A stretch of DNA of 64,000 nt, taken from NCBI RefSeq assembly GCF_000177635.2, contig NC_014836.1, forward strand, positions 725,501 through 789,500. The letters run 5' to 3'. The notes under the pieces were generated by a model that did no database searches, was not told the origin of the DNA, and saw only the letters and a list, made by a program, of their open reading frames with translations. Below are positions 1-64,000 of the stretch, in pieces; within the stretch, counting starts at the first letter, position 1; each line of letters starts with the position of its first letter. The position numbers and the translations under genes are program-made. The DNA comes from Desulfurispirillum indicum S5. GTDB taxonomy: Bacteria > Chrysiogenota > Chrysiogenetes > Chrysiogenales > Chrysiogenaceae.

Positions 1-62
1 TGTGTTTTATGTCAATGCTTTATTTGAAATTCAAATGTATTTATGATGCGATTTGTGAGGTG

Positions 63-290
63 ATATCTCTCGCCCGTTCGCTGCGCTCACCGGGGACGCC
101 GGGAGCGCCAAGGAAATACAAGGGAATTGATTTGGCCAGCCATCGTCTCTGCGTTCTCTGCGGCTTGGCGAGAGGAAATTATCTTTTATGCATTCAAAAA
201 CCCTGAATGATTCGAGGCAGACAAACTCTGGGAAACTTGCCACAGAGGCCACTGAGAGCAGCTGTCTTTCTTCGTGAATTTCGTGCGAGG
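63..290 (+). repeat. Left arm of a diverged ~230-bp inverted repeat flanking the nif locus
   Basis: The stretch reads in the opposite orientation at 6331-6564. Both arms share blocks such as CTCGCCCGTTCGCTGCGCTC, GCGCCAAGGAAATACAA, GAATGATTC and GAGAGCAGCTGTCTT, with scattered mismatches and small indels between them. Phrases like 'tctctgcgttctctgcggc' and 'acttcgtgg' are of a kind seen in low-complexity intergenic repeats of environmental bacteria. Short open frames in it are not convincing genes. The rest of 1-345 holds further repeat-like sequence (a CCCTCC/GGAGGG foldback near 300 and 'atctgcg' iterations at 350-380) and no gene I can support. Confidence 0.8.
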
Positions 291-345
291 GAAATTTCCC
301 TCCAGCGGAGGGGAACTGGGTGTTCGGCTGAGTTGCAGCCTTTTT

Positions 346-651
346 TCAAAATCTGCGTCCATCTGCGAAAATCTGCGGAGAGAAAGTTTCCGCGCTATTC
401 CCCTGCCACTCTTCCTTTGCGCGTGCCTGGTCCTGCCGTGGCCGTAGATTCAGATAGAGATCCAGTGCTGCCAGCAGGGAGTAGAGGGTTTCAATGCGCA
501 TGCCGCGAGTATTGTTCTCTGCATGGGAGACTGTGGACTGCTTGACGCCTGCCAGTTTGGCAAGCTCCTCCTGGGTGAGTCCTTTGGCTTTGCGCAGGGC
601 CTGAAGCGTTTTGCCCAGGTATTCGGGCGTTGGGGCGAAGAACTGTGTCAT
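346..651 (-). CDS. hipB: HipB-like XRE-family antitoxin/repressor
   Basis: This 101-residue protein has a helix-turn-helix at about residues 20-55 (LAKLAGVKQSTVSHAENN) and a HipB-like tail with alternating leucines (LLAALDLYLNLRPR). HipB is the antitoxin and autorepressor of the HipAB toxin-antitoxin pair. The start is set by GGAGGT seven bases upstream of ATG. Two perfect TATCC-N8-GGATA operators lie just upstream, which strongly supports the HipB assignment. It diverges from nifH. No hipA follows inside the window. The last ~15 codons run into repeat-like sequence ('atctgcg' iterations), so the native C-terminus may be replaced and hipA lost or displaced to the left. An unrelated XRE regulator is the alternative, but the operators argue against it. 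Confidence 0.8.
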   Translation of the reverse strand: MTQFFAPTPEYLGKTLQALRKAKGLTQEELAKLAGVKQSTVSHAENNTRGMRIETLYSLLAALDLYLNLRPRQDQARAKEEWQGNSAETFSPQIFADGRRF

Positions 652-661
652 AGATACCTCC

Positions 662-679
662 TATCCTCCGCAAGGGATA
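662..679. promoter_or_regulatory. HipB operator 1 (TATCC-N8-GGATA)
   Basis: An exact match to the known HipB operator consensus, TATCC-TCCGCAAG-GGATA. It begins 11 bases upstream of the hipB start codon and overlaps its ribosome-binding region. The centre is 27 bp from that of operator 2, which suits cooperative binding of two HipB dimers (inference). Confidence 0.85.
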
Positions 680-688
680 AAGCAAGTT

Positions 689-706
689 TATCCCCTTCAG
701 GGGATA
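689..706. promoter_or_regulatory. HipB operator 2 (TATCC-N8-GGATA)
   Basis: Second exact TATCC-CCTTCAGG-GGATA site, itself nearly a full palindrome. Together with operator 1 it forms the autoregulatory region of the hipB-like gene, about 115 bp upstream of the nifH sigma-54 promoter. Confidence 0.85.
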
Positions 707-737
707 CGCGTCAACAATGAACAACACGCAGCACACA

Positions 738-761
738 ACCTGACAATCTGTTGTGTCAGGT
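738..761. promoter_or_regulatory. Perfect inverted repeat ACCTGACA-N8-TGTCAGGT
   Basis: A perfect 8-bp inverted repeat with an 8-bp spacer, overlapping the NifA-type site at 754-769. A second perfect palindrome, TGACATGTCA, follows at 765-774. There is no T-tract, so it does not look like a terminator. It may bind an unidentified dimeric regulator in the hipB-nifH intergenic region. Confidence 0.5.
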
Positions 762-769
762 TTGTGACA
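754..769 (+). promoter_or_regulatory. NifA upstream activator site (TGT-N10-ACA)
   Basis: TGT-CAGGTTTGTG-ACA matches the NifA enhancer consensus. It sits about 80-95 bp upstream of the start expected from the sigma-54 promoter at 822-837, within the normal range for NifA-activated nif promoters. Confidence 0.7.
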
Positions 770-821
770 TGTCAGCTTTGCGCTTTTGCGTTATCTATTT
801 TTGCATAAGAGTTTGCAGTGT

Positions 822-837
822 TGGCATCGCCTTTGCT
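822..837 (+). promoter_or_regulatory. Sigma-54 promoter of nifHDK
   Basis: TGGCAT-N5-TTGCT, with GG and GC exactly ten bases apart, is a near-perfect -24/-12 RpoN promoter. Transcription would start near 848, about 60 bases before the nifH ATG. Confidence 0.88.
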
Positions 838-841
838 TTAG

Positions 842-1786
<945 letters not shown>

Positions 1787-1796
1787 GGAGGACGAA

Positions 1797-3242
1797 ATGT
1801 CAGTTGTAGATAAAGAACAATCCCAGGCGCTGATCGAGGAGATTCTGCAGGAATATCCGGAAAAGGCCCTGAAAAGTCGCAAGAAGCATATGACGGTGGT
1901 GGAGCCGGGCGCAGATGAAAAGTGCGGCGTCAGCTCCAACCGTAAGAGTATTCCCGGTGTCATGACCATTCGCGGCTGCGCCTACGCTGGCTCCAAGGGC
2001 GTGGTGTGGGGGCCGGTGAAGGACATGCTGACCATCAGTCACGGCCCGGTGGGTTGTGGCCAGTACTCCTGGGCCACCCGCCGCAACTACTATACCGGCA
2101 TCACGGGCGTTGACTCCTTCGGTGCCATGCAGATCACCTCGGATTTCCAGGAGCGCGATATCGTCTTCGGCGGCGACAAGAAGCTGGAGAAGCTCGTGGA
2201 TGAGCTGGAAGAGATGTTCCCCCTCAGCCGTGGCATCAGCATTCAGTCCGAGTGCCCCATTGGCCTGATCGGTGATGACATTGAGGCGGTCTCCCGCAAA
2301 AAGGCTGAGGAAATCGGCAAGCCCGTTGTTCCCGTGCGCTGCGAAGGTTTCCGTGGCGTGAGTCAGTCCCTTGGCCACCACATTGCCAACGATGCTCTGC
2401 GCGACTGGATCTACGAAAAAGATGTTCCCGCCAGTGTGCAGGAGGCCGGTCCCTACGATGTGGCCCTGATGGCGGATTACAACATCGGTGGTGATGCCTG
2501 GAGCTCTCGCCGCATTCTGGAGGAGATGGGCCTGAACGTGATCTCCCAGAGCACCGGCGACAGCACGGTGGCGGAACTGGCCAACACGGCCAAGGCCAAG
2601 CTGGTGCTGCTGCACTGCTACCGCTCCATGAACTACATCGCCCGTTATCTGGAAGAGAAGCACAGTGTGCCCTGGACCGAGTTCAACTTCTTCGGTCCCA
2701 CCCAGATTTTCAAGAGCATGCGCAAGATCGCGTCCTACTTTGACGAGAGCATCCAGAAGCGCACCGAAGAGCTGATCGAAAACAAGTACAAGCCCCTGCT
2801 GCAGAGCGTGGTGGACAAGTACAAGTCCCGCCTGGAAGGCAAAAAAGTGATGCTCTATGTGGGTGGCCTGCGCCCCCGCCACACCATCCCCTGCTTCAAG
2901 GATCTGGGAGTGGAAGTGATGCTGACTGGCTATGAATTCGGCCATGGCGACGACTACCAGCGCACCATGGAGTATCTGGATGACACGACCATCGTGGTGG
3001 ACGACATGAGTGAGTTCGAGATGGAAAAATTCCTCTCCAAACTCAAGCCCGACCTCTTCGGCTCCGGGGTCAAGGAAAAATACCAGTGCCAGAAGGCCGG
3101 AGTTCCCTTCCGCCAGATGCACTCCTGGGATTATTCCGGCCCCTACCATGGCATCGAAGGCTTTGCCATCTTCGCCCGCGACATGGACATGGCCATCAAT
3201 GGGCAGGTGTGGAAGCATATCAAGGCACCCTGGAAGAGCTGA
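1797..3242 (+). CDS. nifD: Nitrogenase MoFe protein alpha subunit
   Basis: The 481-residue product carries all alpha-subunit ligands at positions nearly identical to the Azotobacter protein: P-cluster cysteines Cys61, Cys87 and Cys153, and the FeMo-cofactor ligands Cys274 (LLHCYRS) and His442 (QMHSWDYSG). This marks it as the molybdenum type, not VnfD or AnfD. ATG at 1797 follows GAGGAGGACGAA directly; an upstream in-frame start at 1746 would overlap nifH and lacks a ribosome site. It would pair with NifK to make the alpha2beta2 enzyme, but nifK downstream is interrupted. nifD itself looks fully functional. Confidence 0.98.
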
Positions 3243-4555
3243 TTCTGCCAGATGAGTGCCGCAGTTTCACCATGACAACGAACCCCCTGAAAGGATAACA
3301 CCATGAGCCCCCAGAAATCCGCCTGCATGGACCATGTGGACCTGTTCCAGAGCGAGCAGTACCAGGACATGTTCGCCCGCAAGAAGGCCTATGAAAACGC
3401 TCATTCGCCTGAAGAAGTGAACCGGGTACTGGAATACACCAAGACCAAGGAATACCAGGAAAAGAACTTCGCTCGCGAAGCCCTCGCCATCAACCCCCTC
3501 AAGGCCTGCCAGCCGCTGGGTGCGCTCTACGCCGGGATCGGCTTTGCCAATACCCTGCCCTATGTGCACGGTTCCCAGGGCTGTGCCGCCTACTTCCGCT
3601 CCCACTTCTCCCGTCACTTCAAGGAGCCCTTTCCAGCGGTATCCGACTCCATGACGGAAGACGCGGCGGTATTTGGCGGTCACAACAACATGTACCAGGG
3701 CCTGAAAAACGCCTATGCCCTCTACAAGCCGGAGATGGTCGCCCTGTGCACCACCTGCATGGCCGAAGTCATTGGTGACGACCTCAGCTCCTTCACCAAA
3801 AACGCCAAGGATCAGGGCGACATTCCCCAGGAGCTGCCCGTACCTGCTGCCCATACGCCATCCTTTGTGGGTTCCCACATCACTGGCTACGACGCCATGA
3901 TGCTGGCCATTCTCTCCTCCATGGGTGAGAAGCGTGAGACCAAGAGCGAAGCCATCAACGTGATCCTGGGCTTTGACACCTACCTGGGCAATTACAGCGA
4001 AATCAAGCGCATCTTCAAGCTCTTCGGAGCCGAGTGCGTGATCCTCAGCGATCCCACCGAAGTGCTGGATTCTCCCACCGATGGCGAGTACCACATGTAC
4101 CGCGGCGGCACCAGCATAGAGGACCTGAAAAACGCTCCCAATGCCCGTGGTACGCTTATTCTGCAGAAGTACGCCCTGCCAAAAACCACCCAGCTCATCA
4201 AGGGTGAGTGGGAGCAGGAAGTGCGGGTGGTTAGCCCCATCGGCATCAAGGGCTCCGACGAACTGATCATGGCCATTGCCGAACTGACCGGCAAGGAAAT
4301 ACCCGAAGAGCTGAGCCTGGAGCGCGGGCGCTTCATCGACGCCATTGCCGACTCCTACTACTGGATCTTTGGCAAAACCTTCGCCATCAATGCCGACCCC
4401 GACCTGGCCTATGGCCTGACCCGCTTCGTGCTGGAGCTGGGCGGCGAAGCCAAGCACGTGCTCGTCACCAACTCGGTCAAGAAGTGGGAGAAGGACTAAA
4501 GTGGGCCCAGTTGTCCAGACATATTTCGAGGAAGTTTAAGTTTTCTTATTGCAGC

Positions 4556-5437
4556 CTATGCCGCAAGCTTTTCCTCCTTTATTCTAAATACTGACATGTA
4601 CATTTTGTCTGGTGTTCTGTAGTCAAGAGACTGATGAAACCTTCTGCTATTGTAGAAGGTGAAGTATCGCTTTACTCCTTCCTTGAGTTCGGTCATGTTC
4701 TCATAGCATTTGATATAGATGTTTTCGTATTTCACACTGCGCCAAAGGCGCTCTACGTAGACATTGTCAAGGGCTCTGCCTTTGCCGTCCATGCTGATTC
4801 TGATGCCGTGACTCTTGAGTCTTTGCGTAAATGCCTCTGAGCTATATTGGCTTCCCTGGTCGGTGTTGAATATCCCAGGGACTCCATAGCGTCTGATGGC
4901 TTCATCCAGTGCTTCGAGGCAAAAGCAGGTATCCATGGTGTTGGAGATGCGCCAGCTCAGTACTTTGCGGCTGAACAGATCTATGATAGCTGTCAGGTAC
5001 ACCGTCTTGGCGCCAAGCTTCAAGTACGTGATATCAGTGGCCCAAACCTGGTTGGGAAGCCAGATATTCAATCCTCGCAGCAAGTACGGATACTTCTTGT
5101 GCTGCTTGTTGGCCCGTGAAAGATTGGGTTTGGGGTAAATCGCACGCAGCCCATGCTTGTGCATAATGCGCCGCACCTGTTTGGAACTCACGGCCATATC
5201 ATGTTCCTCATTGAGCTGTATGGCTATCTTGCGATAACCGAAGGTGGGAATGTCTTGCAGCACCCTGAGAACAACCTTCAGTATTTCAAGATCAGATTCC
5301 TCCAGCGCCGACGAACGTGACTGGTAATAGTAGGTCGAGTGGCTGATGCCAAGCAACTTGCACTGCATCCGTATGCTCAGGTTTTTATGGCCTGGCTCTA
5401 TGGCATTTTTGGCTCGTGACCGTAGAGTTGCACATAC
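4556..5437 (-). CDS. IS3-family transposase OrfB (DDE integrase domain)
   Basis: This is the catalytic half of the IS transposase. The rve-type DDE core shows Asp in VWATDITYL, Asp in FNTDQGSQY and Glu in [13 protein letters not shown]. An N-terminal HTH_21-like segment has [11 protein letters not shown]. The first ATG in frame is at 5368, but the frame stays open back to the A-run at 5438-5446 and the upstream codons encode the conserved lead-in ([19 protein letters not shown]). It is therefore most likely made as an OrfAB fusion by -1 frameshifting. The reading frame appears intact, so the element could be active. Confidence 0.9.
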
Positions 5438-5715
5438 TTTTTTTTTAGGAAGTCCTTCTCAACCTGAAGCATGCCAATTTGCTTGTAAAGGGCGTCAACA
5501 TTGCGATCCTCTTTGTCCTTGCCCTTCTTCTTGTTGGGACGATCGAATATATCAGGCATGGCTTCCAGAGCACGCTTCTTCCACTCCTTGATCTGCTGGG
5601 GATGAACCTCATACTCCTGAGCCAGCTCCTGAACAGTCTTTTCTTCACGCAGCGCCTCAAGGGCTACCTTGGCTTTGAACTCATTGGTAAATGTCTTACG
5701 TTGCACTATAGTCAC
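5398..5715 (-). CDS. IS3-family transposase OrfA (helix-turn-helix)
   Basis: This 105-residue DNA-binding half has HTH_Tnp_1 character: [20 protein letters not shown] and [16 protein letters not shown], followed by a leucine-rich coiled coil ([17 protein letters not shown]). The start is a GTG at 5715; another GTG at 5706 has a better distance from GGAG at 5718-5721 and may be the true one. It overlaps orfB through the slippery run. Expressed alone it would give the regulatory OrfA protein; frameshifted it gives the OrfAB transposase. Confidence 0.88.
5437..5447 (-). other. Programmed -1 frameshift site (A9-G) in the IS transposase
   Basis: On the coding strand, nine A residues followed by G (T run 5438-5446 on the plus strand) sit where orfA reads KKK and orfB is open in the -1 frame. 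A long A-run followed by G is the classic slippery site of IS3-family elements. Confidence 0.75.
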
Positions 5716-6159
5716 TCTCCAGGTGATGTTTGGATCAGGTCAATCTACGCCACTTCCGATGACTTTGCCAAACTTAAACCCCTGTCCGATTTACTGGGCC
5801 CATTATAGACAGCGAAGCCCTCTTCAAAGAGTTCCCCCAGGGCGAAGCCTGTACCATCTACCCGAAAAAGGACATGTGGCACCTGCGCTCCCTGATGTTC
5901 ACCGAGCCCGTGGATTACCTCATTGGCAGCTCCTACGGCAAGTTCTTGTGGCGCGACACCAAAACCCCATTAATACGAGTTGGTTTCCCCCTGTTTGACC
6001 GGCACCACCTCCACCGATACAGTATTCTTGGTTATCAGGGGGGAATCAACCTTCTCACCTGGATCGTCAACACCATCCTGGACGAAACGGACCGGGCCAC
6101 CATCGATACCCCCAGTTTCGACCTGGTACGCTGACCCCGACCCCTGCTTTCCAACGCAC

Positions 6160-6189
6160 AAAGCCCGCACCCCCAAAGGCGCGGGCTTT
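6160..6189 (+). terminator. Hairpin after nifK
   Basis: AAAGCCCGC at 6160-6168 pairs perfectly with GCGGGCTTT at 6181-6189 around a 12-base loop, 26 bases after the nifK stop. The U-rich 3' side is short, so partial read-through into nifT is possible. Confidence 0.65.
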
Positions 6190-6330
6190 GTTGCAATGAG
6201 AGCCGAAGCTCAATTCCCCTCCACTGGAGGGGTGGCGCGAAGCGACGGGGTGGTGGGTTTATAAACAGGCGGCAGAAGAGTCTTTCGCCACAGACAAAGG
6301 CAGGACAGGAACACCAGACGAAAGGCAGAG

Positions 6331-6564
6331 CCTCACACGAAGCCACGAAGTACACGAAGGAAGACAGCTGCTCTCTGTGGTCTCTGTGGCAAGTTTCTGG
6401 AGTTTGACTGCCTTGAATCATTCAGGTATTTGAATGCATGAAAGGCAATTTCCTCTCGCCCAGCCGCAAAGGACGCAGAGAAGATGGGTAGCTAAATCAA
6501 TTCTTTTGTATTTCCTTGGCGCTCTTAGCGTCTTAAGTGAGCGCAGCGAACGGGCGAGAGATAT
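6331..6564 (-). repeat. Right arm of the inverted repeat flanking the nif locus
   Basis: Reverse-complement counterpart of 63-290, between nifK and nifT. A CCCCTCCA-C-TGGAGGGG foldback at 6216-6232, followed by 'tggcgcgaagcgacggggtgg', lies just left of it and recalls the foldback near position 300 at the other arm. No gene is supported in 6190-6685; the minus-strand frame at 6418-6717 is translated repeat. Confidence 0.8.
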
Positions 6565-6685
6565 TGTCTTTTCTCTGACTGCCTTTTTCGTCGGCTGTTT
6601 CGTCAAGCGAAGCGGGTGGCAGGAATTCTTCGGCTGCCGAAAGCAATTTCCAACACACGTAAAGTAACCGGTAAAGGAATGTGAC

Positions 6686-6886
6686 ATGAAAATTATCCTC
6701 AGCAAATCCAACGACACCTACTCCGTCTACGTTCCCAAAAAGGATCTGGAAGAAAGCGTGGTGGATATCGCCCCCGAAGGTGGTTTCGGTGGAACTTTCA
6801 CCCTGGCTAACGGCTGGCAGCTCTATATCGAGCCCATGGACGAAGAGCCACGGCTGCCCAAGACGCTGGATGCAAAAAAACTGTAA
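6686..6886 (+). CDS. nifT: NifT/FixU family protein
   Basis: This 66-residue protein matches the NifT pattern: MKIILSK start, YVPKKDLEE at about residues 14-22, GG(F)GGTFTLANGWQLYIE and LPKTLDAKKL at the end. NifT is a small conserved protein usually encoded just after nifK. Its function is unknown and it is not essential where tested. Here a 550-bp insertion-like repeat region separates it from nifK, so it may no longer be in the nif transcript. The start ATG is preceded by AAAGGAATGTGAC. A good bidirectional terminator follows. Confidence 0.88.
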   Translation: MKIILSKSNDTYSVYVPKKDLEESVVDIAPEGGFGGTFTLANGWQLYIEPMDEEPRLPKTLDAKKL

Positions 6887-6894
6887 CTCACAGC

Positions 6895-6930
6895 AAAAAA
6901 GCCCCCGCAGAAGTTTTCTGCGGGGGCTTT
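6895..6930. terminator. Bidirectional terminator between nifT and ilvC
   Basis: GCCCCCGCAGAA (6901-6912) pairs with TTCTGCGGGGGC (6916-6927), with an A-run on the left and TTT on the right. It can serve nifT on the plus strand and ilvC on the minus strand. Confidence 0.9.
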
Positions 6931-6953
6931 GGCGTTTCAGCAGCCTGCAAGGA

Positions 6954-7979
<1,026 letters not shown>

Positions 7980-8049
7980 CTATTCCTCCGTTACTTAAAT
8001 GGTTCACCTGCGCGCCGGAAAAAGCCTGCTCCCAGCGGCCAATCAAAGA

Positions 8050-8078
8050 GTTATACGGATTCGGGGCTGAAAATACAA
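8050..8078 (-). promoter_or_regulatory. Sigma-70 promoter of ilvC
   Basis: On the minus strand TTGTAT, 17 bases, TATAAC, about 75 bases upstream of the ilvC ATG. I saw no leader peptide or T-box. Confidence 0.65.
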
Positions 8079-8127
8079 GGGGGAAAATCGTGTGCGGGGT
8101 TTCGGGCTGATGGTGTCCGTTCCATGT

Positions 8128-8156
8128 AAAAAACCCTGCAATGGGCTTGCAGGGTT
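8128..8156 (-). terminator. Terminator of the tRNA cluster
   Basis: A 9-bp perfect stem (AACCCTGCA / TGCAGGGTT) with a 7-base loop. On the minus strand it is followed by a run of six T, directly downstream of the tRNA-Leu gene. Confidence 0.88.
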
Positions 8157-8171
8157 GCTATGCGTTATATC

Positions 8172-8259
8172 TGGTGCCCAGGGCCGGAATCGAACCGGCA
8201 CGAACATAAAGTTCCCAAGATTTTAAGTCTTGTGCGTCTACCAGTTTCGCCACCCGGGC
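8172..8259 (-). tRNA. tRNA-Leu (anticodon TAA)
   Basis: 88 bases with encoded CCA. It has a 7-bp acceptor stem, D-loop, the anticodon loop ACTTAAAAT giving TAA, a variable arm of class II type, and the GGTTCGATTCC T-arm. It is last in a Gly-Cys-Leu cluster. Confidence 0.96.
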
Positions 8260-8300
8260 AGGTGCATGGAGTATTACGTGGGTGTGAAACGGAAAAAGAG

Positions 8301-8374
8301 TGGAGGCGGCACCCAGATTCGAACTGGGGGTAAAGGATTTGCAGTCCTCTGCCTTACCACTTGGCCATGCCGCC
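8301..8374 (-). tRNA. tRNA-Cys (anticodon GCA)
   Basis: 74 bases ending in TCCA, with acceptor GGCGGCA pairing TGCCGCC, discriminator U, anticodon loop CTGCAAA and T-arm AGTTCGAATCT. Confidence 0.96.
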
Positions 8375-8384
8375 AAAATAAAAA

Positions 8385-8460
<76 letters not shown>

Positions 8461-8473
8461 TCGAACGGATGGT

Positions 8474-8501
8474 GTTATACCAGAATTAAAACAGGTGTCA
8501 A
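8474..8501 (-). promoter_or_regulatory. Sigma-70 promoter of the tRNA cluster
   Basis: On the minus strand TTGACA, 16 bases, TATAAC, 14 bases before the tRNA-Gly gene. It has a perfect -35 and a strong -10, as expected for a stable-RNA promoter. Confidence 0.85.
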
Positions 8502-8539
8502 CACTATTTTTCCCGCGGTGCCAAATCCGGTGCAGGTTT

Positions 8540-10054
8540 TCAGCGATAACGGTCCATAAAGCGTTTCAGCGTCTTCAGGTCCGCCTGATACTGCATGCTG
8601 TCGGAGGCGCTCTCCAGGGAGTCAATGCGATAGTGGGCGCCGATGTTCTTGCGCCGGCGCAGGGCCCCATTCATGATGGCTGCGCCGAGCATTGCGTAGG
8701 GGGTGTCCATGGCGGCGATGGTTCGCATGCCCTCTTCCAGCAGTTCACGGGAGCGGATGATACCCGCTTTCTTCCACATGGTCTTCTGCAGGTCTGCGGG
8801 GATACTGCCGAAGGTGTCGCTGATGGGGCTGTGGTCTTCCTGGAAATCCCGGAGGGGGTTTTGGAGGCTGTAACTGTCTTCAAGGGCGCTGATGGCGGCG
8901 CGCTGGCCGAAGACGAGCCCTTCGAGGATGGAGTTGGAGGCCAGGCGGTTGGCGCCGTGAACGCCAGCGCAGGCAACTTCGCCTGCGGCGTAGAGGCCGG
9001 ATACGTGGGTGCGGGCGGTGATGTCGGTCAGTACCCCTCCCATGGCGTAGTGGGCGGCAGGGGAGACGGGGACGGGCTCGCGGGAGATGTCCACGCCATA
9101 CTGCAGGCAGGTTTCGTATATGGTGGGAAAGCGTTTCTGGACAAATTCCTCACCCAGGTGGCTCACCTGGAGGGAGATTTTCTGCCCGGTCTTTTCCATT
9201 TCGAAATGGATGGAGCGGCTTACCACATCGCGGGGTGCCAGCTCCAGCATGGGGTTGTAGCGTTCCATGAAGCGTTCTCCCGCGTGGTTGAGCAGGATGC
9301 CGCCTTCGCCACGCATGGATTCCGAGAGCAGGAAGGGTGGGCAGCCGTCGATATTGAGGGCGGTGGGGTGGAACTGCACGAACTCCATATCGGCCACATG
9401 GGCACCGGCCTGCAGGGCCAGGATGATGCCGTCGCCCGCTGCCACGTCAGGATTGGTGGTCAGTCCGTAAATTCTGCCCAGTCCACCTGTGGCCAGGATG
9501 ACGCCCTTGGCCGTGGCCTGATAGCCTTTGCCATCCTTGATGAATCGCACCCCGTAGACGTGATTGTCGTGGTGCAGCAACTCCATGGCACGGGCGTTTT
9601 CCCAGAGGGTTATTTCATCCATGGCGGCCGCGCGGGCGGTCATGGCGCGCTGGATTTCATGGCCGGTGGCGTCACCGTTGGCATGGATGATGCGGTTCAG
9701 GCTGTGGGCCGCCTCGCGGGTCAGCAGCAGGCCCCCGGTGGCTTCGTCGCGATCAAAACAGGCGCCCCAGTCGATGAGTTTCTGGATGAGGCCAGGTCCG
9801 GAGCGTACCAGGTACTCAACGGCTGAGCGGTTGTTGAGGTGGGCTCCTGCGTTGAGGGTGTCCTCCAGGTGAAGTTTGAAACTGTCGCTGGGGTCCAGCA
9901 CTACGGCGACGCCACCCTGGGCGTAGTTGGTATTTGTCTCTTTGTGGAATGATTTATTGAGAACCAGTACCCGGCAGCCTTCCTCGGCCAGGGTCAGGGC
10001 CGCAGTCAGGCCGGCGCCACCGCCGCCAAGGACGATAAAATCGAAAGGTTCCAT
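8540..10054 (-). CDS. nadB: L-aspartate oxidase
   Basis: NadB oxidises L-aspartate to iminoaspartate, the first step of de novo NAD synthesis, using FAD with oxygen or fumarate as acceptor. The 504-residue protein has the FAD dinucleotide motif GGGGAGLTAALTLAEEG near the start, the flavin/substrate segment TNTNYAQGGVA, the HxxxD-like region, the catalytic-site HPTALN and SESMRGEGG motifs, and the C-terminal second FAD patch GLYAAGEVACAGVHGANRLASNSLEG-type sequence. Arg and His active-site residues of the succinate dehydrogenase flavoprotein superfamily are present. nadA and nadC are not adjacent. Confidence 0.96.
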   Translation of the reverse strand: MEPFDFIVLGGGGAGLTAALTLAEEGCRVLVLNKSFHKETNTNYAQGGVAVVLDPSDSFKLHLEDTLNAGAHLNNRSAVEYLVRSGPGLIQKLIDWGACFDRDEATGGLLLTREAAHSLNRIIHANGDATGHEIQRAMTARAAAMDEITLWENARAMELLHHDNHVYGVRFIKDGKGYQATAKGVILATGGLGRIYGLTTNPDVAAGDGIILALQAGAHVADMEFVQFHPTALNIDGCPPFLLSESMRGEGGILLNHAGERFMERYNPMLELAPRDVVSRSIHFEMEKTGQKISLQVSHLGEEFVQKRFPTIYETCLQYGVDISREPVPVSPAAHYAMGGVLTDITARTHVSGLYAAGEVACAGVHGANRLASNSILEGLVFGQRAAISALEDSYSLQNPLRDFQEDHSPISDTFGSIPADLQKTMWKKAGIIRSRELLEEGMRTIAAMDTPYAMLGAAIMNGALRRRKNIGAHYRIDSLESASDSMQYQADLKTLKRFMDRYR

Positions 10055-10104
10055 GGTGTTGTGCCTCTTTCCCCGCAGGAAATGGGTAGAATTGAAAACG
10101 GGGC

Positions 10105-10133
10105 ATTATAGGGCAAGTTGTGCTACGCCTCAA
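10105..10133 (-). promoter_or_regulatory. Sigma-70 promoter of nadB
   Basis: On the minus strand TTGAGG, 17 bases, and a perfect TATAAT, about 50 bases upstream of the nadB ATG. Confidence 0.75.
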
Positions 10134-10221
10134 GCACAAGCGCAGTTTTTGATGCTGCGCCCAGGGGAAATGGATGCGCAGGCGCGGGGCAGCGTCACCA
10201 GGGGTGCGTTTGCGCAGCTGG

Positions 10222-10407
10222 TTACAGGTTCGCCATGATTGCCAGGAAACCGTGGATCATTGCCAGCGCCATGATAACGAAGCCAACCTGGCGGTGAAGT
10301 CCGAAGGGAACCTTGATGCGGCGCGTTCCACTGAGCAGTTGAAAGGCCAGCAGCGCCAAGATGAGAATTCCCAGCAGCAGAATAATGGAAATACCGGCTA
10401 TGGTCAT
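10222..10407 (-). CDS. 61-residue membrane protein with two helix histidines
   Basis: I do not recognise a named family. The protein is two predicted membrane helices (about 4-25 and 41-60) with a basic loop (GTRRIKVPFGLHRQ). His38 and His52 lie 14 positions apart at the ends of the second helix, a spacing like that of bis-heme helices in cytochrome b proteins; heme binding is an inference. It follows the superoxide-reductase-like gene at 10432 by 24 bases on the same strand, with GGAGATC before its ATG, so the two are probably co-transcribed. It could be a redox or anchoring partner of that exported protein. Confidence 0.7.
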   Translation of the reverse strand: MTIAGISIILLLGILILALLAFQLLSGTRRIKVPFGLHRQVGFVIMALAMIHGFLAIMANL

Positions 10408-10431
10408 GCAGATCTCCTCAGGAAGAGTCGT

Positions 10432-10827
10432 TCAGGAGTCGGTAACGGTAATGGTGTGAAAGGCTTTGCCGTCGCTGCCGTGGAGGTTGCAGTTGCCTTC
10501 TGCCACGAGCTGTACGGTCTGCTGCACTTCCAGGGTCGTTTCCAGGGTGAAGTTTTCACTGGGAGGCCGGTTAAAGGCCGAGAATTCCCAGCGGGCGATT
10601 TCCTGGTCATCGGCTTTCAGGAGTACCCAGTTGGTGAAGTGGATAAAGTTGTTGCCCCGGTGGGTGACGTGCAGTGTGATGGTGATGGCAGCGCCCCGGA
10701 GGGCACGGTCGGGGGCGCTCAGGCTGACGGAGGTGCGGTTTGCCAGCGCCAGGGCAGGGGGGTGGGCAATGGTGGCCAGGGCAGAGGCCGCCAGGGTTTT
10801 CATGAAATCGCGACGTCTGAGGTTCAT
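10432..10827 (-). CDS. Tat-exported class II superoxide-reductase-like (SORL) protein
   Basis: The 131-residue protein begins with a twin-arginine signal (MNLRRRDFMKTLAASALA). The mature part resembles the desulfoferrodoxin/neelaredoxin fold: HVTHRGNNFIHFTNW gives His53, His56 and His63, and GNCNLHG gives Cys113 and His116. These are plausible equivalents of the His4-Cys iron centre of superoxide reductase. ATG at 10827 is chosen because GGAGGAAAC precedes it and the Tat motif follows at once. The upstream in-frame codon at 11013 would add 62 residues unlike a signal peptide. SORL proteins of this class also occur near Sox-type genes, so carriage of a sulfur or other redox ligand is an alternative to superoxide reduction. 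Confidence 0.8.
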   Translation of the reverse strand: MNLRRRDFMKTLAASALATIAHPPALALANRTSVSLSAPDRALRGAAITITLHVTHRGNNFIHFTNWVLLKADDQEIARWEFSAFNRPPSENFTLETTLEVQQTVQLVAEGNCNLHGSDGKAFHTITVTDS

Positions 10828-10971
10828 GGATGTTTCCTCCAGTGGTTCAGGGGGAACGGCAGGATTGCGACGACGTATTTCAGGAAAAAATATCAGAATT
10901 CTCGCTCCGATGCACGGACAGCGTGCGGAAAATTTCGGGAACTGCCAGCAGGGACAGCGCGTAAAATCCTT

Positions 10972-11000
10972 TTGAAAAATATTGTCCATGCTGCTAATCT
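10972..11000 (+). promoter_or_regulatory. Sigma-70 promoter of alr-mlaEFD
   Basis: TTGAAA, 17 bases, TAATCT, ending 38 bases before the alr GTG start. It is the only good match in the 210-bp divergent region. Confidence 0.55.
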
Positions 11001-11037
11001 GCCCATTTGCCATTCATTTCTCCGAACGGAAGAGACT

Positions 11038-12114
11038 GTGAAAACCATATTCTGCGAAATTCATCTGCCCCATATCCGTCATAATTTTCGCCTGCTGCAG
11101 CAGCGGGCTGGACATACCCGAATTGTCGGAGTGGTCAAAGCCGACGCCTATGGCCACGGCGATGTTCCCGTGGCACTGTGCCTGCAAAGCGAGGGCTGCA
11201 CCCATTTCGCGGTGGCGAGGGTCCACGAGGGCATAAAACTGCGCAAGGCGGGTATCCATGGGGATATCCTGATCATGAGCGGCTCATTCCCCAACGAGTT
11301 TGCGGCCCTGCGCGAGTTCAATCTGACCACGGTGGTGTACTGTGAAGAGAACATTGAAGAGATGGTGCGCGAGGGCATCAGCGTTCCCGTGCACATCAAA
11401 ATAAATACCGGCATGAATCGCCTGGGCTTTCGTCCCGATCGGCTGCCCTGGGTCTATCGCACCCTGACCGAGGCGGGTTTTGCCGTGCGCGGCATCATGA
11501 CCCACATGGCCTGTGCCGACGAACCGGGTTCACCCACTATCGGCGCCCAGGAAAATCTCTTCTACCGCAGTCTGGAACCATATTTTCAGGAGGGAATGCT
11601 GGGACACCTTTCCAACAGCGCGGGGATTTTCACCCTGGATAATCTCGGTTCCCTGGCTCGTCCGGGCATTATGCTCTACGGGGGAAACCCCTTTGCCGAC
11701 AAGACGGTTGACTTGCGGCCAGCCATGACCTTCAAAACGAAGATCCTCCAGGTGAAGCGGGTTTTCCCCGGTGAGGGCATCTCCTACGGCCACAGTTTTG
11801 TCGCCGACCGGGAAATGCTTGTGGCGACAGTGGCTGCCGGGTATGCTGATGGCTATTCCCGCCTGCTCAGCAACAAGGCCCGCGTCCTGGTAAATGGACA
11901 GTATGCCCCCCAGGTGGGGCGGGTGTGCATGGATATGAGTATGGTGGATGTGACCCACATTCAGCCCGCCCGCGGGGATGAGGTGGTGCTCTTCGGTGAA
12001 CAGCGTGGGCAGTGCATATACGCCTCCGAGCTGGCCGAACTCATGGGAACCATCGACTATGAGGTTTTCTGCGGGATTTCTCCGAGGGTGAAGCGGATTT
12101 ATACGGGAGCCTAG
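11038..12114 (+). CDS. alr: Alanine racemase
   Basis: Alr is a PLP enzyme making D-alanine for peptidoglycan. The 358-residue product has the PLP lysine Lys34 in VVKADAYGHG, the HIKINTGMNRLGF barrel motif, LGHLSNSAG, and the catalytic tyrosine near residue 250 in GISYGHSF. The C-terminal beta domain has AAGYADGY and GRVCMDMSMVD. The start is taken as GTG at 11038, preceded by GGAAGAGAC; the open frame runs far upstream but those codons are not racemase-like. It is followed after 3 bases by mlaE, so envelope lipid transport and wall precursor supply share a transcript. Confidence 0.96.
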   Translation: MKTIFCEIHLPHIRHNFRLLQQRAGHTRIVGVVKADAYGHGDVPVALCLQSEGCTHFAVARVHEGIKLRKAGIHGDILIMSGSFPNEFAALREFNLTTVVYCEENIEEMVREGISVPVHIKINTGMNRLGFRPDRLPWVYRTLTEAGFAVRGIMTHMACADEPGSPTIGAQENLFYRSLEPYFQEGMLGHLSNSAGIFTLDNLGSLARPGIMLYGGNPFADKTVDLRPAMTFKTKILQVKRVFPGEGISYGHSFVADREMLVATVAAGYADGYSRLLSNKARVLVNGQYAPQVGRVCMDMSMVDVTHIQPARGDEVVLFGEQRGQCIYASELAELMGTIDYEVFCGISPRVKRIYTGA

Positions 12115-12117
12115 GTC

Positions 12118-12888
12118 ATGACGCGTATTCTCAACTCCCTGGGACAGGGAATGTACCATGCTATGCAGGTTTCGGGGATGATCTTCTTCACCTTCCTGCA
12201 TTCGGCGCTGTGGCTCTTCCGTCCTCCCCTGCGTCTGCGCGTTATCTTCAAACAGTTTGAATCCATCGGTGTCAACTCCATTTTCGTGGTGCTGCTGACG
12301 GGAACCTTTACCGGCATGGTTCTGGCCCTGCAGCTCTATATCGGCTTCAGTCAGTTTCACGCTGAATATCTGGTGGGAGCGGTCTCCGCCCTGGCGATTT
12401 TCCGTGAGCTGGGGCCGGTGCTGACGGCCCTGATGGTGACGGCCCGCGCGGGCAGTGCCATGGCGGCAGAGCTTGGCACCATGAAGGTGACGGAACAGAT
12501 CGATGCCCTGCGCACGATGGCGGTGGACCCGCACCAGTATCTGGCCACACCCCGTATTCTGGCGAGCTTTGTCATGCTGCCGGTGCTGACCATGGTGGCC
12601 AACGCCGTCGCTATCGGCGGCTGCTACTTCGTGGGGGTAAAACTGCTGGGGATCAACCCGGTGGTCTTTGTGGATCAGATCATCATCTTTGTGGATATGG
12701 GCGACATCATCAACGGCCTGATCAAGTCGGCGGCCTTTGGCCTGGTCATGGGCTCTGTGTGCTGCGGTATCGGCATGAACGCCAGTAAGGGTGCTGCCGG
12801 GGTGGGCCAGGCCACCACCACTTCGGTGGTGCTGACTTCCACGCTGATTCTGGCCGTGGACTATATTCTGACGGCGCTGATGTTCTGA
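12118..12888 (+). CDS. mlaE: MlaE-type ABC permease for lipid transport
   Basis: This 256-residue integral membrane protein has five or six hydrophobic segments and the conserved MlaE signature region (LVGAVSALAIFRELGPVLTALMVTARAGSAMAAELG, spread over about residues 81-116). MlaE dimers form the inner-membrane channel of the MlaFEDB complex, which moves phospholipids between the inner and outer membranes. It lies 3 bases after alr and is followed by the ATPase and MCE genes, the usual order. mlaB and mlaC are not in the cluster. Confidence 0.95.
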   Translation: MTRILNSLGQGMYHAMQVSGMIFFTFLHSALWLFRPPLRLRVIFKQFESIGVNSIFVVLLTGTFTGMVLALQLYIGFSQFHAEYLVGAVSALAIFRELGPVLTALMVTARAGSAMAAELGTMKVTEQIDALRTMAVDPHQYLATPRILASFVMLPVLTMVANAVAIGGCYFVGVKLLGINPVVFVDQIIIFVDMGDIINGLIKSAAFGLVMGSVCCGIGMNASKGAAGVGQATTTSVVLTSTLILAVDYILTALMF

Positions 12889-12969
12889 CGGGATGCTGAA
12901 AAAGTCTCACGCCCGCAAAGCGCTGTGCTATACTGGGGCGACAGGAGAAAGACAGGAGTTGCAGCTCAG

Positions 12970-13707
12970 GTGATACGTATCCGCGATCTCCATAAAAGTT
13001 TTGGCAAGAACCATGTTCTGCGAGGCCTGAATCTTGACATCGAAAAGGGCAGGATCACGGTCATCATCGGCGGTTCCGGTTCCGGCAAGTCGGTGCTGCT
13101 GAAACACCTGATCAAGCTCATGGAGCCCGATAGCGGCACCATTGAGTTTGACGGCCAGGTACTTGGTCGCATGAACAGCCGTGAGTTGCTGAACTTCCGG
13201 CGGCAGTTCGGCATGCTTTTTCAGGAGTCGGCCCTCTTTGACTCCATGACTGTGGAGGAGAACATCGCCTTTCCCATGCGCGAGCACACCCGCTGGAGCA
13301 AGGCGGAAATCCGCGCCCGCGTGCGGGAAAAACTGGACATGGTCGGCCTGGGGGAGGTTGAGGATCGCCTGCCTTCCGAGCTTTCGGGAGGGATGCGCAA
13401 ACGGGTGGGCCTGGCCCGCGCCATTGCCATTGATCCCCAGTATATCCTCTACGATGAGCCCACGACGGGCCTTGACCCCATTATGACCCGTTCCATCAAC
13501 CGACTGATTCTGGATACCAACGCCAAACTGGGGACGACGTCCATTGTCATCTCCCATGATATCAAGGGTGCTCTGAAAATGGCTGACCGGATCATCATGC
13601 TCCACTATGGCGATATCCTGGCCGCAGGAACTCCCCAGGAGATTCTGGAATCTGACAACGAGACGATACAGTCCTTCATTGCCTATGACGTCAAGGGAGA
13701 GCTATGA
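12970..13707 (+). CDS. mlaF: MlaF-type ABC ATPase
   Basis: The ATPase has Walker A GGSGSGKS, Q-loop FQESALFDS, the family-typical variant signature LSGGMRKRVGLARA, Walker B ILYDEPTTGLDP and the H-loop SHD. GTG at 12970 is chosen (245 residues) because AGGAG lies 11 bases upstream and the protein then starts at VIRIRDLHKSFG. A second GTG at 12925 would add 15 unusual residues and has no ribosome site. It energises the MlaE permease. The gene overlaps mlaD by ATGA. Confidence 0.94.
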   Translation: MIRIRDLHKSFGKNHVLRGLNLDIEKGRITVIIGGSGSGKSVLLKHLIKLMEPDSGTIEFDGQVLGRMNSRELLNFRRQFGMLFQESALFDSMTVEENIAFPMREHTRWSKAEIRARVREKLDMVGLGEVEDRLPSELSGGMRKRVGLARAIAIDPQYILYDEPTTGLDPIMTRSINRLILDTNAKLGTTSIVISHDIKGALKMADRIIMLHYGDILAAGTPQEILESDNETIQSFIAYDVKGEL

Positions 13708-15275
13708 ATATTACTGCCGAAGCCAAGGTGGGGCTGCTGGTCATTGTGGCCTTTGCCCTGCTGACATACGCCAGCGTACAGCTTGGAGATCTGCGCCTTG
13801 ACGGCGACAACTACTACGCCGTTGAGTTTGCCTTTGAGGATGTGGCAGGCCTGAATCGCGGAGCCCGGGTCAAGATGTCGGGGGTCTCCATCGGTTCCGT
13901 GGAAAGCATCCTGCTGGAAAATGGAAAGGTTATCGTCAGCGCTTCCGTGGAGCGAAAGTATCCGGTGGCCGAGAACGCGCCAGCCCGTATTCTCACCGAG
14001 GGGGTTCTGGGGGAAAAGTACCTGAGTATTGACCATGTGCCCGGTGCCAGGGCTTTTCTGGGCGATGGGCAGCGCAGCCAGCACTTCAACAGTCGCGAGG
14101 GCACCGAGGATCTCATGGCCACCCTGGGCAAGGTGGCGGCTGATGTCTCGCAGATCACCGAAAACCTGCGAACCTCCATCGGCAGCCCTCAGACCAATGA
14201 AAACATCAACGAGATGATCTTCTACCTGCGTGAGCTGAGCTTCAACCTGAGCCAGATTGTGGCGGCCAATCAGGAGAACCTGAACCGCACATTGGACAAT
14301 GTGGCCCATATCACCGAAACCCTGCGGGAGATCACCACCCGCAACGAGCACAATATCAACGCGCTGATCGAGAACATGGAAGTGCTGACCCGCAGCCTGC
14401 GTCAGCAGACACCTGAAGTGATGAGCAGTGCCCGCAGTGCCTTTGACAGTGCCGATGGGGCCTTTGGCGAACTGCACGGTATCCTGGCGGAAAATCGCGC
14501 CGATATCCGCACCACCACTCACAATTTCGGGCAGCTCAGCGGCGACCTGAGCACCACGTCGCGCCACCTCAGCGAAATTACGGAAAAGATCAACACTGGC
14601 GATGGAACCCTGGGCAAGCTGGTGAATACCGATGAGCTCCACGAAAGCCTGCTGGCAGCCAGCCGTGGCATAGAGGAGATGACGGGGATGATCGGCGGCC
14701 TGCGTACTGATATCACCGTGCGTTCGGAGTTCCTGACCGAGCAGTCGGAAAATCGCGGCATCTTCAACGTGCGGTTGACCCCCGAGGGCACGAACCGCTT
14801 CTACGATATCGGCCTGGTGGCTACGCCCTTCGGGCGCGATTCCCGCACCATCAAACGCACGGTCGTGACCGACAATACCACGGGAACCGTGACCAGCGAT
14901 ACCACCACGCTGGAGGACAAGAACGACTACTCCTTCGAGTTCAATGCGATGTTCGGCTTTGTGCCTCGGGAGAACCTGGAGTTCCGCCTGGGCCTGATGG
15001 AGACTACTTTTGGCGCCGGTGTTTCCTATGTGCCCCCCTGGTTTGATCGTCGCCTGCGGGTTTCGGCTGAAGCGTTTGACTTCTCGCCCCGCCAGGACGA
15101 CATGGAGACACACCTGAAGTTTTACGGCGATCTCTACCTGTCAGAGAACTTCTTCTTCACTGCCGGCTATGATGATCCCCTGAACGACCACCGCAAGAGT
15201 CCTTTTGTGGGCGTCGCCTTTACCTTCACCGACGAGTACATCAAGTACCTGTTGGGTGGCATGTCACTGCCCTGA
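13704..15275 (+). CDS. mlaD: MCE-domain lipid-binding protein (MlaD-like) with long C-terminal domain
   Basis: The N-terminal anchor helix (about 7-25) is followed by one MCE domain (about 35-115; VEFAFEDVAGLNRGARVKMSGVSIGSV). A long helical stretch comes next (about 130-340) rich in heptad-like and amphipathic sequence, as in needle- or tunnel-forming MCE proteins. Residues about 345-523 then form a beta-rich tail ending in FTFTDEYIKYLLGG. E. coli MlaD is only about 180 residues, so this 523-residue form is of the extended type that might span the periplasm without a separate MlaC; that is inference. The beta-rich tail reads like an outer-membrane or periplasmic beta domain. GGGAGAGCT precedes the ATG. 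Confidence 0.9.
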   Translation: MNITAEAKVGLLVIVAFALLTYASVQLGDLRLDGDNYYAVEFAFEDVAGLNRGARVKMSGVSIGSVESILLENGKVIVSASVERKYPVAENAPARILTEGVLGEKYLSIDHVPGARAFLGDGQRSQHFNSREGTEDLMATLGKVAADVSQITENLRTSIGSPQTNENINEMIFYLRELSFNLSQIVAANQENLNRTLDNVAHITETLREITTRNEHNINALIENMEVLTRSLRQQTPEVMSSARSAFDSADGAFGELHGILAENRADIRTTTHNFGQLSGDLSTTSRHLSEITEKINTGDGTLGKLVNTDELHESLLAASRGIEEMTGMIGGLRTDITVRSEFLTEQSENRGIFNVRLTPEGTNRFYDIGLVATPFGRDSRTIKRTVVTDNTTGTVTSDTTTLEDKNDYSFEFNAMFGFVPRENLEFRLGLMETTFGAGVSYVPPWFDRRLRVSAEAFDFSPRQDDMETHLKFYGDLYLSENFFFTAGYDDPLNDHRKSPFVGVAFTFTDEYIKYLLGGMSLP

Positions 15276-15276
15276 G

Positions 15277-15398
15277 CAGGCTTCTGAAAAAAACCATCTG
15301 CTGCGTTGCCCGCATTCGCTCGTCATTGCAGCGTACGGGGAGTACGCTGCATTCCTCGCTTCGCGAGCGCCTTGCATCTGAACATTTTCAATTGCCTG
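15277..15398 (+). repeat. Foldback (MITE-like) repeat, copy 1
   Basis: Begins one base after the mlaD stop codon with CAGGC and ends with GCCTG. It contains CTGCTGCGTTGC, GAGTACGC and CGCCTTGCA blocks shared with the copy at 15797-15920, in the same orientation. The ends are imperfectly complementary (CTGAAAA near the left, TTTTCA near the right), so the RNA or DNA could fold on itself. It may also act as a 3' end of the mla transcript. Confidence 0.75.
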
Positions 15399-16246
15399 CG
15401 GGTTTTGAGGTATTTCAGTAACTCAAGTTTCGCATCTTGTTGTCTTAGGTTAAGGTGTTATTATTCTGACATTTATCGCGCTGAAACTGTATTGATTTTG
15501 AATGCTTGACTTATCTTGTATTTCACTTTTTGTTTCCGGATATTGTCCTTTTTGACCGCGCAAAAAGGACCCAAAAACGCCCCCCCGAACGCCCGTTTTT
15601 CCGGATCGTTAGCTCGCCTGTTCTGGAGATCCGACAGACACTGCCTCCCTGCAGTGCTGCCGGACCACTCACTTCCTGTGAGTGTCCCGTGCGGGTCTTG
15701 CCAGTCAGGCTTCGCACTCACCGGACGGGCTCAGGGGGGAACGGCCTGCTTCTGTCTCTCCCCCGTGGGCTGGCCCAGCCAGGACGCGCCGACTGTCAGG
15801 CTGCTGAAAAGCCATCATCTGCTGCGTTGCTCGCCAGTGCTCGTCACTGCGACGTACAGGGAGTACGCCTCGCTCCTCGCTTTGCCCGCGCCTTGCACCT
15901 GAGAGCTTTTCAATTGCCTGTATAACGCGATGGACCCGCAGGGTTGCCGCCACGAGGGCGGCAACCGCAAACCAAAAGCCACGGAGGGCGGTTGTTTGCG
16001 GTCCCCAGTTCCAGGCGAGCGGACGGCTGATAAGGGCAGCACTGGGGGCCGCTTCCCAGCCACTTTTGGCGACCCAAAAGTGGCAAAAGAAACTCATAAA
16101 CAGGGAGAGGGCAATGTCAAGCGACGCAGTCTGTGCAGAACCATTTCCTCCATTTCAGCATGGCATGTGGGTCGGCGCCGACAACCTGCCGTTTCGGGGG
16201 TGCGAAACTTCAGTCAGTAAGCTCTCAGGGGTGTTCTTGTTGGCGG
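15399..16246. other. Noncoding, hairpin-rich stretch between mlaD and the HlyD gene
   Basis: About 850 bases without a gene I can support; the open frames here are GC-driven and carry repeat sequence. It holds a perfect 10-bp stem-loop at 15545-15570 (GTCCTTTTTG / CAAAAAGGAC), foldback copy 2 at 15797-15920, and an 11-bp stem-loop at 16059-16084 (GCCACTTTTGG / CCAAAAGTGGC). Confidence 0.6.
15797..15920 (+). repeat. Foldback (MITE-like) repeat, copy 2
   Basis: 124 bases, roughly 75-80% alike to 15277-15398 by eye. Terminal CAGGCtgcTGAAAAGC and GCTTTTCAattGCCTG are clear imperfect inverted repeats. A short internal hairpin (GCGACGTACAGGGAGTACGC region) is shared with copy 1. Confidence 0.75.
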
Positions 16247-17443
16247 CTAATCCTGGGCATTTACCCGCACCCCGTCGGCTACCTGGTCGCCAGGGTGCGT
16301 GATAACCAGCTCGCCGGCAGCCAGACCGGAGAGTATCTGCGTGCTCAGGCCGCTGCGACGGCCGATATCCACTGCGCGCAGTCGCGCCCGCCTGTTTTCC
16401 ACCGTAAAGACCTTCCAGCCATCGGCCTGACGAAAGAGGGCGCTGGTGGGAATCTGAAGGACTTCCTCCTCTTCCCACAACACAAAGCGCGCTTCAATGC
16501 GGAAGCCATCTCCAAGATTCTGCCACTGGAGGCGGGGTGAGATGATTTCCACCTGCACCGGCACGCGCTGTTCGTCTACTCCCAGGGCTGAAACGCGCTT
16601 GAATCCCGCCGGTTCAACACGGCGCACTCGCCCCTCCAGGTCTTCGCCGCCTCCCCAGCGCTCCAGGAGAACCCGCATACCCTTCGCAATGCGCACCGCA
16701 TCCATGGAGAGTACATCCACCTGAACTTCCAGCTGGTCCAGGTTGCCGATTTCCAGCACCGGCTCACCGGCCTGAATCACTCCTTCGCAGCAGCGGTCGC
16801 GGCGCAGCACAACGCCACTGACCGGCGCCTGGATGCTCAGAAGGGTATCTTCTGCGCTGACCCGGGTGCCTTCGGTGACCTCCAGCACGGCGCGGGCATT
16901 CTCCATTTCATAACGGGCCACCTCAACGGCGGCGGCTGCTGCCTGTTCAGCAGCGCGGCTGCGCTGCTGGTCGCTGAGGGCTTTCTCCAGAACATTATCG
17001 GCGATGATGTCGCGCTGGAATAGCTGCTGCTGCCGCAGGTACTCACTTTCGGCAAAACGGGCTTCCACATCACGGCTGTGGTGTTCGGCCCGGGCCATTT
17101 CCAGGCGGGCACGGGCGGCCAGAAGGTTTTCGCGGGCCTGATCGCGGGTGCGCACATCCAGCGCCGGTGCCGGGGCGGGCTCAATGGTGAACACGGCGTC
17201 ACCGGCGGTGACCTGGTCGCCCGGTTCCAGCTCTAAGCGGCGCAGCAGGCCGCTGATGGGCGCGGAAATGGTATAGGTGTCGCGCAGACGGGTATAGCCC
17301 TCATCTTCCACATATTCCGCAAAATAGCCGTGGCGGGCGGCACTGGTCGAGACTGAAACCGGCGAAGGCATGAGGGCCAGGAAGAGCAGCCCACCGAGGG
17401 CCAGGAGAAAGATGGCAGTGGTTATTTTCTTTTTTCGATTCAT
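16247..17443 (-). CDS. HlyD/RND-type periplasmic adaptor protein
   Basis: This membrane-fusion protein of 398 residues has a single N-terminal membrane helix (about 7-25). A split biotinyl-lipoyl domain (ISAPISGLLRRLELEPGDQVTAGDAVFTI early, IQAPVSGVVLRRD later) flanks an alanine-rich coiled-coil hairpin (about 105-205), and a beta-barrel follows (QVDVLSMDAVRIAKGM). It should link the ABC permease encoded next to it with an outer-membrane channel or extracellular acceptor. Order on the minus strand is ATPase, permease, adaptor, with 10 bases separating it from the permease. Substrate is unknown; macrolide/MacA-like or lipoprotein export are options. Confidence 0.92.
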   Translation of the reverse strand: MNRKKKITTAIFLLALGGLLFLALMPSPVSVSTSAARHGYFAEYVEDEGYTRLRDTYTISAPISGLLRRLELEPGDQVTAGDAVFTIEPAPAPALDVRTRDQARENLLAARARLEMARAEHHSRDVEARFAESEYLRQQQLFQRDIIADNVLEKALSDQQRSRAAEQAAAAAVEVARYEMENARAVLEVTEGTRVSAEDTLLSIQAPVSGVVLRRDRCCEGVIQAGEPVLEIGNLDQLEVQVDVLSMDAVRIAKGMRVLLERWGGGEDLEGRVRRVEPAGFKRVSALGVDEQRVPVQVEIISPRLQWQNLGDGFRIEARFVLWEEEEVLQIPTSALFRQADGWKVFTVENRRARLRAVDIGRRSGLSTQILSGLAAGELVITHPGDQVADGVRVNAQD

Positions 17444-17453
17444 GGTGGTTTCC

Positions 17454-19814
17454 TTATTCGGTTTTCAGGGCGGCAGCCATGTCCAGATCCTTCAGGCGAC
17501 GCAGGATCAGCAGGATGGATAAGGACGACGCCAGCAGGACGCCGAGGGCGGCAAAGGCATAGACCTGGTGGCTGACCACCAGGGGCAGTCGGAACAGTTC
17601 ACTGCTGAAGGCCTCGTTGACCATGAGGGCGAAGCCGGTGCCGATCAGCCAGCCCAGCGGAATAGCCAGAAACGTCAGCAGAGCTGCTTCGCCGATCAGA
17701 ACCCAGGCGACTTCTGCCTGGGTAAAGCCCAGCACCCGCAGGGTTGCCAACTCCCGGTACCGCTCGGCAAAGGCGATGCGGGCATTATTATACACAACGG
17801 CAAAGGCAATGGAACCAGCCATGACCAGCAGAATGCCCATGAAGACCAGCATGGTGTCCTCCATGTAGGTGCGGATAACGCGCTCGGCATTGGATATCTG
17901 CCCGATGCTGGCTACGGCGGGGATTTGCCACAGGCGTGGGAAAAGCTCCTCTTCGAGGCTGCGATCTGTCATGAGCCAGGCGCCGGAGATCACAGGCCCC
18001 TCCCGCAGCAGGCGGTTGAGGGCGCGCCGTTCCATATAGGCCCCCACGCCGATCAGGTCGTCCACGGTGCCCGCCAGGGCGACGCTGATGGTTCGCCGGT
18101 GGCCTTCCATGATTTCCAGTTCCACCATGTCACCTTCCCGCACGTCCAGATAGCCGGCAATATAGCTGCTGAGCAGCAGGCCTTCAGGGGGGAGGGTTAT
18201 GGGCTGGTAGCGCGCGTCCAGCAGGCGATGCATCTGGGGCTGCGCCTCCATGCCCTGGATGGCGGTGCGATAGTCCTTGCGTCCATGAATCAGGCGCACG
18301 GGCACATTGCGATAGGTTTCCACAAAAGAGACGCCCGGCAGAGCGCGCAGCTCGGCGGCTGCTCTCTGGGGCATCTGTTCCGAGAATCCCAGGTTCAGAT
18401 CCATATGAAGAACCTTGCGGTACTGCAGGTCGAGCAGAAAACTGACGGAGCCGAACTGGTAGCTGCCCATGAGCAGGAGCGCACCGGAAAAACTGATGCC
18501 GGTCACGGTGAGAAAGGCTTTGACCCGATGGCGTGAGAGGGTGCGCACGATGATGCGGCTGGTCTGCCCCAGAAAACGTCCCAGCGCCAGCTGTTCAAGC
18601 CAGCCTCGCTGGAAGCGTTCCGGCGCAGGCGGGCGCATGGCTTCGGCCGGTGCCTGGGAGACGGCGCTCTGCACCGCCCGCGAAGCTCCCAGGATCGCTG
18701 CTCCGCAGGCAACAGCCAATCCCAGTGCCAGGGTGGAAGGCTGCAGTCGAAAGCTCATGACGGGGAAGCGGTAGTATTCGGCGTAGATACCCGCCATACC
18801 CTGGCCCGCCCATATTCCGAGGGCGATGCCCAGCAGGCTGCCCAGCACGGCGATCAGGCTGGTGAGCAGAATGTAGTGCAGAGCGATCTCCCGGTTGCGG
18901 TAGCCAAATGCCTTGAGGACGGCAATCTGCTGGCGCTGGGTGTGGACAATGCGGCCCATGAGCACGTGCAGCAGGAAGGCTGCCACGCCCAGGAAGATGG
19001 CCGGCAGTACCATGGCCATGCCTCGCAGCTGGTTCAGCTCTTCATGCAGAAAACGGTGGGAAATCTGATCATGGCGGCCATAGGCGCCAATGCTGCCGTA
19101 GGGCGCCAGGATGAGGTCGACGGCGTCGATCACCGTGTCCATATCAGCGCCGGACTGCAGGCTGAGCAGGACACTGTTGAAGGCGCCATCCATGTCGAGG
19201 GCGTTGGCCAGAGCGCGACGATTCATCCACAGCACGCCATAGCGGTAGTAGTCGGGCATGAGGTCATTGGGCCCCAGGAGATAGATGAACTCTGGCGAGA
19301 GGCCCACGCCGCTGATGGTCAGGGTTTCCAGACGCCCATTGATGATGGCTCTGATCTGGTCTCCCGTGTGGAGCTGATGGGCCTGGGAAAAGGTTTCGGT
19401 GATCAGTACCTGGTCGGCATAGCCTGGCTGGGGGAGGCTCCCTTCCCGGAGATAGACGCGGTTGAGATCCGGCTGATGGCCATCGGGCAACGCGAGGATC
19501 AATCCGCGCACCGGATCGGAAAATCCATCCACTTCCAGACGTACCGGTGCCAGCACACGGGTCTGCACCTGACTGACCCCGGGGATCAGGCGCAGTCGCT
19601 CGGCCACACCCTCTGGCGCGCGCTTGACTTCGCTGAATATGTGGGCAAAATGCTGCTCCTGATAAAAGCGGTCACGGGAGAGGGTGATGGCGTCAAGGGT
19701 CATCACCGAGAGGATGAGCACCATGACGCCGGCGGCAATCACCACGGCGATGGCGGCAACCTGACCTTTCATGGTCAGCAGATCGCGCAGCAGCTTGCGG
19801 TGCAGGGCGCTCAC
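17454..19814 (-). CDS. ABC transporter permease with two FtsX domains
   Basis: The 786-residue permease has an N-terminal helix, a large periplasmic MacB-like region (about 45-270), a three-helix FtsX domain (about 275-400), a central helix near 430-450 that starts a second periplasmic region, and a second FtsX domain (about 650-780). This duplicated architecture resembles DevC/LolC-type or YbbP-like exporters. It overlaps the ATPase stop by 4 bases and works with the neighbouring ATPase and HlyD adaptor. The cargo is not identifiable from sequence. Confidence 0.92.
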
Positions 19815-20536
19815 CAGTGCAGCTCCCGGGGAGGAAGGCGGTGCGTGTTCTCCTGGGTATCGGCAATCTGTCCGTCACTGAGGCGAATGACGCGATCAGC
19901 CATGTGGCCGATGACTTCGTTGTGGGTGATGATGACGGTGGTGGTGCCCAGTTCGCGGTTGATATGCTCTATGGCTTCCAGCACCAGCACGCCGGTGCGG
20001 GAATCCAGGGCACCGGTTGGCTCGTCGCACAGCAGAACGGCAGGCCTCTTGGCAATGGCCCGGGCAATGGCCACCCGCTGCTGCTCCCCTCCTGAAAGCT
20101 GGGCGGGGAAGTGATCCATGCGATCCCCCAGTTCCACCAGCTGCAGGGCCTCTTCGGGGGTCATGGGGCTGGGACTGATCTCCGTGGCGATGGCGACATT
20201 TTCACGGGCGGTGAGGCTGGGAATAAGGTTGTAAAACTGAAAGACAAAACCGACATGCTCCCGGCGAAAGCGGGTCAGCACCTGGTCGCTGGCACTGCTG
20301 AGCAGTTGGTCACGGTAGCGCACTTCGCCGTCGCTGGCGCTGTCCAGCCCGCCAAGGATATTGAGCAGGGTGGATTTGCCCGACCCCGAAGCACCCAGCA
20401 GAACCACCAGCTCGCCGGCATAGAGCTGTAAGTCCACTCCCCGCAGAGCGTGGATGGTGACCTCGCCCATGGGGTAGGTTTTCACCAGGTTGCGGGTTTC
20501 AAAGATAGCGGATTTGTCGTTGGAAACGGCTTGCAT
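19811..20536 (-). CDS. ABC transporter ATP-binding protein (LolD/MacB type)
   Basis: This nucleotide-binding subunit has Walker [16 protein letters not shown]-loop [17 protein letters not shown], signature [14 protein letters not shown], Walker [13 protein letters not shown] and switch ITHN. The [11 protein letters not shown] and DEPTGALD phrasing is typical of the LolD/MacB/DevA subfamily that pairs with FtsX-type permeases. ATG at 20536 is preferred over the GTG at 20545 because CTGGAG lies nine bases upstream. It is first in a three-gene operon with its own promoter. Confidence 0.95.
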
Positions 20537-20593
20537 GGAAACCACTCCAGGGAGTTGTGGGTGTTGAGTGAATGGCGTGGCTGTTTCAGATAC

Positions 20594-20622
20594 ATAGTAA
20601 AACCATTATCATGACCGGTCAA
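20594..20622 (-). promoter_or_regulatory. Promoter of the ABC-HlyD operon with a palindrome over the -35
   Basis: On the minus strand TTGACC, 17 bases, TACTAT, about 60 bases before the ATPase ATG. The perfect palindrome TGACCGGTCA at 20612-20621 overlaps the -35, as would suit a TetR- or MarR-type repressor (inference; no such regulator is adjacent). Confidence 0.6.
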
Positions 20623-20715
20623 GAAAGTTACAAAACCGCCATGGAGGGAAGGGTCTCGCCGGGTAAAATAAATGTGTCAATATGGTTCAAAATAAGGTGT
20701 TGCGGGATTTTTGGG

Positions 20716-20744
20716 TTGATTTTCCCGGCCCATTTTTCCATAAT
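20716..20744 (+). promoter_or_regulatory. Candidate sigma-70 promoter for the 20856 gene
   Basis: TTGATT, exactly 17 bases, CATAAT. A start near 20751 would leave a leader of about 100 bases that contains a terminator-like hairpin. The remainder of 20546-20715 shows no other gene. Confidence 0.5.
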
Positions 20745-20796
20745 ACTCTTACCTGATTTTATCGCCATTTCAGGTGGTTTTTACTCCTCACTCATC

Positions 20797-20829
20797 GTCC
20801 GGGATCTGCACAATCCCGGACCTTTTTTT
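20797..20829 (+). terminator. Terminator or attenuator in the leader of the 20856 gene
   Basis: A perfect 9-bp stem GTCCGGGAT / ATCCCGGAC with a 7-base loop, followed by C and seven T. It lies only 27 bases before the ATG of a same-strand gene, so either it ends an unseen upstream transcript or it attenuates this gene. Confidence 0.8.
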
Positions 20830-20855
20830 CCTGCGAATGCAGGAGGAGGTTACCA

Positions 20856-21164
20856 ATGAGAAAGAAAATCGTCATCCCGATGGTTGTCACGGTGGCACTG
20901 GTGGCGCTGGCGTTTCTGGCTCCCATGAAGCGTTCTGAGCCAGTGGGCCAGTACGTGGTGGTTTTTGCCGATTCGCGCACCTGGAATGTGGTTGTCAAGG
21001 ATGACGGCGAACTCTTCAGACTGTATAAGACGGAACTGATTGGTTCCACCTACCTGGATCTGGTCAGCAGCCCCCATAATCATATGGAAATCGCGCAGAT
21101 CGTTGGTGCCCATGCCAATAAGCCCATCACGCAACTTGTCCGCTCATCGGAAAGCAGGGGTTAG
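20856..21164 (+). CDS. Small exported or membrane-anchored protein of unknown function
   Basis: I do not recognise this 102-residue protein. It starts with MRKKI and a hydrophobic segment (about 6-23), consistent with a signal peptide or anchor. A short soluble domain (VGQYVVVFADSRTWNVVVKDDGELFRLYK and TYLDLVSSPHNHMEIAQIVG) follows. GGAGGAGGT before the ATG is a very strong ribosome site. The stop codon lies in the loop of the terminator at 21153-21180 and overlaps the stop of ogt on the other strand by three bases. Confidence 0.75.
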   Translation: MRKKIVIPMVVTVALVALAFLAPMKRSEPVGQYVVVFADSRTWNVVVKDDGELFRLYKTELIGSTYLDLVSSPHNHMEIAQIVGAHANKPITQLVRSSESRG

Positions 21165-21180
21165 AGCCCCTGCTTTTTTT
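21153..21180. terminator. Terminator shared by two convergent genes
   Basis: AGCAGGGG (21153-21160) pairs with CCCCTGCT (21167-21174), followed by T6 on the plus strand. The loop contains both the TAG of the 20856 gene and the TAA of ogt. Confidence 0.9.
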
Positions 21181-21640
21181 CGTGGTTCAGCAGCCACACT
21201 TTTCGCTCGATACCCCAGCCGAAGCCACCCAGTCCTCCATGTGCCGCAACCACCCGATGGCAGGGAATGATAATGCCAATGGGGTTTGCTCCCACAACCC
21301 GTCCTGTTGCTCTGGCACTGCCGGGGCGGCCTGCCCGCCGGGCCAGTTCCCCATAGGTAATCTGCTGGCCCCAGAGGATCTCTGCCCGCAGGAGTTGCCA
21401 TACTGTACGGCTGTATGCGCTGCCATGGGGGGCGAGGGGAAGATCAAAAAACCTGCGCCGGCTGTCGAAGTACTCCTGCAGCTGGATGCTGCAGGCGCGG
21501 GTCAGGTGGTTACTTGTACCTTCCTGTGCTGAGGTGTTGTCATCAAAGCTGACGCTGAAAATGGCGTCTGTGGTCGCTCTGATATACAGGGTTCCCAGAG
21601 GGGTCGGCAGGGACTGCTGGTACTCAGTACAGCTTTTCAC
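21161..21640 (-). CDS. ogt: Methylated-DNA--protein-cysteine methyltransferase
   Basis: This single-use repair protein takes alkyl groups from O6-alkylguanine onto its active cysteine. The 159-residue protein has the active site IIIPCHRVV with Cys127, the helix-turn-helix arginine-finger region (YGELARRAGRPGSARATGRVVGANP), and a short N-terminal domain, as in Ogt. GTG at 21640 with GGGAGG upstream is chosen over a distant ATG at 21760 that lies inside the MFS gene. It overlaps the 3' end of that gene by 17 bases, so the two are likely translated from one message. Confidence 0.93.
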   Translation of the reverse strand: MKSCTEYQQSLPTPLGTLYIRATTDAIFSVSFDDNTSAQEGTSNHLTRACSIQLQEYFDSRRRFFDLPLAPHGSAYSRTVWQLLRAEILWGQQITYGELARRAGRPGSARATGRVVGANPIGIIIPCHRVVAAHGGLGGFGWGIERKVWLLNHEKKQGL

Positions 21641-22865
21641 GGTTATCCTCCCTTCGCTTGAGGTGTATGGCCCCGGTGGTGGCCAGCCCTGTGCACACCA
21701 GAATATAAAGAGTAATGGCCAGGGCGATGGTTTGCAGTGATATGTTCGCGTCGATGGCAAGCCCCATGAGTACAGGGGCTATGGCGGTGGAGACAACCAT
21801 GATGCCCTGGTTCAGTGCCCGGATGGAGCCGAGAAAACGTGTCCCGTAAGCTTCAGCCCACAGTGAATTGATGACCGGATGGGCGCTGCCCAGAGTGATG
21901 GCAACCAGGGCCATATAGAGGAAGAGAATAAAGGGGTGGCAGAGGAACGCCAGCAAGGTGACCCCCAGCGCCATGGGGAGAAGAATACAAGGCAGAAGGG
22001 TACGGGCGCCAAGGCGGTCCACAAGAGGTCCCATGAAAAAAATGCTGAGAATGTGGATTATGGCAAACAGGCTGAAGCCGCTGGCGATAAGACTCAGGGA
22101 CCATGCTTTCTGCTCGGCGATAAATAGCTGATGAAAGAAGATGCCGGTGACAATGGCTGGAGTCGCGGTTGCGGCCGGGATTATCAGGAAGAAAAGGGGG
22201 TCGCGTATCACTTGGCGGGTGCTCCAGGAAGGGGTGCCGTCACGGCTTGTGCCGTCAGGAAGTGCTTCCTGGATGAGTGCGCAGGAGGAACCGCGAAGGA
22301 GCCAGAGCAGCCAGGGCAAAGCGACGAAGACGAGGATCGCGGCGAAAATGCCCCAGCCGGTGCGCCAGCCGGTAATGGCGACGACCATTACTGCCACGGC
22401 AGGGAAAATACCTTCTGCTGCAGCAAATCCCATGGCGGCAATACTCAGGGCTTTGCCGCGAGCAGTGTGAAAGCAGCGAGCCATGGTAGTGATGGCGGCG
22501 TGGGAGATCAACCCCTGGCCGTGGAGGCGCAGCAGAAATATGGACAGAAGCAGAATGATCCACGTGGAGGCGCTTGCCAGCAGAGCGCACGCGAAAGCCA
22601 GACCGAGGCAGACGGCGATGACAAAGGTTTGCAGTCTGATGCGGTCGACAAGTTGGCCAAGCCAGATCAAACTGACGCCGCTGGCCAGGGTTGCCAGTGA
22701 ATATATCATGCTGAATTCACCGTGGCTCAGGGAGAAAGCATCGCGGATATCGGTGTTGAAAAGTGAAATAAAATAGGTCTGACCGAATCCGGAAAAAAAG
22801 GTGCCAAAGAAACCAAACGCCAGGAGTCCAGGGTGTTTTCGTATCAGATCCAGGTAGCTTCGCAT
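21624..22865 (-). CDS. Major facilitator superfamily transporter
   Basis: The 413-residue protein has about 12 membrane helices. The MFS loop 2-3 motif appears as WLGQLVDRIRLQ (about residue 70) and recurs as MGPLVDRLGARTLLP in the second half. The body recalls the monocarboxylate/oxalate-formate or CynX branch, but the substrate cannot be called. GAGGACAT precedes the ATG. It overlaps ogt downstream; the pairing may simply reflect compact gene order. Confidence 0.85.
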   Translation of the reverse strand: MRSYLDLIRKHPGLLAFGFFGTFFSGFGQTYFISLFNTDIRDAFSLSHGEFSMIYSLATLASGVSLIWLGQLVDRIRLQTFVIAVCLGLAFACALLASASTWIILLLSIFLLRLHGQGLISHAAITTMARCFHTARGKALSIAAMGFAAAEGIFPAVAVMVVAITGWRTGWGIFAAILVFVALPWLLWLLRGSSCALIQEALPDGTSRDGTPSWSTRQVIRDPLFFLIIPAATATPAIVTGIFFHQLFIAEQKAWSLSLIASGFSLFAIIHILSIFFMGPLVDRLGARTLLPCILLPMALGVTLLAFLCHPFILFLYMALVAITLGSAHPVINSLWAEAYGTRFLGSIRALNQGIMVVSTAIAPVLMGLAIDANISLQTIALAITLYILVCTGLATTGAIHLKRREDNREKLY

Positions 22866-23017
22866 ATGTCCTCGTTGCGGATTGTGCAGCTGTACACAGT
22901 AAGGTGGCCAGGGTGCGTGAGTGGTTCTCAGTTTGTCTTGTCAAGAGTGTGGCGTGAGTGTACATTTCAGGTGCATATTTTTAATTGTGACCGTATCTTT
23001 GGGTGGAGGGAACGTTG

Positions 23018-25711
23018 ATGGCTTCGGATCTGTCGGTAATCAGATACAGTTCGCCTTTTTCCCGTATACGCACACTGCTGCTGCTGATCTTGCTGGTGTT
23101 TCTGACGACGGTCGGGCTGGCACTGTTTTCCCACTCCTTTATGAAGGAGCATATGCTGCGGCAGCAGTTGAATGCGACTGACGATCTTTTGTCAACGGTG
23201 GTCTCCTCATCCATCACCCCCTGGGTTGCCACGCGCCTGCACTATCTGGATACCCTTTCCAATGATAGCGCACTTCACGGGGCGATACACAGCGGAAATT
23301 TTCCCCCGGAGCTTCTGAATCGCTGGCAGGCCCTGCTTGATTTTACCGACGATGTGTTCTTTGTCTACTTTGGCAATACCACTACAGGCGAGGTAACACT
23401 CCTGCCCGACGATACCCCATTGCCGCCCGATTTTAACATGTATGAGCGTCCCTGGTATAAAAAGGCCATGGAGAATCCCGGCGAAGTTGGCTGGACAGAT
23501 CTCTATCCGGAAATTATCACCGGTATCTCCCAGATTTCAGCGGTGGTGGCGGTCAGTGACCTTGAGAACAGCAGCCACCTTGGTGTTATGGCCATAGATG
23601 TTTCCCTCGGGCAATTGCAGCGCATTTTGAGTACGGTGGAACTGCCGGAGGGAGCGGAGCTGGTGCTCTATGACCGTCATCAACAGCCAATTACTGCCTC
23701 ACGCCTTCAGCCACGCTATGAACACCTGTGGAGATCGGAGTATCTCCCACTCAGGGAAAACGGTTATCTGACGGCTCCCGGTGGGACGGTGGTCTTCCTC
23801 TCTTCCATGGATATTCCGGAAACAGGCTGGCGGCTGGTGCTCTTTACGCCCCACCACAGCTTCTACGAGCCAATTTACCCGCTGCGTAACGCGGGCATTG
23901 CCGTCGGGCTGCTGGTGCTTGTGCTGTCACTTATTGTGCTGCTGCGCTTTTTGCGCGCCCTTTCCCGCAGAACCAGCAATCTGGCGCGCTACTTCCAGGA
24001 GGCTACCTGCGACGCCTTTGTGCCCCGCCGCATTATCACCGGCGACGATGAGTTCGCCATTCTCAACGACCAGTTCAATAGTGTTATCTGCGAACGCAAA
24101 AGGGCAGAAGAGGCGCTGGCCGAAAGTCGTCGACAGCTCAGCTCGCTGATGTCGAACCTGCCGGGGATCGCCTATCGCTGTCGTAACGATGAGCACTGGA
24201 CCATGGAGTTTGTCAGTGAAGGGTGCCAGGAGCTGACGGGGTATGCCGCAGGCGACCTGGTGCTGAACAGGGTGATTTCCTTTAACGATATAATTCACCC
24301 CGGGGAGCGTGATGCCATCAGTCGCAAGTGGAGTGATGTCCTGAAGGAACGTGGAGTTTTCCGTCACGAGTACCGCATCACCACTGCCGATAAGCAGGAA
24401 AGGTGGGTCTGGGAGCAGGGGCGTGGTGTCTACGATTCCCAGGGGAATCTCGTCGCCCTTGAGGGCTTTATCACGGATGTCTCGGCGCGCAAAGAAGCGG
24501 AGAAAATTCTGCTGGAGTTTAATCAGCAGCTGAGTAAGCGTGTCGAAGCGGAAGTGCGCAGCCGCACGCAAAGCGAGACGAACTTTCAGGTGCTCTTTGA
24601 GAAGAGCCCTGAGGGTATTCTTATTCTCAGCGAGCAGGGGATCTTTGTGGAATGCAATCCCATGGGGGCGCATATCCTTGGCTATACACCGGAGGAAATT
24701 ATCGGCCGTTCGCCGGCTGAGATCTCGCCAGATCAGCAGCCTTTGCTGAGTGAGTCCAGTGGGCAGAAGATGTTCGGGATTCTGCAGCAGGCTTTCTGCC
24801 AGGAGATGACGCGTTTTGAATGGGTGCACCTGCACAAACTGGGCGCAGAAGTTATTCTGGAGGTTGTTCTGACGCCGATCACCAGGGGTGAGTGCCGTGA
24901 GCTGCTGGTGGTCTGGCGGGACATGACGGAGGTCTACCGCCTGCAGCAGGAGCGCGAGCAGCAGTGTGCCATTGTCATACAGCAGGCCAAGATGGCGGAG
25001 CTGGGAAGCATGATTGGCGCCATCGCTCACCAGTGGAATCAGCCTCTCAGCACGATATCGGTTATAGCCCAGGGTGTTGTGGACATGTACGAACACGATG
25101 AGCTCAGTCACGGAGAGCTCAGCGACTCCATCGCAACCATATTGCAGCAGATTGCCTTCATGGGGCAGACCATCGAGGATTTCCGCACGTTTTTCATCCC
25201 TTCGCGCCAGGCTGTCGCTTTTGATGTGGTGGCTTCGGTTGTCCAGGTCCAGAATCTGCTCAAGCTGCGTCTGATGAATCAGAATATCACTGTGCGCGTG
25301 GAGAACAGCGCTTCACAGTTGGCCATAGGTTACCCAGGTGAGTTCAAGCAGGTGGTGCTCAATCTGATTAACAATGCCTGCGACGCCTTTGATGAGCGTC
25401 ATGTGGCGCAGCCGGAGATTCTGGTGAGGGTTTCACTGGACGGACCTCGGGTCGCGGTTGCCGTATGTGATAATGGAGGAGGAATTCCTGAAGAGCTTTT
25501 GCCGGAGAAGCTTTTTGAAGCATTTATCTCTTCCAAAGGTGAGAAGGGCTCCGGAATCGGCCTGTGGATGAGTCGACTGATCGTGGAGAAGATGCACGGC
25601 AGCATACGGGCCTTCAATGAAGGCGATGGCGCCTGTTTTGAGATAAGACTGCCAGGCCAGCTCTCACCAGTTCAGGGGCAGGCTGATCCACTGTCCGCTG
25701 TCGAGGAGTAA
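23018..25711 (+). CDS. Membrane sensor histidine kinase with dCache and two PAS domains
   Basis: The 897-residue kinase has TM1 (about 18-37), a periplasmic dCache sensor with YERPWYKKAMENPGEVGWTD and SAVVAVSDL, TM2 (about 290-312), a HAMP-like stretch, PAS/PAC 1 (about 380-495), PAS 2 (about 525-645), the phosphoacceptor His671 in AIAHQWNQPL, and a HATPase domain with NLINNACDAFDE, DNGGGIP and GSGIGLWMS. The dCache form often binds small organic ligands. ATG at 23018 with GGAGGG is preferred to a GTG at 23003. No response regulator is adjacent, so it is an orphan kinase. Its 3' end overlaps the convergent radical SAM gene by 48 bases. Confidence 0.92.
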   Translation: MASDLSVIRYSSPFSRIRTLLLLILLVFLTTVGLALFSHSFMKEHMLRQQLNATDDLLSTVVSSSITPWVATRLHYLDTLSNDSALHGAIHSGNFPPELLNRWQALLDFTDDVFFVYFGNTTTGEVTLLPDDTPLPPDFNMYERPWYKKAMENPGEVGWTDLYPEIITGISQISAVVAVSDLENSSHLGVMAIDVSLGQLQRILSTVELPEGAELVLYDRHQQPITASRLQPRYEHLWRSEYLPLRENGYLTAPGGTVVFLSSMDIPETGWRLVLFTPHHSFYEPIYPLRNAGIAVGLLVLVLSLIVLLRFLRALSRRTSNLARYFQEATCDAFVPRRIITGDDEFAILNDQFNSVICERKRAEEALAESRRQLSSLMSNLPGIAYRCRNDEHWTMEFVSEGCQELTGYAAGDLVLNRVISFNDIIHPGERDAISRKWSDVLKERGVFRHEYRITTADKQERWVWEQGRGVYDSQGNLVALEGFITDVSARKEAEKILLEFNQQLSKRVEAEVRSRTQSETNFQVLFEKSPEGILILSEQGIFVECNPMGAHILGYTPEEIIGRSPAEISPDQQPLLSESSGQKMFGILQQAFCQEMTRFEWVHLHKLGAEVILEVVLTPITRGECRELLVVWRDMTEVYRLQQEREQQCAIVIQQAKMAELGSMIGAIAHQWNQPLSTISVIAQGVVDMYEHDELSHGELSDSIATILQQIAFMGQTIEDFRTFFIPSRQAVAFDVVASVVQVQNLLKLRLMNQNITVRVENSASQLAIGYPGEFKQVVLNLINNACDAFDERHVAQPEILVRVSLDGPRVAVAVCDNGGGIPEELLPEKLFEAFISSKGEKGSGIGLWMSRLIVEKMHGSIRAFNEGDGACFEIRLPGQLSPVQGQADPLSAVEE

Positions 25712-26656
25712 GCTTACTTCTTTTATCCCAAGCTGTTCATCCATCTCAAATGGGAGTGCCTGCCACTGCAGTGCAGTGAGGTTCTGCCGCTTGTGCCCGG
25801 CAATTTTGCTGCGCAGGCGCGGGTGCGCGCGCAGCGCGACCGCTGATTCCCTGTAGGGAAGGAGCGCCTGCAGGCAGAGCCGCGATTCCACCAGCTCTCC
25901 AAAGGCCGGGTGCCAGGGCCCTGCCACAATGGTCTCGCGCAGGGAGTCTCCGTCCTGCAGCCCCATGCGAACGATATGAATACCGCGTTCCCGGAAGCGG
26001 GACACGGCCCGGGAGCACATCTGGATGGCCTGTTCCAGGTCAAGGGGCGTGTAGTGGCCACTTTCATACATCGTGTGCAGGGTGGTGCCGCGAAGCACCA
26101 GGGTGGGATAGAGGCGTACCCCATGGGGGGAGAGTGCGATGGTGTCAGTGATGGTCCGCAGAAAGCTGGCCTGATCCTCCCCCGGCAAGCCGGGCATAAG
26201 CTGAATGACGCTCTGCCAGCTGCGCTGGTGGAGTGCTGCAACAACTCTGTGCAGCTGATCCATGTCGGTGGGGATACGGCCGGACTGCTGCTGTACCCGG
26301 ATATCCGTTGACTGTACTCCCAGCTCAATGGCTTCACAGCCGCCCTGCTGCAGGATATCCAGCACTTCGTGATGTATGGCGTCGGGGCGGGTGGAGCAGC
26401 GAAATCCCGTGATAAGCCCTTCAGAGCGCAGGCGCCTGGCAGTATCGACATACTCCTTGAGGCGCATCCGGGGCAGGGCGGTAAAAGAGCCGCCGTAGAA
26501 GGCGAGCTGGGCCGGTTGGCCGTCAGGGTTGCGGCTTTTCACCAGTGTTTCCACGTCGATGGGGCTCGGAGCTGGTGTCGCGGTTATCGCATGCTGATCA
26601 CAGAAGACGCAGCTGCTGGAACATCCCTGCATGGGAAGAAAGACGGGAATGATCAC
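25664..26656 (-). CDS. Radical SAM protein (Elp3-like)
   Basis: This 330-residue protein has the radical SAM cluster motif C-x3-C-x2-C in QGCSSSCVFCDQ at the extreme N-terminus, then FYGGSFTALP, an ELGVQS segment and QLMPGLPGED, a pattern of the Elp3/HemN-like subgroup. It lacks the acetyltransferase domain of full Elp3, so its reaction is unknown. The start is GTG with GGGAGC upstream. It lies 21 bases after cysE and is last of the nifS-nifU-cysE run. Confidence 0.88.
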   Translation of the reverse strand: MIIPVFLPMQGCSSSCVFCDQHAITATPAPSPIDVETLVKSRNPDGQPAQLAFYGGSFTALPRMRLKEYVDTARRLRSEGLITGFRCSTRPDAIHHEVLDILQQGGCEAIELGVQSTDIRVQQQSGRIPTDMDQLHRVVAALHQRSWQSVIQLMPGLPGEDQASFLRTITDTIALSPHGVRLYPTLVLRGTTLHTMYESGHYTPLDLEQAIQMCSRAVSRFRERGIHIVRMGLQDGDSLRETIVAGPWHPAFGELVESRLCLQALLPYRESAVALRAHPRLRSKIAGHKRQNLTALQWQALPFEMDEQLGIKEVSLLLDSGQWISLPLNW

Positions 26657-26677
26657 AGACGTGCTCCCATAGGCGAA

Positions 26678-27418
26678 TCAGCCGGCAGTATAGTCTTTAT
26701 CTTCCTGCTTGCGGGTGGTCTTGCGCAGTTCTTTGATTTCCGCTTCCAGGGTGTTGATGCGGTCAATCAGGCAGTTGAAGACCTTGGCGACGGGATCTGG
26801 CATATCGTCATGCTGCAGGGATATTCGCACCTGCTTCTGGAAGGTTTCGCTGTCGCGGCTCGAATCGCCGCGTGGCTCATCTTTTGCTTTCTGGCCAGGG
26901 ATTTCCTTGCCGGGAATGCCCACGACGGTGCTGCCCGGGCTGACCGCGCGAACCACAACGCTGTTTGAGCCGATTTTTGCTCCCGCTCCCACGGTGAAGG
27001 GTCCCAGGATTTTTGCGCCAGAACCGATAACCACCCCATCCTCCAGGGTCGGGTGTCGCTTTTCTTTCGCCCAGCTGGTGCCCCCCAGGGTGACCTGATG
27101 ATAGAGAGTGACGTCATCGCCGATTTCCGCTGTTTCGCCAATGACCACTCCCATACCGTGGTCGATAAAGAACCGGCGTCCGATGCGGGCACCGGGGTGA
27201 ATTTCAATGCCGGTGAGAAAGCGTGCCAGGTGGGAGTGCAGGCGGGCGGTCAGGAAGAGCCGGCGCTGCCAGAACCAGTGCGAAACCCGGTGCATCCAGA
27301 TGGCATGCAGCCCGGGGTAGCACAGAATGACCTCAATGCTGTTGCGGGCAGCAGGGTCCCGACTGAAAACCGAGTCGATATCCTCTTTCATATGCCGCAA
27401 TGCTCTGATCAGTCCCAT
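26678..27418 (-). CDS. cysE: Serine O-acetyltransferase
   Basis: CysE makes O-acetylserine, the precursor of cysteine. The 246-residue protein has the N-terminal helical domain ([19 protein letters not shown]), the hexapeptide left-handed beta-helix ([31 protein letters not shown] with the catalytic His and Asp), the substrate loop GGTSW and the Lys/Arg tail. An added, charged coiled-coil-like C-terminus (about residues 185-246) exceeds the usual length. It sits between nifU and the radical SAM gene, coupling cysteine supply to NifS, which uses cysteine as sulfur donor. Confidence 0.95.
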
Positions 27419-27465
27419 ATTGATTCTATCCTCGTGCTCTGTACGTTGGTCTGTGTCCTTTTTGC

Positions 27466-28431
27466 CTAAACGGGAACTACCATGATGCGCTCATCCAGTT
27501 TTTCACGCAGTATCCCCAGAATTGCCTGCAAGGTACCGGTGTTGCTGCTGGCACAGCCAGCGCAGGCACCTGAATACTGAATGAAAACGAGGATCTCGTT
27601 ATCACCTTCCTTGATGTCCACCAGTTCGACGCTGCCGCCATCCCGTGCCAGCATAGGCTTGACATGGGCGGTCAGTGCTTCGTCGATGGCCTTGATTTTG
27701 CCGACCAGCGACATGGCCTTGAAGTCAGTGGCTGAGGCCTGCTCTTTGATCTGCTCGGCGTCCATTTCCGCGCGTACCCGCTTGAGTATATCCACCAGGT
27801 AGTGCTCGCGCTTCTCATGACCACCCGGCTGGATGCAGGATTTGCAGAAGGCTCCGGCTTTGGTGTAGTCGGTGATCGCCTCTACGGTTTTGAGGTTATT
27901 GATGCGGATGACTTCTTCAATGGTGCCCAGGGAGACGCGGGCGCACTCGCAGACGATGACTTCCTCTTCCAGGCTGGCTTCATCCACCTGTTTGTAGATA
28001 GCGGCTGCGCGCTTGATGACGTCGTAGGCCATGACGCTGCAGTGCATTTTCTGGGGAGGAACTGCCGGAATTTCAGGGTCGTCGCGCAGGGCCATTTCCA
28101 CATCAATGTTGGTAATTTTAATGGCTTCGTCAACGGTCTTGCCGATACACAGTTCCGCCATGACATCACTGGAGGCGATGGCCGTTCCGCAGCCAAAGCT
28201 TTTAAAACGGCAGTCGAGGATGCGGTGAGTGGTCGGGTCAATGACCCAGTAGAGGCGTACGGCATCACCACAGGATTCAGCGCCATAGTCGGCGACGATG
28301 AGCTTGCCGCCCATTTTCAGTGCCTGAACCTCTGTGATATCGCCACGATGCTTTGGATCTGCCATGCGGCGGTTGACTTCCTGGGAGTATTCACTCCACA
28401 GGGATCCACCGAGTAAGTCTTTTTTGGCCAT
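27466..28431 (-). CDS. nifU: Fe-S cluster scaffold protein NifU
   Basis: Full three-domain NifU (321 residues). An IscU-like N-terminus carries the three cluster cysteines ([27 protein letters not shown]). The central BFD-type [2Fe-2S] domain has CECARVS and [10 protein letters not shown]. The C-terminal Nfu domain has the CAGCASS pair. It takes sulfur from NifS and assembles clusters for nitrogenase or, in bacteria lacking Isc/Suf, for all Fe-S proteins. It is 37 bases after nifS and 47 before cysE. It lies 20 kb from nifHDK and has no visible sigma-54 site, so it may be the general housekeeping system here. Confidence 0.97.
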
Positions 28432-28468
28432 GTCTGTTCCACCTTTTATTCTGTAGGAAGTCTTTTTG

Positions 28469-29686
<1,218 letters not shown>

Positions 29687-29715
29687 CTACCGTCAAAGCC
29701 TACAATGCTGGACTG

Positions 29716-29729
29716 GATTGTCGACAATC
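29716..29729. promoter_or_regulatory. Perfect 14-bp palindrome upstream of nifS
   Basis: GATTGTCGACAATC, centred about 55 bases before the nifS ATG. It has the form of a dimeric repressor operator. It does not match the sigma-54 or NifA consensus, and the regulator is unknown. Confidence 0.45.
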
Positions 29730-29797
29730 GAGACGAAACAATCTGGCATGTTTTGGGGCTTTTTTCAACCGCTTTCTGTTGATTGTTTACCAAGGGC

Positions 29798-29831
29798 AAA
29801 AAGAAACGGGTGAGATGCAGGATCTCACCCG
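29798..29831 (-). terminator. Terminator of the nucleotide-sugar operon
   Basis: CGGGTGAGAT (29807-29816) pairs with ATCTCACCCG (29822-29831); on the minus strand a TTTCTTTTT run follows. It lies 31 bases after the stop of the Gfo/Idh gene. Confidence 0.88.
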
Positions 29832-29862
29832 AAAGGACTCGAGAGGTGTATTTTTCTGGTTT

Positions 29863-30771
29863 TTAGCGGGCGACCAGCTCCAGGGTCCTGATGCTGTCGC
29901 TGACTGTTGCCAGGTGTGGCGACCAGCGGTCGTGGAGGCAGTAGTCGCAGAAGTCCTGCAGCTCATGGCGCAGGGGTTCACCCTTGAAGACGATGCAGTC
30001 GCGCACCAGATAGGAGTGGTTGGTGCGATAGGAGGAAAATTCCTTCATCTGCTGGTGGATAAGGTCAGCTTCAAAGTAGCCTTCGGAGGTGGCGACTTCA
30101 ATTTTGCGCTTTTTGTAGGGGGTCAGCCAGTTGGTGATGATACTGGCAACCATGTCGCCCTCCAGCTCGAAGGAGAGTATGGCGTTGTCCTCGTGGTGGT
30201 CGTGGATTTTCTTGGAGGAGAAGATATGTCGCTTGCGGATCTCCCGCTGCGTAATAAAGCGAATGAGGTCAACATCGTGAACGGCCAGGTCGGTGAGGAT
30301 GCCCACATCGGCGATGCGCGGTGGAAAGGGACCAACGCGGGTGATGGCGATACTGTAGATTTCCTTGCCCTCCAGCTCTTTCTTCAGCGCTTTGACGACG
30401 GGGTTGGAACGCTCCACATGGCCGACGACGGCCTTAATATGGGGCGGGATGGCTTTCTCCAGGGCGCGGGCATCTTCGACGGTGGAGGCCACCGGTTTTT
30501 CGATGAACAGGTGCAGCCCCCTGTCAATGCACTTGAGGGCCACTTCATGGTGCAGGTAGGTGGGAACGGCGATGATGGCGGCGTCCAGTTCGACATTGGC
30601 CAGCATCTGGTCGAGATCTTTATAGACGGGCTGACCTTCGTGCTCCTGCAGGGCCGTGTCGCACAGTCCGCATACGTCCACCTGGGGCAGGTCGCTCAGC
30701 ACGCGCAGGTGGTTTTTCCCCATGACACCGAGTCCGATGATGGCAACGCGCAGTTTCTTACTGTTTGGCAT
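29863..30771 (-). CDS. Gfo/Idh/MocA-family oxidoreductase
   Basis: The 302-residue NAD(P)-dependent enzyme has the Rossmann motif IIGLGVMGKNHLRVL, the family signature FIEKPVAST and the downstream DLAVHDVDLIRF segment with the active-site histidine. It overlaps the DegT-family aminotransferase by 14 bases and belongs to a set with UDP-glucose dehydrogenase. An attractive role is oxidation of a UDP-sugar acid at C3 before amination, as in WbpB/WlbA, but overall resemblance to WbpB is weak, so only the family is called. Confidence 0.88.
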   Translation of the reverse strand: MPNSKKLRVAIIGLGVMGKNHLRVLSDLPQVDVCGLCDTALQEHEGQPVYKDLDQMLANVELDAAIIAVPTYLHHEVALKCIDRGLHLFIEKPVASTVEDARALEKAIPPHIKAVVGHVERSNPVVKALKKELEGKEIYSIAITRVGPFPPRIADVGILTDLAVHDVDLIRFITQREIRKRHIFSSKKIHDHHEDNAILSFELEGDMVASIITNWLTPYKKRKIEVATSEGYFEADLIHQQMKEFSSYRTNHSYLVRDCIVFKGEPLRHELQDFCDYCLHDRWSPHLATVSDSIRTLELVAR

Positions 30772-31864
30772 AGGTTTTCACCGCCTCGATAATTACGTCC
30801 TGTTCGTCCTCCTGCAGGAAGGCGCTGAAGGGCAGGCTCATGATCTGCTGTCCGGTGGCTTCGCTGACCGGGAAGTCTCCCTGGCGATAGCCCAGGTAGG
30901 CGTAGGCTTCCTGTAGATGCAGGGGGATGGGGTAGTGCACGGCGGTGGGGATTTTGCGGCTCGTCAGATGGTCGATGAGCTTCTGGCGATTGTCGCAGCG
31001 GATGGAGTACTGCGCGCAGGCAGTTGTGCGATCGGCCTTCACCCGGGGCACCACGATGTCATTGAGTCCTGAGAGGCCGTTGTCATAGCGTTGGCGCAGG
31101 GTTTCGCGGCGCTGCATTTCCTGGTCAAGGTAACGCAGCTTCACGCTGAGTACCGCTGCTTGCAGGGCATCCAGGCGACTGTTGATGCCGATGTATTTAT
31201 AAGCGTAGCGCTCCCCCTGTCCGTGGTTGCGCAGGGAGAGGAGCTTCTCCTGCAGTTCGTCGTCGTCGCAGAACAGAGCTCCCCCGTCGCCGAAGCATCC
31301 CAGGGGTTTGGAGGGGAAAAAGCTGGTGACGCCGATATGGCTGAGGTGCCCACTCTTTTTCCCCTTATAGCTGGCGCCGAAGCTCTGGGCGGCATCTTCA
31401 ATGACCTGCAGACCGTGCTTTTCGGCGATGGCGTTGATTTCGTCCATGTCTGCAGGCTGCCCGTAGAGGCTGACCGGGAGGATCGCTTTCGTACGAGGAG
31501 TTATCTTCGCTTCAATGGCTGCCGGGTCAATGTTGTAGGTGACGGAGTCGATATCGACAAAGACGGGCCTGGCGCCAAGGAATGCTACGGTTTCCACGGT
31601 GGCCACAAACGTGAAGGGGGTCGTGATTACCTCATCGCCGGGGCCAACGCCAATGGCCATCAGGGCCAGCAGTATGGCATCGGTGCCGCTGGCGCAGGTG
31701 GCGCAGTGGCGGGCGCCGGTATAGGTGGCCATGTCCTTTTCCAGCTGACTGATCACCGGGCCGAAGATGAACTGGCCTGAGGAGGTGACGGCTGCCATGG
31801 CGGCGTCAATCTCCTGTTGATACGCCTGATACTGTGCTTTGACATTAATGAATTCAATCTGCAT
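30758..31864 (-). CDS. DegT/DnrJ/EryC1/StrS aminotransferase (WbpE/WlbC-like)
   Basis: This PLP-dependent sugar aminotransferase is 368 residues long. The lysine is in TSFFPSKPLGCFGDGGA, with CASGTDAILLALMAIGVGPGDEVITTPFTFVATVE-type phrasing in the N-terminal half and EDAAQSFGASYKGK. The wording closely parallels WbpE/WlbC, which aminate UDP-3-keto-GlcNAc-uronic acid for O-antigen and related glycans. That substrate is inferred from similarity. GAGGTCAT precedes the ATG. It is upstream of, and overlaps, the Gfo/Idh gene. Confidence 0.9.
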   Translation of the reverse strand: MQIEFINVKAQYQAYQQEIDAAMAAVTSSGQFIFGPVISQLEKDMATYTGARHCATCASGTDAILLALMAIGVGPGDEVITTPFTFVATVETVAFLGARPVFVDIDSVTYNIDPAAIEAKITPRTKAILPVSLYGQPADMDEINAIAEKHGLQVIEDAAQSFGASYKGKKSGHLSHIGVTSFFPSKPLGCFGDGGALFCDDDELQEKLLSLRNHGQGERYAYKYIGINSRLDALQAAVLSVKLRYLDQEMQRRETLRQRYDNGLSGLNDIVVPRVKADRTTACAQYSIRCDNRQKLIDHLTSRKIPTAVHYPIPLHLQEAYAYLGYRQGDFPVSEATGQQIMSLPFSAFLQEDEQDVIIEAVKTYAKQ

Positions 31865-31943
31865 ATGACCTCGCCAGACGGTTTGATGTTTTCTGTTTCA
31901 AATTCAGCTTCATGCTTTCGCGATTGTTTGTCAATGGAAAGTG

Positions 31944-33293
31944 TTACTTTCCGGACGGCGTGCGATCGCGGCCAATGCAGCGATAGGTGAAGCCCATCTG
32001 CTGCATCTTTTCCGGCGAATACAGGTTGCGTCCGTCGGCGATAAAGGGTTCTTTAAGGGATTGCTTTATGCGTTCAAAGTCGGGACGGCGGAACTCGTTC
32101 CACTCGGTGATGATCAGCAGTCCGTCAGCATTTTCCAGAGTTTCATACTGGCCTGCGGCGTAGTGAATGGCATCGCCGAAGATTTTACGGGCCTCGTCCA
32201 TGGCTTCCGGATCATAGGCGCAGATGGTTGCACCAAGGCGCAGCAGTTCGCGGATGATAACGATGCTGCTGGATTCACGCATATCATCGGTATTGGCCTT
32301 GAAGGAGAGGCCCCATACGGCAAAGTGCCTGCCCTTCAGTGCTCCGGCCACCGCGCTGGTGTTGTAGTGGTTCAGGACTTTATCCACCAGCACTTCCTTT
32401 TGTCTCTTGTTCACCTCTTCCACGGCGTCGAGCACCTGCAGTTTCATGCCGTGTTCGCGGGCGGTGCGCATGATGGCCTTGACGTCCTTGGGGAAGCAGC
32501 TGCCGCCGTATCCGACGCCCGGATAGAGAAAGCTGTGCCCGATGCGGCTGTCGGAGCCGATGCCTTCGCGTACCGACGACACGTCGGCACCCACCAGGTC
32601 GCACAGGTTGGCGATTTCATTCATAAAGGAGATGCGGGTGGCCAGCATGGCGTTGGCGGCGTACTTGGTCATCTCCGCCGAGCGCACGTCCATGGTGATG
32701 ATGCGGGACTGGCGCATCATGAAAGGGGAGTAGAGTTCCTTCATGATCTCCAGGGTGCGCACGTTCTCCGCGCCGATGACGACCCGGTCGGGTTTCATGA
32801 AGTCGTCGATGGCGGCCCCTTCCTTGAGGAATTCGGGGTTGGAGACGACATCAAACTCAATATCGACTCCGCGCTCCTGCAGGGCCTGGGCTATGGCGGC
32901 CTGAACTTTTTCTGCGGTGCCAACGGGAACCGTGGATTTGTCCACGATGATTTTATAGCTGTCCATGCACAGGCCGATGGAGCGGGCGACAGCCAGGACA
33001 TACTGCAGGTCGGCGCTGCCGTCTTCGCCTGAGGGAGTTCCCACGGCGATAAAGAGTACCAGGGATTCGGCAACCGCTTCGGGGAGGTTGGTGGTGAAGA
33101 ACAGACGCCTGTCTTCGACATTTTTCTGGATCATGGGCTCAAGGCCCGGCTCGTATATGGGGATGATGCCTTTTTTCAGGTTTTCAATCTTCTGTTCGTC
33201 AATATCAACGCAGATGACGTGATTTCCGGTTTCGGCAAAGCAGGTGGCTGCCACCAGGCCGACGTAACCGCTTCCAATGACCGCAATTTTCAT
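31944..33293 (-). CDS. ugd: UDP-glucose 6-dehydrogenase
   Basis: Ugd oxidises UDP-glucose twice to UDP-glucuronate with NAD+. The 449-residue protein has [17 protein letters not shown] at the N-terminus, [37 protein letters not shown], the catalytic cysteine in [10 protein letters not shown], and the C-terminal UDP-binding domain. ATG at 33293 with GAAGGGAAG upstream gives the standard start; a codon at 33326 would add 11 residues. It leads an operon-like run with the aminotransferase and oxidoreductase. A UDP-GlcNAc dehydrogenase role is less likely from sequence. Confidence 0.95.
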
Positions 33294-33358
33294 GCGCTTC
33301 CCTTCTGTGGTGAAAGTCTCTCCCATTGCCGATGCTGTTCATTGCAATGAGGCCTCAA

Positions 33359-33386
33359 ATTATATATAAGTACCTGCAAATGTCCA
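33359..33386 (-). promoter_or_regulatory. Sigma-70 promoter of ugd
   Basis: On the minus strand TGGACA, 16 bases, perfect TATAAT, about 65 bases upstream of the ugd ATG, in the ugd-glmU divergent region. Confidence 0.7.
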
Positions 33387-33468
33387 CTGTTTCCGCGATT
33401 TTTTTCACAAGGTGCGCGGCGGTCTGGACAGGCGAAATCGGTATGAATTTTCTTTTCAGGAGGACCAT

Positions 33469-34857
33469 GTGTTGTCTGCCATTATCCTGGCTGCCGGCAA
33501 GGGCACCCGTATGAAATCCGAGCTTCCCAAGGTGCTGCATCCGGTTGCAGGAAAGGCCATGGTGGCCCATGTCATCGACGCGGCCAGGGGTGCCGGAGCC
33601 GCGCAGATTGTCGTGGTGTATGGCCATGGCGGTGAGCTGCTGCCAGAGCGCCTGGGGGCGGATGGTACTGACCTTACCTTTGCGCGGCAGGAGGTGCTCA
33701 ACGGAACCGCCAAGGCGGTGGAAGCGGCACTGCCCGCTTTGCGTGGGGAGTGCCGTGATGTCCTTATCCTGTGCGGCGATACTCCGCTGGTGGATCAGGA
33801 GTTGTTGCGGGAGTTCTTTGAGCAGCATCGCCAGCAGGGCAGCGTGGTTTCCATCCTTTCGGCACAGATAGATCAGCCCGGCAGTTACGGGCGCATTGTG
33901 CGCGATGGCCAGGGGCGCGTAATCGCCATTGTCGAGGCCAGGGATGCCACTGTCGGGCAAAGGGCCATCAATGAGGTCAACAGTGGTATTTACGCGGTTC
34001 AGCGCTCTTTCCTGGCGGAGGCCTTGCCTGCTGTGGGCAGTGATAATGCCCAGGGAGAGTACTATCTGCCCGATATCGTTTCCATCGCGGTGGCCCGTGG
34101 GCTTCCGGTGGAAGCGCTGGTGACCGGAGATTTCACCAAAACCCTGGGGGTCAACTCTCGCGCAGAGCTGGCCCAGGCGGGACAGTTGCTGTATGAACGC
34201 ACCTGCCGTCGCCTCATGGACGAGGGAGTCAGTATTCTCGATCCGCGCAGTACCTATATTGAAACCGATGTGCAGGTGGGTGTCGATACGGTTATTTACC
34301 CCAATGTCTACCTGGAAAAGGGCACACGTGTTGGCAGGAATTGTCTGATTCGTCAGGGGTGCACCCTGATTGCCTCTTCCCTTGGGGATGGCTGCACCCT
34401 GAAAGATGGCTGCTACCTGGAAGAGGCTTCGGTGGGCGCTCACTCATCGCTCGGTCCCTATGCTCACCTGCGTCCCCAGTCGGTTCTGGCCGAAGAGGTG
34501 AAGATCGGGAATTTTGTTGAGATCAAGAAGGCTACTGTGGGAGCCAGGTCAAAGGCCTCGCACCTTACCTATATCGGAGACGCAACCGTCGGCTGTGATG
34601 TGAATATTGGCTGCGGAACCATTACCTGTAATTACGATGGTTTTGACAAGCACGTGACGGTTCTTGAGGATGGCGTCTTTGTGGGCAGTGATACGCAGCT
34701 GGTGGCACCGGTTCGGGTCGGGCGCAATGCCATGGTGGCAGCTGGCACAACGGTGACGCGGGATGTGCCGGCGGAAAGCCTTGTGATCAGCCGCAACGAA
34801 CAGAAAGTCGTTGAGGGCTGGGCGACCCGCTTTCGTCGGCAGAAACAGAAGAAATGA
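33469..34857 (+). CDS. glmU: Bifunctional GlmU (GlcN-1-P acetyltransferase / GlcNAc-1-P uridylyltransferase)
   Basis: GlmU makes UDP-GlcNAc for wall and LPS. The 462-residue protein has the pyrophosphorylase motif LAAGKGTRMKS, GDTPL, NEVNSGIY, then a left-handed beta-helix acyltransferase domain with GPYAHLRP, KIGNFVEIKKA and CNYDGFDKH. The start is the GTG at 33469 preceded by CAGGAGGACCAT; an ATG two bases earlier is out of frame. Next to ugd and a sugar aminotransferase it would supply their nucleotide-sugar branch. Confidence 0.97.
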   Translation: MLSAIILAAGKGTRMKSELPKVLHPVAGKAMVAHVIDAARGAGAAQIVVVYGHGGELLPERLGADGTDLTFARQEVLNGTAKAVEAALPALRGECRDVLILCGDTPLVDQELLREFFEQHRQQGSVVSILSAQIDQPGSYGRIVRDGQGRVIAIVEARDATVGQRAINEVNSGIYAVQRSFLAEALPAVGSDNAQGEYYLPDIVSIAVARGLPVEALVTGDFTKTLGVNSRAELAQAGQLLYERTCRRLMDEGVSILDPRSTYIETDVQVGVDTVIYPNVYLEKGTRVGRNCLIRQGCTLIASSLGDGCTLKDGCYLEEASVGAHSSLGPYAHLRPQSVLAEEVKIGNFVEIKKATVGARSKASHLTYIGDATVGCDVNIGCGTITCNYDGFDKHVTVLEDGVFVGSDTQLVAPVRVGRNAMVAAGTTVTRDVPAESLVISRNEQKVVEGWATRFRRQKQKK

Positions 34858-34885
34858 CGTATTTCTGATCGGGGTCGGGAGCGTT

Positions 34886-35752
34886 ATGGGAAAACTATCA
34901 GAAGGTGAAGGGACGACCCGGGAGAACGATGTGCTGGATGATGCCGGTGCCATTCTGATGTTCAGGCATCAGATGCAGCAGCAGGAGCAGCAGGCAGACC
35001 GGGATGCGGTGGAGGGGTCGTTCACGCCGCAGCAGGCGATAGAGTCCCTGGTTCCGGTGCTGCTGATTTTTGTGGCCATTATTATTATGCTGATCACTGG
35101 TCATCGCATGCGACGCAAACTTCAGCAGGCTCAGGAGGAGGATGCCGCTTCCCCCAGGAAGCGCCGCAACCGCTGGCATGGTTTTAGCCTGCTGGAGGTT
35201 CTGCTGGTAATGCTGATCCTTGGCATGTTGGGGGCGATTGCTGTGCCGCGGCTGATGGATAATTCTTCCGTGGAGCTTCACCTGGCGGCTGAGCAGGTTG
35301 CCGAAGGACTGCGGCAGACCAGGCACATGGCCATGACTCGCAGTCTCTATGATGGCCAGAGCGGAACCAACGCGCTTCGCGATAGGCGCTACTATTTCAG
35401 TCCCTGTGGCGATGGACAGGGGTGTTTCCGCTTCCGCCACCATGGTGGTGTTGAGCACCATGTAGCGGGCTACCATGGTTATGGGCAGCCCCTGGCCTAT
35501 TTCCTTGACAAGCCGGACTCCCCTGTGGTCTTTGTGCAGGAGAGTGGGGTTTCGGTCACTGATGGCGTACGCTTCGACTCCCAGGGACGACCCTGGACCG
35601 GAAAGGGTTTCAATAATATGCTTCACAACCAGCGCTACTATACATCACTGCGCTATCAGCTGCGCCATACTCGCAGCGATGAGCGACTCTTTATCCATGT
35701 GAATGCCTTTACCGGCCATGTGGAGATATCCGCTCAGGTCATGGAGGGCTGA
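34886..35752 (+). CDS. Type IV pilin-like (pseudopilin) protein with an N-terminal extension
   Basis: The 288-residue protein carries a classic prepilin cleavage motif RWHGFSLLEVLLVML with Gly99, Phe100 and Glu104 (+5), followed by the hydrophobic spine and a GspH/FimT-like C-terminal domain. Unusually, this motif is internal. It follows about 98 residues that include a glutamine-rich soluble part and a membrane helix (about 55-71), then a basic linker. ATG at 34886 is preceded by GGGAG. An internal ATG near residue 75 lacks a ribosome site. It could be a fusion of a short membrane protein with a pseudopilin. No other secretion or pilus genes are adjacent. Confidence 0.8.
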   Translation: MGKLSEGEGTTRENDVLDDAGAILMFRHQMQQQEQQADRDAVEGSFTPQQAIESLVPVLLIFVAIIIMLITGHRMRRKLQQAQEEDAASPRKRRNRWHGFSLLEVLLVMLILGMLGAIAVPRLMDNSSVELHLAAEQVAEGLRQTRHMAMTRSLYDGQSGTNALRDRRYYFSPCGDGQGCFRFRHHGGVEHHVAGYHGYGQPLAYFLDKPDSPVVFVQESGVSVTDGVRFDSQGRPWTGKGFNNMLHNQRYYTSLRYQLRHTRSDERLFIHVNAFTGHVEISAQVMEG

Positions 35753-36001
35753 ATGGATACCCTGGATCAGTTGATCGCCCTTGCCCGCAACGCGTCCATA
35801 GAGGTGCGCACGGAAAAGTTGCGCGGCAATACCTCGGGAGGCTTCTGCCGCATTGGCGGCGAGCCGGTGATTTTCCTGAATCGTTCCCACAAGCGGGTCA
35901 TGCGCGCCCAGGTGTTGCGCCGTGCCCTTGATGACGCCGCTGATCATGGGATCGCGGTGCAGCAGGCAGTTGATGTCCAAGGTGCCGGTTCCGGGAAATA
36001 A
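35753..36001 (+). CDS. Conserved-looking hypothetical protein
   Basis: An 82-residue protein I cannot name. It starts directly after the stop of the pseudopilin gene (TGA then ATG), so it is likely translationally coupled. The sequence is compact and soluble (LRGNTSGGFCRIGGEPVIFLNRSH with a GGFCRIGGEP turn), without membrane segments. Its position directly before alaS may be meaningful, but no function can be offered. Confidence 0.6.
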   Translation: MDTLDQLIALARNASIEVRTEKLRGNTSGGFCRIGGEPVIFLNRSHKRVMRAQVLRRALDDAADHGIAVQQAVDVQGAGSGK

Positions 36002-36061
36002 CGCTATTTTTTCTGGTTTTACGTATACAGAATGCTCACAAGCAAGGAGAACACCAATTCC

Positions 36062-38713
36062 ATGAATGCACAGCAGGTTCGCCAACAGTTTCTGTCCTAT
36101 TTTGAGTCGAAAGGGCATAAGGTCGTTGCATCCAGCGGTCTGATCCCCTTTGATGACCCGACACTCCTTTTCACCAACGCGGGGATGAATCAGTTCAAGA
36201 ATATTTTCCTCGGCAATGAGAAGCGTGACTACAACCGTGCGGCGACGGCGCAGAAGTGTGTGCGGGCCGGAGGAAAACACAATGATCTTGAGAATGTCGG
36301 CGTCACGGCACGTCACCATACGTTTTTTGAGATGCTGGGGAACTTCAGCTTTGGCGACTATTTCAAACGCGAGGCCATAGAGTATGCCTGGGAGTTTATC
36401 ACCGAGGTCATGAAGCTCGACCGGAGTCGTCTGTGGGTCAGCGTCTTCCGCGAAGATGATGAGGCTCTCGCCATCTGGCGCGACCACATTGGAGTGCCCG
36501 CCGAGCGGATTCTGCGCTGTGGCGAAAAGGATAATTTCTGGCAGATGGGGGAGACGGGTCCCTGCGGCCCCTGCTCGGAAATTCACTACGACCAGGGGCC
36601 CGATGTGCCCTGCACCGAAGGTGGCCCCTGCGGGGTGGAGTGTGAGTGCGATCGCTATCTGGAGATCTGGAACCTCGTGTTCATGCAGTATGATCGCCAG
36701 CCCGACGGCACCCTGGTTCCGCTGCCCAAACCCTCCATTGACACGGGCATGGGTCTTGAGCGCCTGGCGGCGGTCGTGCAGGGTGAGACATCCAATTACC
36801 ATACTGACCTGTTTCTGCCACTGCTGAACCGGATTGCGGCGGACTGCGGCATGACCTATACGCGATCGGCCAGCCATCAGGATGTGTCCATGCGTGTCAT
36901 CGCCGACCACCTGCGGGCCAGCACGTTCCTGATCAGCGATGGTGCCATTCCCTCCAATGAGGGGCGCGGTTATGTTCTGCGACGTATCATGCGCCGGGCC
37001 ATGCGCCACGCCAATCAGCTGGGAAAAAAAGAACCCTACATGTACTCCCTGGTCTGTCTGATGGAGGAACACTATGGCGAAGCCTTTCCCGAGATTGTCA
37101 AGAATCGCGCCATGGTGGAGGAGATCATCTATCAGGAAGAGCGGCGCTTTGCCAACACCCTTGATCATGGTCTGGCAATCCTGGAGGAGATGGTCGCCGG
37201 GCTGCAGAAGTCCGCTCAGGTTGCCCTTGACGGCCAGAGTGCCTTCAAGCTCTATGATACCTATGGTTTTCCCCTCGATCTGACAGTGGATATCCTGGAG
37301 GACCGGGGCATCACTGTTGATGAGGCGGGATTCTATGCCGCCATGGAGGAGCAGAAGGTTCGCGCCAGGGCTTCGTGGAAAGCGGTGGCCTCGGTGACCT
37401 CAAGCGAAGATCTTCGTCTGATCGAATCCCGCCATCAGCAAGAGTTCAGCGGTTACGATTTCCTGAGCGCCAAGGCGAGTGTGATTGGTCTCCTTGATCT
37501 GCAGGAGAACTCGCTTTCCCAGGTGCGTGCCGGTGAGGAGGCCTGGCTCCTTCTCGATAAGACACCCTTCTACGCGGAAAGCGGAGGCCAGGTGGCTGAT
37601 ACCGGGGTGGTTGCCACCGATGGTGGGGATATCTTCGAGGTTCGCTCTGTGCGTAAATCCATTGGTGGTCTGCACCTGCATCGCGGTGTGGTCAGCCAGG
37701 GCAGATTCAGCGCCGGGGATGCTGTGACGGCGACGGTGAATTCCCGCCGTCGCCGCAATATCACCCTGAACCACTCTGCTACCCACCTGCTCCATGCGGC
37801 TCTTAAAAGCACCGTGGGGGAGCATGTGCGTCAGGCGGGCTCCCTGGTGGAAGATGGCAAGCTGCGCTTTGACTTCACCCACTGGAAGGGACTGACACCC
37901 GAGGAATTGCAGGGGGTTGAAGATCAGGTCAATGCTCAGGTTATGGCCAACCATGCGGTGCGCAAGGAGCTTATGACTCTCGATGACGCGGTGGCCCGTG
38001 GGGCGACGGCGCTCTTTGATGAGAAGTACGGTGACGATGTGCGGGTGATCACCATGGGTGACTACAGCATGGAACTGTGCGGGGGGACCCATGTGGATGC
38101 CACGGGGCAGATTGGTCTGTTCAAGATTCTCTCCGAGTCGGCCATTGCCGCCGGTGTGCGCCGGATTGAGGCCACTACCGGGCCGGGCGCGCTGCAGGTG
38201 GTTCGCGACCTGCAGAAGACGGTCGGCGATGCGGCCCGCATGCTCAAGACCCGTCCGGAAGAGCTGTGTGCCAAAATAGAGAAGCTGCTTGAAGGCAATC
38301 GGCAGTTGGAGAAACAGCAGCGCGAGCTGCAGGAAAAAATGTCGGCCCGCGAAACTTCAACCCTGCAAGAGCAGGTGGAGGAGGTCTCCGGAGTCAAGGT
38401 GCTTCTGCAAAGCTTTGAGGGCAAAAGTGTCGAGGAGCTGAAGCAGATCGTGGACAGCGCCAAGCATCAGCTGGGTGAGGTGGTTGTCGCCCTGGCCAGC
38501 GTGGTGGACGGTAAGGTACTTTTCGTGGTGGGTGTCAGTGAGGCACTGAGCCAGAGGGTCAGAGCCGGTGATCTGGTCAAGATTCTTGCGACAACCTGCG
38601 GTGGTGGCGGTGGCGGCAAGCCGACTTTTGCCCAGGCCGGTGGCCGAGAGCCAGGCAAAATTGCTGAAGCCCTGCAGAAGGCGCGGGAGCACCTGGTGGC
38701 AGGATTATCCTGA
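36062..38713 (+). CDS. alaS: Alanyl-tRNA synthetase
   Basis: This class II synthetase has 883 residues. The catalytic domain includes DDPTLLFTNAGMNQFK, TAQKCVRAGGKHNDLE and GLERLAAVVQG. The editing domain has HxxxH in NHSATHLLHAAL and the CGGTH zinc/editing motif in MELCGGTHVDATG. The C-terminal C-Ala domain has GGGGGGKPTFAQAGG. AAGGAGA precedes the ATG at 36062; an earlier in-frame ATG at 36032 has no ribosome site. A weak terminator follows. Confidence 0.98.
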   Translation: MNAQQVRQQFLSYFESKGHKVVASSGLIPFDDPTLLFTNAGMNQFKNIFLGNEKRDYNRAATAQKCVRAGGKHNDLENVGVTARHHTFFEMLGNFSFGDYFKREAIEYAWEFITEVMKLDRSRLWVSVFREDDEALAIWRDHIGVPAERILRCGEKDNFWQMGETGPCGPCSEIHYDQGPDVPCTEGGPCGVECECDRYLEIWNLVFMQYDRQPDGTLVPLPKPSIDTGMGLERLAAVVQGETSNYHTDLFLPLLNRIAADCGMTYTRSASHQDVSMRVIADHLRASTFLISDGAIPSNEGRGYVLRRIMRRAMRHANQLGKKEPYMYSLVCLMEEHYGEAFPEIVKNRAMVEEIIYQEERRFANTLDHGLAILEEMVAGLQKSAQVALDGQSAFKLYDTYGFPLDLTVDILEDRGITVDEAGFYAAMEEQKVRARASWKAVASVTSSEDLRLIESRHQQEFSGYDFLSAKASVIGLLDLQENSLSQVRAGEEAWLLLDKTPFYAESGGQVADTGVVATDGGDIFEVRSVRKSIGGLHLHRGVVSQGRFSAGDAVTATVNSRRRRNITLNHSATHLLHAALKSTVGEHVRQAGSLVEDGKLRFDFTHWKGLTPEELQGVEDQVNAQVMANHAVRKELMTLDDAVARGATALFDEKYGDDVRVITMGDYSMELCGGTHVDATGQIGLFKILSESAIAAGVRRIEATTGPGALQVVRDLQKTVGDAARMLKTRPEELCAKIEKLLEGNRQLEKQQRELQEKMSARETSTLQEQVEEVSGVKVLLQSFEGKSVEELKQIVDSAKHQLGEVVVALASVVDGKVLFVVGVSEALSQRVRAGDLVKILATTCGGGGGGKPTFAQAGGREPGKIAEALQKAREHLVAGLS

Positions 38714-38736
38714 CGCTTCGATGGGGCAAGGGGAGT

Positions 38737-38769
38737 AGCGGAGTTTCCTGGGAAATTCCGTTGCTTTTT
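38737..38769 (+). terminator. Likely terminator after alaS
   Basis: CGGAGTTTC pairs with GAAATTCCG around a tight loop and is followed by GCTTTTTCC. The stem contains one G-T wobble and the loop is small. Confidence 0.5.
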
Positions 38770-38819
38770 CCTTTGTTTCACGTTAGCTTATCTTTGAATT
38801 TTTGTCGGTCAGGTGCCCT

Positions 38820-39914
38820 GTGACGAATGGTAATAGATTAGAGGAGTTGCGTGACTCCATAGATGCGATTGACGATAAGCTGTTAGAGCTGCTTAACAGT
38901 CGGGCTGAGCTTGCCGTGCAGGTGGGCAAGTACAAGTCGGGCAATCCTTCAGAATTCTACGTTCCCTCCCGTGAAAAGCAGATTTATACCCGCCTGTTGC
39001 GGGAAAACCCCGGTCCCATTCCCGATGAGGCTGTGCGGGCAATTTTCCGCGAGATCATCTCAGCGTGTCTCAACCTTGAGCAGCCGCTTACCATCGCCTT
39101 TCTTGGTCCTGAAGCGACTTTTACCCATATTGCCAGCATGGAACACTTTGGTCAGAGCGCCCGTTACCTGGCCTCTCCCAGTATCCGGGATGTCTTCTCT
39201 GAGGTTGATCGCGGGCGGGCGCACTATGGCGTGGCGCCCATTGAGAACTCGACTGAAGGGGTCGTGAACTATACCCTTGACTGCCTGGTGGAGACCGACC
39301 TGTCTATCTGTGCCGAGATCGAGCTGGGGATCACCCATCACCTGATGAGCACCAGTGGCAAAATGGAAAACGTCAAGCGGGTCTATTCGCACCCCCATGC
39401 CATTGCCCAGTGTCGGCAGTGGCTGGAACTCAATCTTCCCGACGTGGAGCTGGTGGATATTACCAGCACGGCGCGGGCGGCAGAGATTGCCAGTGATAAT
39501 GATGACGCGGCAGCGATCTGCTCTGAGCTGGCCGGTAAGCTTTATTCTCTGGTGCCGGTAATGCGGAAAATTGAAGACAAGACCAATAATTTCACGCGCT
39601 TTATCGTGGTGGGGAAAACGCGCACCAAGCGAAGTGGCAACGATAAGACCAGTGTGGTGTTTGGGTTGAGCCATGCCGTGGGCTCCCTGTACCACGCCCT
39701 GGAGATCATCTCGAAATTCCGCATCAATATGACCAAGATTGAGTCCCGCCCCTCCAAAATCAAAGCCTGGGAGTACCTTTTTCACGTGGACCTTGAAGGG
39801 CACCGCGAGGATGAAAATGTGGCAGCCGCGCTGAAAATGCTGGAAGAGCGCAGTCTTTTCATGAAAATTCTGGGATCCTATCCCAAAAGTATACAGTCTG
39901 CAAAAGGTGAATAA
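38820..39914 (+). CDS. pheA: Chorismate mutase / prephenate dehydratase (P-protein)
   Basis: This bifunctional enzyme of phenylalanine synthesis has 364 residues. An AroQ-type mutase (about 5-85; RDSIDAIDDKLLELLNSRAELA) is followed by the dehydratase (FLGPEATFTHIA; IENSTEGVVNYTLD; NFTRFIVVG) and a C-terminal ACT domain with the GALxxAL-like SVVFGLSHAVGSLYHAL and ESRPSK motif, implying phenylalanine feedback. The start is uncertain: GTG at 38820 after AGGTG, or TTG at 38802. It is first of an overlapping aromatic operon; its TAA overlaps the hisC ATG by one base. Confidence 0.95.
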   Translation: MTNGNRLEELRDSIDAIDDKLLELLNSRAELAVQVGKYKSGNPSEFYVPSREKQIYTRLLRENPGPIPDEAVRAIFREIISACLNLEQPLTIAFLGPEATFTHIASMEHFGQSARYLASPSIRDVFSEVDRGRAHYGVAPIENSTEGVVNYTLDCLVETDLSICAEIELGITHHLMSTSGKMENVKRVYSHPHAIAQCRQWLELNLPDVELVDITSTARAAEIASDNDDAAAICSELAGKLYSLVPVMRKIEDKTNNFTRFIVVGKTRTKRSGNDKTSVVFGLSHAVGSLYHALEIISKFRINMTKIESRPSKIKAWEYLFHVDLEGHREDENVAAALKMLEERSLFMKILGSYPKSIQSAKGE

Positions 39915-41023
39915 TGCTGGTTTCACAAAATGTTGAAGAACTGACCCCCTATCAGCCAGGCAAACCCGTCAAGGAAGTTGAACGGGAGCTGGGCATTCGC
40001 GACACGATCAAGCTGGCCTCCAACGAAAATCCTCTGGGGGCTTCGCCGAAGGCCACGGCGGCGGTGCTTGCCATGGCCCATGAAGCCAACCGCTACCCTG
40101 AGGGCGGCTGTTACTATCTGCGCAAGAAACTGGCGGCGCTTCTGCAGCTGCAGGAAGAGAATCTGGTGTTCGGAAACGGCTCCAATGAGATCATTGAGCT
40201 GGTGATCCGCACCTTTGTGCTGCCCGGAGAAGAGATACTGTTCTTTGATCCCTCCTTTGCGGTTTATCCTATTATTGCCAAGGCGGCGGATCGGGATTTT
40301 CGCGCGGTGCCCCTGCGTCAGGACAGCTTTGAAATGAATGTGGACGATATGCTGGCGGCCATTGGTCCCAGAACCAAAGCGCTCTTTATTACCACACCCA
40401 ACAACCCTGTCGGCAATTACATTCCCCATGGGGAGCTGGTGCGGCTGATCAGTGCCACGCCTGCCAATGTGCTGGTCTGCGTTGATGAGGCCTATGTTGA
40501 GTATGCCACGGAAGGTGACTGTCGCACAGTTATCGACCTTGTTCTTCAATACGAAAATCTGCTGATTATGCGCACTTTCTCCAAGGCGTATGGATTAAGT
40601 GGTTATCGCATTGGCTATGGTGTGGGTTCACCGAAAATTATCAATTACCTCAATAAGACGCGTCAACCCTTTAACGTAAACCTTCTGGCGCAGACAGCGG
40701 CTGAAGCGGCTCTGGATGATCGAGAATTTCTGGATGCCAGTGTCGGGAACAACAGCCGGGAGATGCAGCGCATTGTGGACTGCATCAGTCTGCTGGGGCT
40801 GACCCATGTGCCTTCCCAGGCCAACTTTATCCTGATTGATACCCTGGGGCCGGGGCGTCCGGTTTTCGAGGGCCTTCTGCGCGAAGGCGTGATTGTGCGC
40901 CACATTCCTCATCCGATGATCGCCAACTTTGTTCGGGTCACCGTTGGAACCCCCGCTGAGAACAGCATATTCCTGGAGAAGTTTGCCAAAGTCCTGAGGC
41001 AGGAAGGACGTCTGGCGAACTAA
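39914..41023 (+). CDS. hisC: Histidinol-phosphate / aromatic aminotransferase
   Basis: This 369-residue class I PLP aminotransferase has KLASNENPLGASPKA, the PLP lysine in MRTFSKAYGLSGYRIGYG, DEAYVEYA and PNNPVGNYI. HisC-type enzymes act in histidine synthesis, and those next to pheA and tyrA often transaminate prephenate or phenylpyruvate instead. Placement between pheA and tyrA favours an aromatic role or dual use (inference). It is followed directly by tyrA with no gap. Confidence 0.93.
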   Translation: MLVSQNVEELTPYQPGKPVKEVERELGIRDTIKLASNENPLGASPKATAAVLAMAHEANRYPEGGCYYLRKKLAALLQLQEENLVFGNGSNEIIELVIRTFVLPGEEILFFDPSFAVYPIIAKAADRDFRAVPLRQDSFEMNVDDMLAAIGPRTKALFITTPNNPVGNYIPHGELVRLISATPANVLVCVDEAYVEYATEGDCRTVIDLVLQYENLLIMRTFSKAYGLSGYRIGYGVGSPKIINYLNKTRQPFNVNLLAQTAAEAALDDREFLDASVGNNSREMQRIVDCISLLGLTHVPSQANFILIDTLGPGRPVFEGLLREGVIVRHIPHPMIANFVRVTVGTPAENSIFLEKFAKVLRQEGRLAN

Positions 41024-41908
41024 ATGGAAGTCATTGAGCGCTGTGCCATCATCGGTTTGGGATTGATCGGAGGCTCTTTCGGGGCCGCTCTGAAGGAGCA
41101 CGGTCTGGCACGCCACATTACCGGTATCGACCGCTGCGAGCAGACGCTTCGCCAGGCCATGGGGTCCGGTATCATTGATGGTTCGAGCACGGTGGTGGCA
41201 GGAGCACTGGCAGGCTGTACCCATATCTTTGTGGCGACACCTGTTGGCAGTTTTGATGTGGTTTTTGAGCAGCTGTCCCAGCATGCTGAGGCCTCCGCGC
41301 TGGTTGTGGATTTTGGCAGTGTAAAGGGAGAATTGAGTATGCGGATGCATCGACGTTTTCCCCAGCTTAACTATATCCCTGCACACCCCATTGCCGGCAG
41401 TGAGAGAAGCGGTGTCGGTGCTGCCAGCGCGAGTCTGTTCCGTAACCGTAAATGGATTATCACGCCACTGCCCCAGACCCCGTCAGTGCAGTTGTCGGAA
41501 TTGCGTCAGCTCCTGCTGGCTGTGGGGGCAGTGCCGGTGGATATGGATCCCATGGAGCACGACCGGGTGTTTGCCGCGGTCAGTCATCTGCCCCATATGG
41601 TCGCCTATGGGCTGGTGGGGTCTATTGCCGCCATGGAAGATGCCTGGAACCTGCCCCTGAGTCGCTATCCCGGTGCGGGGTTTCGTGATTTTACCCGAAT
41701 CGCGTCCAGCGACGAGACCATGTGGGCCGATATCGCTCTGGCGAACAAGGCAGAGATTCTGGAAAGCATGGAGCTCTTCCGGGAGTCTCTGGAGAAGATC
41801 AGACAAGCCATCGCCTGTGAAGACCGCTCAGCTTTACTGGAGAGTTTTCGCGGCGCCAGGGAGTACCGTGACGCCATTGTCAGACATATGGAGGAAGCCA
41901 ATGCTTAA
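41024..41908 (+). CDS. tyrA: Prephenate (or arogenate) dehydrogenase
   Basis: TyrA is the NAD(P)-dependent step to tyrosine. The 294-residue protein has the dinucleotide motif GLGLIGGSFGAALKE, FVATPVGS, VVDFGSVKGE, the catalytic histidine in PAHPIAGSERSG and HDRVFAAVSHLPHMVAY. It is the monofunctional type without an ACT domain. It starts one codon after hisC stops, and its last 8 bases overlap aroA. Confidence 0.95.
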   Translation: MEVIERCAIIGLGLIGGSFGAALKEHGLARHITGIDRCEQTLRQAMGSGIIDGSSTVVAGALAGCTHIFVATPVGSFDVVFEQLSQHAEASALVVDFGSVKGELSMRMHRRFPQLNYIPAHPIAGSERSGVGAASASLFRNRKWIITPLPQTPSVQLSELRQLLLAVGAVPVDMDPMEHDRVFAAVSHLPHMVAYGLVGSIAAMEDAWNLPLSRYPGAGFRDFTRIASSDETMWADIALANKAEILESMELFRESLEKIRQAIACEDRSALLESFRGAREYRDAIVRHMEEANA

Positions 41909-43175
41909 GGGAACCATCGCCGTTGCTTCGGACAAATCCATCACCCATCGCGCCATCATGTTTTCTTCCCTGGCGCAGGGGCAGTCCATTATTTCCAACC
42001 CCCTGATGGGTGATGACAATATCAGTACCTGCAAGGCATTTCAGGCTATGGGCGTGGATGTGCAGCTGGTGCATAATGCCATTATTATCAACTCTCCCGG
42101 CGTGGATGGTCTGCGGGAAGCTGAGGATGTGCTGGACTTCGGCAACAGCGGCACGACGACCAGGCTGATGCTCGGCATTCTTTCAGGGCTCCCCCTCTTC
42201 AGCGTTATTACCGGTGACCAGTACCTGCGGAAGCGTCCGATGATGCGTGTCATCGACCCGTTACGGCAGATGGGGGCCCGCATCGATGGCCGTGATGGTG
42301 GGCGTTTGCTGCCGGCCAGCGTGCGTGGTGGTGACCTGCAGGGCATCACCTATCATTCGCCAGTGGCTTCAGCCCAGGTGAAAAGCGCTCTTGTGCTGGC
42401 GGGAATTTTTGCCAGGGGTACCACGGTTGTCAGCGAGCCGGAGATCTCCCGCGATCACACCGAACGTATGCTTCCGTTCTACGGTGTTGGCGTGAAGGTA
42501 GAAGGCAAAACCGTTTCTGTTACAGGTGGGCAGCGCTTTGAACCGCGGAATATGGAAGTTCCCGGCGATATCAGCTCGGCGGCGTTTTTCCTGGTGGCCG
42601 CGTCTGTTGTGCCGGGCAGCCAGGTGACCCTGTCCAACGTGGGCATTAATCCGACGCGCACCGGAGTGCTGGACATATTGCAGCAGATGGGGGCTGACAT
42701 CAGGCTGGAGAATCAGCGTCTGGTGTGTGGGGAGCCGGTATGTGATATCGTCATTACCCATGCGCCCCTTGAGGCGGCCCATATTTTCGGGGAGATGGTT
42801 CCCCGGCTTATCGATGAAATTCCGGCGCTGGCTGTGGCCATGTGCTTTGCCAGAGGCAAAAGTATCGTCAAGGATGCCAAGGAGCTGCGGGTCAAGGAGA
42901 CGGATCGCATTGTCACGACCCTGGCGAATCTGAAGGCCCTGGGGGTTGAGGTTGAAGAGTACGAGGATGGTTTTGCGGTTACCGGGAACCCTGATTTTCA
43001 GCTGCCCTCTGGGGTGACTCTCGACTCCTACGGAGATCATCGCATCGGTATGAGCGCGTATTTATTCAGCCTCCTGCAGAGAAATATCATCGTGGATGGC
43101 ATGGAGTGTGTTTCAGTCTCATTCCCCAACTTCCAGAAGTTTCTGGCTCAGCTGCAGCGGGGAGGGGATCAGTGA
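41901..43175 (+). CDS. aroA: 3-Phosphoshikimate 1-carboxyvinyltransferase (EPSP synthase)
   Basis: AroA joins phosphoenolpyruvate to shikimate-3-phosphate on the way to chorismate. The 424-residue enzyme has DKSITHRAIM near the N-terminus, LDFGNSGTTTRLM, RKRPMMRVIDPLRQMGA, GDISSAAFFLVAAS, and the C-terminal LRVKETDRI and YGDHRIGMS motifs. The DKSITHR form of the N-terminal motif resembles class II (less glyphosate-sensitive) enzymes. ATG at 41901 is fixed by GGAGGAAGC and overlaps tyrA by 8 bases. It also overlaps cmk by GTGA. Confidence 0.96.
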   Translation: MLKGTIAVASDKSITHRAIMFSSLAQGQSIISNPLMGDDNISTCKAFQAMGVDVQLVHNAIIINSPGVDGLREAEDVLDFGNSGTTTRLMLGILSGLPLFSVITGDQYLRKRPMMRVIDPLRQMGARIDGRDGGRLLPASVRGGDLQGITYHSPVASAQVKSALVLAGIFARGTTVVSEPEISRDHTERMLPFYGVGVKVEGKTVSVTGGQRFEPRNMEVPGDISSAAFFLVAASVVPGSQVTLSNVGINPTRTGVLDILQQMGADIRLENQRLVCGEPVCDIVITHAPLEAAHIFGEMVPRLIDEIPALAVAMCFARGKSIVKDAKELRVKETDRIVTTLANLKALGVEVEEYEDGFAVTGNPDFQLPSGVTLDSYGDHRIGMSAYLFSLLQRNIIVDGMECVSVSFPNFQKFLAQLQRGGDQ

Positions 43176-43873
43176 AGATTCGCATTGCCCTTGATGGTCC
43201 AGGTGGCTCGGGCAAGAGCACCATGGGCAAGCGGCTGGCAAAGCAGTACGGCTTTACCTATGTGGATACTGGAGCCATGTACCGGGCCACGGCTCTGTAT
43301 TTCGACCGCAATGACATTGTTCCGGAATCCATTGATGATGATCAGTGTGCACGTGTAATGGACGATATTCACGTCTCCTTCGCCTGGGCCGATGATGACC
43401 AGAGGGTGTTTCTGAACGGAAGTGATGTGTCCGCTGCCATTCGCACTTCCCGTAACTCCCTGCTGACCTCACGGGTGGCAAAGCTGCCCGTGGTGCGTCG
43501 GGCGCTGGTGGCCCAGCAGCAGGCAATGGCCAGGCAGCAGAGCGTTGTGATGGATGGCAGAGATATCGCGTCTGTGGTCATTCCCGATGCGGAGCTGAAA
43601 ATCTATCTTGAGGCTTCACCAGGAGTGCGGGCGCAGCGACGCATGGAGGAACTGGAGGCCAAAGGAGAGTCCCTGCCCTTCGAAAAGGTTCTGCAGGAGA
43701 TTCATCAGCGCGACCACGAAGATATGAACCGTGAGCATTCCCCGCTGGTAAAAGTTGCCGAGGCCATTGAGGTGGATACGTCGTCTATGGATGCCGACAT
43801 GGTGTTCAGAACACTCTGCGATTACGTGGATGCTCTCTTGCGGGAGCAGTCTGCGGTGGAGACAGGGGGGTAA
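43172..43873 (+). CDS. cmk: Cytidylate kinase
   Basis: Cmk phosphorylates CMP and dCMP. The 233-residue protein has a P-loop GPGGSGKSTMGKRLA, VDTGAMYRA, VMDGRDIASVV and the lid-like region with RAQRRMEEL. Its GTG start overlaps the aroA stop in GTGA, with GGGGAGGGG upstream. ispH starts 2 bases after its stop. Confidence 0.96.
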   Translation: MKIRIALDGPGGSGKSTMGKRLAKQYGFTYVDTGAMYRATALYFDRNDIVPESIDDDQCARVMDDIHVSFAWADDDQRVFLNGSDVSAAIRTSRNSLLTSRVAKLPVVRRALVAQQQAMARQQSVVMDGRDIASVVIPDAELKIYLEASPGVRAQRRMEELEAKGESLPFEKVLQEIHQRDHEDMNREHSPLVKVAEAIEVDTSSMDADMVFRTLCDYVDALLREQSAVETGG

Positions 43874-43875
43874 CC

Positions 43876-44745
43876 ATGGAAATCGTACTGGGGAAATACG
43901 GAGGTTTCTGTTTCGGCGTCAAGCGCGCGATCCAGCTGGCGTTTGAAAAGGGTGAGCGGCATGATGGCTCCATATACACGCTTGGCCCGATTATTCACAA
44001 TCCTCAGGTTGTTGAAAAACTGGATTCCCTGGGGGTCAGGGAAGTCAGCGATCTCGACGAGGTTGCCAACCCTTCAGAGAGTGCTGTTATCATCCGCTCC
44101 CATGGAGTTGGCCCCCAGGTATACGACCGGGCTCTTGCCATGGGGGTTGCCGTGGAGGACGCCACCTGCCCTTACGTGAAGAGAATCCACAGCATAGTTA
44201 CCGATCTCGTGGCCCAGGAGTACCAGGTTCTCATTGTGGGTGAACCTGATCACCCCGAGGTGGTGGCCATCAAGGCGTATGCCGGTGAGCATGGAGTGGT
44301 GGTGGAACACCCATCAGATCTGGAGAGTATCAAACTGGCACGGAAAACGGGTGTTGTCGCGCAGACGACCCAGTCTCAGGAAAAGTTGCAGCAGGTTGTC
44401 AGCGCTTTGCTGGCAAAGCGCAACAGCGAGGTGCGCATCTTTAACACCATCTGCGATGCGACAGATGTCCGCCAGAAGGAAGCGGTGGAAATTGCCAGCG
44501 GTTCCGATGTCGTGCTGGTCATTGGTGGGCGCAAGTCCGGAAATACAAACAGGCTGGCGGAAATCTGCATCGGGATTCAGCCGGATACCTATCATATTGA
44601 AACGGCGGCTGAGCTGCAAACTGAGTGGTTCCGGGGCAAACAGCGGGTTGGTATCACGGCCGGTGCCAGTACGCCGGACTATCTGATCAGTGAAGTCATA
44701 GAAGTCCTGCAAAGAATTTCCAGGGAAAATAGCGGGAAGACCTAA
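43876..44745 (+). CDS. ispH: 4-Hydroxy-3-methylbut-2-enyl diphosphate reductase
   Basis: IspH is the last step of the MEP isoprenoid pathway, a [4Fe-4S] enzyme. The 289-residue protein has the three cluster cysteines Cys12 (GGFCFGVKRA), Cys98 (EDATCPYVKR) and Cys193 (FNTICDATDVRQ), plus the IRSHGVGP and TAGASTPD motifs. It lies between cmk and rpsA, a common order in deltaproteobacterial relatives. Confidence 0.97.
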   Translation: MEIVLGKYGGFCFGVKRAIQLAFEKGERHDGSIYTLGPIIHNPQVVEKLDSLGVREVSDLDEVANPSESAVIIRSHGVGPQVYDRALAMGVAVEDATCPYVKRIHSIVTDLVAQEYQVLIVGEPDHPEVVAIKAYAGEHGVVVEHPSDLESIKLARKTGVVAQTTQSQEKLQQVVSALLAKRNSEVRIFNTICDATDVRQKEAVEIASGSDVVLVIGGRKSGNTNRLAEICIGIQPDTYHIETAAELQTEWFRGKQRVGITAGASTPDYLISEVIEVLQRISRENSGKT

Positions 44746-44807
44746 AAGGTATTCCCTTTTGCATAGATTTTTTGTATGTATGCAGTAAGAAACAAGGAGT
44801 AGAGGGT

Positions 44808-46442
44808 ATGATGGAAAACGATTACAGGCTGCCGGATGAATCTTCAGAAGACTTTGCTGCCATGCTTGAAGAAGATATGCGTCAACGGGAAGAGTCAGGA
44901 CGCATTGTTCAGGCCACGGTTGTGCAGAAAAATGATTCAGAGATTCTGCTGGATATCAATGAAAAAGTCGAGGGCGTTGTCCAGCGCTCCGAGTTCACTG
45001 ATGAAGAGTTCGAGCGCCTGAAAACGGGTGATACCTTTGAGGTTTTTAATACGGGTCGACGTGAGGACAGTGGTTTTATCCGCGCCAGTAAACAGAAAGC
45101 TGACCAGCGTCGTGGCTGGGACGACATTGTTGCCGGTTTTGAAGAGGGCAGACTCTTTGAGGGAACTATAGTTGATGTCGTGAATCGCGGCTTTACCGTG
45201 AATATTAATGGTGTGCGTGCCTTTTTGCCGCTCTCCCAGGTGGATCTGCGCCAGGTTCGCGACAATCCCGAGGAGATGAGAACCTATGTTGGGCTGACAG
45301 GCCAGTTCAAGGTGATTAATGTCTCTCCGAAGCGTCACAATGTGGTGGTTTCACGCCGAGCCCCTCTGGAAGAAGAGAAAAACAAGGCCAAGCAGCAGCT
45401 TATCGAAAAGCTGGTGCCTGGAAGCCTGCTGACTGGGCGGGTCAAGAATATTACGGAATACGGGGTCTTCATTGATCTGGGTGGTTTTGACGGGCTTCTG
45501 CATATCACGGATATCTCCTGGGGCCGTGTCTCTCACCCGTCTGCGGTATTCAGCGAGGGCGATGAGGTGGAAGTGGTTGTGCTGGACTTCAATCCTCAGA
45601 ATGAGCGGGTATCCCTCGGGTATAAGCAGAAATCCGATGACCCCTGGAATAACATTGCCGAGCGCTGTGAATGCGGAACGGTCGTCAAGGGCAAAGTGGT
45701 CAGCTTTGTGGATTACGGAGCCTTCGTGGAGATTGAGCCAGGGATCGAGGGCCTGATCCATATCAGCGAGATGAGCTGGACGAGTCGCGTTCGCTCACCT
45801 TCCCAGGTATTGAAGATCGGTGATGAAGTAGAGGTCCGCATACTGGATATTGATTCCGAGAATCGTCGCCTCTCCCTGAGCCTCAGGGCGGTACGTCCCA
45901 ATCCATGGGATGTCGTGGGTGAAAGATATCCGGTGGGTACCGTGGTAAAGGGCAAGATCAAGAACATCACGGAGTTCGGTGCTTTCCTCGGCCTTGATGA
46001 AGGTGTTGATGGTCTGATCCACATCTCCGATATGTCCTGGTCCCGCAGCAACCATCCCAGCGAAATCGTCAAAGTCGGCGATGAAGTGGAAGCCAAGGTG
46101 CTGGCCTTTGACCGTGAGAAAGAGCGGCTGAGCCTTGGTCTGAAGCAATTGGAAGAGAATCCCTGGGATGTTGTTGAAAAGCAGTTTCCCATTGGGAGCA
46201 GGGTCAGTGGTACCGTGGTGAACCTGACCGATTTTGGCGCTTTCGTGAAGCTGGAAGATGGCGTCGAAGGGTTGCTGCATGTGTCTGAGATTTCCCATGA
46301 TCGCATTGAGCGGCCCTCCGATGTGCTTTCTGTCGGTCAGCAGATTGAAGCTGCCGTGATCAAGATGAGCAAGGAAGATCGCCGCATCGGACTGAGCATG
46401 AAGGAAGTCGGCGAAGGTGGAGCGGAATCGGCATCTGAATAG
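44808..46442 (+). CDS. rpsA: 30S ribosomal protein S1
   Basis: RpsA binds mRNA and helps start translation. The 544-residue product has six S1 repeats. The first two are diverged (ATVVQKNDSEILLDIN; GTIVDVVNRGFTVNINGVRAFLPLSQVD) and four are canonical, each with the GxFV/L and GLIHIS-type core (about 190-545). ATG at 44808 with AAGGAG nine bases upstream is chosen over 44772. A strong terminator ends the operon. Confidence 0.96.
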   Translation: MMENDYRLPDESSEDFAAMLEEDMRQREESGRIVQATVVQKNDSEILLDINEKVEGVVQRSEFTDEEFERLKTGDTFEVFNTGRREDSGFIRASKQKADQRRGWDDIVAGFEEGRLFEGTIVDVVNRGFTVNINGVRAFLPLSQVDLRQVRDNPEEMRTYVGLTGQFKVINVSPKRHNVVVSRRAPLEEEKNKAKQQLIEKLVPGSLLTGRVKNITEYGVFIDLGGFDGLLHITDISWGRVSHPSAVFSEGDEVEVVVLDFNPQNERVSLGYKQKSDDPWNNIAERCECGTVVKGKVVSFVDYGAFVEIEPGIEGLIHISEMSWTSRVRSPSQVLKIGDEVEVRILDIDSENRRLSLSLRAVRPNPWDVVGERYPVGTVVKGKIKNITEFGAFLGLDEGVDGLIHISDMSWSRSNHPSEIVKVGDEVEAKVLAFDREKERLSLGLKQLEENPWDVVEKQFPIGSRVSGTVVNLTDFGAFVKLEDGVEGLLHVSEISHDRIERPSDVLSVGQQIEAAVIKMSKEDRRIGLSMKEVGEGGAESASE

Positions 46443-46460
46443 AAACGATGTAAAGCAGAA

Positions 46461-46489
46461 GGCAGGACGCATGCGTCCTGCCTTTTTTT
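46461..46489 (+). terminator. Terminator of the aromatic-rpsA operon
   Basis: A 22-bp palindrome whose arms are GGCAGGACGC and GCGTCCTGCC, joined by AT, followed by T7, 18 bases after the rpsA stop. Confidence 0.95.
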
Positions 46490-46529
46490 ATTCTGCGCGC
46501 AAAAATTTTTCGCCAGGGAAAATTTTTAG

Positions 46530-46556
46530 TAAACTCCTCTGGGATTCTGCCGATAA
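46530..46556 (+). promoter_or_regulatory. Sigma-28 (FliA) promoter of fliD
   Basis: TAAA, exactly 15 bases, GCCGATAA: a full match to the FliA consensus, 51 bases before the fliD ATG. A-T-rich inverted sequence (AAAAATTTTT...AAAATTTTT) lies just upstream. Confidence 0.93.
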
Positions 46557-46607
46557 GAACAAGGAAGAGGATATTCATACGTTCATCTGAACACACAGGA
46601 GGCTGTC

Positions 46608-49382
46608 ATGGGAGGCGTTAATTTTCAGGGCTTGTCAGGGCTCCCCATGGGCGAGTTGATGGATAAAATGCTGGAAGTTCGCGGGCAGACCATGAATCGG
46701 CTGCTGGATAACCGTGAGTTGGTCCAGATCAAGAAAAACGCCTTCATGGATGTCAATAATGACATGATGACCCTGCGCAACCAGCTGCTGGATATGAATC
46801 TGCGCAGTACTTATTATAACCGTGAAGTTTCTTCTAGCAACGAGGCGCTGGTGAGCGGCACTGCTGAATGGAATGCCGCCAAGACTTCCCATACCGTGGA
46901 GGTGATCCAAGCGGCCAAGGGTGCATCGGCCAGCAGCTACTACACGCGCTCGGCGATTTCCGAAGCGGTGGTCAAGAATACAACGAATATCAGTGCGATC
47001 TCCTCCTACTATGAAGGGATGCTCAGCGGCAAGCATGATATTCTCATTGAACGCACCGGGACCGATGAAGGCTATGTTATTGCCACCAATCGCATTGCCC
47101 TCGACAATAAGCCCACCATGCAGGCTATTATGGGCACGGGCATTTCTGCGACAGCAGCGGGAACCCATGGCACCATAGCCAACGAAATCACAGCCGGCAG
47201 CACCCTGGAGCTGAATGTCAATGGAACCACGGTGACCGTGACCATGGAAGATGGTTTCAGTGCCGGAACCACCCTGGCGACGGTATCCAATGTGCTTGAC
47301 ACCAAGATCAACGACGCGCTCAATGTGGCCAACGGCACTATTGATCAGCGCTATGTTGCCGTGGGTGACTCCGGTTACTGGGGGCGCAGCGGGGATGCGC
47401 GCAGTGGCCTGGTGATCTACAATACGGCACTCTCCACCAGTGAGTCCCTGGATATTGTCGGTGGTTCGGCGTTGAGCGCTCTGGGTCTTGATACAACACA
47501 GAAGAATACGATGAATCATATAACCAAGAGCACAGCGGTGGCCTATGCCGACGCGGCGGATGTGGATGCTGCCTTTGCCACCCTGCGGACCCAGATGGGA
47601 GAATCCTACACTGAGGGCCCACCCCCTTCCTTTAACAGCATCATGGATGGTGCCATGAACTTCCAGCTTGCGAGCGGTACCACGCTGCAGGAAGGTTCCA
47701 TGCGCATTATCACCGGTACTGAGTTGCGTCTGGGCGAGGACTCCCATTCACGGGTGACGGGGAGCGCCGTTGGCGCCATCGATACGGCACAAAAGCTTTC
47801 CGAAGCTGGCCTGAGCGGCTTTGGCAGCGATGCTGCCGAAGGGTACTTCACCATTAACGGGGTGAAGATCAATATCCTCCTCAACACCACGAAAAAAGAT
47901 GCCGAGGGCAACGTCAACCCCAACCCTGACCCCAACCCCGATCCCACCGTAAACGAGATGCTGGCAGCCATCAACAGCTCGGGGGCCGGCGTTACGGCCT
48001 CCTTTGACGGGCAGCGTTTCTACCTTACCGCCAACGAGCCTGGCCAGGGGACGATCAAGGTCGGGGATACCGGGGATACATCCACGTTCCTCAGCATGGC
48101 GGGCCTGACAGTTCCCGCCGGGGCCACCCAGAAGGCGGGCGCCATGAATCCGGCAGCTGATCCGACCCTTGTGCCCACTGGCCTGGGGATTCGCACCGGT
48201 ATTTTCACCGTCAACGGTGTCAGTATCTATGTGGACTCGGCCAAGGATAGTCTGAATTCCATTATTGATAAAATCAATAATTCCGGAGCTAATGTCATAG
48301 CCTCCTATGACACGGCTTCCGACAGCTTCCACATTACGAGCAAGCTGCGCGACGGGCATTCCAACCAGAACTATATTGTCTTTGGCTCTGAGAATGACAC
48401 CAGCAACTTTTTGCGTCAGATGAACGTGATAGAGCATGATCCTGCAGTATCCCTGGCTAATGGCTATCCCATGGTTACCTATCAGGGAGAGAGGGGGCAG
48501 GACGCCCTTATTCGTTATGATGGGGTGCTCTACACGAAAACCGTGAACGATATCAAGGGCATGCCTGGCGGGGTGAATCTCAATATTAAAGGCCCGACCC
48601 AGGGTGCCGTGACGCTGAACGTTACCGGGGAAACGGACACCGCCCTTGACCGCATTGCGACCTTTATCGCGAATTACAATACGCTCATGGAGCGGATAAC
48701 TCCATCCCGCTTGACCGATGAGCAGAAATCCTACCTGCAGCCCCTTTCCAACGAGAAAATGCAGAGCATGACATTTGCCGAGCAAGATCGCTATATGGAG
48801 AATTTCGAGCTCTACAATAAGCAGGAATACATTCGCAAGAGCAGTGAGTCGCGCTCAATTTCGGCCACATTGCGGCGTATTATGACGGATTTTTATGGTG
48901 AGGCGGGTTCTTCCATCCGCAGCCTGGGTGATATCGGTATTGAAATTGCAGGGAAGGATGACTACGCGCTACTGCAGAAGGGCATGTTGTTGATGGATTC
49001 CACTGACAAAGATGAAATCAAGGCTGCTCTCAAGGAGAATACCAGATTTATGAGTGCGCTCGAAAACGACGAGGAGGCTGTGTACAATCTCTTTGCCCAG
49101 GAGGACAGTGAAGGCAATCCCATTGGTATCGCGCGGCGTCTCAATGAGGTCGTTTCGGAGTACGTATTTGCAGGCGGCATGATTCACAACAAAACCCGCA
49201 CGGGGGGCTTTATCGACAACGAGCTGGATCGAATTAATCGCTCCATTGCCAGTGAACAGCGCAGCCTGCAGGCCTATGAGAATGCGTTGAAGCGGCAGTT
49301 TGCCTCACTGGAGAGCCGTATCTCCGATATGCAGTCACAGAGCGCTGCCATAGCAAGCATTGTGTCACCTGGTCAGTCATAA
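46608..49382 (+). CDS. fliD: Flagellar hook-associated protein 2 (filament cap)
   Basis: FliD caps the filament and guides flagellin folding. The N-terminus (GLPMGELMDKMLEVRGQTMNRLLDNRELVQIKKNAF) and the C-terminal coiled region (GGFIDNELDRINRSIASEQRSLQAYENALKRQFASLESRI region) are typical D0/D1 parts. At 924 residues it is far longer than most (about 450-700). The extra length lies in the middle, with at least two related flagellin_IN-like modules (about 410-490 and 530-610; FTINGVKI / FTVNGVSI, AINSSGAGVTASFD / KINNSGANVIASYD). They are separated by an Asn-Pro-Asp-Pro linker near 435-445. CACAGGAGG precedes the ATG. Confidence 0.9.
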   Translation: MGGVNFQGLSGLPMGELMDKMLEVRGQTMNRLLDNRELVQIKKNAFMDVNNDMMTLRNQLLDMNLRSTYYNREVSSSNEALVSGTAEWNAAKTSHTVEVIQAAKGASASSYYTRSAISEAVVKNTTNISAISSYYEGMLSGKHDILIERTGTDEGYVIATNRIALDNKPTMQAIMGTGISATAAGTHGTIANEITAGSTLELNVNGTTVTVTMEDGFSAGTTLATVSNVLDTKINDALNVANGTIDQRYVAVGDSGYWGRSGDARSGLVIYNTALSTSESLDIVGGSALSALGLDTTQKNTMNHITKSTAVAYADAADVDAAFATLRTQMGESYTEGPPPSFNSIMDGAMNFQLASGTTLQEGSMRIITGTELRLGEDSHSRVTGSAVGAIDTAQKLSEAGLSGFGSDAAEGYFTINGVKINILLNTTKKDAEGNVNPNPDPNPDPTVNEMLAAINSSGAGVTASFDGQRFYLTANEPGQGTIKVGDTGDTSTFLSMAGLTVPAGATQKAGAMNPAADPTLVPTGLGIRTGIFTVNGVSIYVDSAKDSLNSIIDKINNSGANVIASYDTASDSFHITSKLRDGHSNQNYIVFGSENDTSNFLRQMNVIEHDPAVSLANGYPMVTYQGERGQDALIRYDGVLYTKTVNDIKGMPGGVNLNIKGPTQGAVTLNVTGETDTALDRIATFIANYNTLMERITPSRLTDEQKSYLQPLSNEKMQSMTFAEQDRYMENFELYNKQEYIRKSSESRSISATLRRIMTDFYGEAGSSIRSLGDIGIEIAGKDDYALLQKGMLLMDSTDKDEIKAALKENTRFMSALENDEEAVYNLFAQEDSEGNPIGIARRLNEVVSEYVFAGGMIHNKTRTGGFIDNELDRINRSIASEQRSLQAYENALKRQFASLESRISDMQSQSAAIASIVSPGQS

Positions 49383-49460
49383 TTTTTTTGTTTTTGCTGA
49401 CGGAGTGAAGGAACCCCTTGAATAATCAGAAAAAAGATGTAATATGGAATGAGGTATGTC

Positions 49461-49931
49461 ATGTCTGCACGAGATCCTTACAGCGCCTATAAGCAGAACG
49501 AAATCCAGGGAGCTTCCCAGGGAAAGCTGATCATCCTCATGTATGATGGCGCCATTCGTTTCCTGAAGCAGGCATGTGTGTATATTGAGAAGAAAGACAT
49601 CAATGGCGCACATGAAAACATCATGCGGGCAGAGAATATTCTGGCCGAATTGATGAACACCCTGAATATGGATGCCGGAGAGGTTGCCGATAACCTGCTG
49701 AGGCTCTATGAGTTTATGTTGTGGCACCTGATTCAGGCCAACAAGGACAAGGATCAGCAAAAGGTCGAGGAAGTCATCTCGATGCTTGCTGATTTGCGGG
49801 GGGCCTGGAATCAGATTGTTCACGGCCAGGCTGGCGAGCTCTCGAAGCCCGAAAAAAGCGACAAGACCACCAGGGCCGACGCCCCTGACGCAGGGGAGGG
49901 CGGTCATAAAAAACTGAATATCTCACTGTGA
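49461..49931 (+). CDS. fliS: Flagellin export chaperone FliS
   Basis: FliS binds unfolded flagellin C-termini and prevents premature assembly. The 156-residue helical protein has YSAYKQNEIQGASQGKLIILMYDGAIRFLKQA at the N-terminus, as in the family. The C-terminal tail (about 128-156) is polar and longer than usual. ATG at 49461 with GAGGT is chosen; a codon at 49449 would add MRYV. It follows fliD by 78 bases in the sigma-28 unit. Confidence 0.93.
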   Translation: MSARDPYSAYKQNEIQGASQGKLIILMYDGAIRFLKQACVYIEKKDINGAHENIMRAENILAELMNTLNMDAGEVADNLLRLYEFMLWHLIQANKDKDQQKVEEVISMLADLRGAWNQIVHGQAGELSKPEKSDKTTRADAPDAGEGGHKKLNISL

Positions 49932-49959
49932 CCAGTGAAACATTTCAAGGAGGAATGCC

Positions 49960-50256
49960 ATGAACGTCGAAGGACTTGGTGGCGGCGGTCTGCGGAAGTC
50001 AGTTGTCAGGCTTCCTGATGATGACCGGGCTACCGCAAAGAAAACTGACGATTCTGCGGCAGGAAGCAGGCAGGGAGCAGCCATTAAAGACGAAATTGCT
50101 GTTGAAAACCGCTTGGCGGGAATGTCTACTATTCGTGATGTGGATATCGCCAAAAGCCTGCTGGAAAATACCATTAAGGATATCGTATCCAATGGCAGGC
50201 AGGCCCTTGACGCCTACAGGGATGCCTCCGGCAGCAGCCTGAGTAAACTTCTGTAG
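49960..50256 (+). CDS. Small flagellar-associated protein with a flagellin-C-terminus-like motif
   Basis: A 98-residue protein I cannot name. A glycine-rich, charged first half (about 1-48) is followed by ENRLAGMSTIRDVDIAKSL and a long helix to the end. The IRDVDIA phrase and helix closely recall the D0 domain at the C-terminus of flagellin (SRIRDVDMAEE type), which FliS and FliC use for binding and polymerisation. It has its own strong ribosome site (AAGGAGGAATGCC) and follows fliS. It may be a minor filament component or a FliS decoy; both are inference. Confidence 0.75.
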   Translation: MNVEGLGGGGLRKSVVRLPDDDRATAKKTDDSAAGSRQGAAIKDEIAVENRLAGMSTIRDVDIAKSLLENTIKDIVSNGRQALDAYRDASGSSLSKLL

Positions 50257-50281
50257 GTGTTCGGATAGCAAGGAGGCTATT

Positions 50282-50467
50282 ATGATAGAAGGTTTTGCAG
50301 CTGCGGCATCGCAATATCAGCAGGGCCGCATTCAATATGACTATCAGATGCGAGTTGCCAAGCTCTCCCTTGACACCATGAAAGATTCCGGTCAGGCAAT
50401 GGTGAAGATGCTGGATGAGCTTCCGGTAGCCCGGGTGAGTTCCACAAGTGTTGATGTCTACGCCTGA
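50282..50467 (+). CDS. YjfB-like putative motility protein
   Basis: A 61-residue protein similar in layout to the YjfB putative motility family: a short N-terminus with helix YQQGRIQYDYQMRVAKLSLDTMKDSGQAMVKMLDEL, ending in a VDVYA tail. AAGGAGGCTATT precedes the ATG. It is last in the fliD-fliS unit and is followed by a strong terminator. The family's function is not established. Confidence 0.7.
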   Translation: MIEGFAAAASQYQQGRIQYDYQMRVAKLSLDTMKDSGQAMVKMLDELPVARVSSTSVDVYA

Positions 50468-50494
50468 TAGACAGACTTATATTGTAATATCTTT

Positions 50495-50522
50495 AAAGAG
50501 CAGGATCTGCTCTTTTTTTTTG
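50495..50522 (+). terminator. Terminator of the fliD operon
   Basis: AAAGAGCAG pairs with CTGCTCTTT around a GAT loop, followed by a long T run, 28 bases after the last stop. Confidence 0.94.
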
Positions 50523-50544
50523 TCCGGTGATCGGGAATTTGATT

Positions 50545-50572
50545 TTGTCTTATGTCGTTTCTCTGTTATATT
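50545..50572 (+). promoter_or_regulatory. Candidate promoter for the phosphatase-STAS-cheR unit
   Basis: TTGTCT, 16 bases, TATATT in an A-T-rich window directly after the terminator. A second -10-like TATAAT lies at 50574-50579 without a good -35. No sigma-28 or sigma-54 match was seen. Confidence 0.45.
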
Positions 50573-50639
50573 TTATAATTGTATCAACGTGTTCATGAAA
50601 CCTTTTCTGAGGCAATGAATTTTTCACAGGGTGTGTGGT

Positions 50640-52283
50640 ATGGATGGGCAAAGCTGGCTTGACCTCTTTCAACAAACATTTGATATGATTGATGAAGGAA
50701 TCTTTATTGTACAGAAGGCTGGCTATAAAATTGTCTATGCCAATCGCAAGGCGATCAGGATTTTTGACCTGAAATCCAAGGACTATATTGGAAAAAACTG
50801 TCACTATATCCTCTTTAACAAGCTTACCGCCTGCGCGGACTGCCCCATCGACAGCATGTATCAGACCATGACGCCGCAGATCCGGCATATCGACTACACG
50901 GATCACCGTTCATTTCAACGTAACCTGCTTTGCAAATACAGTCCTCTTGACCAGAACTACTTCCTTTTGAGCGTGCTGGATCAGACCCAGGAAAAGAGTC
51001 TTATTTCCACAATTACTTCGCAGGCCAAGGAAATGAAGGCCAAGAATGTGGTCCTGAAGCTTCGTCGGCAGGAGCTGGAAAAGAAAAAAACCTTCCTCTC
51101 CAGTATTCTCAATGGGGTCAAGGATGGCATCATGGTGGTTGATCGCTCGTACAATGTGGAGATGCACAACCAGACGCTGCTTGATGTCACTCAGATGGAA
51201 TCCGGATTTGATGGCGTTCCCTGCTACCGGGTGTATCAGCGCAACTCGCCCTGTGATGACTGCCCGATGTTTGACAGCTTTTCCGGGAAAATGGTTTCTG
51301 CCCGCCAGGTCATCGATCGCGAAAGTGGCGACGAGAAGAACCTGACTGTCTATTTTTCCACTGCCGATAATTTTCTCATTGAAACGGTCAGGGATACCAC
51401 CCGTGAAAAGCGCCTGCTGACGATGATTAAGGGGCAGCAGGAGCAGCTGTTTATTGCGAATCGTCACCTTGAAGATGCCAATAATGAAATCACCCAGATG
51501 TTCACCAAGCTCAAGGAAACCTATGAGCAGCTGGAGGTTGCCCAGGCCCATATTGATGAAGAGATGCGCCAGGTTGAGGAGCTCCAGCAGAGTCTGCTGC
51601 CAAAGGCGTTGCCCAGTAACTCCCTGTACGATATAGCCTCGTTCTATACTCCTGCCGACAAGGTAGGCGGTGATTACTATGATTTCATTGAGCTCAGTAA
51701 TGGTGAGCTGGGCGTTCTGGTTGCCGATGTCAGTGGTCATGGTTTGCCTGCCGCGGTTATCATGGCAATGACGAGGGTGGTTCAGCGAGCGCTTTCCTAT
51801 GGTGAGTCGAGCCCGGCAGCCACTCTTGATAAAGTGAACAGCATGCTCTGCGAGAATATCTACACCAATGACTTTGTTACGATGTTTTATATGATTCTGT
51901 CGGCGGACGTTGCTCCGGCGCGTTACTCCTCAGCTGGGCACAACCCGCTGTTGCAGTATTGTGCTTCCACTGGAGATATTATCCGTTATACCAGTAAGGG
52001 CTTTTTTCTGGGGGCTTTTGATATCGGTGGGTACGAAGAGGATACGATTTCATTTGCTCCTGGCGATATTCTGCTGCTCTACACCGATGGACTTGTGGAG
52101 GCCATGAATATTCGCAAGGAGCAGTACGGCTATGACCCGGTTGAGAGAATTCTGCAGGAAAATCACGGCAGCAGTGCTGCACAAATCGTTGAAATTTTGC
52201 GGCAATCTGTTATGGAGTTCGTGGATGGTGTCCCTCTCGGGGATGATATGACTCTGGTTGTCGTCAAAATAAATGAAACATGA
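50640..52283 (+). CDS. PAS-PAS-PP2C (SpoIIE/RsbU-like) serine phosphatase
   Basis: The 547-residue protein has two PAS-like domains (about 8-120 and 150-265), a coiled coil (about 270-325) and a PP2C SpoIIE domain. Metal-site motifs are GGDYYDF, VADVSGHG, SSAGHNP, LYTDGLVEA and GDDMTL. Each PAS carries a cysteine set, Cys54/Cys65/Cys68 (C-x10-C-x2-CP) and Cys195/Cys205/Cys208 (C-x9-C-x2-CP), which could bind metal or sense redox state. Such phosphatases dephosphorylate STAS proteins in partner-switching; two STAS genes follow directly. ATG at 50640 is chosen over a GTG at 50631. Confidence 0.92.
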   Translation: MDGQSWLDLFQQTFDMIDEGIFIVQKAGYKIVYANRKAIRIFDLKSKDYIGKNCHYILFNKLTACADCPIDSMYQTMTPQIRHIDYTDHRSFQRNLLCKYSPLDQNYFLLSVLDQTQEKSLISTITSQAKEMKAKNVVLKLRRQELEKKKTFLSSILNGVKDGIMVVDRSYNVEMHNQTLLDVTQMESGFDGVPCYRVYQRNSPCDDCPMFDSFSGKMVSARQVIDRESGDEKNLTVYFSTADNFLIETVRDTTREKRLLTMIKGQQEQLFIANRHLEDANNEITQMFTKLKETYEQLEVAQAHIDEEMRQVEELQQSLLPKALPSNSLYDIASFYTPADKVGGDYYDFIELSNGELGVLVADVSGHGLPAAVIMAMTRVVQRALSYGESSPAATLDKVNSMLCENIYTNDFVTMFYMILSADVAPARYSSAGHNPLLQYCASTGDIIRYTSKGFFLGAFDIGGYEEDTISFAPGDILLLYTDGLVEAMNIRKEQYGYDPVERILQENHGSSAAQIVEILRQSVMEFVDGVPLGDDMTLVVVKINET

Positions 52284-52302
52284 GTATCCCAAGGAGTAGG
52301 TA

Positions 52303-52629
52303 ATGAACAAAACAGTGAAAAACGGCGTTCTCGTCTATCAACTCGCCGGTGAAATTGAGGCCAAGGCCGGAAAAGCCTTGAGCAGCCAGATCAAGACAGA
52401 CCTGGGGTCAGTAGCACCCAGCGCTTTGCTGAACTTTCAGGATGTCACCTACATGAACAGTGCTGGGCTCCGTGAGCTGATTGATATTGTCAAGTACTGT
52501 AACAAGTCGGGGCATAAGCTGAAAATCAGCAACCTTCCCGAGGACATACGGGAGATGTTTGAGTTTACGAATCTCACCAGAGTTTTCGCGATTTTTGACA
52601 CGGAATCCCAGGCCCTGGCTTCTTACTGA
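52303..52629 (+). CDS. STAS-domain anti-sigma-factor antagonist-like protein
   Basis: This 108-residue single STAS domain has the phospho-acceptor pattern YMNSAGLREL (Ser53), as in SpoIIAA/RsbV. It is the expected substrate of the PP2C phosphatase encoded 19 bases upstream and would bind a partner kinase or anti-sigma factor when unphosphorylated. No RsbW-like kinase is adjacent, so the partner is elsewhere or is replaced. AAGGAGTAGGTA precedes the ATG. Confidence 0.92.
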   Translation: MNKTVKNGVLVYQLAGEIEAKAGKALSSQIKTDLGSVAPSALLNFQDVTYMNSAGLRELIDIVKYCNKSGHKLKISNLPEDIREMFEFTNLTRVFAIFDTESQALASY

Positions 52630-52720
52630 AAAGCTCGCGATTATTGGTGACATATCCGGCTCAGCGCTTTGTCGGCGCCACGCATGATCAGTTGCGATAC
52701 AACGATACGAGGGGGGTGTT

Positions 52721-54157
52721 ATGGAGTTTTCCATTGAGCGTTCGGGCAATACGGCCACTGTTCTTATCAAGGACGCTTTTCTAGGTGAAAACGCCAAGGG
52801 TCTGCTGGCGGCGATAGAGGAGCTGGGGACAATTGATTTGCTCATCATGGATTTTTCCCAGTCAAACTATATTAACAGTTCGGGTATTTCGGCACTGATT
52901 GAAATCTACAAGCAGACCAGAGCCCGTAAATACATGGTGCGACTGACGGGTCTTTCCCGGGAAATCCGCGATTTTTTCTTTCACGCACGGCTTGATGAGT
53001 TTTTTGCCATCGAAGATGAACTCGAAGGCCTTGGTATTGAGCAGTACGTTGAGCTTTTGCAGGATGATGAGAAGCGCGACCTGGCAATCGACAAACTGGT
53101 GGAGATGGATGACGCAGCGGTACTGCCAATGCGCAATGCGATTCATTCGGAAAACGAGCTGATTCGCTCTGGTGCCATTACCGTGTTGGGGAAGCTGGAT
53201 GATTCCTACATGGCAAGTCGTTTCAGTGACATTTTGCTTCACGATGAGTCTTCTTTCGTGCGTCAGGCAGCTGCCTATGCACTTGGGTTTTTGCTGGATG
53301 ATCAAACGGTGCCAGCGTTGATCAGCGCCTTGGAAGATAACTTTTCCGAAGTTGCTGAAGCTGCCGCTGCCAGCCTGAGTATATTCGGCTCCGATGAAGT
53401 TCGCGAGCAGCTTACCGGAAAACTTTTCCATGAAAATCCGCGGGTGCGTGGAGTCGCCGCCCAGGCTTTGGGAATGATTTCCGATAAACGTGTTCACAAG
53501 TCTCTGGAGAGTCTTGTGGGTGATGCTGACCCCTGGGTTCGCGTGTGCGCTGTCCAGGCTCTGGGCTGGATGCGCAGCCACCCCTCGGTAACGGTGCTCA
53601 TAGAAGCCTTGGGTGACAACGACATGCGTGTGCGGGAAGCGGCAGCCTCAAGCCTTGGCCGCATTAAGTCGCCAGATTCCATTGAGCCACTTGGGAAAAG
53701 TCTTTTCGACGAAAACATGTGGGTCGCCTACTTCGCGGCCAAAGCACTGGGTCAGATCGGTGATAAGCACGCCATTGCTCCGCTTATGCATGCCTACAAG
53801 ACCACTTCCCACGAAAACATTAAAATCGCTGTTCTGTACGCTCTGCGCGAGTTGACCGCAGTTGAAGCCAGTGAAGTGTATCTGGATGCATTCCGTTCAC
53901 GCAATGAAGATCTTCGCAAAGAAGCACTCATGTGTCTTGGGAAGGTTTTTCATCAGGATCTGCCTGCTATTTTGCGCAAGGCGCTCAAGGATATCAACTG
54001 GACTGTCCGTTATGCGGCGCTGGAAATCATCACGCTCCACCAGTTGCGCGACATGGAGGAGGATCTGAAGCTCTGCCTGGCCAATGAGTCTGAAGACATT
54101 GTGCGTAATCAGATTGCGAAAGCACTGACTCATCTTGCGCGCAGGAGTCAGCCATGA
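52721..54157 (+). CDS. STAS domain fused to HEAT repeats
   Basis: The 478-residue protein begins with a STAS domain (about 1-110), acceptor-like INSSGISALIE with Ser53. It continues with about ten HEAT/PBS-lyase-like repeats (about 125-470; units such as RGVAAQALGMISDKRV, RVCAVQALGWMRSHPSV, REAAASSLGRIKSPDS). The fusion would let a partner switch control a protein-binding solenoid. A GAGGGGGGTG site precedes the ATG. It overlaps cheR by ATGA, implying a joint role with the methyltransferase. Confidence 0.9.
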   Translation: MEFSIERSGNTATVLIKDAFLGENAKGLLAAIEELGTIDLLIMDFSQSNYINSSGISALIEIYKQTRARKYMVRLTGLSREIRDFFFHARLDEFFAIEDELEGLGIEQYVELLQDDEKRDLAIDKLVEMDDAAVLPMRNAIHSENELIRSGAITVLGKLDDSYMASRFSDILLHDESSFVRQAAAYALGFLLDDQTVPALISALEDNFSEVAEAAAASLSIFGSDEVREQLTGKLFHENPRVRGVAAQALGMISDKRVHKSLESLVGDADPWVRVCAVQALGWMRSHPSVTVLIEALGDNDMRVREAAASSLGRIKSPDSIEPLGKSLFDENMWVAYFAAKALGQIGDKHAIAPLMHAYKTTSHENIKIAVLYALRELTAVEASEVYLDAFRSRNEDLRKEALMCLGKVFHQDLPAILRKALKDINWTVRYAALEIITLHQLRDMEEDLKLCLANESEDIVRNQIAKALTHLARRSQP

Positions 54158-54996
54158 GCATACTGACGGCACAGGTCATCAAACTCACCGATGAAGAATA
54201 CAAGCTGATTCGGGATATGGTCTACGAGTACTGTGGCATCTACTTCCAGGAGCACAAAAAGTACATCATAGAAAATCGCCTTTCGCGTAGACTCAAGCAA
54301 CTGAATTTTACGTCATTTAAGGACTACTACTACTTCCTCAAGTATGATCGGAAAAAAGACGAAGAATTAGTTGAGATCATGAATCTGCTGACCATTAACG
54401 AGACCTATTTTTTCCGTGAGCTTGGTCAGCTCAAGCATATGATCAGTGTGGCGATTCCTGAGCTTGTGAAGTCCAAAAGTGATCGTGTGCTGCGTATCTG
54501 GTCGGCGGCCTGCTCTACGGGCGAAGAACCCTACAGCATCAGCATCCTGCTTAAAGACAGTGGAGTGCTGCCCGCGGGGTACCGCGTGGAGATCTATGGC
54601 ACGGATCTCAGTCAGGATGCTGTTGCCAAGGCAAAGGCTGCGAAATACCGCAAGATTTCCTTCCGCAGTACCGAACCTCAGTACATGAAATATTTTCGCG
54701 AGCAGGATGCGGAGTTTACCGTGAACGCGGATGTGCGCCTGCCAGTGAAAATTGACCGGGGCAATCTGCTGTTGCCGGCGGATACCGGTCGTTACCGGAA
54801 TATGGATATTGTGTTTTGTCGTAATGTCCTGATCTATTTTGACAAGGAGTCTAAACGCAAGGTGATTGAGAACCTGGCAAATGCCTTGCAGCCACAAGGG
54901 TATCTCTATATTGGCCATTCTGAGACACTTTTTGGCATCAGTGACGCCTTTCGCATGAATAATTTCGGTGAAGGGATCGTCTATATGAAGAAGTAG
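54154..54996 (+). CDS. cheR: Chemotaxis protein methyltransferase CheR
   Basis: CheR methylates glutamates of chemoreceptors using SAM. The 280-residue protein has the N-terminal helical domain (YKLIRDMVYEYCGIYF, ENRLSRRLKQL) and the SAM domain with NETYFFRE, IWSAACSTGEEPYSI, EIYGTDLSQDAV, DIVFCRNVLIYFD and GYLYIGHSETL. It overlaps the STAS-HEAT gene by ATGA, not a receptor or cheB. Confidence 0.94.
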   Translation: MSILTAQVIKLTDEEYKLIRDMVYEYCGIYFQEHKKYIIENRLSRRLKQLNFTSFKDYYYFLKYDRKKDEELVEIMNLLTINETYFFRELGQLKHMISVAIPELVKSKSDRVLRIWSAACSTGEEPYSISILLKDSGVLPAGYRVEIYGTDLSQDAVAKAKAAKYRKISFRSTEPQYMKYFREQDAEFTVNADVRLPVKIDRGNLLLPADTGRYRNMDIVFCRNVLIYFDKESKRKVIENLANALQPQGYLYIGHSETLFGISDAFRMNNFGEGIVYMKK

Positions 54997-55039
54997 CAGA
55001 GCCATCACTCAGGTGGAGGCGCGCTGGCGGAGGTGAACG

Positions 55040-55366
55040 ATGTCCCTCAATATCGGCCCCATAAATCACATGCAGATACTTGCCAAAATCAATGTAGCTG
55101 AGCGTCTGCATGACCAGATGGAGAACCGCCAGCGCTTCGTGATAGAAAAAATCATTGCCGAAAAGGTTCAGGAGAACGAGAAAGAGCGGATGCAGACGGT
55201 CAAGGAGCTGGAGGAAACGGAAAAAGCCGGTCCCGGTGATCGCGATGCCCGTGAAAAAGATGAACGCAATCCCAGGCAGAAGAATAAAGGGCAAAATCAG
55301 CCTGACAGTGGTACTATATCCGAAGAAAATCGAGGCCGCGATGGACATATTGATTTCCTGGCCTGA
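55040..55366 (+). CDS. Small charged hypothetical protein
   Basis: A 108-residue protein with no family I recognise. The first half is helical (MQILAKINVAERLHDQMENRQRFVIEKIIAEKVQENEKERM). The second is highly polar and probably disordered. GGAGGTGAACG before the ATG is a strong ribosome site, and the same-strand spacing (43 bases after cheR, 17 before the next gene) supports co-transcription. It might be an adaptor in the signalling or flagellar set. Confidence 0.65.
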   Translation: MSLNIGPINHMQILAKINVAERLHDQMENRQRFVIEKIIAEKVQENEKERMQTVKELEETEKAGPGDRDAREKDERNPRQKNKGQNQPDSGTISEENRGRDGHIDFLA

Positions 55367-55383
55367 AAATGAGGGAGTGAGTT

Positions 55384-56166
55384 ATGCTGTCACCCGGAAC
55401 GCAAATTGAGCTGGCACTGCGCACGGTTCAGGGTCTTGAACTCTGGTGCTCTGCCACGGTAGATAAGGTCAGCGAATCCGTGGTTCTGGTGCGCCTGAAT
55501 ACACAGATTGCCATGGACTACGGGAATATCTCCAGCAGTGAAGACTATCCGGTGACGGTGAATGTCATAGACGGTGAGGTTCTCGTGACCCAGGAGGGGC
55601 GGATCGCCGGCAAGCTGCGTGACGAAGTCTATGGAATACGACTCGTGGGCGAAGCGACCCGCCATGAATATACTTCCATAGAAGATCGCATCAAGGTTCA
55701 CTACAAGCCACTTTCTGAGCAGGAGTACTATGCCACCCGCCCGGAAATGCGCAGCTATCGGACACCTCAGCCCAACATGCCAAAATACCTTGATGCCAAT
55801 GATGATATTCCCCAGTCGCTGATGAAATTCATTGGCGATATAAATTATAAGCTCGACCGTATCCTGAACCTTTTGGAGTCCCATTCTTCGGAAAAACTGG
55901 TGATCAAGGATTTTTTTCACACCAGCCGTGTGGGTGGAGGGTTTCTGATTGGCGAAAAAGGTGAAGTTGGCAGCGCCTATCTTCTTCAGATCAAAATTCC
56001 CATCTACCCCTACCACGAGTTCTACGCCATTGGCAAAGGCGTTCCCTTCTCCGGGGGAGCGACGGGAATCCTCTTTACCTATATCAGTGAGGATGACCGC
56101 GAAGAGCTTATCAAGTATGTCTTTGAGCGCCAGCGGGAAATTCTGAAGTCCAAAAGGAAGCAGTAA
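55384..56166 (+). CDS. Two-domain protein resembling a degenerate YcgR-N / PilZ protein
   Basis: This 260-residue protein has a beta-rich first part (about 1-80; PGTQIELALRTVQGLELWCSATVDKVSESVVLVRL) like the YcgR N-terminal flagellar brake domain. A second part has RHEYTSIEDRIKVHYKPL and IKDFFHTSRVGGGFLIGEKGEVG in places where PilZ has RxxxR and D/NxSxxG. Those c-di-GMP residues are not clearly kept, so binding is doubtful. The chemotaxis/flagellar surroundings support a motility role. Its stop overlaps the next ATG. Confidence 0.6.
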   Translation: MLSPGTQIELALRTVQGLELWCSATVDKVSESVVLVRLNTQIAMDYGNISSSEDYPVTVNVIDGEVLVTQEGRIAGKLRDEVYGIRLVGEATRHEYTSIEDRIKVHYKPLSEQEYYATRPEMRSYRTPQPNMPKYLDANDDIPQSLMKFIGDINYKLDRILNLLESHSSEKLVIKDFFHTSRVGGGFLIGEKGEVGSAYLLQIKIPIYPYHEFYAIGKGVPFSGGATGILFTYISEDDREELIKYVFERQREILKSKRKQ

Positions 56167-56648
56167 TGTTTCACAGCCCTGTATTCCTGTCTGTGATGAT
56201 TCTGGCGCTGTGCTTTTTCTTTGTGGTGGTGCTTTACCTGCTCTGGGCCTTCGGGAAAATGCGCCAGTCCATGGGGCACTATTCGCTCTATGAGCTTGAA
56301 AGCCTTCATGACTCCCTGGAGGCGCTTCTGATCAAAGCCGATGAATCTACTCTCAACCTCACCGATGAAATCAAAAAACAGGAATTTATACTGAAACAGC
56401 TTCTGGATCTTGTGGACAAGCGCAAGGCTGAGCTGGAAGCCCTTATTCAGCAATCCGATGATGTGCAGCAGGCGGCAAGAACGCCCAAAACCGAAGATAT
56501 CAAAGAAGATGTGGCCTTCTATATGCAACGGGGCTTTACGCCACAGGAGATCGCCAAGAAACTCGGCAAAACCGTCAGCGAAGTCACCCTGCTGTGCCGG
56601 GTGCTCGAATCGCAGCAGGCCACAGGGAATTCTGGTAAAGAAGGCTGA
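56166..56648 (+). CDS. Membrane-anchored coiled-coil protein with a C-terminal HTH-like segment
   Basis: This 160-residue protein has an N-terminal membrane helix (about 6-29), a coiled coil (about 40-95) and a C-terminal helix-turn-helix-like tail FTPQEIAKKLGKTVSEVTLLCRVLE. The layout recalls small DUF2802/DUF6115-type proteins encoded among flagellar and chemotaxis genes; I cannot confirm membership. It overlaps the previous stop by one base (TAATG). Confidence 0.7.
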   Translation: MFHSPVFLSVMILALCFFFVVVLYLLWAFGKMRQSMGHYSLYELESLHDSLEALLIKADESTLNLTDEIKKQEFILKQLLDLVDKRKAELEALIQQSDDVQQAARTPKTEDIKEDVAFYMQRGFTPQEIAKKLGKTVSEVTLLCRVLESQQATGNSGKEG

Positions 56649-56654
56649 TCAGCG

Positions 56655-57749
56655 GTGGATATTCTCCCCTCCCTTGTTCGCCAGCTGGAGACACTGCAGC
56701 AGACCCACAATGTCCGGCTGAGTCCGGGTGAGAAGCTGGATATCCTGGTGCGGGGGATGCGCAGCTCCCATGAGGTGTCACTTTTCCTGCGCGGACAGGA
56801 GGTTACCGCGCGAACTGAGACACCGTTGCAGCCGGGCCGATATCAGGTGCTGGTGCAGTCTCTGCAGCCAGCTCTGACACTGAAAATCCTTCCTCAGCTG
56901 CCCACGGCGGTGCCGCCCTCCCTCAGTGCGCTGCCAACTCCCAGTCTGCTTTCCAGCCATCCTCTGGCAACACTCCTGCAGCTTCCGGCAGTCTCTCCCT
57001 CACTTCCCCTTCAGCTGCCCGGAGGGCAACTGATTCCCGAAGAAGCCAGCCTGCTTCGTGGGAGCCGGCTCTCACTGGAAGGCTTGATTCGGGACCTGCA
57101 GGCGCCTGGTATGACGGCGAAACCCGCAGTTGCCAGAAGTACCGCCGAGCAGCTTCAGCATCTGAGCGTTCACAGCGGCATGCTGATGGAAAATCACCTG
57201 CTGACCGGGAGTCGTCCGGTTGTGCAGGATCTGAAGTTTCAACTGCTTTTACTGGCCGGGCGCTATGCCAACAGTGAGCGACTCGTTGACACTATCCGCC
57301 AGCGTCTGCAGTTTCTGACGCGGGAGCAGGTGGCGAATCTCATCCTGAACCAGGACGGGATATTTTTGGTGGAGATTCCCCTGGATACCGCCGATCAGCT
57401 CAGGCGCCTGCGTATGCGCCTGCAGAAACGCAAAAAAGAGGCGCGGGGGATTGACTCGGATATCCTTTCCCTGTACATGGAGTTTTCCCGTTTGGGGGAA
57501 ATCAAGGTAAACTGTTTTCAGCGCGATATGGGAATTGATATTGTGGTCTTTTCCAATGAGCGCAAAACCGTACAGTCCCTGGAGCAATCCCTTGAGGAGC
57601 TCAGGGGAGCCATCGAAATGGTTGTGCGTCGACCGGTGCGCTGTGCCGTGCACTATCGCGAGGAGAACCTCTTTCAGGATTTTGACGAAAACCTCGTGTT
57701 GATCCGTGCCATCAAATCCTGGCCGTCCGATGATGAAGAGCACCAGTAA
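56655..57749 (+). CDS. Hypothetical protein with a FliK-like C-terminal domain
   Basis: This 364-residue protein has a proline/serine/leucine-rich middle (about 75-130) and a C-terminal domain (about 215-350) with LGEIKVNCFQRDMGIDIVVFSNERKTVQSLEQSLEELRGAIE. That pattern resembles the FliK hook-length-control C-terminus (LGxIxVxI ... L ... L). GTG at 56655 is preceded by AAGAAGGC. If correct it would be a secreted or export-gate-binding ruler-like protein, but it lacks the usual length of FliK and the call is tentative. Confidence 0.6.
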   Translation: MDILPSLVRQLETLQQTHNVRLSPGEKLDILVRGMRSSHEVSLFLRGQEVTARTETPLQPGRYQVLVQSLQPALTLKILPQLPTAVPPSLSALPTPSLLSSHPLATLLQLPAVSPSLPLQLPGGQLIPEEASLLRGSRLSLEGLIRDLQAPGMTAKPAVARSTAEQLQHLSVHSGMLMENHLLTGSRPVVQDLKFQLLLLAGRYANSERLVDTIRQRLQFLTREQVANLILNQDGIFLVEIPLDTADQLRRLRMRLQKRKKEARGIDSDILSLYMEFSRLGEIKVNCFQRDMGIDIVVFSNERKTVQSLEQSLEELRGAIEMVVRRPVRCAVHYREENLFQDFDENLVLIRAIKSWPSDDEEHQ

Positions 57750-57777
57750 TATCGAGAAAGAATATGGAGTACAACGT

Positions 57778-58881
57778 ATGGGTTTCACCTGTGGAATAGT
57801 GGGCCTGCCCAATGTAGGCAAATCTACCATCTTTAACGCACTCACCAAGGCGGGAGCCGCCAGTGCCAATTACCCCTTCTGCACCATCGATCCCAATGTG
57901 GGCGTGGTGAGTGTACCCGATCCTCGCCTGAACACCATTGCGGCTATGATCAATCCCCAGCGCATTGTGCCCACCACCATGGAGTTTGTGGATATCGCCG
58001 GACTCGTTAAGGGCGCTTCCCAGGGTGAAGGCCTGGGGAACCAGTTTCTCTCCCATATCCGCGCCGTGGATGCCATTGCCCACGTGGTACGTTGTTTTGA
58101 GGATGAAAATATCACCCATGTCAGTGGCGGCATTGATCCGGCCAGGGACATGGAGATCATCAATACCGAGCTGATTCTCTCTGACATGCAGTCGCTGGAA
58201 CGCCGCATGGAGCGTTTGACCAAAATGCTCAAAGGCCCACAGGCCAAGGAGGTCACCCGTGAACTTGCGCTGGTGAAGCGCCTGCACGAGCACCTTAATG
58301 AAGGGAAAATGGGCTTTGAATTTGAGGTCGCAGATGACGAGCAGCCCATGCTGGCAGGTTTTCAGCTGATGACCACAAAGCCTCTGCTCTACGTCTGCAA
58401 TGTATCCGAGGATGATATCCTCGACCCCGACAAGAACCCCTTTGTGCAGATGGTCAGAAAACGCGCCGCCCAGGAAAATGCCGGCGTGGTGATTCTCTCC
58501 GGGAAAATTGAAGCGGAAATTTCTGAACTGGGCGAAGAGGAGGCCAGGGAGTTTCTGCAGGATATCGGCCTGAGTGAAAGTGGTCTCAATGCCCTTATAC
58601 GCGAAGGCTACCAGCTGCTTGGCCTGATCACCTACTTCACCGCCGGAGAGAAGGAAGTGCGCGCCTGGACCGTTCCCCGTAACACCAAGGCGCCCCAGGC
58701 CGCCGCCGTGATTCACACCGACATCGAGCGGGGCTTTATCCGTGCCGAGGTTACCAGCTTTGCCGACGCGGTCACCTGCGGCAATGTGAAGAAAGCTGCC
58801 GAGCAGGGGAAGATGCGCCTGGAAGGCAAGGACTACGAAGTGCTGGATGGAGATATAATTTACTTTCGGTTTAACGTTTAG
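57778..58881 (+). CDS. ychF: Ribosome-associated GTP/ATPase YchF
   Basis: YchF is an Obg-family ATPase with a G-domain (GLPNVGKSTIFNALT; DIAGLVKGASQGEGLGNQFLSHIR), an inserted coiled coil and a C-terminal TGS domain (FTAGEKEVRAWTV...EKDYEVLDGDIIYFRFNV-like end). At 367 residues it is of normal length. ATG at 57778 with GGAG is chosen; the open frame extends into the preceding gene. It starts a housekeeping stretch. Confidence 0.96.
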   Translation: MGFTCGIVGLPNVGKSTIFNALTKAGAASANYPFCTIDPNVGVVSVPDPRLNTIAAMINPQRIVPTTMEFVDIAGLVKGASQGEGLGNQFLSHIRAVDAIAHVVRCFEDENITHVSGGIDPARDMEIINTELILSDMQSLERRMERLTKMLKGPQAKEVTRELALVKRLHEHLNEGKMGFEFEVADDEQPMLAGFQLMTTKPLLYVCNVSEDDILDPDKNPFVQMVRKRAAQENAGVVILSGKIEAEISELGEEEAREFLQDIGLSESGLNALIREGYQLLGLITYFTAGEKEVRAWTVPRNTKAPQAAAVIHTDIERGFIRAEVTSFADAVTCGNVKKAAEQGKMRLEGKDYEVLDGDIIYFRFNV

Positions 58882-59165
58882 CCATCTTCCTGAAAATACC
58901 CCAAGACAAGCAGTCAATTGGAAAACCTGCCGGTGCAAGGTGCCCGCAAGTGGTTTTTTATTAGCCTGTTTGTAGCCATTCACGGGTACTTTGCGTTTTT
59001 TTTCAGCAGGAGCGCCAGTATTCCGAGAGCGAGCCCGGATGGCGAGCGGCAGAGACGGAGGTCCTCGGACGAAAGTGAGTGTCTCTGGGAGGAATGCTGG
59101 GGCGAGTACCAACACACCGTAAATAGTTACGCCGAACGTAGCAATAACTTTTCTCGGGAGCACCT
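58882..59165. other. Intergenic stretch ychF-argB
   Basis: About 285 bases. A plus-strand frame at 58918-59184 overlaps argB and has neither a ribosome site nor recognisable sequence. I see no convincing promoter, terminator or RNA. Confidence 0.5.
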
Positions 59166-60065
59166 ATGCACATGGAAAAACTGATTGAAAAAGCCTCTGT
59201 CCTGATGGAGTCCCTGCCCTATATCAAAAACTTCTATGGCAAGACCATCGTCATCAAGTACGGCGGCCATGCCATGGTGGACGATGAGCTGAAAAAGAAT
59301 TTTGCCCTTGATGTGATTCTCATGAAATACATTGGCATCAATCCGGTGATTGTCCACGGAGGGGGGCCCCAGATCGGCGAAACCCTCAAGCGCATGGGCA
59401 AGGTATCGGAGTTTGTCAACGGCATGCGTGTGACGGACAAAGACACCATGAGCATTGTCGAGATGGTGCTGGTGGGCAAGGTGAACAAGGAGATCGTGGG
59501 TCTGATTCACCAGAACGGCGGCAAAGCCGTTGGGCTTTCCGGCCGCGATGGGCAGTTGATACGCGCGAAAAAACACTATGTGAGCAAGCCGGGGCCCGCT
59601 GATCAGCGGCCGGAAATCATCGATATCGGTATGGTGGGAACGGTGGAGGCCGTCAATGTGGAGGTGCTCAACCACGTGGGCAACGGGGGCTTTATTCCTG
59701 TGATTGCCCCGGTTGGTGAAGGCGCTGACGGCAAAGCCTACAATATCAACGCCGATTTTGTGGCCGGCGCCATCGCCGCCAAACTGCAGGCCGCGAAAAT
59801 GGTTCTGCTGACCGATATTCAGGGGGTACAGGGGGCGGATGGTAACCTGATCACCTCTCTGACGCTGCCGCGCATTGACGAGATGATTGCGGAAGGCGTG
59901 ATTCACGGTGGCATGATTCCCAAGGTGGAAGCGTGCCGTATCGCCCTTGACGGCGGGGTGAACAAGGTTCACATTATTGATGGGCGCGTTCTCCACTCCG
60001 TGCTGCTGGAGATTTTCACCGATCACGGCATCGGGACGCAGATCGTGCGCGAAGCGCGCAGCTGA
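59166..60065 (+). CDS. argB: Acetylglutamate kinase
   Basis: ArgB phosphorylates N-acetylglutamate, the second and usually feedback-regulated step of arginine synthesis. The 299-residue protein has [52 protein letters not shown] and [10 protein letters not shown]. The N-terminal helix (about 1-22) is present, which in arginine-sensitive hexameric forms mediates inhibition. GGGAGCACCT precedes the ATG; a second ATG at 59172 is possible. Confidence 0.96.
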
Positions 60066-60169
60066 ACCGAGGCGCGTTTCTCGGGGAGGTCGCAGATGGA
60101 TCAGGCTGCCTGTTGGTCGGTCTGTTTTCAAGCGAAAAAGTCGGTAAACCTGTGATATGGGTATCCAAA

Positions 60170-60206
60170 AAAGCCTTCACCAGAAAATGGTGAAGGCTTT
60201 CGTTTT
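60170..60206. terminator. Bidirectional terminator between argB and gyrB
   Basis: A 13-bp perfect stem AAAGCCTTCACCA / TGGTGAAGGCTTT with a GAAAA loop, an A-run on one side and CGTTTT on the other. Confidence 0.92.
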
Positions 60207-60229
60207 CGAGGACTTTTGCCGTTGCTTTG

Positions 60230-62668
<2,439 letters not shown>

Positions 62669-62759
62669 CTATCATATAGCAGTCCTGTGTTTTTTGCCAG
62701 CGAAGATGTCTCTCCCCTGTTAAAGGGAGTTGCGGTGCGTGGGGTCGGCAATTTTTCCC

Positions 62760-62788
62760 TTGCATTTGCCCCTGGATTTTATTATATC
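62760..62788 (+). promoter_or_regulatory. Promoter of groESL
   Basis: TTGCAT, 17 bases, TATATC; the CIRCE operator begins four bases downstream, overlapping the expected start of transcription. Confidence 0.6.
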
Positions 62789-62792
62789 AGTG

Positions 62793-62819
62793 CTGGCACT
62801 CGCCGTGGTTGAGTGCCGA
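62793..62819. promoter_or_regulatory. CIRCE operator (HrcA site) of groESL
   Basis: CTGGCACTC, nine bases, GAGTGCCGA. The inner seven bases of each arm form a perfect inverted repeat and match the CIRCE consensus TTAGCACTC-N9-GAGTGCTAA except at the outer positions. It implies HrcA repression of the chaperonin operon. Confidence 0.88.
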
Positions 62820-62862
62820 TAATCGGAACTCATTATCATATCTTCATTCAGGAGGCATACGA

Positions 62863-63153
62863 ATGAATATTCGTCCATTGCAAGACCGAATCATCGTCAA
62901 GCGCATCGAAGCAGAAGAGAAGACTGCCAGCGGAATCATCATTCCCGATACGGCCAAAGAGAAGCCCATGGAAGGCAATGTCATGGCAGTTGGCCCCGGC
63001 AAGGCACTTGATAATGGCAATACCATTGTTCCTACGGTAAAAGCTGGTGACAAGGTGCTCTTCAGCAAGTACGCCGGCACCGAAGTGAAAATCGACGGCC
63101 AGGAGTACATCATCATGCGTGAAGACGATATCCTGGGCGTTATTGAAGGCTGA
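62863..63153 (+). CDS. groES: Co-chaperonin GroES
   Basis: GroES is the 96-residue lid of the GroEL cage: [14 protein letters not shown], the mobile loop [17 protein letters not shown] and [11 protein letters not shown] at 62863 with CAGGAGGC is fixed by the standard N-terminus. It precedes groEL by 50 bases. Confidence 0.98.
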
Positions 63154-63197
63154 TCAGCCATCACATTCTTCGTACACTCCATTCTATTTTGAGGTGA

Positions 63198-64000
<803 letters not shown>

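Follow-up and report, generated by a model that had tools for sequence, protein, structure and literature searches.

Partner switches are best known for turning genes on. What, then, does such a switch do in the arsenate-breathing bacterium Desulfurispirillum indicum, where its parts are encoded next to a CheR methyltransferase, the enzyme that sets receptor gain? The window analyzed here, a stretch of 64,000 nucleotides from the genome of D. indicum S5, contains four consecutive genes on the forward strand, encoding a PAS-PAS-PP2C (SpoIIE) phosphatase (50640..52283, with an alternative GTG start at 50631), a STAS-only protein (52303..52629), a STAS-HEAT fusion (52721..54157), and CheR (54154..54996). 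The first two intergenic gaps are 19 nt and 91 nt in length, and the STAS-HEAT and cheR genes share ATGA at 54154-54157. Pfam assignments (PAS+PAS+SpoIIE for the first gene) and the sequence at the overlap bear out the earlier note, which had described a PP2C phosphatase with cysteine-bearing PAS domains followed by two STAS proteins, one of them fused to HEAT repeats and overlapping cheR.

On the 5' side of the block, a terminator-like hairpin (50495..50521, forward strand), with a nine-pair stem (AAAGAGCAG/CTGCTCTTT) followed by T6, separates it from the fliD-fliS genes, as a consensus match of a kind that the scan yields about as often in shuffled DNA. A weak promoter-like site 5' of the phosphatase gene (50545..50572, forward strand; TTGTCT-16-TATATT, extended -10) is a consensus match only. 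Downstream on the same strand, a small conserved protein lacking a Pfam match (55040..55366), with a related sequence at the equivalent position in Deferribacterota, fills the interval between CheR and a PilZ-like protein in a YcgR-type position (55384..56166). The latter is assigned by synteny, as the D. indicum copy has no Pfam match, while its homologue at the equivalent position in locus L078 exceeds the PilZ cut-off. The next genes encode a small membrane-anchored protein (56166..56648), recognized by phylum-wide synteny with all Pfam matches below cut-off, and a possible FliK-like hook-length control protein (56655..57749; Flg_hook E=0.025, below cut-off; synteny in Chrysiogenaceae).

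The phosphatase is of the SpoIIE/RsbU PPM type, with its PP2C domain matching PF07228 (9.5e-46; 156.6 bits against a cut-off of 25) and its PP2C acidic residues D348, D351, D366, D486, D538, and D539 invariant among aligned relatives, the metal-binding set being D351, D366, D486, and D538/D539. Each of the two N-terminal PAS domains contains three invariant cysteines, which goes beyond what the earlier note had claimed: C57, C68, and C71 in the first (C-x10-C-x2-C), and C198, C208, and C211 in the second (C-x9-C-x2-C-P), counted from the GTG at 50631 and retained in every one of the 20-21 aligned relatives. No relative of the PAS region was found among solved structures from which the motif could be assigned to a metal, an Fe-S cluster, or a disulphide, and the literature searched did not settle this choice for CxxC PAS motifs. 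Pfam detects neither a receiver nor a HATPase domain in the phosphatase. Read from the sequence, the linkers between its domains appear long and helical.

The STAS-only protein belongs to the anti-anti-sigma type (PF01740, 6.4e-15; TIGR00377, 61.7 bits against a cut-off of 53.45). It aligns with the solved RsbV, SpoIIAA, and TM1442, and its presumed phospho-acceptor at the helix start, Ser53 (codon 52459-52461, motif NSAG), is conserved with RsbV and TM1442. The STAS domain of the fusion protein (residues 1-102; STAS 2.3e-10) is related to this protein by profile comparison and falls short of TIGR00377 (34.3 against 53.45 bits). In an alignment of 25 homologues its D44, S53, and K64 are invariant (Ser53 codon 52877-52879), and an AlphaFold2 model (pLDDT 92) predicts a STAS fold with the serine at its usual place, at the beginning of helix 53-68. 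For the HEAT solenoid (HEAT_2, 2.6e-56), Foldseek returned alphaRep and the scaffold A subunit of PP2A.

No relative of the fusion that covers its STAS domain was found in 239 genomes outside the phylum, which is taken here as the GTDB phylum of Chrysiogenota plus Deferribacterota. Contig scanning, which relied on one peptide pattern and is not exhaustive, gave no match with the single D. indicum protein as query; an alignment of 14 STAS-HEAT N-terminal regions recovered Deferribacterales and, outside the phylum, two weak Zixibacteria matches in which this domain is mostly or entirely uncovered. When plasmids were searched with the STAS portion, the one match was a weak one to a STAS protein of Deferribacter.

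The earlier note had proposed a genome search for conserved co-occurrence, and among the 43 phylum genomes counted with STAS-HEAT, 38 carry SpoIIE on its upstream side and CheR as the next gene downstream, so the arrangement is not due to chance. This order persists down to about 25% identity between proteins. In Deferribacterota the block lies within a FliM-FliN-CheY-CheZ-CheA operon, downstream of FliM, FliN, and CheY; in D. indicum the rest of the che operon is elsewhere in the genome, and Chrysiogenaceae keep the block order although their main CheA is encoded away from it. Mirror-tree correlations among the four proteins range from 0.89 to 0.94, with no outside control for comparison, and are given no weight here. 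CheR itself (CheR_N, 1.3e-14, 54.1 bits; CheR, 2.1e-53, 181.1 bits; cut-off 27) is an ortholog of the CheRs encoded in this block elsewhere in the phylum. D. indicum encodes three further CheRs outside the block, while in one genus (g13), represented by seven near-complete genomes, no CheR other than that of the block was found.

Partial losses of the block occur naturally. All genomes that retain SpoIIE also retain STAS Ser53. The non-motile Flexistipes has lost the serine (DKEG there) together with the SpoIIE and CheR of the block, FliS, and its flagella, and keeps the STAS*/STAS-HEAT pair. One flagellated genus has instead lost STAS-HEAT and retains SpoIIE, STAS with its serine, and CheR. 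STAS-HEAT and CheR are therefore separable, suggesting that STAS-HEAT does something that does not need CheR and that SpoIIE-STAS has an output independent of STAS-HEAT. In a third case, genome G047 (76% complete), STAS-HEAT and CheR are present and no SpoIIE was found. Faster evolution of CheR after the loss of STAS-HEAT, considered because of a long branch, was discarded as a signal, since SpoIIE, STAS, and CheZ are also faster there.

The earlier statement that no RsbW-type kinase or sigma factor lies nearby holds: the window contains neither, none of the six sigma-70-family genes of D. indicum lies in it, and the closest stand-alone RsbW-type genes are at distances of about 142 kb, 213 kb, and 290 kb, the first accompanied by its own phosphatase and STAS. 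The best candidate for the kinase of the block is a receiver-RsbW protein encoded in trans (L027:4769-5689, minus strand), whose gene immediately follows those for HD-GYP and CheW in each of the three Chrysiogenaceae genera. It is the only strong HATPase_c_2 match in seven block-bearing genomes of genus g13. The ATPase scores 56.7 bits in HATPase_c_2, its N, G1, and G2 boxes are intact (E180-x3-N184, D240-x-G-x-G, and GRG, invariant in 13), and the protein aligns over nearly its whole length with Leptospira LvrC (PDB 9qih; E 6.7e-32), a receiver joined to a Bergerat ATPase. The receiver half in D. indicum scores 27.3 bits, below the 30.2 cut-off, and the N-terminal half is poorly conserved. 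The pairing with the block is suggested by elimination and by the CheW neighbor, which is seen only in Chrysiogenaceae. Two more RsbW-like proteins of the stand-alone kind are encoded by D. indicum. The kinase of the other complete phosphatase-STAS-RsbW set (L023) was rejected because it has its own STAS, and a solo RsbW (L024) because it has no chemotaxis neighbor; the seven g13 genomes yielded no kinase of either sort. The receiver-RsbW is also present in genomes that have lost STAS-HEAT.

The link of the block to chemotaxis is strong. Synteny, retained residues, and co-loss support the suggestion in the earlier note of a phospho-switch tied to chemotaxis or the flagellum. The genome does encode RsbW-type kinases, in trans. 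We tentatively propose, in a reading that may well prove wrong, that the four genes form a chemotaxis-devoted partner-switch module ancestral to the phylum. The two PAS domains would report the redox or metal state of the cytoplasm through their cysteines to the PP2C domain, which would strip the phosphate from STAS Ser53, while the receiver-RsbW kinase encoded beside CheW would restore it. Unphosphorylated STAS would then switch between the kinase and STAS-HEAT, and the STAS-HEAT scaffold would bring the switch to the chemotaxis machinery, where CheR is the most likely target, thus tuning receptor methylation or motor behavior without a sigma factor. No SigB/SigF-type sigma of D. indicum passes its model cut-off. 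It is possible rather than probable that this switch, with a redox-sensing PP2C and a CheW-associated kinase, acts on chemotaxis directly and non-transcriptionally, with STAS docking on a STAS-HEAT scaffold that holds CheR or the motor switch, such that a change in the redox state of the cytoplasm would reset the methylation of receptors or the bias of the motor.

An unlikely but serious contender is a switch that works through transcription, as HsbR-HsbA or LvrC would, in which an RsbW-type kinase or FlgM would be the anti-sigma factor, STAS would release FliA (sigma-28) or an RpoS-like sigma, and CheR and STAS-HEAT would be merely co-transcribed or accessory. Pseudomonas HsbA works in this way beside CheR, CheW, FlgM, and a PilZ gene (PMC5085249, PMC8256260), and the candidate kinase resembles LvrC, for which the literature gives a role as an anti-sigma factor regulated by its receiver (PMC13269768). 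Both FliA and an RpoS-like sigma are present in D. indicum, and SpoIIE and STAS persist after the loss of STAS-HEAT. However, no sigma or anti-sigma gene was recognized in the block of any genome examined. In addition, this explanation leaves the near-strict retention of STAS-HEAT between STAS and CheR unaccounted for.

It is improbable that the HEAT solenoid instead acts on the motor switch or CheY, with CheR a mere neighbor. Deletion of the archaeal HEAT protein OE2401F, which binds CheD and a CheF, locks rotation (PMC2666748), and the position of the block 3' of FliM, FliN, and CheY in Deferribacterota, with PilZ-like and FliK-like genes adjoining, would suit such a role. However, the direct 3' neighbor of STAS-HEAT is CheR, rather than FliM or CheY, in 40 of the 43 genomes, including D. 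indicum. Less plausible still is a partner switch of the general stress type that became lodged in a flagellar/chemotaxis operon and is retained through co-expression only. The parts are separable in three lineages and the STAS*/STAS-HEAT pair survives in a non-motile genus, but the order is held over phylum-scale distances, even in Chrysiogenaceae with their separately located main CheA, and Flexistipes lost SpoIIE and the STAS serine along with CheR and flagella. Reverse control, with CheR methylating glutamates of the phosphatase coiled coil or STAS-HEAT, is the least probable, since despite the precedent of RsbM, which methylates the RsbK signaling helix upstream of a PP2C/RsbV/RsbW switch (PMC4574943), and the apparently long, helical SpoIIE linkers, the block CheR as the sole CheR found in seven genomes with flagellar genes must serve receptors, and the incomplete G047 pairs STAS-HEAT and CheR in the apparent absence of SpoIIE.

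If the switch does act directly on chemotaxis, a whole phylum would be wired in this way by default, and the model predicts a missing kinase. In the literature searched, the targets of partner switches are mainly sigma factors or still unknown. A phylum-wide version that forms part of the chemotaxis operon and brings a HEAT scaffold of its own beside the methyltransferase would provide a defined protein set for asking whether serine phosphorylation feeds into chemotactic adaptation, and the three partial losses are ready-made comparisons.

Among known systems, the block shares with RsbU-RsbV-RsbW and SpoIIE-SpoIIAA-SpoIIAB a PP2C phosphatase, a STAS acceptor serine after a D/N position, and a candidate RsbW-type kinase, but differs in that this kinase is encoded outside the operon, a SigB/SigF-type sigma is lacking, HEAT repeats are joined to a second STAS domain, and the context is chemotaxis. 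As in the RsbR-RsbS-RsbT stressosome, a STAS-only protein and a STAS fusion protein share one operon; however, the fusion here is an N-terminal STAS with HEAT rather than a sensor-STAS, the phosphatase is PAS-PP2C rather than RsbX, and among the genes of the block loci neither an RsbT-type kinase nor a sensor-STAS RsbR stands beside STAS. The candidate kinase resembles LvrC in fusing a receiver to an RsbW-like Bergerat ATPase, and differs in its sub-cut-off receiver half and its CheW and HD-GYP neighbors. OE2401F of Halobacterium salinarum, a HEAT_PBS protein, is likewise encoded in a chemotaxis region, and both taxis and switching depend on it (PMC2666748), but it lacks a STAS domain and serves an archaeal flagellum with CheD and CheF as partners. 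Bacillus cereus RsbM-RsbK-RsbY also combines a methyltransferase with a PP2C partner switch, although there the methyltransferase acts on the sensor kinase, with no HEAT protein and no link to chemotaxis.

The exact set was not described in the literature searched, as the earlier note had supposed, but a close functional precedent had gone unnamed there (PMC5085249). In Pseudomonas aeruginosa, the HptB-HsbR-HsbA pathway (PA3345-PA3347), encoded near CheR (PA3348), a CheW-like protein (PA3349), flgM, and a PilZ gene (PA3353), controls swimming, swarming, and chemotaxis (PMC5085249, PMC8256260). There, too, a PP2C and a serine-phosphorylated STAS protein lie beside cheR, flagellar, and PilZ genes. 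HsbR, however, is a response regulator that unites the activities of a phosphatase and a kinase, whereas the block phosphatase is PAS-linked and kinase-free; the Pseudomonas set lacks STAS-HEAT, and FlgM was not recognized among the D. indicum block genes. The block can thus be described as a variant of partner switching, with HsbR-HsbA beside CheR as its nearest precedent.

The partner-switch block of Desulfurispirillum indicum S5, a motile organism of the phylum Chrysiogenota whose genome comprises 2,928,377 bases in a single contig (PMC3368425), is an ancestral, phylum-wide block of the chemotaxis operon. Reading frames and a domain search confirm the four genes recognised in the earlier note (50640-54996), namely a SpoIIE-type phosphatase with two PAS domains, a STAS protein, a STAS-HEAT protein and CheR, and the observation proves more significant than was stated there. 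The genes are separated by 19 and then 91 nucleotides before the ATGA overlap previously claimed for STAS-HEAT and CheR, which is borne out at 54154-54157. Upstream, a terminator-like hairpin (50495-50521) and a weak promoter-like site (50545-50572) suggest that the block may have its own transcript, separate from fliD-fliS. The block lies among flagellar genes, the main CheA is encoded elsewhere (locus L025), and the block CheRs group separately from the main CheR of D. indicum.

Several small genes lie nearby. A 98-residue protein after fliS (49960-50256, plus strand) has a C-terminal half similar to the D0 region at the C terminus of flagellin (E 3.8e-4 against the NCBIfam Hag flagellin model), and is kept in the two sister genera at 72% and 55% identity. 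Between CheR and PilZ are small, mostly low-complexity proteins (55040-55366, plus strand; L071:11287-11589 and L116:9478-9774 in other loci) with a hydrophobic C terminus (GHIDFLA, GVDFTV, QDITV), by its look a possible short docking motif. Elsewhere in the window, an IS3-type transposase-like ORF (4556-5368, minus strand) directly follows apparent nitrogenase-type genes (851-4499).

The run of fliD, fliS, the block, and PilZ-like, small membrane and FliK-like genes is common to the other two genera of the Chrysiogenaceae, with the STAS gene of one genome (G002) left uncalled by a simple gene finder. A search for the STAS-HEAT protein took in 290 genomes, 51 of the GTDB phylum and 239 outside it. 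The protein occurs in 43 of the 51, at identities from 68% down to about 25%, and nearly all of these matches extend into the STAS domain; in the 239 others, the matches listed start at query residue 68 or later and cover essentially HEAT only. The STAS-HEAT protein is apparently confined to the phylum. The conserved co-occurrence proposed as a check is found, with SpoIIE upstream and CheR directly downstream in 38 of the 43 genomes by coordinate comparison of the three sets of matches. In the Deferribacterota, the block belongs to the core motility operon, as it is preceded there by FliM, FliN, CheY, CheZ and CheA. Its place in motility control is well supported by genomic context. Two conserved unknown proteins lie between CheA and SpoIIE in these operons (L067:12889-14656, L078:5355-7181), one with a weak OmpA-family match and the other about 324 residues long and hydrophobic at its C-terminal end; neither has a recognised counterpart beside the D. 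indicum block.

In an alignment of relatives, the block phosphatase retains the PP2C residues. The cysteine-bearing character ascribed to its PAS domains also stands, as each domain has three cysteines that do not vary among the aligned relatives in which it is intact, nor in five further relatives. The STAS protein carries NSSG or NSAG, with the serine where the known acceptor sits. The STAS domain of STAS-HEAT has NSSG in the Chrysiogenaceae and mostly QSK elsewhere, and three residues of this domain are invariant, its own Ser53 among them. The predicted structure of STAS-HEAT (pLDDT 92) has a STAS fold with Ser53 at a helix start, then a HEAT superhelix similar to the PP2A scaffold subunit and to alphaRep proteins, which are designed; these likenesses point to a scaffold and to no more specific role.

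Natural partial losses separate the components. Flexistipes sinusarabici (G018), described as non-motile (PMC3236037), and its near relative G012 count as one evolutionary event. Genome searches found neither FliS, CheR nor the block SpoIIE in either, and the sole PP2C left is of another, 1074-residue kind. Adjacent STAS and STAS-HEAT genes are retained; in STAS, DKEG replaces NSSG and the acceptor serine is gone, while the STAS-HEAT serine is kept. This loss ties the phosphatase to the acceptor serine of STAS, and the retention shows that STAS-HEAT has a CheR-independent role. Genus g14 retains SpoIIE, serine-bearing STAS and CheR, and its STAS-CheR interval of about 670 bases has no long open frame at the expected STAS-HEAT place. 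In G047 (76% complete), STAS-HEAT and CheR are kept and SpoIIE was not found. Among these cases, therefore, strict co-occurrence holds only for SpoIIE and the STAS serine.

RsbW-type domains (PF13581) are found elsewhere in the D. indicum genome, including an RsbW-type set with its own phosphatase and STAS (L023, about 630-635 kb) and a lone 134-residue protein (L024). The candidate kinase of the block is a 306-residue protein whose N-terminal half is receiver-like (L027:4769-5689, minus strand), of a kind that is nearly phylum-wide. Its ATPase motifs are invariant, its profile best matches Leptospira LvrC (PDB 9qih, 6.7e-32), then RsbW and SpoIIAB, a fold search likewise matches 9qih, and its gene follows HD-GYP and cheW genes in all three Chrysiogenaceae. 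Seven near-complete genomes of genus g13 (G022, G023, G028, G030, G031, G033, G036) contain no HATPase_c_2 match other than this protein at E up to 1e-8, and no CheR besides that of the block at E up to 1e-10. Searches did not find the protein in G038 or G040, two genomes with FliS that are missing CheR, SpoIIE and STAS-HEAT. Because it is also present in Flexistipes and g14, its putative pairing with the block is by elimination, not proof.

Other proteins of these families were observed. The L023 set is complete (L023:4540-8648), with a 1097-residue phosphatase bearing a multi-pass transporter-like N-terminal part, and long SpoIIE proteins of this sort are found repeatedly in the phylum. Two large proteins (genome positions 665459-667132 and 1639825-1641489; G000:C1) each combine an RsbW-type ATPase with a SpoIIE domain, so that a single chain might be both kinase and phosphatase. 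The main CheR is immediately followed by a 294-residue histidine-kinase-like ATPase protein (L025:8846-9730; HATPase_c 3.6e-27), which has KTEFRTPISS as its H-box region, seemingly without the phospho-acceptor histidine. Short-period repeats at about 8800-11200 of L024 look, when translated, like CRISPR arrays (VHCRIGSSE and SLPHRQLRK recur).

Tentatively, and with somewhat less than even confidence, STAS-HEAT may be a scaffold for CheR or the chemotaxis machinery. Control of the motor or of a sigma factor is a possible alternative. D. indicum has six sigma-70-family genes, one RpoD by size and sequence, three that look ECF, one that passes the FliA/WhiG cut-off and one that is RpoS-like, yet under every equivalog cut-off shown. 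A transcriptional output via FliA or the RpoS-like factor is possible; none of the six passes the SigB, SigF or SigG models among those scanned.

In the literature library searched, nothing joins chemotaxis with both a STAS domain and HEAT repeats. The closest described parallel is the HsbR-HsbA pair of Pseudomonas, whose neighbours are cheR, flgM, a PilZ gene and a cheW-like gene; HsbA binds FlgM when dephosphorylated, and another of its interaction partners is the cyclase HsbD (PMC5085249, PMC8256260). In that system a single protein is both kinase and phosphatase, and the descriptions include no HEAT protein. There is precedent for a HEAT protein in archaeal taxis, OE2401F (PMC2666748), and Bacillus cereus offers one for methyltransferase action on a PP2C switch (PMC4574943).
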